Source of the DNA: Stephanodiscus triporus
Taxonomy: Eukaryota; Bacillariophyta; Thalassiosirophyceae; Thalassiosirales; Thalassiosiraceae
Direction: 5' to 3'
Length of the DNA: 12,548 nt
Assembly (NCBI GenBank): GCA_036939755.1
Contig: JALLAZ010000713.1
Location: 1-12,548, forward strand
Of this stretch, positions 1-12,548 are shown one piece after another. The translations under genes were made by a program, and so were the position numbers. Position 1 is the first letter of the stretch, and every line of letters starts with the position of its first letter. A model generated the notes under the pieces. That model searched no databases, was not told the DNA's origin, and saw only the letters and a list, made by a program, of their open reading frames with translations.

Positions 1-374
1 GACAGGGAGCCAGTCGCACTCTTAGCGGCCGGCTCCCCTTATGTCCCCTGGGCCTTGGCTGCTTCCCTGCCCCTACAACAAATGCCAAACTTCGATTGCC
101 ACGATCCGGTTCCCGGGACACGAGCTGTAGGACTTCCGTCCACGAGCTCACATCTGGTTTGGGACAGTTACGTCCGCCCACCAGAGACACAGGTCCGTTG
201 GAGCCCTGCCAAGGGCCCCAACGTTCCTGTGCTCCCAGTACCCTGTGTTGTGGTTTGAGCATAGCAGCATTGAAGGACAGTTCGGCGATTCAGAGCTCAT
301 CAAATTCTAAAATGTTAATTCATATAGGAAAACCCCCCCGGCACAAACACTTGCCTTCTTTCTCTCCCTCACTC
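1..374. other. Stretch with no recognisable gene
   Basis: I see no convincing coding region here. Short open frames on the plus strand give compositionally random peptides. It lies just downstream of the recombinase remnant and may include its 3' untranslated or terminal part. The only structure noted is a 7-bp inverted repeat, GGGAGCC at 5-11 with GGCTCCC at 31-37, whose meaning is unclear. A purine-poor stretch near 355-380 is not diagnostic of anything. Confidence 0.4.
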
Positions 375-2090
375 TCACAGGGCTCGGGAGTACTGGAGCA
401 TTGTGGGGAGTGTACTTCGCACCTCTGTGTACACCTGACACATGGGCAGGTTAGGGACTGAGCCCTTAGCCGCCTCTTTGGACCTCCATCGATTTATCAG
501 CTCCATCACCTTGGAGTCCACGCCCCGGTGGGTGGTCTCGAGGACTGCTCCCCTCCGGGATGACCGCAATAGGCTGAAGTCCTCCAGTTCAATAGCCGAA
601 GGGACTAATCGGGGATTCTTGGTCTGAGCCAAGGCTACCAGGGATCGGAAGGTAGAGTCGTACTTCCAAAACTTCGCCCGAGCACCCGTCCCTGTCTCAA
701 ACAGCCAACCCTTGGTCCGATGTTGGTAGTTGACCCTTCTGACCATGACCCTTTCCATCCAGAGCCTGAACAGGATGTTGGAGTGGGTCTGATTGCTGAT
801 AGGGACCAGGTGCCACCGCGAATCGACCTCGCCCTTGAATCGTCCTGACAGGGTCATCATCATGTACCTCTCCTCGGCCATCCCGGCCCGAGTCTCGGTC
901 CAGAAATGGAGCAGGCCCTCCAACGAGACCAACGGCACTTCCTCCCCTCGGAGCCCGGCCCCGAAGGCAATCAGCATGAAACACACTGTGTCCTCCATCT
1001 CCATCCTCTTAGTTTGCGAGCGTGCCCTCGTCCAAATCCTCTCCGCCTCTGCGCAGACCCCGAGTGCCAGCTTTGAAGTGTGGGCCTCGTTCTGTCTCTG
1101 CACCATCCCCATTCGCAGGCGTGCACCTCGCATGAAACGTGCAAACCACTTCCCAAAGGTGTGGCCCGTCGAGACGTACTGCTTCTTCTGGTCTAAACCA
1201 ACAACCGTCTTGCAAGAGAACTTCTTGCCTGCGTCGTGGGCATTGGCATACCAAGTTTGCGTCTTTTGGATTGTGTCGAATTGTACCATGCTGGCGTTCT
1301 TGCCCGGCCTGAGCGAAGCGAGGACTGTAGTTAGGGCCACTCCTAAGCCGACCCTGTCGCCAACCTCTGGGTTCCCAAGGACAGGCAGTATGACCGTGGG
1401 ACTGATGCTCAGATTATCGATGGCCATATCAAAGTCCCTCTTTGATCGGGACCAATTGGAGGCCACCGTGTCGGGCTCCCTAGCCCACATAACATCCAGG
1501 AGCACCCGCCTTATAGCCGTGAGTGTGAACTCATCCTTCTGGTTGGATTCGTCCGGATCCCTACCCACCACATTCTGGAATGAGCAGAGGTCGCACTCGA
1601 AGGGCACGCCCATGAGGTGGTCCCCATTCCTGGCACAGTGATACCAATTCTGTGTGTAGGCTGAATCAACTTCCAGGTCTGACCCGCTTTGCAGGTGGTC
1701 CAGCCTGGGGAAGTTGTCGTTTGGAGACTCTCGGTAACACGGGCCACACCAGACACTTCCGCACAGGGGGTAGTCTCCCCGCGGAAGTAAGAAGTTCCCA
1801 CAAAAGAGCCCGTGACCCCTCCTCCGGACCGTTGAACACTCCCGGCAGTGGCCCGTCCACGACATGTAATTGTCCTGTGTCCCCTCCTGCGAGCGTGGGA
1901 GAGCCGGAGGCTCCTCTTGTTGCTCCAGGGTCGCGGTCCCCAGGGGGTGCCTTCCTTGGCCCTGATCCCTTCTGAGGACGTTTGAACCCCTCCCCCAAGG
2001 CGAGCTCATAATAGGCCCCCATGCCTGTCCCCTTGACTGCCCATGGTCCCGTGTAGCCGCTGACGTGTGCAAGAGGAAAGATAATGGCAA
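375..2090 (-). CDS. Tyrosine recombinase-like protein (integrase fold), C-terminal frame of remnant
   Basis: This is a 571-codon open frame; its first codons are probably not a natural start, because the upstream homologous part is in another frame. Residues 82-170 hold many Cys (C82, C85, C97, C110, C115, C118, C152, C166, C169), probably zinc-binding. The C-terminal third reads as a tyrosine recombinase. R381 in GLRGEEVPL fits the box I Arg and K419 in GRFKGE the beta-hairpin Lys. R509-x-x-R512 followed by R513-G sits where HxxR is usual, W535 (INRWRS) replaces the second His, and Y554 (QVYTEV) or Y567 (LQYSRAL) would be the nucleophile. Recombinases of this kind cut and rejoin DNA to insert DIRS or Crypton-like elements. 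The first box II His is replaced by Arg, which I recall as typical of this subgroup. It ends in TGA at 375-377. The frame is intact over about 490 codons, so decay may be recent. Confidence 0.72.
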   Translation of the reverse strand: MPLSFLLHTSAATRDHGQSRGQAWGPIMSSPWGRGSNVLRRDQGQGRHPLGTATLEQQEEPPALPRSQEGTQDNYMSWTGHCRECSTVRRRGHGLFCGNFLLPRGDYPLCGSVWCGPCYRESPNDNFPRLDHLQSGSDLEVDSAYTQNWYHCARNGDHLMGVPFECDLCSFQNVVGRDPDESNQKDEFTLTAIRRVLLDVMWAREPDTVASNWSRSKRDFDMAIDNLSISPTVILPVLGNPEVGDRVGLGVALTTVLASLRPGKNASMVQFDTIQKTQTWYANAHDAGKKFSCKTVVGLDQKKQYVSTGHTFGKWFARFMRGARLRMGMVQRQNEAHTSKLALGVCAEAERIWTRARSQTKRMEMEDTVCFMLIAFGAGLRGEEVPLVSLEGLLHFWTETRAGMAEERYMMMTLSGRFKGEVDSRWHLVPISNQTHSNILFRLWMERVMVRRVNYQHRTKGWLFETGTGARAKFWKYDSTFRSLVALAQTKNPRLVPSAIELEDFSLLRSSRRGAVLETTHRGVDSKVMELINRWRSKEAAKGSVPNLPMCQVYTEVRSTLPTMLQYSRAL

Positions 2091-2388
2091 CTATTAGTGG
2101 TTCCAATTGTGTTGCCCCCCCAAAAGAGACTCCTGCCGGCACAGTGAATAAAATGTCCACGTTCTTCCCCAGGTCCCTCCTCCACATATGGGTCATAAAA
2201 CGTGGGACAGCAAACACATGAGGCCACTGGGGGTGCGCCAGCTTGTCCTCCCAAAGAAGCTCGATGGCCACCTCCATGGCCGCTGGGGGGAGCATCCAAG
2301 GCCTGGCTGCCTTCACATTCTTAAGTTCAAACATGTTATTCTGATCAATCTCCACCAATGGTAGCCCTCCCCAGTCCGTAGGAGAATT
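1983..2388 (-). pseudogene. Upstream frame of the DIRS-like remnant (pre-recombinase region)
   Basis: This frame is open from the TAG at 2389-2391. It contains ARPWMLPPAAMEV, then a segment rich in aromatic and charged residues ending WRRDLGKNVDILFTVPAG, then EPLIVAIIFPLAHVSGYTGPW. I recognise this as a conserved block found just before the Cys-rich region and recombinase in DIRS-like polyproteins. After about residue 126 (near 1983) the frame turns into Gly/Pro/Arg-rich text with no likely function, while the Cys-rich text appears in the neighbouring frame. This marks the frameshift. The first ATG-like codon commonly assigned (2358) is a TTG and has no special standing. Confidence 0.6.
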
Positions 2389-2483
2389 CTATAGAAGAAT
2401 CTGCTGCTGACTCAGCTAGTGATTCAGCAGAGCCCCTTAGAAACTCTACGCTAGCTAAACTCTAAACTAAGCACACAACTTAA

Positions 2484-2681
2484 TCAGTCTCTTAATTTTA
2501 GCATCACCTCTCTTCTGTGAGGTAATGCAGCGTCCTCCAACTCGTCCTGCATCTCGGCCTGAGCCGCCGACACCACCTTGCCATCTTTGAAAGTTGCCTG
2601 AAGTGCGTCCCGAAAAGCTTGAGGGGTGAAACTCCTCCTGATCAGATTCAGGGCGCTATCGTTGGTAACCCCCTGCTGAAC
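2484..2681 (-). CDS. Possible 3'-terminal exon of an interrupted gene (65 codons)
   Basis: Reading the minus strand from 2681, a 65-codon frame ends in TGA at 2484-2486. It is preceded by TTCTTAG, a plausible splice acceptor that also creates an in-frame TAG just upstream. The peptide is helical-looking, with LIRRSFTPQAFRDALQ early and AAQAEMQDELEDAALPHRRE later, and no domain I recognise. The upstream part of such a gene would lie beyond the copia element, which begins 36 bp away, so the insertion would have separated this exon from the rest. Alternatively it may be another piece of the DIRS-like element or a chance frame. Confidence 0.3.
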   Translation of the reverse strand, partial: VQQGVTNDSALNLIRRSFTPQAFRDALQATFKDGKVVSAAQAEMQDELEDAALPHRREVMLKLRD

Positions 2682-2790
2682 CTAAGAACCACATTGAGCT
2701 CGATGAAAAGTTTACTTTTTGAGCACAATAGGAATCGGCAGTCAACAGACAGACAGGGGAGAAAGAATCTTGGCGTAGCCAGAATTGTAG

Positions 2791-2811
2791 CTCCGACGTG
2801 GTACGTCGGAG
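2791..2811 (+). promoter_or_regulatory. First LTR hairpin (9-bp stem, 3-nt loop)
   Basis: CTCCGACGT at 2791-2799 pairs perfectly with ACGTCGGAG at 2803-2811 around GGT. In the inner 3' LTR (8297-8317) one base differs but still gives a G-U pair in RNA; in the outer 3' LTR (8567-8587) there is one C-A mismatch. It lies in the presumed U3 part and also in the pol reading frame. It could be a transcription factor palindrome or an RNA structure; the sequence alone does not tell which. Confidence 0.6.
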
Positions 2812-2838
2812 TGGCTAAAAAAGGGAGAGGTAGAGAGT

Positions 2839-2865
2839 AGAAGTGAGCGCGAGGGGCTCACTTCT
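2839..2865 (+). promoter_or_regulatory. Second LTR hairpin (10-bp stem), possible R-region element
   Basis: AGAAGTGAGC (2839-2848) pairs perfectly with GCTCACTTCT (2856-2865). All three LTRs keep the 10-bp stem exactly, while the loop varies in both length and sequence: 7 nt in the outer copies, 6 nt (GCCAGA) in the inner one at 8355-8360. This suggests that the stem is under constraint. A T/A-rich run follows the second arm. The second arm is also the part complementary to the primer binding site, so the two foldings are mutually exclusive. Confidence 0.65.
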
Positions 2866-2925
2866 TTTAATTTATCTAACAATACAATGTTATGCGTTTA
2901 GCATCTGATCGACGTATTCTCAACA

Positions 2926-2945
2926 TAAATTAAAAGAAGCGAGCC
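2926..2945 (+). promoter_or_regulatory. Putative self-primer binding site
   Basis: The 20 bases directly after the 5' LTR, TAAATTAAAAGAAGCGAGCC, are the reverse complement of 2855-2874 in the LTR with a single mismatch (2940 against 2860). Pairing extends one more base (2925 with 2875). A tRNA 3'-end primer would require a site starting TGG, which is absent. In Tf1-type retrotransposons the 5' end of the genomic RNA folds back onto a complementary site at this position and primes cDNA synthesis; the geometry here is the same. A primer 3' end at 2874 would lie exactly opposite the LTR edge. A half-tRNA primer cannot be excluded without a tRNA set. Confidence 0.65.
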
Positions 2946-2976
2946 AGGCGGAAGACACCTAACGAGAGAAGAAGAA

Positions 2977-3177
2977 ATGAGCCAGCAGGCGGCGGTCGGC
3001 CGAGGAGGCGGACACGGCGGCGGCGGCAGCAGGAGGCTGCACAGATTTTCCCTTCGAGGGAGGGGAGGAGGCGCGACAGCGCCGAGCAAGGCGTACGAGT
3101 CGCCGATCGCGGAGATCGTGAAGCACACCTTCAATACCGGCGAGAACAGATTCGCCGCCCAGTTTACGGAATCGTGA
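2977..3177 (+). pseudogene. gag: Gag N-terminus, cut off by an in-frame TGA
   Basis: The first ATG after the 5' leader opens a 66-codon frame in phase with the main gag-pol ORF. It has an RGG-like, glycine- and arginine-rich start (GRGGGHGGGG, RGRGGG), as RNA-binding proteins often have. It then has SPIAEIVKHTFNTGENRFAAQF, followed by TGA at 3175-3177. Beyond the TGA the same frame continues (ERVAGYIQRGGMDESYL) into the ATG at 3211. I recall related Gag proteins as continuous here with an Arg at the TGA position, so CGA to TGA is the simplest explanation. Confidence 0.75.
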
Positions 3178-3210
3178 GAGAGGGTTGCGGGATACATACA
3201 ACGAGGGGGA

Positions 3211-6200
3211 ATGGACGAAAGCTACCTCGTCGCTGAGACCATCAGGACAGGAAAAGCGCAAACGATCGAGCTACCACCCCCCGTCGACGCTAATGCCCCC
3301 GACAAGGAAGACCTGGAGGTCATTCGGGTGGAAGTCGTTAAATCCGTCGCAAAGAGGCGACAGAAACTAGAGGAGTCCCTAAAAAAGGGATATGCTACCG
3401 TTTACGATCAGTGTTCGCAAGAGGTGCAAGACAAGTTGAAGGCGACCAAGGGTTGGGACGCGGTGCAGTCACAACAGTCGCTGCATGAGCTTATCAAGAG
3501 AATCGAAAAAATTTGCGTGGGGTTCGATGACCATAAACAGTCGGTCTATAATTTGGTCCAGTCCCTCAAGACTCTATTCCTGTACTCACAATCGGAAAAG
3601 GAGACAGTGGAGGAATACACGAGGAACTTCCGCAGCCTGTGGGACACGGTCGAGGCATTCGGCGGATCCCCGGGAATACAGGATGGGCTCGTAGGGCAGG
3701 AACTGAGGAGGAGGGGGATCACTAATCCCACCCCCACGGAGTTGGCCGAGGCGGAAGACGTGTCCATCGAGCAGGTAAAGGCAGCGATGCTGATCAGCGG
3801 GGCAAGTCGTCAGCAGTACGGCAAATTGAAGGACGAGCTGGCGAACGATTATCTGCTGGGGTCGGATAATTATCCAGACACACTGGAGAAGGCAGCGAGA
3901 ATCCTTGCCAACTATCAGAACACAAGAACATTTGCACCCTACAGAGCAAGTGGAAACGAGACGGGAGTTTCATTTCTGCAGCAAGGAGGAAGAGCAGGTC
4001 GGGGTGCAGGAAAAGGAGGGCAAGAGAGCCGAGGAGCGAAGACCGAGAGCAAGACTGGAACCGGAGAGTCCTCTGGGAGCGGAGGAGACGACGTAAGCAC
4101 GATCACCGGGCAAACCGGTGGGGACGGCGTGAAGATGAACAGCAAAGGGGAATCCCACTGCTTTAATTGCGGGTCCCCGAGCCACTGGGCCTACGAATGC
4201 CCCCAACTCAGCAGAGAGCAGCAATCTCAGCTGCACATGAACTTAGAAGCGCAGGAGGAGACCACACAAGAGGCGGCTGAGGAAGCGCATCAACTGCTGA
4301 ACGTCACGCTTGTACAAGGAGGCGAGCTTCCCGAGGACAGGGTGTATCTCGATGGTTGTTCCACCGTCACAGCCTTCAAGAATGACAAGTACTTGAAGGG
4401 AATCAAGAGCGAGGCACAAGGGGTGCGAATCAACTGCAACGCCGGCGCAATCTCCACGAACAAAAGAGGAACCTACGGGAACCTCAAGATGTGGTACGTG
4501 CCAGACGGCATTGCCAACATTATTTCGATGCACGAACTGGAGAAAATGTACCGGATCACCTACGACAGTTGGCAGGGGTACTACGTTGTACACACCCCAA
4601 AAGGAGAGGTTCGGTTCCACAAGGACGAACAGGGGCTTCCCTATTTGGATCTGGAAGAGTCGAGTGAGGCGGCAGTGATGCTACTGCAACGCGAACAAGA
4701 TTCAGACGCGACGGAAAACCAGACTGAACACGAAGAAGAGGCGGCTCTCGTACAGACGGTGCGAGGGAACTACAAGGGGTACACCAAGCGTGAAGTACTG
4801 AAGGCGAAAGAGGCACGCAGGGCACAGGCCATGATGGGTAACCCAAGCGAAAAGGACTACAAGACAATGGTGAGCAACAACTTAATTCCAGAATGCCCCG
4901 TCACCGTGTCAGACATAACTAATGCAAGAGCCATCTTTGGACCAGATCTCCCAAGCATCCGAGGCAAAACTGTTCGGGCGAGACCTGCACCAGTCGTGGG
5001 GGAATATGTGGCGGTGCCGCGGCAATTGATCGATGCAAACAGAGCGTTGACGTTGGCTGCTGATGTATTCTTTGTTGATGGAACGGCGTTCCTTCTGACG
5101 GTGGCTCGAAGGATCAAGTTTGTGACGGCGGAGCACTTGCCATCGAGGACGGCGCTGAACATAAGCAAGCACATGCAGCGAGTTCTCGACGTGTACAAGC
5201 GAGCGGGGTTTAGAGTAAGAACTTTACTAATGGATGGGGAATTTGAAAAACTCAAACCGCTAATGCCTAACGTAGAATGCAATACTACGGCGGCTAAAGA
5301 ACATGTCAGCGAGGCAGAGAGGACCATCAGGACGCTGAAGGAGCGAATGCGGGGGTTGGTGAACACGCTCCCATTCGAGTATCTCCCTCGACAAATGAAG
5401 ATCGAGTTTATCTACTTTATGGTCCTGTGGATGAATGCTTTCCCAGTGAAGTCTGGAGTGTCTGACAAGATATCGCCGCGTGAGTTGCTTTTGCATTGGC
5501 GGCTCAACTACAAGAAGCATTGTCGGGTGGAGCCGGGAACATACTGTGAGGTACACAATGAACCCACCCCAACAAACACCATGGCGCCGCGTATGCACGA
5601 GGCAATAGCGTTGGGGCCAACAGGAAACCTGCAGGGCAGCGTAAAATTCTACTGCATAAATACCGGTCGAGTGCTTAAACGCCGCTCCTTCACGCCCATG
5701 CCGATGCCGGCTCATGTGATACGTCGAGTCAACGCCATCGGGAAGAAAGAGAAGCAGGGTCGGACATTTCGTTTTCTGAACCGACGTGGGGAGCCATACG
5801 AATGGAGTGACGAGGTGCCGGAGGATGACCCCGAGTTCCAAGGGTTGTTAGACGAGACTGAAGAGACGGCAGTGTATCCGGATATCAGTGCTGAGCTTCC
5901 AGGAGTGGCACTTGAAGAACACGAACAGGACTTCCAGCCTGTCACGGACGAACCACCGGCTGACTTTCGAGACCTTTCTGGGGATGCCCTGTACAATGCC
6001 GGAATCGACCCTGATGAGGCCCTCTGGCGGGCTTATCTTGTGAACAACACACAACCAGCAGTAATTGAAGCCGACGACGACGAGCTGGTATACGAACTAA
6101 CATTCGACCTGCCGGACGCAGGGCTTGCACCACCGCTTGCCGATCCAGCTGTACCGTTGGGTGAGAATAGAAACGACGAAGGCTGTGTCATCATACCCGA

Positions 6201-6603
6201 CGACACTGACAACCCTCCATCGGACGGTCGACGCTATCCGACACGAGCTCGCAGGAGTGTAATCGGGAATCAACCATACGATGCATATGCCCCACGGACA
6301 ACCTTCCTACAGTTGGGAACGGTGCAAGCGCACAGGAGTGTCCTTGAGGCGAATAGCAGGCTGGCGCGGATGACGACAGAAGAACGACTGCTGACGATGA
6401 CGACCACGGTATCAGAGGCATTTGTGGATGACGCAATTCACCGAGTGGATCGGGTCATGTGCACGACATCAGAAGAGGAGCTGGGGGTGATGGCATATAT
6501 CTTGACGCAATACAACTTGAAACCGGGATTGCGGAAGTTTGGAATACGAGGAGAAAAAGCTGCTTTGAAGGAAATGACTCAACTCCACATCATGGACATG
6601 TGA
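3211..6603 (+). CDS. gag-pol: Copia Gag-protease-integrase polyprotein
   Basis: The open frame is 1130 codons. Residues about 45-230 are a copia-type Gag (UBN2-like) region that forms the particle. A CCHC zinc knuckle, C317-x2-C-x4-H-x4-C330, binds the RNA. The aspartic protease is marked by LDGCST (D381), a variant of the usual D-S/T-G. The later VPDGIANIISMHEL segment is the conserved block between protease and integrase in this group. The integrase core has D618 (ADVFFVDG), D675 (LLMDGEFE) and E701/E703 (HVSEAERTIRTLKER) as candidate catalytic residues. The C-terminal 200 residues are acidic and poorly conserved. It ends at TGA 6601-6603 just before reverse transcriptase, in the same frame. 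True translation probably began at 2977. The 3.4 kb without a break suggests recent activity. Confidence 0.93.
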   Translation: MDESYLVAETIRTGKAQTIELPPPVDANAPDKEDLEVIRVEVVKSVAKRRQKLEESLKKGYATVYDQCSQEVQDKLKATKGWDAVQSQQSLHELIKRIEKICVGFDDHKQSVYNLVQSLKTLFLYSQSEKETVEEYTRNFRSLWDTVEAFGGSPGIQDGLVGQELRRRGITNPTPTELAEAEDVSIEQVKAAMLISGASRQQYGKLKDELANDYLLGSDNYPDTLEKAARILANYQNTRTFAPYRASGNETGVSFLQQGGRAGRGAGKGGQESRGAKTESKTGTGESSGSGGDDVSTITGQTGGDGVKMNSKGESHCFNCGSPSHWAYECPQLSREQQSQLHMNLEAQEETTQEAAEEAHQLLNVTLVQGGELPEDRVYLDGCSTVTAFKNDKYLKGIKSEAQGVRINCNAGAISTNKRGTYGNLKMWYVPDGIANIISMHELEKMYRITYDSWQGYYVVHTPKGEVRFHKDEQGLPYLDLEESSEAAVMLLQREQDSDATENQTEHEEEAALVQTVRGNYKGYTKREVLKAKEARRAQAMMGNPSEKDYKTMVSNNLIPECPVTVSDITNARAIFGPDLPSIRGKTVRARPAPVVGEYVAVPRQLIDANRALTLAADVFFVDGTAFLLTVARRIKFVTAEHLPSRTALNISKHMQRVLDVYKRAGFRVRTLLMDGEFEKLKPLMPNVECNTTAAKEHVSEAERTIRTLKERMRGLVNTLPFEYLPRQMKIEFIYFMVLWMNAFPVKSGVSDKISPRELLLHWRLNYKKHCRVEPGTYCEVHNEPTPTNTMAPRMHEAIALGPTGNLQGSVKFYCINTGRVLKRRSFTPMPMPAHVIRRVNAIGKKEKQGRTFRFLNRRGEPYEWSDEVPEDDPEFQGLLDETEETAVYPDISAELPGVALEEHEQDFQPVTDEPPADFRDLSGDALYNAGIDPDEALWRAYLVNNTQPAVIEADDDELVYELTFDLPDAGLAPPLADPAVPLGENRNDEGCVIIPDDTDNPPSDGRRYPTRARRSVIGNQPYDAYAPRTTFLQLGTVQAHRSVLEANSRLARMTTEERLLTMTTTVSEAFVDDAIHRVDRVMCTTSEEELGVMAYILTQYNLKPGLRKFGIRGEKAALKEMTQLHIMDM

Positions 6604-6990
6604 ACGCCTATGGACGTGAGAAAGCTGACACGGGAGCAAAGGATGAGGGCACTGTCCTCACTGCTCTTCCTCAAGGAGAAACGAACGGGAGACATCAAGG
6701 GCAGGGCATGCATCAACGGGGCGCCTCAACGCACGTACATTCCGAGAGAGGATGCGGCATCGCCTACTGTGTCGACAGAATCGACATTCATTACCGCGAC
6801 CATCGCAGCCAAGGAAGGAAGGAAGGTGAGGTGCTATGATGTACCCAGCGCATTCGTCAACACGGACGTGGACAAGGACGTCATAATGGTGCTCAAGGGA
6901 GAGTTGGCGAGCCTCATGACCCAGATTGCGCCTGAGGTATACAGGAAATATGTCACGGTAGACAAAAAGGGACGCCTGTTCTCTATGTGA
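6604..6990 (+). pseudogene. pol: Reverse transcriptase, N-terminal part
   Basis: This continues the gag-integrase frame after the TGA at 6601-6603. It opens with a linker (DVRKLTREQRMRALSSLLFL KEKR) typical of the start of copia RT in this group. Then come ASPTVSTEST and the motif A region with its Asp at 6838-6840 (CYDVPSAFVNTDVD). The frame closes at TGA 6988-6990 because one base seems to be missing near 6976-6984. The text LFSM here becomes LYVKLQKALYG when read in the next frame. This part binds template and carries one of the metal-binding Asp residues. Confidence 0.88.
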
Positions 6991-7919
6991 AACTTCAGAA
7001 GGCACTTTATGGACTGATGAGAGCAAGCATACTCTTTTACAGGAAGCTCCGGAGGGAGTTCGAACGATATGGACTGGTGATCAATCCATACGACCCATGC
7101 GTGGCCAATATGGAGACTAAATCTGGGAAACAACTCACTGTGGTGTGGCACGTGGATGATCTCATGGCGTCATGCGAAGACGATTTTGAACTGACGAAGT
7201 TCTCATGCTACATGGGGAGGATATATGGGCCGACTCTAAGTATGCACCTTGGGAAGAAGCACGACTATCTTGGAGTGGATATGGAGTTCTGCGACGACGG
7301 AGCGCTGGAGGTGTCGATGGTTAAGTATCTCAAGAGTGTTATCGACGAATTTCCAGAGCTGATCAGGGGACGTGCGGCGACGCCGGCGCACGACAAACTG
7401 TTTGAAATCAGAGACGATAAGGATGCTAAGAAGCTGAACGAGGAACAATGCCTAGCATTCCATCACACGGTAGCACAACTGCTGTTCATGGCAACGAGAG
7501 CCAGACGAGACATTCAAACGGCAGTGGCCTTTCTCACGACGAGAGTAAAGAGTCCAGACGAGGACGACTGGGGGAAATTAAAGCGCGTGCTAAAATATCT
7601 CAATGGGACGAAGTATCTAAAATTGAGATTGACCGTGGATAACCTGTCAGTACTGAAATGGTATGTGGACGGGTCACACAATGTGCACTGGGACTGCAAA
7701 GGCCATGGGGGAGCGGTATTCTCACTAGGAAAAGGGGCGACCTCGAGTTACTCAAGGAAACTAAAAATGAATACAAGGAGCTCCACTGAGACGGAGTTGG
7801 TGACGGCGGATATGTTCATGCCGGAGATGTTATGGTGTCTGCATTTTATACAAGCGCAAGGATACCAGGCGGAATGTGTGGGCTATATCAGGACAACATC
7901 AGTACTCAGCTGCTCATAA
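6987..7919 (+). pseudogene. pol: Reverse transcriptase palm/thumb and RNase H
   Basis: The frame resumes one phase earlier. It shows KLQKALYGLMRAS, then the catalytic motif HVDD (7149-7160, the copia form of YVDD), then HDYLGVDMEF and the connection with VAQLLFMATRARRDIQTAVAFL. RNase H follows, with KWYVDGSHNVHWDCKGHGG and SSTETELV. Near 7880-7890 a base is lost and the last 10 or so residues before the stop are out of phase. All recognisable catalytic residues are present in their separate frames, so the inactivation is by frame rather than by loss of active sites. Confidence 0.9.
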
Positions 7920-8053
7920 AGAATGGCAAGATGTCGAGCGGAAAGAAAACCAAACACATAAAGGCTAAATTCTTCTTCATCAAAGACAGAGTCGACGACG
8001 GAGAGATAAGGGTGGTTGATTGTCCGGGTGAGGAGATGTGGGGGACATTATGA
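7880..8053 (+). pseudogene. pol: RNase H C-terminal segment, shifted frame
   Basis: This reads GLYQDNISTQLLIKNGK followed by SSGKKTKHIKAKFFFIKDRV, the conserved end of copia RNase H, with the QDN Asp. It is one phase away from the previous segment. The G5 run at 8040-8044 is probably one G short of the ancestral run, throwing the frame to a stop at 8051-8053. The following residues (GDIMTKPLQG) continue in the third phase. Confidence 0.85.
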
Positions 8054-8346
8054 CTAAGCCACTGCAGGGAACAGCATTCAGGGTAATGAGAGCTGAGCTG
8101 ATGAATTGCGATGTGAATTATGAGGATCCGCCAGAGGAGGAATTGACACAACCCATTCGTGGCCCTAAAACGGTGTCATGGAAGGAAGACGTCGCATCTC
8201 CCTACAAGACCCCGCAGGAGTGTGTTGGGCAGAATGGGAATCGGCAGGCGGAGCACAGACAGACGAGAAGAAATTTGGGCGTAGCCAGATTGAGGGCTCC
8301 GACGTGGCATGTCGGAGTTTCTAAGAGAGGAAAAGGTAGAGAGTAG
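8041..8346 (+). pseudogene. pol: Pol C-terminal tail, running into the 3' LTR
   Basis: GDIMTKPLQGTAFRVMRAELM is the usual end of copia pol. The frame continues through PKTVSWKED and about 41 codons into the LTR at 8223, ending at TAG 8344-8346. The same frame and stop are found in the duplicated copy (8431-8616), with no length change before the stop. The LTR-encoded tail is basic (RRNLGVAR, RGKGRE). Whether these residues matter for the protein is unknown. Confidence 0.75.
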
Positions 8347-8430
8347 AAGTGAGCGCCAGAGCTCACTTCTTTTAATTTATCTAACGATACAATGTCATGC
8401 GTTTAGTGTCATATTGACGTCTTCTCAACA
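8223..8430 (+). repeat. Inner 3' LTR
   Basis: It is 208 bp, TGTTG to CAACA, with both hairpins (8297-8317 and 8345-8370). About 37 differences separate it from the outer 3' LTR. The only length difference from the other LTRs is one base in the loop of the second hairpin. Upstream there is only a weak purine run (GGAGTG) where a polypurine tract is expected. Confidence 0.9.
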
Positions 8431-8492
8431 AGCCCGAAGACGGTGTCATGGAAGAAGGACATTGCATGTCCCTTCAAGACACCCCTGGAGTG

Positions 8493-8701
8493 TGTTGGGC
8501 ACAATAGGAATTGGCAGTCGACAGACAGACAGGGGAGAAGGAATCTTGGCGTAGCCAGAATTGTAGCTCCGACGTGGTACGTCAGAGTTGCTAAAAAAGG
8601 GAGAGGTAGAGAGTAGAAGTGAGCGCGAGGGGCTCACTTCTATTAATTTATCTAATGATACAATGTTATGCATTTAGCGTCTGATCGACGTCTTCTCAAC
8701 A
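8493..8701 (+). repeat. Outer 3' LTR
   Basis: It is 209 bp, TGTTG to CAACA, about 94% identical to the 5' LTR at 2717-2925. It is followed by TTATT, which matches the TTACT before the 5' LTR at 4 of 5 bases. This suggests that the 5' LTR and this copy are the two ends of one insertion event. Confidence 0.92.
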
Positions 8702-8866
8702 TTATTCATCATTTATGAGTTCTTGGGGTAATTCTTGGTTTGCCCCATCTCGCATCGTTGGCTAATTTATCGCCAGGTTGTGGATATATTGGGAAACAGC
8801 CGTTATGTTGTAACGGTATTTTGTTTTCCTTTCTCGTCACAAGTTAGTATGTGACGCTTGTGACTA
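8702..8866. other. Inter-element spacer with two small hairpins
   Basis: These 165 bp separate the two elements and probably represent older resident DNA. No coding frame is evident. CCGTTA (8800-8805) pairs with TAACGG (8811-8816) around TGTTG; CGTCACA (8835-8841) pairs with TGTGACG (8850-8856) around 8 nt. The second lies within 10 bp of the DNA transposon's target TA. Short stems of this kind are frequent and may be chance. Confidence 0.5.
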
Positions 8867-8890
8867 CCGTAGAACACGCTGTCTAAGCAA
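8867..8890 (+). repeat. Left terminal inverted repeat
   Basis: It starts CCGTAGAACACGCTGT and ends CTAAGCAA, after a TA at 8865-8866. CTAAGCAA recurs at 8899-8906 just inside, giving a possible second transposase-binding half-site. The right end has only one such motif. Confidence 0.85.
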
Positions 8891-9124
8891 CATGCGGCCT
8901 AAGCAATCCACGAGAAAATGCACCCCTAAGTATGATTGATCTTCTCAATTTGACCTTTATCCTACGTAAGTAAGTGATATGAACAGTTTTCCTATTGAAA
9001 AGACGATTCCAACGGTGTGTGGTGACCCTATGGTCCCTTTGTGCTGGTGTGTACTAGTATGCACCCAATCTAGAAAAAGCGCTAACAAAAATCACTAACA
9101 AAATTGCTACGAAACCCCCCAACA

Positions 9125-9826
9125 ATGGCTCCTTCCGAAATGGTTGCCTGGGAGTGCGGCGCGTGCACCTACACCAACGAGGACAGCACGCGCCGCAACT
9201 GTGAGATGTGCATGACGGAGCGCCCGCTCCGTTACGCCATCGTGCCCGGCTCGGCTGGTGCGGCGAGCGCCAGGACGGTTAGCGTCAATCGTCGCGAGCA
9301 GGTGCTCCTCGCGGCTGCGGCTGCTGTTGCGCGACGCCGCGATGAGCCTGCCGCTGACGTAGCGGCTGCGGCTGTTGCGCCCGCTGACGCGGAGGAGGCG
9401 CCTGAAGGTCGTCGTGCCGCCGCCGTCGCTCGCATCGTCGGGACGCTTGTCGATGTTGTCGGCACCTCCGCCGAAGACCGCGGTCGCAGCTGCAGCCGCC
9501 ACAAGTGCCGTGGTCACCAGGTCACGAAGGGGAGTGTGCTTCGTTTTGCGTGTGAGAGGATGGCGTGGCGGGACCAGGGGAGGGTGGAGGATGTGCTCGC
9601 AGTGTACGCCGTGGAGCCCGACGGCACGCCGGGGTGCAAAGTCGGTTTTTTGCCCCAGCATTTGGCAGTGCGCCCACTCGCGTACGATGGTGTTTACGCC
9701 CGCGTTGTATCGGTCTACAGCGACCGATCCAACAACAGCGTGAAACGCCAGAAGTTCTGGCGTAACATGGGGTGCTGCGTCGCGTGTGTGGTGGGCGATA
9801 CGCTCAAGAGTTGGAGGGGGGATTAA
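9125..9826 (+). CDS. RanBP2-type zinc finger protein of unknown role, transposon-borne
   Basis: The protein has 233 residues. ATG 9125 is chosen because it has a good context (A at -3, G at +4) and the more upstream codon at 9104 is a TTG. Residues 9-29 form a RanBP2-type zinc finger: W9-x-C11-x2-C14-x3-N18-x7-C26-x2-C29. Such fingers bind RNA, ubiquitin or protein partners. Residues 50-115 are Ala/Arg-rich and probably disordered. Residues 118-228 form a compact-looking domain I cannot name: CSRHKCRGH, then GCKVGFLPQHLA, YDGVYARVVSVYSD and NMGCCVACVVGD. There is a faint likeness to HIRAN-type domains (GFLP...), which is speculation. It lies inside the transposon's terminal repeats and faces the transposase gene. 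A transposition helper, a regulator or a captured host gene are all possible. Confidence 0.78.
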   Translation: MAPSEMVAWECGACTYTNEDSTRRNCEMCMTERPLRYAIVPGSAGAASARTVSVNRREQVLLAAAAAVARRRDEPAADVAAAAVAPADAEEAPEGRRAAAVARIVGTLVDVVGTSAEDRGRSCSRHKCRGHQVTKGSVLRFACERMAWRDQGRVEDVLAVYAVEPDGTPGCKVGFLPQHLAVRPLAYDGVYARVVSVYSDRSNNSVKRQKFWRNMGCCVACVVGDTLKSWRGD

Positions 9827-9946
9827 GAGGGGGGATTAATACATTGTCATTAACGTTAAATAGTTCTTAGATTAAATTAAAGTGACATTAACATCAAAAC
9901 GAAACTTATATAGTTAAAACATTAACATTAAGATTCTTCGTTAGGA
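9827..9946. other. AT-rich gap between convergent genes
   Basis: About 120 bp, strongly A/T-rich with repeated ATTAA and ACATTAA motifs (9838-9930), between the stops of the two convergent transposon genes. It probably holds the 3' ends and poly(A) sites of both. I see no exact AATAAA; ATTAAA occurs near 9871. Confidence 0.5.
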
Positions 9947-9964
9947 TTAAGATTCTTCGTTAGG
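9927..9964. repeat. 19-bp tandem duplication at the transposase stop
   Basis: ATTAAGATTCTTCGTTAGG occurs twice in a row (9927-9945 and 9946-9964). The inner copy encodes the last codons PNEES and the TAA stop (9947-9949) of the transposase. The outer copy repeats the same text after the stop, so the duplication leaves the protein unchanged. Confidence 0.9.
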
Positions 9965-11388
9965 TGCGGGGTAATAAGAATACCCCGTCTTGCGCCACGC
10001 GTTACGGATTGTCTCCGCGCTGACATTTTTCTGCGCGGAGATAATCCATTCCGCGAGCTGATGGCGCGTAGACCCAGGGATGGGGAGGTCAGGATCCTGC
10101 GAAAACATCCACGTGTTGTATTCGTCGCGCATCTTGGCCTTGAACGCCTTGTTGTAGCCGACGTCGACCGGCTGCACGAGTCCCATGCAGCCGGCGGCGA
10201 CGAACTCAACTTGTACGCCAAGCTTCTGGATGGCGTCGACGACCGACGGCATCATGTGACAGCTGAGCTGGTCAAGGAGGAGAAGCGGAACGATCCCCGC
10301 CAGCGCCTTGGCAGCCCATGGCACGAGGACAAGCTGGATCCAGTCGAGCATAATCTGCTCGTTGAACCATGCCTTCTCGTTGACGCGGTAGAAGGCGCCG
10401 TCGGAGAGTGTCGCGAGCTCTCTCTTAGCAATCCTCCCCTTTGGCTTGCCTACGACGAGTGACAAGCAACAATAAACCGTTAGAATGTTTCACAGGAAAA
10501 GTTTGATGTACACTTTGTCTTACCCTTGAAAATGATCAGCAACGGGAGCTGATGCCCCGACGCTGTGATTGTCACAGCAACAGTGATGCGCTTTGAGTCA
10601 CCGACGGAAGTGCACACGTTGATCGTGCACCTTCCAATGGTGTCGATTGTCCCCTTTGCTGTCATGGCGTGCCACATAGGGGTCTGGTCCATGTTCGCTG
10701 TAAACTCCAGCGAACGGTTCGAATCGTTCACAATCGGACGGAGGACCTCGAGGTAACCGAGGGCCTCCTGGCTCTGCTCTTCGGGCGGGCGCTGCACTTC
10801 ATGTGTAGACATGCGGTGGGTGAGATTATTTTTCGCCATAATGCAAGAAATTGCTGCTTTCTGCGCAGGGAGAGACTTTTCAGCCAACGCTGGAGCCAGT
10901 TGGCAAGCCTTTCTCACAAGAGAAAGACGAGAAACAGGGAGTCCCTTGAAGCGCCACTCGTCCACGAAAGTGACAAGTTCCGCCTCGACATCATCAAGGA
11001 GACCCGCTGGGCCTTTAGCCAGCTTGAATTTATCCCGCCCACTGGCAACAGCAGCTTCAAGCTGCTCAGCGCTCGCGCGCCACCTGGATACTTGGGAGGA
11101 GCTCACCTGCAAAGCGACAGAAGCTTGGTTCTGATTCATGTTCTCCGTCCTCATCAGCTGCTCCACCGAAGAAAGAATCTGCAGCTTCTCGCTTGCAGGA
11201 TACTGCTTGCAACGCTGTACAGCACTGTCCATTTGTTTGGCAAGGCGCGCACGGCTGGGACCACCGGGATTGTACAGCTTCGTCTTCATTCCACTTTGTG
11301 GGAGGAGATCGATGGATTGCTCCCACAAACACAAATGAGTTGGGGCTACTGGAGGACATGGTACAACATCGCACGGCAACAAAGCCAT
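9947..11388 (-). CDS. Pogo-like DDD transposase (CENP-B/DDE_1 family), two exons
   Basis: Exons are 11388-10524 and 10449-9947, joined across a 74-nt intron to give 455 residues. The start is the ATG at 11388; an internal Met34 (11289) just before the first conserved residues is an alternative. Residues 45-110 hold a Psq/CENP-B-like helix-turn-helix (LQILSSVEQLMRTENMNQNQ, SSSQVSRWRAS). Residues 125-200 look like the second, Tc5/CENP-B-type DNA-binding domain. The catalytic triad is D234 (NMDQTP), D348 (LLLLDQLSCH) and D384 (QPVDVGYNK), with 35 residues between the last two, as in pogo elements. It cuts and pastes the element at TA sites by binding the terminal repeats. The only gap in homology is the intron, so the gene looks intact. 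Confidence 0.9.
10450..10523 (-). other. 74-nt spliceosomal intron in the transposase gene
   Basis: On the minus strand the exon ends AAG-G, then GTAAGA starts the intron. A CTAAC branch-site-like motif lies in TTCTAACGG, and the intron ends CGTAG before GCAAGCCA. Splicing joins the two DDE half-frames exactly in phase (FK-G-KPKGR). Without splicing the first frame meets a stop 14 codons later. Confidence 0.85.
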
Positions 11389-11488
11389 GCGCCAAAAAAT
11401 AATGATGGAGAGGACCGACGTAGGAATACTACAAAAAAACTATGTTGATAAGTTAGATTCTTGGTGCAAGAAAGAGGGGACATTTTCA

Positions 11489-11512
11489 TTGCTTGCACTG
11501 CGTGTTCTACGG
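11489..11512 (-). repeat. Right terminal inverted repeat
   Basis: Read on the minus strand this starts CCGTAGAACACGCAGT and ends CAAGCAA, matching the left repeat at 21 of 24 bases. A TA follows at 11513-11514. The transposase ATG lies about 100 bp inside, so its promoter must overlap or adjoin this repeat. Confidence 0.85.
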
Positions 11513-11576
11513 TATTCTGATTCAGATGTGCGTCACCACCCAATTCAGATGGCCCAACCTCCATTCTCTCTGTGGC

Positions 11577-11612
11577 GTGAATTCACTCCAAAAATCGATG
11601 TGAATTCACATC
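11577..11612. promoter_or_regulatory. Paired palindromes upstream of the next open frame
   Basis: GTGAATTCAC occurs at 11577-11586 and again at 11600-11609. The second lies within a perfect 16-bp palindrome, GATGTGAATTCACATC (11597-11612). The centres are 23 bp apart, about two helix turns, 26 bp before the ATG at 11638. ATTCAGATG also occurs twice just upstream (around 11519 and 11542). The arrangement looks like a dimer-binding control site, but no factor is identified. Confidence 0.4.
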
Positions 11613-11637
11613 AGAAGCTGCCACTCCACCACCAACC

Positions 11638-12304
11638 ATGACGAAGAGCAAGCGCAAATCCGCCTCTCCCAGCAAGGGCGCCCCCCCCCCCTGCCATTCC
11701 GCCCTCATCCACCCCACAGAAGGCAGCCCCCGCCGTCCCAGATGGTGGAGCTCCCACCCCCAGGCGGTCTCAGAGGCCAAAAAAACGAAAATCATCTAAT
11801 CGGCAGTGGGGGCAGCTCCTCCTCATCATCTTGCCACCACCCTGACCGCTGTGGCTGTTGGTACCACTGCCAGCACTGCCATTGCCAGTGCTGGTGCCGC
11901 CGCCACAGCCACCGTTTCTGCCGCCCCCACAACCGCCACCACCACCAAAAGAAAGGGGGGGGGAAGCAGGGGTTGTCTTCTGCTTCCCCGCTGCCATGGA
12001 GGACACCCCCATCAATGTGGCTGAGGCAGTCCCCACCAATGCCTCAGCCACTGGGAAGACTCGCGCTGGCGCAAGACATGGCGCTGCGGCAGCAGCTACC
12101 GCTGCCTCCACAACCACCACCAACAACAAAAAGAAGGCTAGGGGAAAGAAGCAGGCCGAGCCAGCCATGCCTTTTCCTGCCATCCCCGCCACCGTTGCTC
12201 CAGCAGCTGCTGTCCCTCCTGCCGCTGCCTCGTCAGTAGCCAAGTATAAGGCACAGCAAGGTCGATGGGATTACTTGTTGTGCTTAAGTACTTGTAAGAG
12301 TTAA
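11638..12304 (+). pseudogene. Possible low-complexity basic protein gene, frame broken at homopolymers
   Basis: ATG 11638 (context ACC-ATG-A) opens MTKSKRKSASPSKGAPP, then meets a C11 run (11681-11691). Past it, the next frame reads PAIPPSSTPQKAAPAV and RRSQRPKKRKSS, a nuclear-localisation-like basic cluster. An Ala/Thr-rich stretch (from about 11840) leads to a G9 run (11955-11963). After that another frame reads AAMEDTPINVAEAVPTN, ARGKKQAEPAM and SVAKYKAQQGRWD, ending at TAA 12302-12304. The pieces share composition and look like one disordered, lysine- and alanine-rich protein. I recognise no domain. Introns or base-call errors in the homopolymers are alternatives; the low complexity makes any frame look open, so confidence is low. 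Confidence 0.35.
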
Positions 12305-12338
12305 GTTCTGTGATTCTGTGGTAACTAATACAGATGGT

Positions 12339-12357
12339 CTCACTTACAATAAGTGAG
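12339..12357. repeat. 8-bp palindrome with 3-nt loop
   Basis: CTCACTTA (12339-12346) and TAAGTGAG (12350-12357) are perfect inverted copies around CAA. It sits 8 bp before the first unit of the 76-bp tandem array and may mark its edge or an element terminus. Confidence 0.6.
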
Positions 12358-12361
12358 CATT

Positions 12362-12548
12362 AAAAAGTCCCAGTTTGCGTGGTAAAACTCAGACTCTTAC
12401 CTAGGAGTACCTAGTTAAAAAGTCTCAGTTTTTGTGGTAAGAGTCCCAGTTTGCGTGGTAAAACTCGGACTCTTACCTAGGAGTACCTAGTTAAAAAGTC
12501 TCAGTTTTTGTGGTAAGAGTCCCAGTTTGCGTGGTAAAACTCGGACTC
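12362..12548. repeat. 76-bp tandem repeat array (about 2.4 units, continues past window)
   Basis: Units start at 12366, 12442 and 12518 (AGTCCCAGTTTGCG...). The first two full units differ at one base (A/G at 12390-12391 region). Each unit contains two related 20-21-bp pieces (AGTCCCAGTTTGCGTGGTAA and AGTCTCAGTTTTTGTGGTAA, 17/20). It also holds the inverse of their junction (GACTCTTACC against GGTAAGAGTC) and a small palindrome CTAGG-AGTA-CCTAG (12401-12414). It could be a minisatellite or the repeated end of a further mobile element. Confidence 0.9.

Follow-up and report, generated by a model that had tools for sequence, protein, structure and literature searches.

Covariation between a primer binding site and its own LTR points to self-priming in a Ty1/copia-type retrotransposon of the diatom Stephanodiscus triporus

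We report that a decayed Ty1/copia-type element of a diatom-type lineage, found in the genome of Stephanodiscus triporus, very probably primes its minus-strand DNA with its own RNA. The first-pass annotation had proposed self-priming for this copia lineage and suggested testing whether an LTR segment and the primer binding site (PBS) behind the LTR co-vary among relatives. Such covariation was found and supports the proposal, as do a set of 5′ LTRs identified from the gag start that follows and the lack of a fit among the tRNAs compared.

Results

A decayed Ty1/copia-type element

We analyzed a stretch of 12,548 nucleotides (the window), which is contig C706 of an assembly searched over 21.65 Mb and 1324 contigs. 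Judged by its sequence, the element in the window is a Ty1/copia LTR retrotransposon, with an LTR pair that has TG...CA ends (apart from the TT at the start of the 5′ LTR), a probable target-site duplication and a reverse transcriptase of the RVT_2 type (Table 1). The reverse transcriptases of the relatives C1310, C737, and C1276 score above the Pfam cut-off, whereas the pieces in the window score below it. The match is to RVT_2 (copia) and not to Ty3/gypsy, and the window frames examined gave no match to a chromodomain and no Pfam match to an integrase. The start of the 5′ LTR was set against the TGTTGGG of the 3′ LTR, and a repeat search of the window aligned 2719-2926 with 8495-8702 at 94% identity. 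The copy is decayed: its gag frame meets a stop before 3211, where the listed open frame begins, its reverse transcriptase is split and its LTRs are 94% alike. In the genome set, 27 of 30 LTRs end in CAACA, in a count by a script that admitted only CAACA, CAACT, CAAAA, and CAGCA. The 3′ end of the element (8162-8702) holds two tandem LTR copies with a 270-bp spacing. Roughly 60 bp of related internal sequence stands before either copy, an arrangement that recombination between two related elements or a template switch might have left.

Table 1. Features of the retrotransposon, in window positions
Feature	Position	Strand	Basis or remark
Probable target-site duplication TTACT	2712..2716	+	partner TTATT at 8702-8706, 4/5; read from sequence
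5′ LTR	2717..2925	+	209 bp by our own reading; 3′ end CAACA; terminal TG is TT here
Extra bases complementary to 2941-2945 in the window copy	2855..2859	+	no covariation among relatives
Predicted RNA 5′ end, A of TCACTTC	2860..2860	+	PBS covariation absent from A2860 outward; initiator-like YCAYTYY
Putative self-primer segment, 14 nt	2861..2874	+	14/14 complementary to 2926-2939; co-varying in 12 elements
Predicted leader hairpin H1	2878..2898	+	arms 2878-2881 / 2895-2898, 13-nt loop ATACAATGTYATR; RNAalifold, pair counts, and larger LTR set
Predicted leader hairpin H2	2901..2915	+	arms 2901-2905 / 2911-2915; weaker than H1
Primer binding site (PBS)	2926..2945	+	co-varying part 2926-2939
gag start codon, ATGAGYCARCA motif	2977..2979	+	motif 51 nt behind first PBS base
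1130-aa reading frame, CCHC zinc knuckle	3211..6603	+	PF00098, 21.4 bits (cut-off 20.8)
Reverse transcriptase, two separate pieces	6610..7919 (6610-6990, 6987-7919)	+	PF07727, 28.2 and 30.0 bits, each below the 31.6 cut-off
Inner 3′ LTR copy	8223..8430	+	part of 270-bp duplication; 198 nt at 81%
Outer 3′ LTR	8493..8701	+	repeat search of window

Other features lie on either side. Inverted repeats at 8862-8890 and 11489-11517 (29 nt, 86%) enclose a DDE_1 frame on the minus strand (9947-10465), and the stretch 8862-11517 is probably a DNA transposon. A 571-aa frame on the minus strand (375-2090) has no Pfam match and 139 relatives; among the 120 listed, three are named, all from diatoms. Its GAGLRGEEV presumably resembles a tyrosine recombinase box. 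A 76-bp tandem repeat (12363-12548) runs up to the window end.

The PBS is complementary to a segment of the adjoining LTR

Repeat and pattern searches confirmed the observation of the first-pass annotation that 2926-2945 is the reverse complement of 2855-2874 at 19 of 20 positions, the sole mismatch being A2860. That the site adjoins the 5′ LTR also holds, since CAACA closes the LTR at 2925 and 2926 is the first base of the site. The repeat search delimited the inverted arms as 2855-2875 and 2925-2945 (21 nt, 95% complementary). When the window was searched for the 20-nt complement with up to three mismatches, four places were found: the site itself (minus strand, no mismatch), 2855-2874 (one mismatch), and 8360-8379 and 8631-8650 (two each), which lie within the two 3′ LTR copies. 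The 20-nt complement was found in none of 200 shuffled windows. The predicted fold of the RNA from 2855 to 2945 has -28.9 kcal/mol, whereas 200 shuffles average -10.4 (z -7.3). The element carries what characterizes self-primed elements, a PBS that adjoins the LTR and finds its complement within the LTR, not in a tRNA.

Complementarity is found behind every gag-called 5′ LTR

LTRs of the same genome were collected by DNA similarity (19 matches), by a conserved R-U5 core (30 matches), and from the flanks of reverse transcriptase hits, so that all copies come from one genome and the loci were gathered mainly via LTR similarity. We called a 5′ LTR where a core match was followed within 200 nt by the gag start ATGAGYCARCA, a motif first noted in known copies. 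Because the call depends on the gag start, the copies were not chosen for complementarity, the property under test. Of 46 distinct rows matching the core, 12 were 5′ LTRs by this rule (identical C737 repeats counted once), and in each of the 12, 13 or 14 of the 14 bases that follow the LTR are complementary to the LTR segment. The first-pass annotation had named relatives that keep the site but lack complementarity to the LTR as evidence against its proposal; there were none among these 5′ LTRs. The other 34 rows include 17 LTRs that carry a segment of this kind but lack a gag start; their flanks score 2-6/14. C890, also with no gag start behind it, scores 9/14 in the gag-rule set and 7/14 in another alignment, and may be decayed or not a 5′ LTR. 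The remaining 16 rows (1-7/14, one of them unscored at a locus end) are, as far as can be told, chance core matches or partial LTRs.

A pattern fixing TCACTT, CAACAT, and AAG and leaving 10 PBS bases free gave 12 matches, all in the family of the window element. C1310 has LTRs identical over 252 bp and a 14/14 primer-PBS pair, so that the signature is present in a young-looking copy; its flanks hold no evident target-site duplication. In C737 (102, 5600, 11142) and C1276 (4799, 10274) we observed head-to-tail arrays with LTRs about 5.5 kb apart and a PBS behind each, in which adjacent elements seem to share an LTR. C172 has CAACA followed by TAATAATTATTTTAG near a contig end. C513 contains an inverted repeat of similar geometry, for which no LTR pair was found, and the C763 and C158 stretches contain no inverted repeat.

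LTR segment and PBS change together

Among 168 primer-PBS cells in the 12 elements, 165 are Watson-Crick pairs, none is G-U, and three are mismatched (one each in C732, C1204, and C737). Counting the 14 primer pairs and the pair with the last LTR base, 10 of 15 pairs changed on both sides, four are invariant and one departs only by a mismatch; no cell shows a one-sided change that keeps a standard pair. The pairs include 15 further pair types, which implies at least 15 paired changes whatever the tree. Four of five covariation measures were reached by none of 500 shuffles, and the fifth, the pair-type count, by eight. In slid registers 37-49% of cells are paired, versus 98.3% in the true register, and with 13 distinct pairs (C890 included) none of 100000 permutations reached the observed total. 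In close copies one exchanged pair makes the difference, at position 5 for C706 versus C283 and at position 9 for the two C1276 copies (a and b). The expectation that the two segments co-vary is thus borne out both by these changes and by the complementarity of all 12 5′ LTRs.

The covariation has an outer limit. At 2856-2860, 37 of 60 cells are paired across the 12 elements, no better than in shuffles, and the PBS side varies there without any pair changing on both sides; positions -2 and -3 are often paired. As covariation is absent there, the pairing of 2855-2859 is not supported as part of the primer. A2860 itself is paired in only three of 12 PBSs, and PBS base 15 is C in seven, T in three, and G in two. 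A C copied from the cap opposite A2860 was considered and is not claimed. Since positions 1-3 and 14 show no paired variation, the covariation locates the primer 5′ end no more closely than positions 0 to 4.

Predicted RNA start and limits of the putative primer

The oomycete initiator (INR) is described as YCAYTYY in excerpts of PMC3599244. The TCACTTC around A2860 fits this consensus, which is that of oomycetes, and by eye 10 of 12 elements match it at the boundary (C304 and C732 do not). Since the covariation ends at A2860, within TCACTTC, 2861-2874 is the best placement of the primer; the RNA would start near A2860 instead of at about 2855, as first proposed. The predicted RNase H cut after A2874 is retained, since priming from that base would give the LTR its CAACA end. 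A 10-bp hairpin, AGAAGTGAGC/GCTCACTTCT at 2839-2865, spans the predicted RNA start, with a 3′ arm that shares bases with the PBS partner. Within the 3′ LTR of the RNA, such a hairpin might mask the primer segment's second copy.

A predicted leader fold with two local hairpins

Given the alignment as sole input, RNAalifold returned the primer:PBS helix with two hairpins inside it, in a consensus of 93 columns that reaches 20 nt into the PBS. Between primer and PBS the leader is accordingly modeled with two local hairpins, of which H1 is well supported and H2 weaker. H1 has four pairs, three of which changed on both sides, and 97.9% of its cells are paired; in the window copy one of the four pairs is broken. 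None of 500 shuffles scored as high as H1 in covariation, the count of pairs changed on both sides was reached by 99 and the pair-type count by 499. In 33 distinct R-U5 segments, a count that keeps three segments resembling chance matches, 119 of 132 H1 cells are paired (0 of 20000 shuffles as high). In H2 one pair changed on both sides and is broken in three of 12 elements, including the window copy, and the score was reached by 17 of 500 shuffles.

Folded singly from A2860, 12 of 13 elements keep at least 12 of 14 primer pairs in the minimum-energy structure, the exception being C890. With 30 nt more upstream, C1174 also loses the primer pairs and C732 keeps 11. At the U3-R junctions an upstream hairpin taking in GCTC or GCTCACTT is predicted. 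A covariance model of the leader, run on 72 sequence sources, found no new element; it recovered the known 5′ LTRs, lower-scoring LTRs that lack a PBS and weak opposite-strand echoes. A search of 2700-3100 against Rfam gave one match, PrrB_RsmZ, with 17.7 bits of a 44-bit gathering score (E 0.055), which we took as chance.

None of the tRNAs compared fits the site

We compared the sites with 48 tRNAs from 47 of 64 tRNA hits in the assembly, and none fits. The remaining 17 hits, outside the comparison, all lie on C208, a contig that is probably mitochondrial because it carries a COX1 frame with nine in-frame TGA codons. A pattern search for the eukaryotic initiator tRNA found none, so that not all nuclear tRNAs are in the set. 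In 10 elements the best ungapped match was 9-10/14, a value reached by 128-200 of 200 shuffles. As some tRNAs in that comparison carried extra letters, clean sequences were also compared: the longest exact match around the window PBS was 7 nt, and at most 9 nt in any element. C967 and C1314, of another copia lineage that we considered as a possible tRNA-primed control (L089 301-400, L095 661-760), have short LTR-like repeats followed by GGTTAYGA, which we take to resemble the complement of the tRNA-Met anticodon loop; this site had no match longer than 7 nt among the tRNAs compared.

Lineage of the probably self-primed copies

RVT_2 matches number at least 100 in the genome. We placed 43 reverse transcriptase rows in a tree, several deep joins of which rest on long branches. 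A single group of 10, with a support of 98/94, takes in all five rows of self-primed elements, namely two of C737, one each of C1276 and C1310, and a piece of the window copy. This group also holds P0001, P0003, P0005, C763, and C989, where primer sites were not seen, and is nested in a larger group with proteins of Conticribra and Cyclostephanos and one tagged CCRYP, which we take to stand for Cyclotella cryptica; C967 and C1314 are placed elsewhere. Named relatives are mostly diatom copia proteins, about 40-50% identical, which together with the diatom relatives of the 571-aa frame makes a diatom host probable. The others are a distant Phytophthora protein and two with prokaryote MAG labels, probably contamination. 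Pattern matches in IMG/VR and the prokaryote genome set included none encoding a relative, and the plasmid collection gave no match in 'near' mode.

Discussion

A model of self-priming

From these data we propose how the element would prime its minus-strand DNA. Transcription would begin at about A2860 in the LTR, within the initiator-like TCACTTC. The first 15 or so nucleotides of the RNA would then fold back so that 2861-2874 pairs with PBS 2926-2939, a pairing that rests on the covariation, with the two hairpins in the loop. By analogy with Tf1, and judging from the LTR edge, the RNase H of the element's reverse transcriptase would cut after A2874, and the freed 3′ end would prime strong-stop DNA, so that the LTR ends with CAACA. 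Finally, the plus-strand DNA would copy the primer and rewrite the PBS, and the two segments would stay complementary while both drift. We infer this rewriting because the changes are paired with no G-U intermediates and because the covariation ends near the proposed RNA start. Selection for pairing alone would pass through G-U, of which we saw none, and copying from a template explains this; moreover, if the plus strand copies the primer, the end of the covariation should mark the primer 5′ end and hence the RNA start. One point speaks against the model: the pairing of A2860 in just three of the 12 PBSs is unexplained by copying if A2860 itself is copied.

Other explanations of the complementarity

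The stem might be kept for another purpose, such as packaging, dimerization, or translation control, with a tRNA or other RNA priming elsewhere. It is strongly folded and encloses conserved hairpins, as a packaging signal might. We consider this very unlikely, as the 3′ arm starts immediately after the LTR, in the place of a primer site, the site fits none of the tRNAs compared and selection for pairing alone should leave some G-U among the 168 cells. Priming by a tRNA half molecule, which would make the LTR match a coincidence or by-product, is known from some copia lineages (PMC6317226, in part). We largely reject it, and give it next to no credence: none of the 48 tRNAs compared fits, the ungapped matches are no better than those of shuffles, exact matches stay short, and the site changes freely between close copies.

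An explanation close to ours is priming in trans, in which the PBS is bound by a short RNA from the LTR of another copy or by the genomic RNA's own 3′ LTR end. The same segment is present in the 3′ LTRs, and evidence from pairing cannot separate cis from trans. We regard trans priming as improbable, since covariation stops at an initiator-like motif, as expected of an RNA 5′ end and not of a segment inside the 3′ LTR, and since among the 13 distinct pairs the own match averages 13.2/14 versus 8.9/14 for cross matches, though between some relatives cross matches reach 14. It shares most steps with self-priming and is compatible with the model. Self-priming by the element's own RNA is the reading that we prefer.

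More tentatively, the primer-PBS pair may act as a private priming code, rewritten in each replication cycle and drifting fast, with the hairpin leader replacing the tRNA in recognition; we rate this extension as possible but doubtful. If it is true, families in one nucleus would tend to carry different codes, reducing the priming of one another's RNA, and the end point of the covariation would read out the RNA start from DNA alone.

What is new

The principle of self-priming is not new, as it is known from Tf1 and has been proposed for the plant TAR copia elements. In the literature as far as available to us, the demonstrated case is Tf1, and complementarity is the basis for the others. In the window family, both segments change together, base for base, across a naturally occurring set of relatives. 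The covariation evidence and the leader fold appear to be new, and the model departs from the known cases in its copia branch, its longer primer and the way its leader would fold. The second large LTR superfamily would thereby gain a further branch with this mechanism. For diatom-type copia we found no report of self-priming: literature searches on CoDi and copia self-priming gave no diatom case, and none is described in the excerpts of PMC5445492, PMC6317226, PMC3601003, PMC2806351, PMC7466962, PMC5006619, PMC4600332, PMC2206039, PMC4659654, PMC3599244, PMC10085805, and PMC7175516. The main text of PMC2806351 contains neither 'tRNA' nor 'self-prim', and its sole 'PBS' is a buffer. Our data suggest that PBS searches based on tRNAs would miss such elements, and covariation between PBS and LTR offers a way to infer RNA start sites.

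Comparison with known systems

Among diatom elements, the CoDi copia elements (Maumus et al., 2009) may be akin to ours: the nearest named relatives are mostly diatom copia proteins, which group with our element in a tree built without a CoDi reference sequence. Copia of Drosophila uses a tRNA half as primer. The first-pass annotation had given this as the rule for classic copia, a background that needs an addition from the available part of PMC6317226: self-priming has been proposed or predicted for the plant Ty1/copia TAR lineage (Houba, Osr-1), and most other plant copia groups use a whole tRNA-Met primer. The TAR lineage, which we compared by its description, resembles the window family as a Ty1/copia lineage with proposed self-priming; it differs in being from plants and, in that same part of the article, in resting on predictions without a covariation test. 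The fungal GalEa copia elements, according to excerpts of PMC5445492, lack a tRNA-type PBS and have a conserved hairpin site, for which their authors found no complementary LTR segment, whereas the window family has one.

In mechanism the window family resembles Tf1 and the Tf1/sushi chromoviruses. In Tf1, as described in parts of PMC10085805 and PMC7175516, the PBS is complementary to the RNA 5′ end and a short primer is freed by RNase H; complementarity of the PBS to an LTR segment is shared, and here too that segment would be the RNA 5′ end. However, Tf1 belongs to Ty3/gypsy and has an 11-nt primer, whereas the window element is Ty1/copia and its primer would be 14 nt long. The leaders appear to differ as well: in Tf1 of Schizosaccharomyces pombe, sequence next to the PBS pairs with the LTR in two additional duplexes, giving a three-duplex structure, the 'pretzel', whereas the window family is predicted to form two local hairpins between primer and PBS, in a fold that reaches 20 nt into the PBS.
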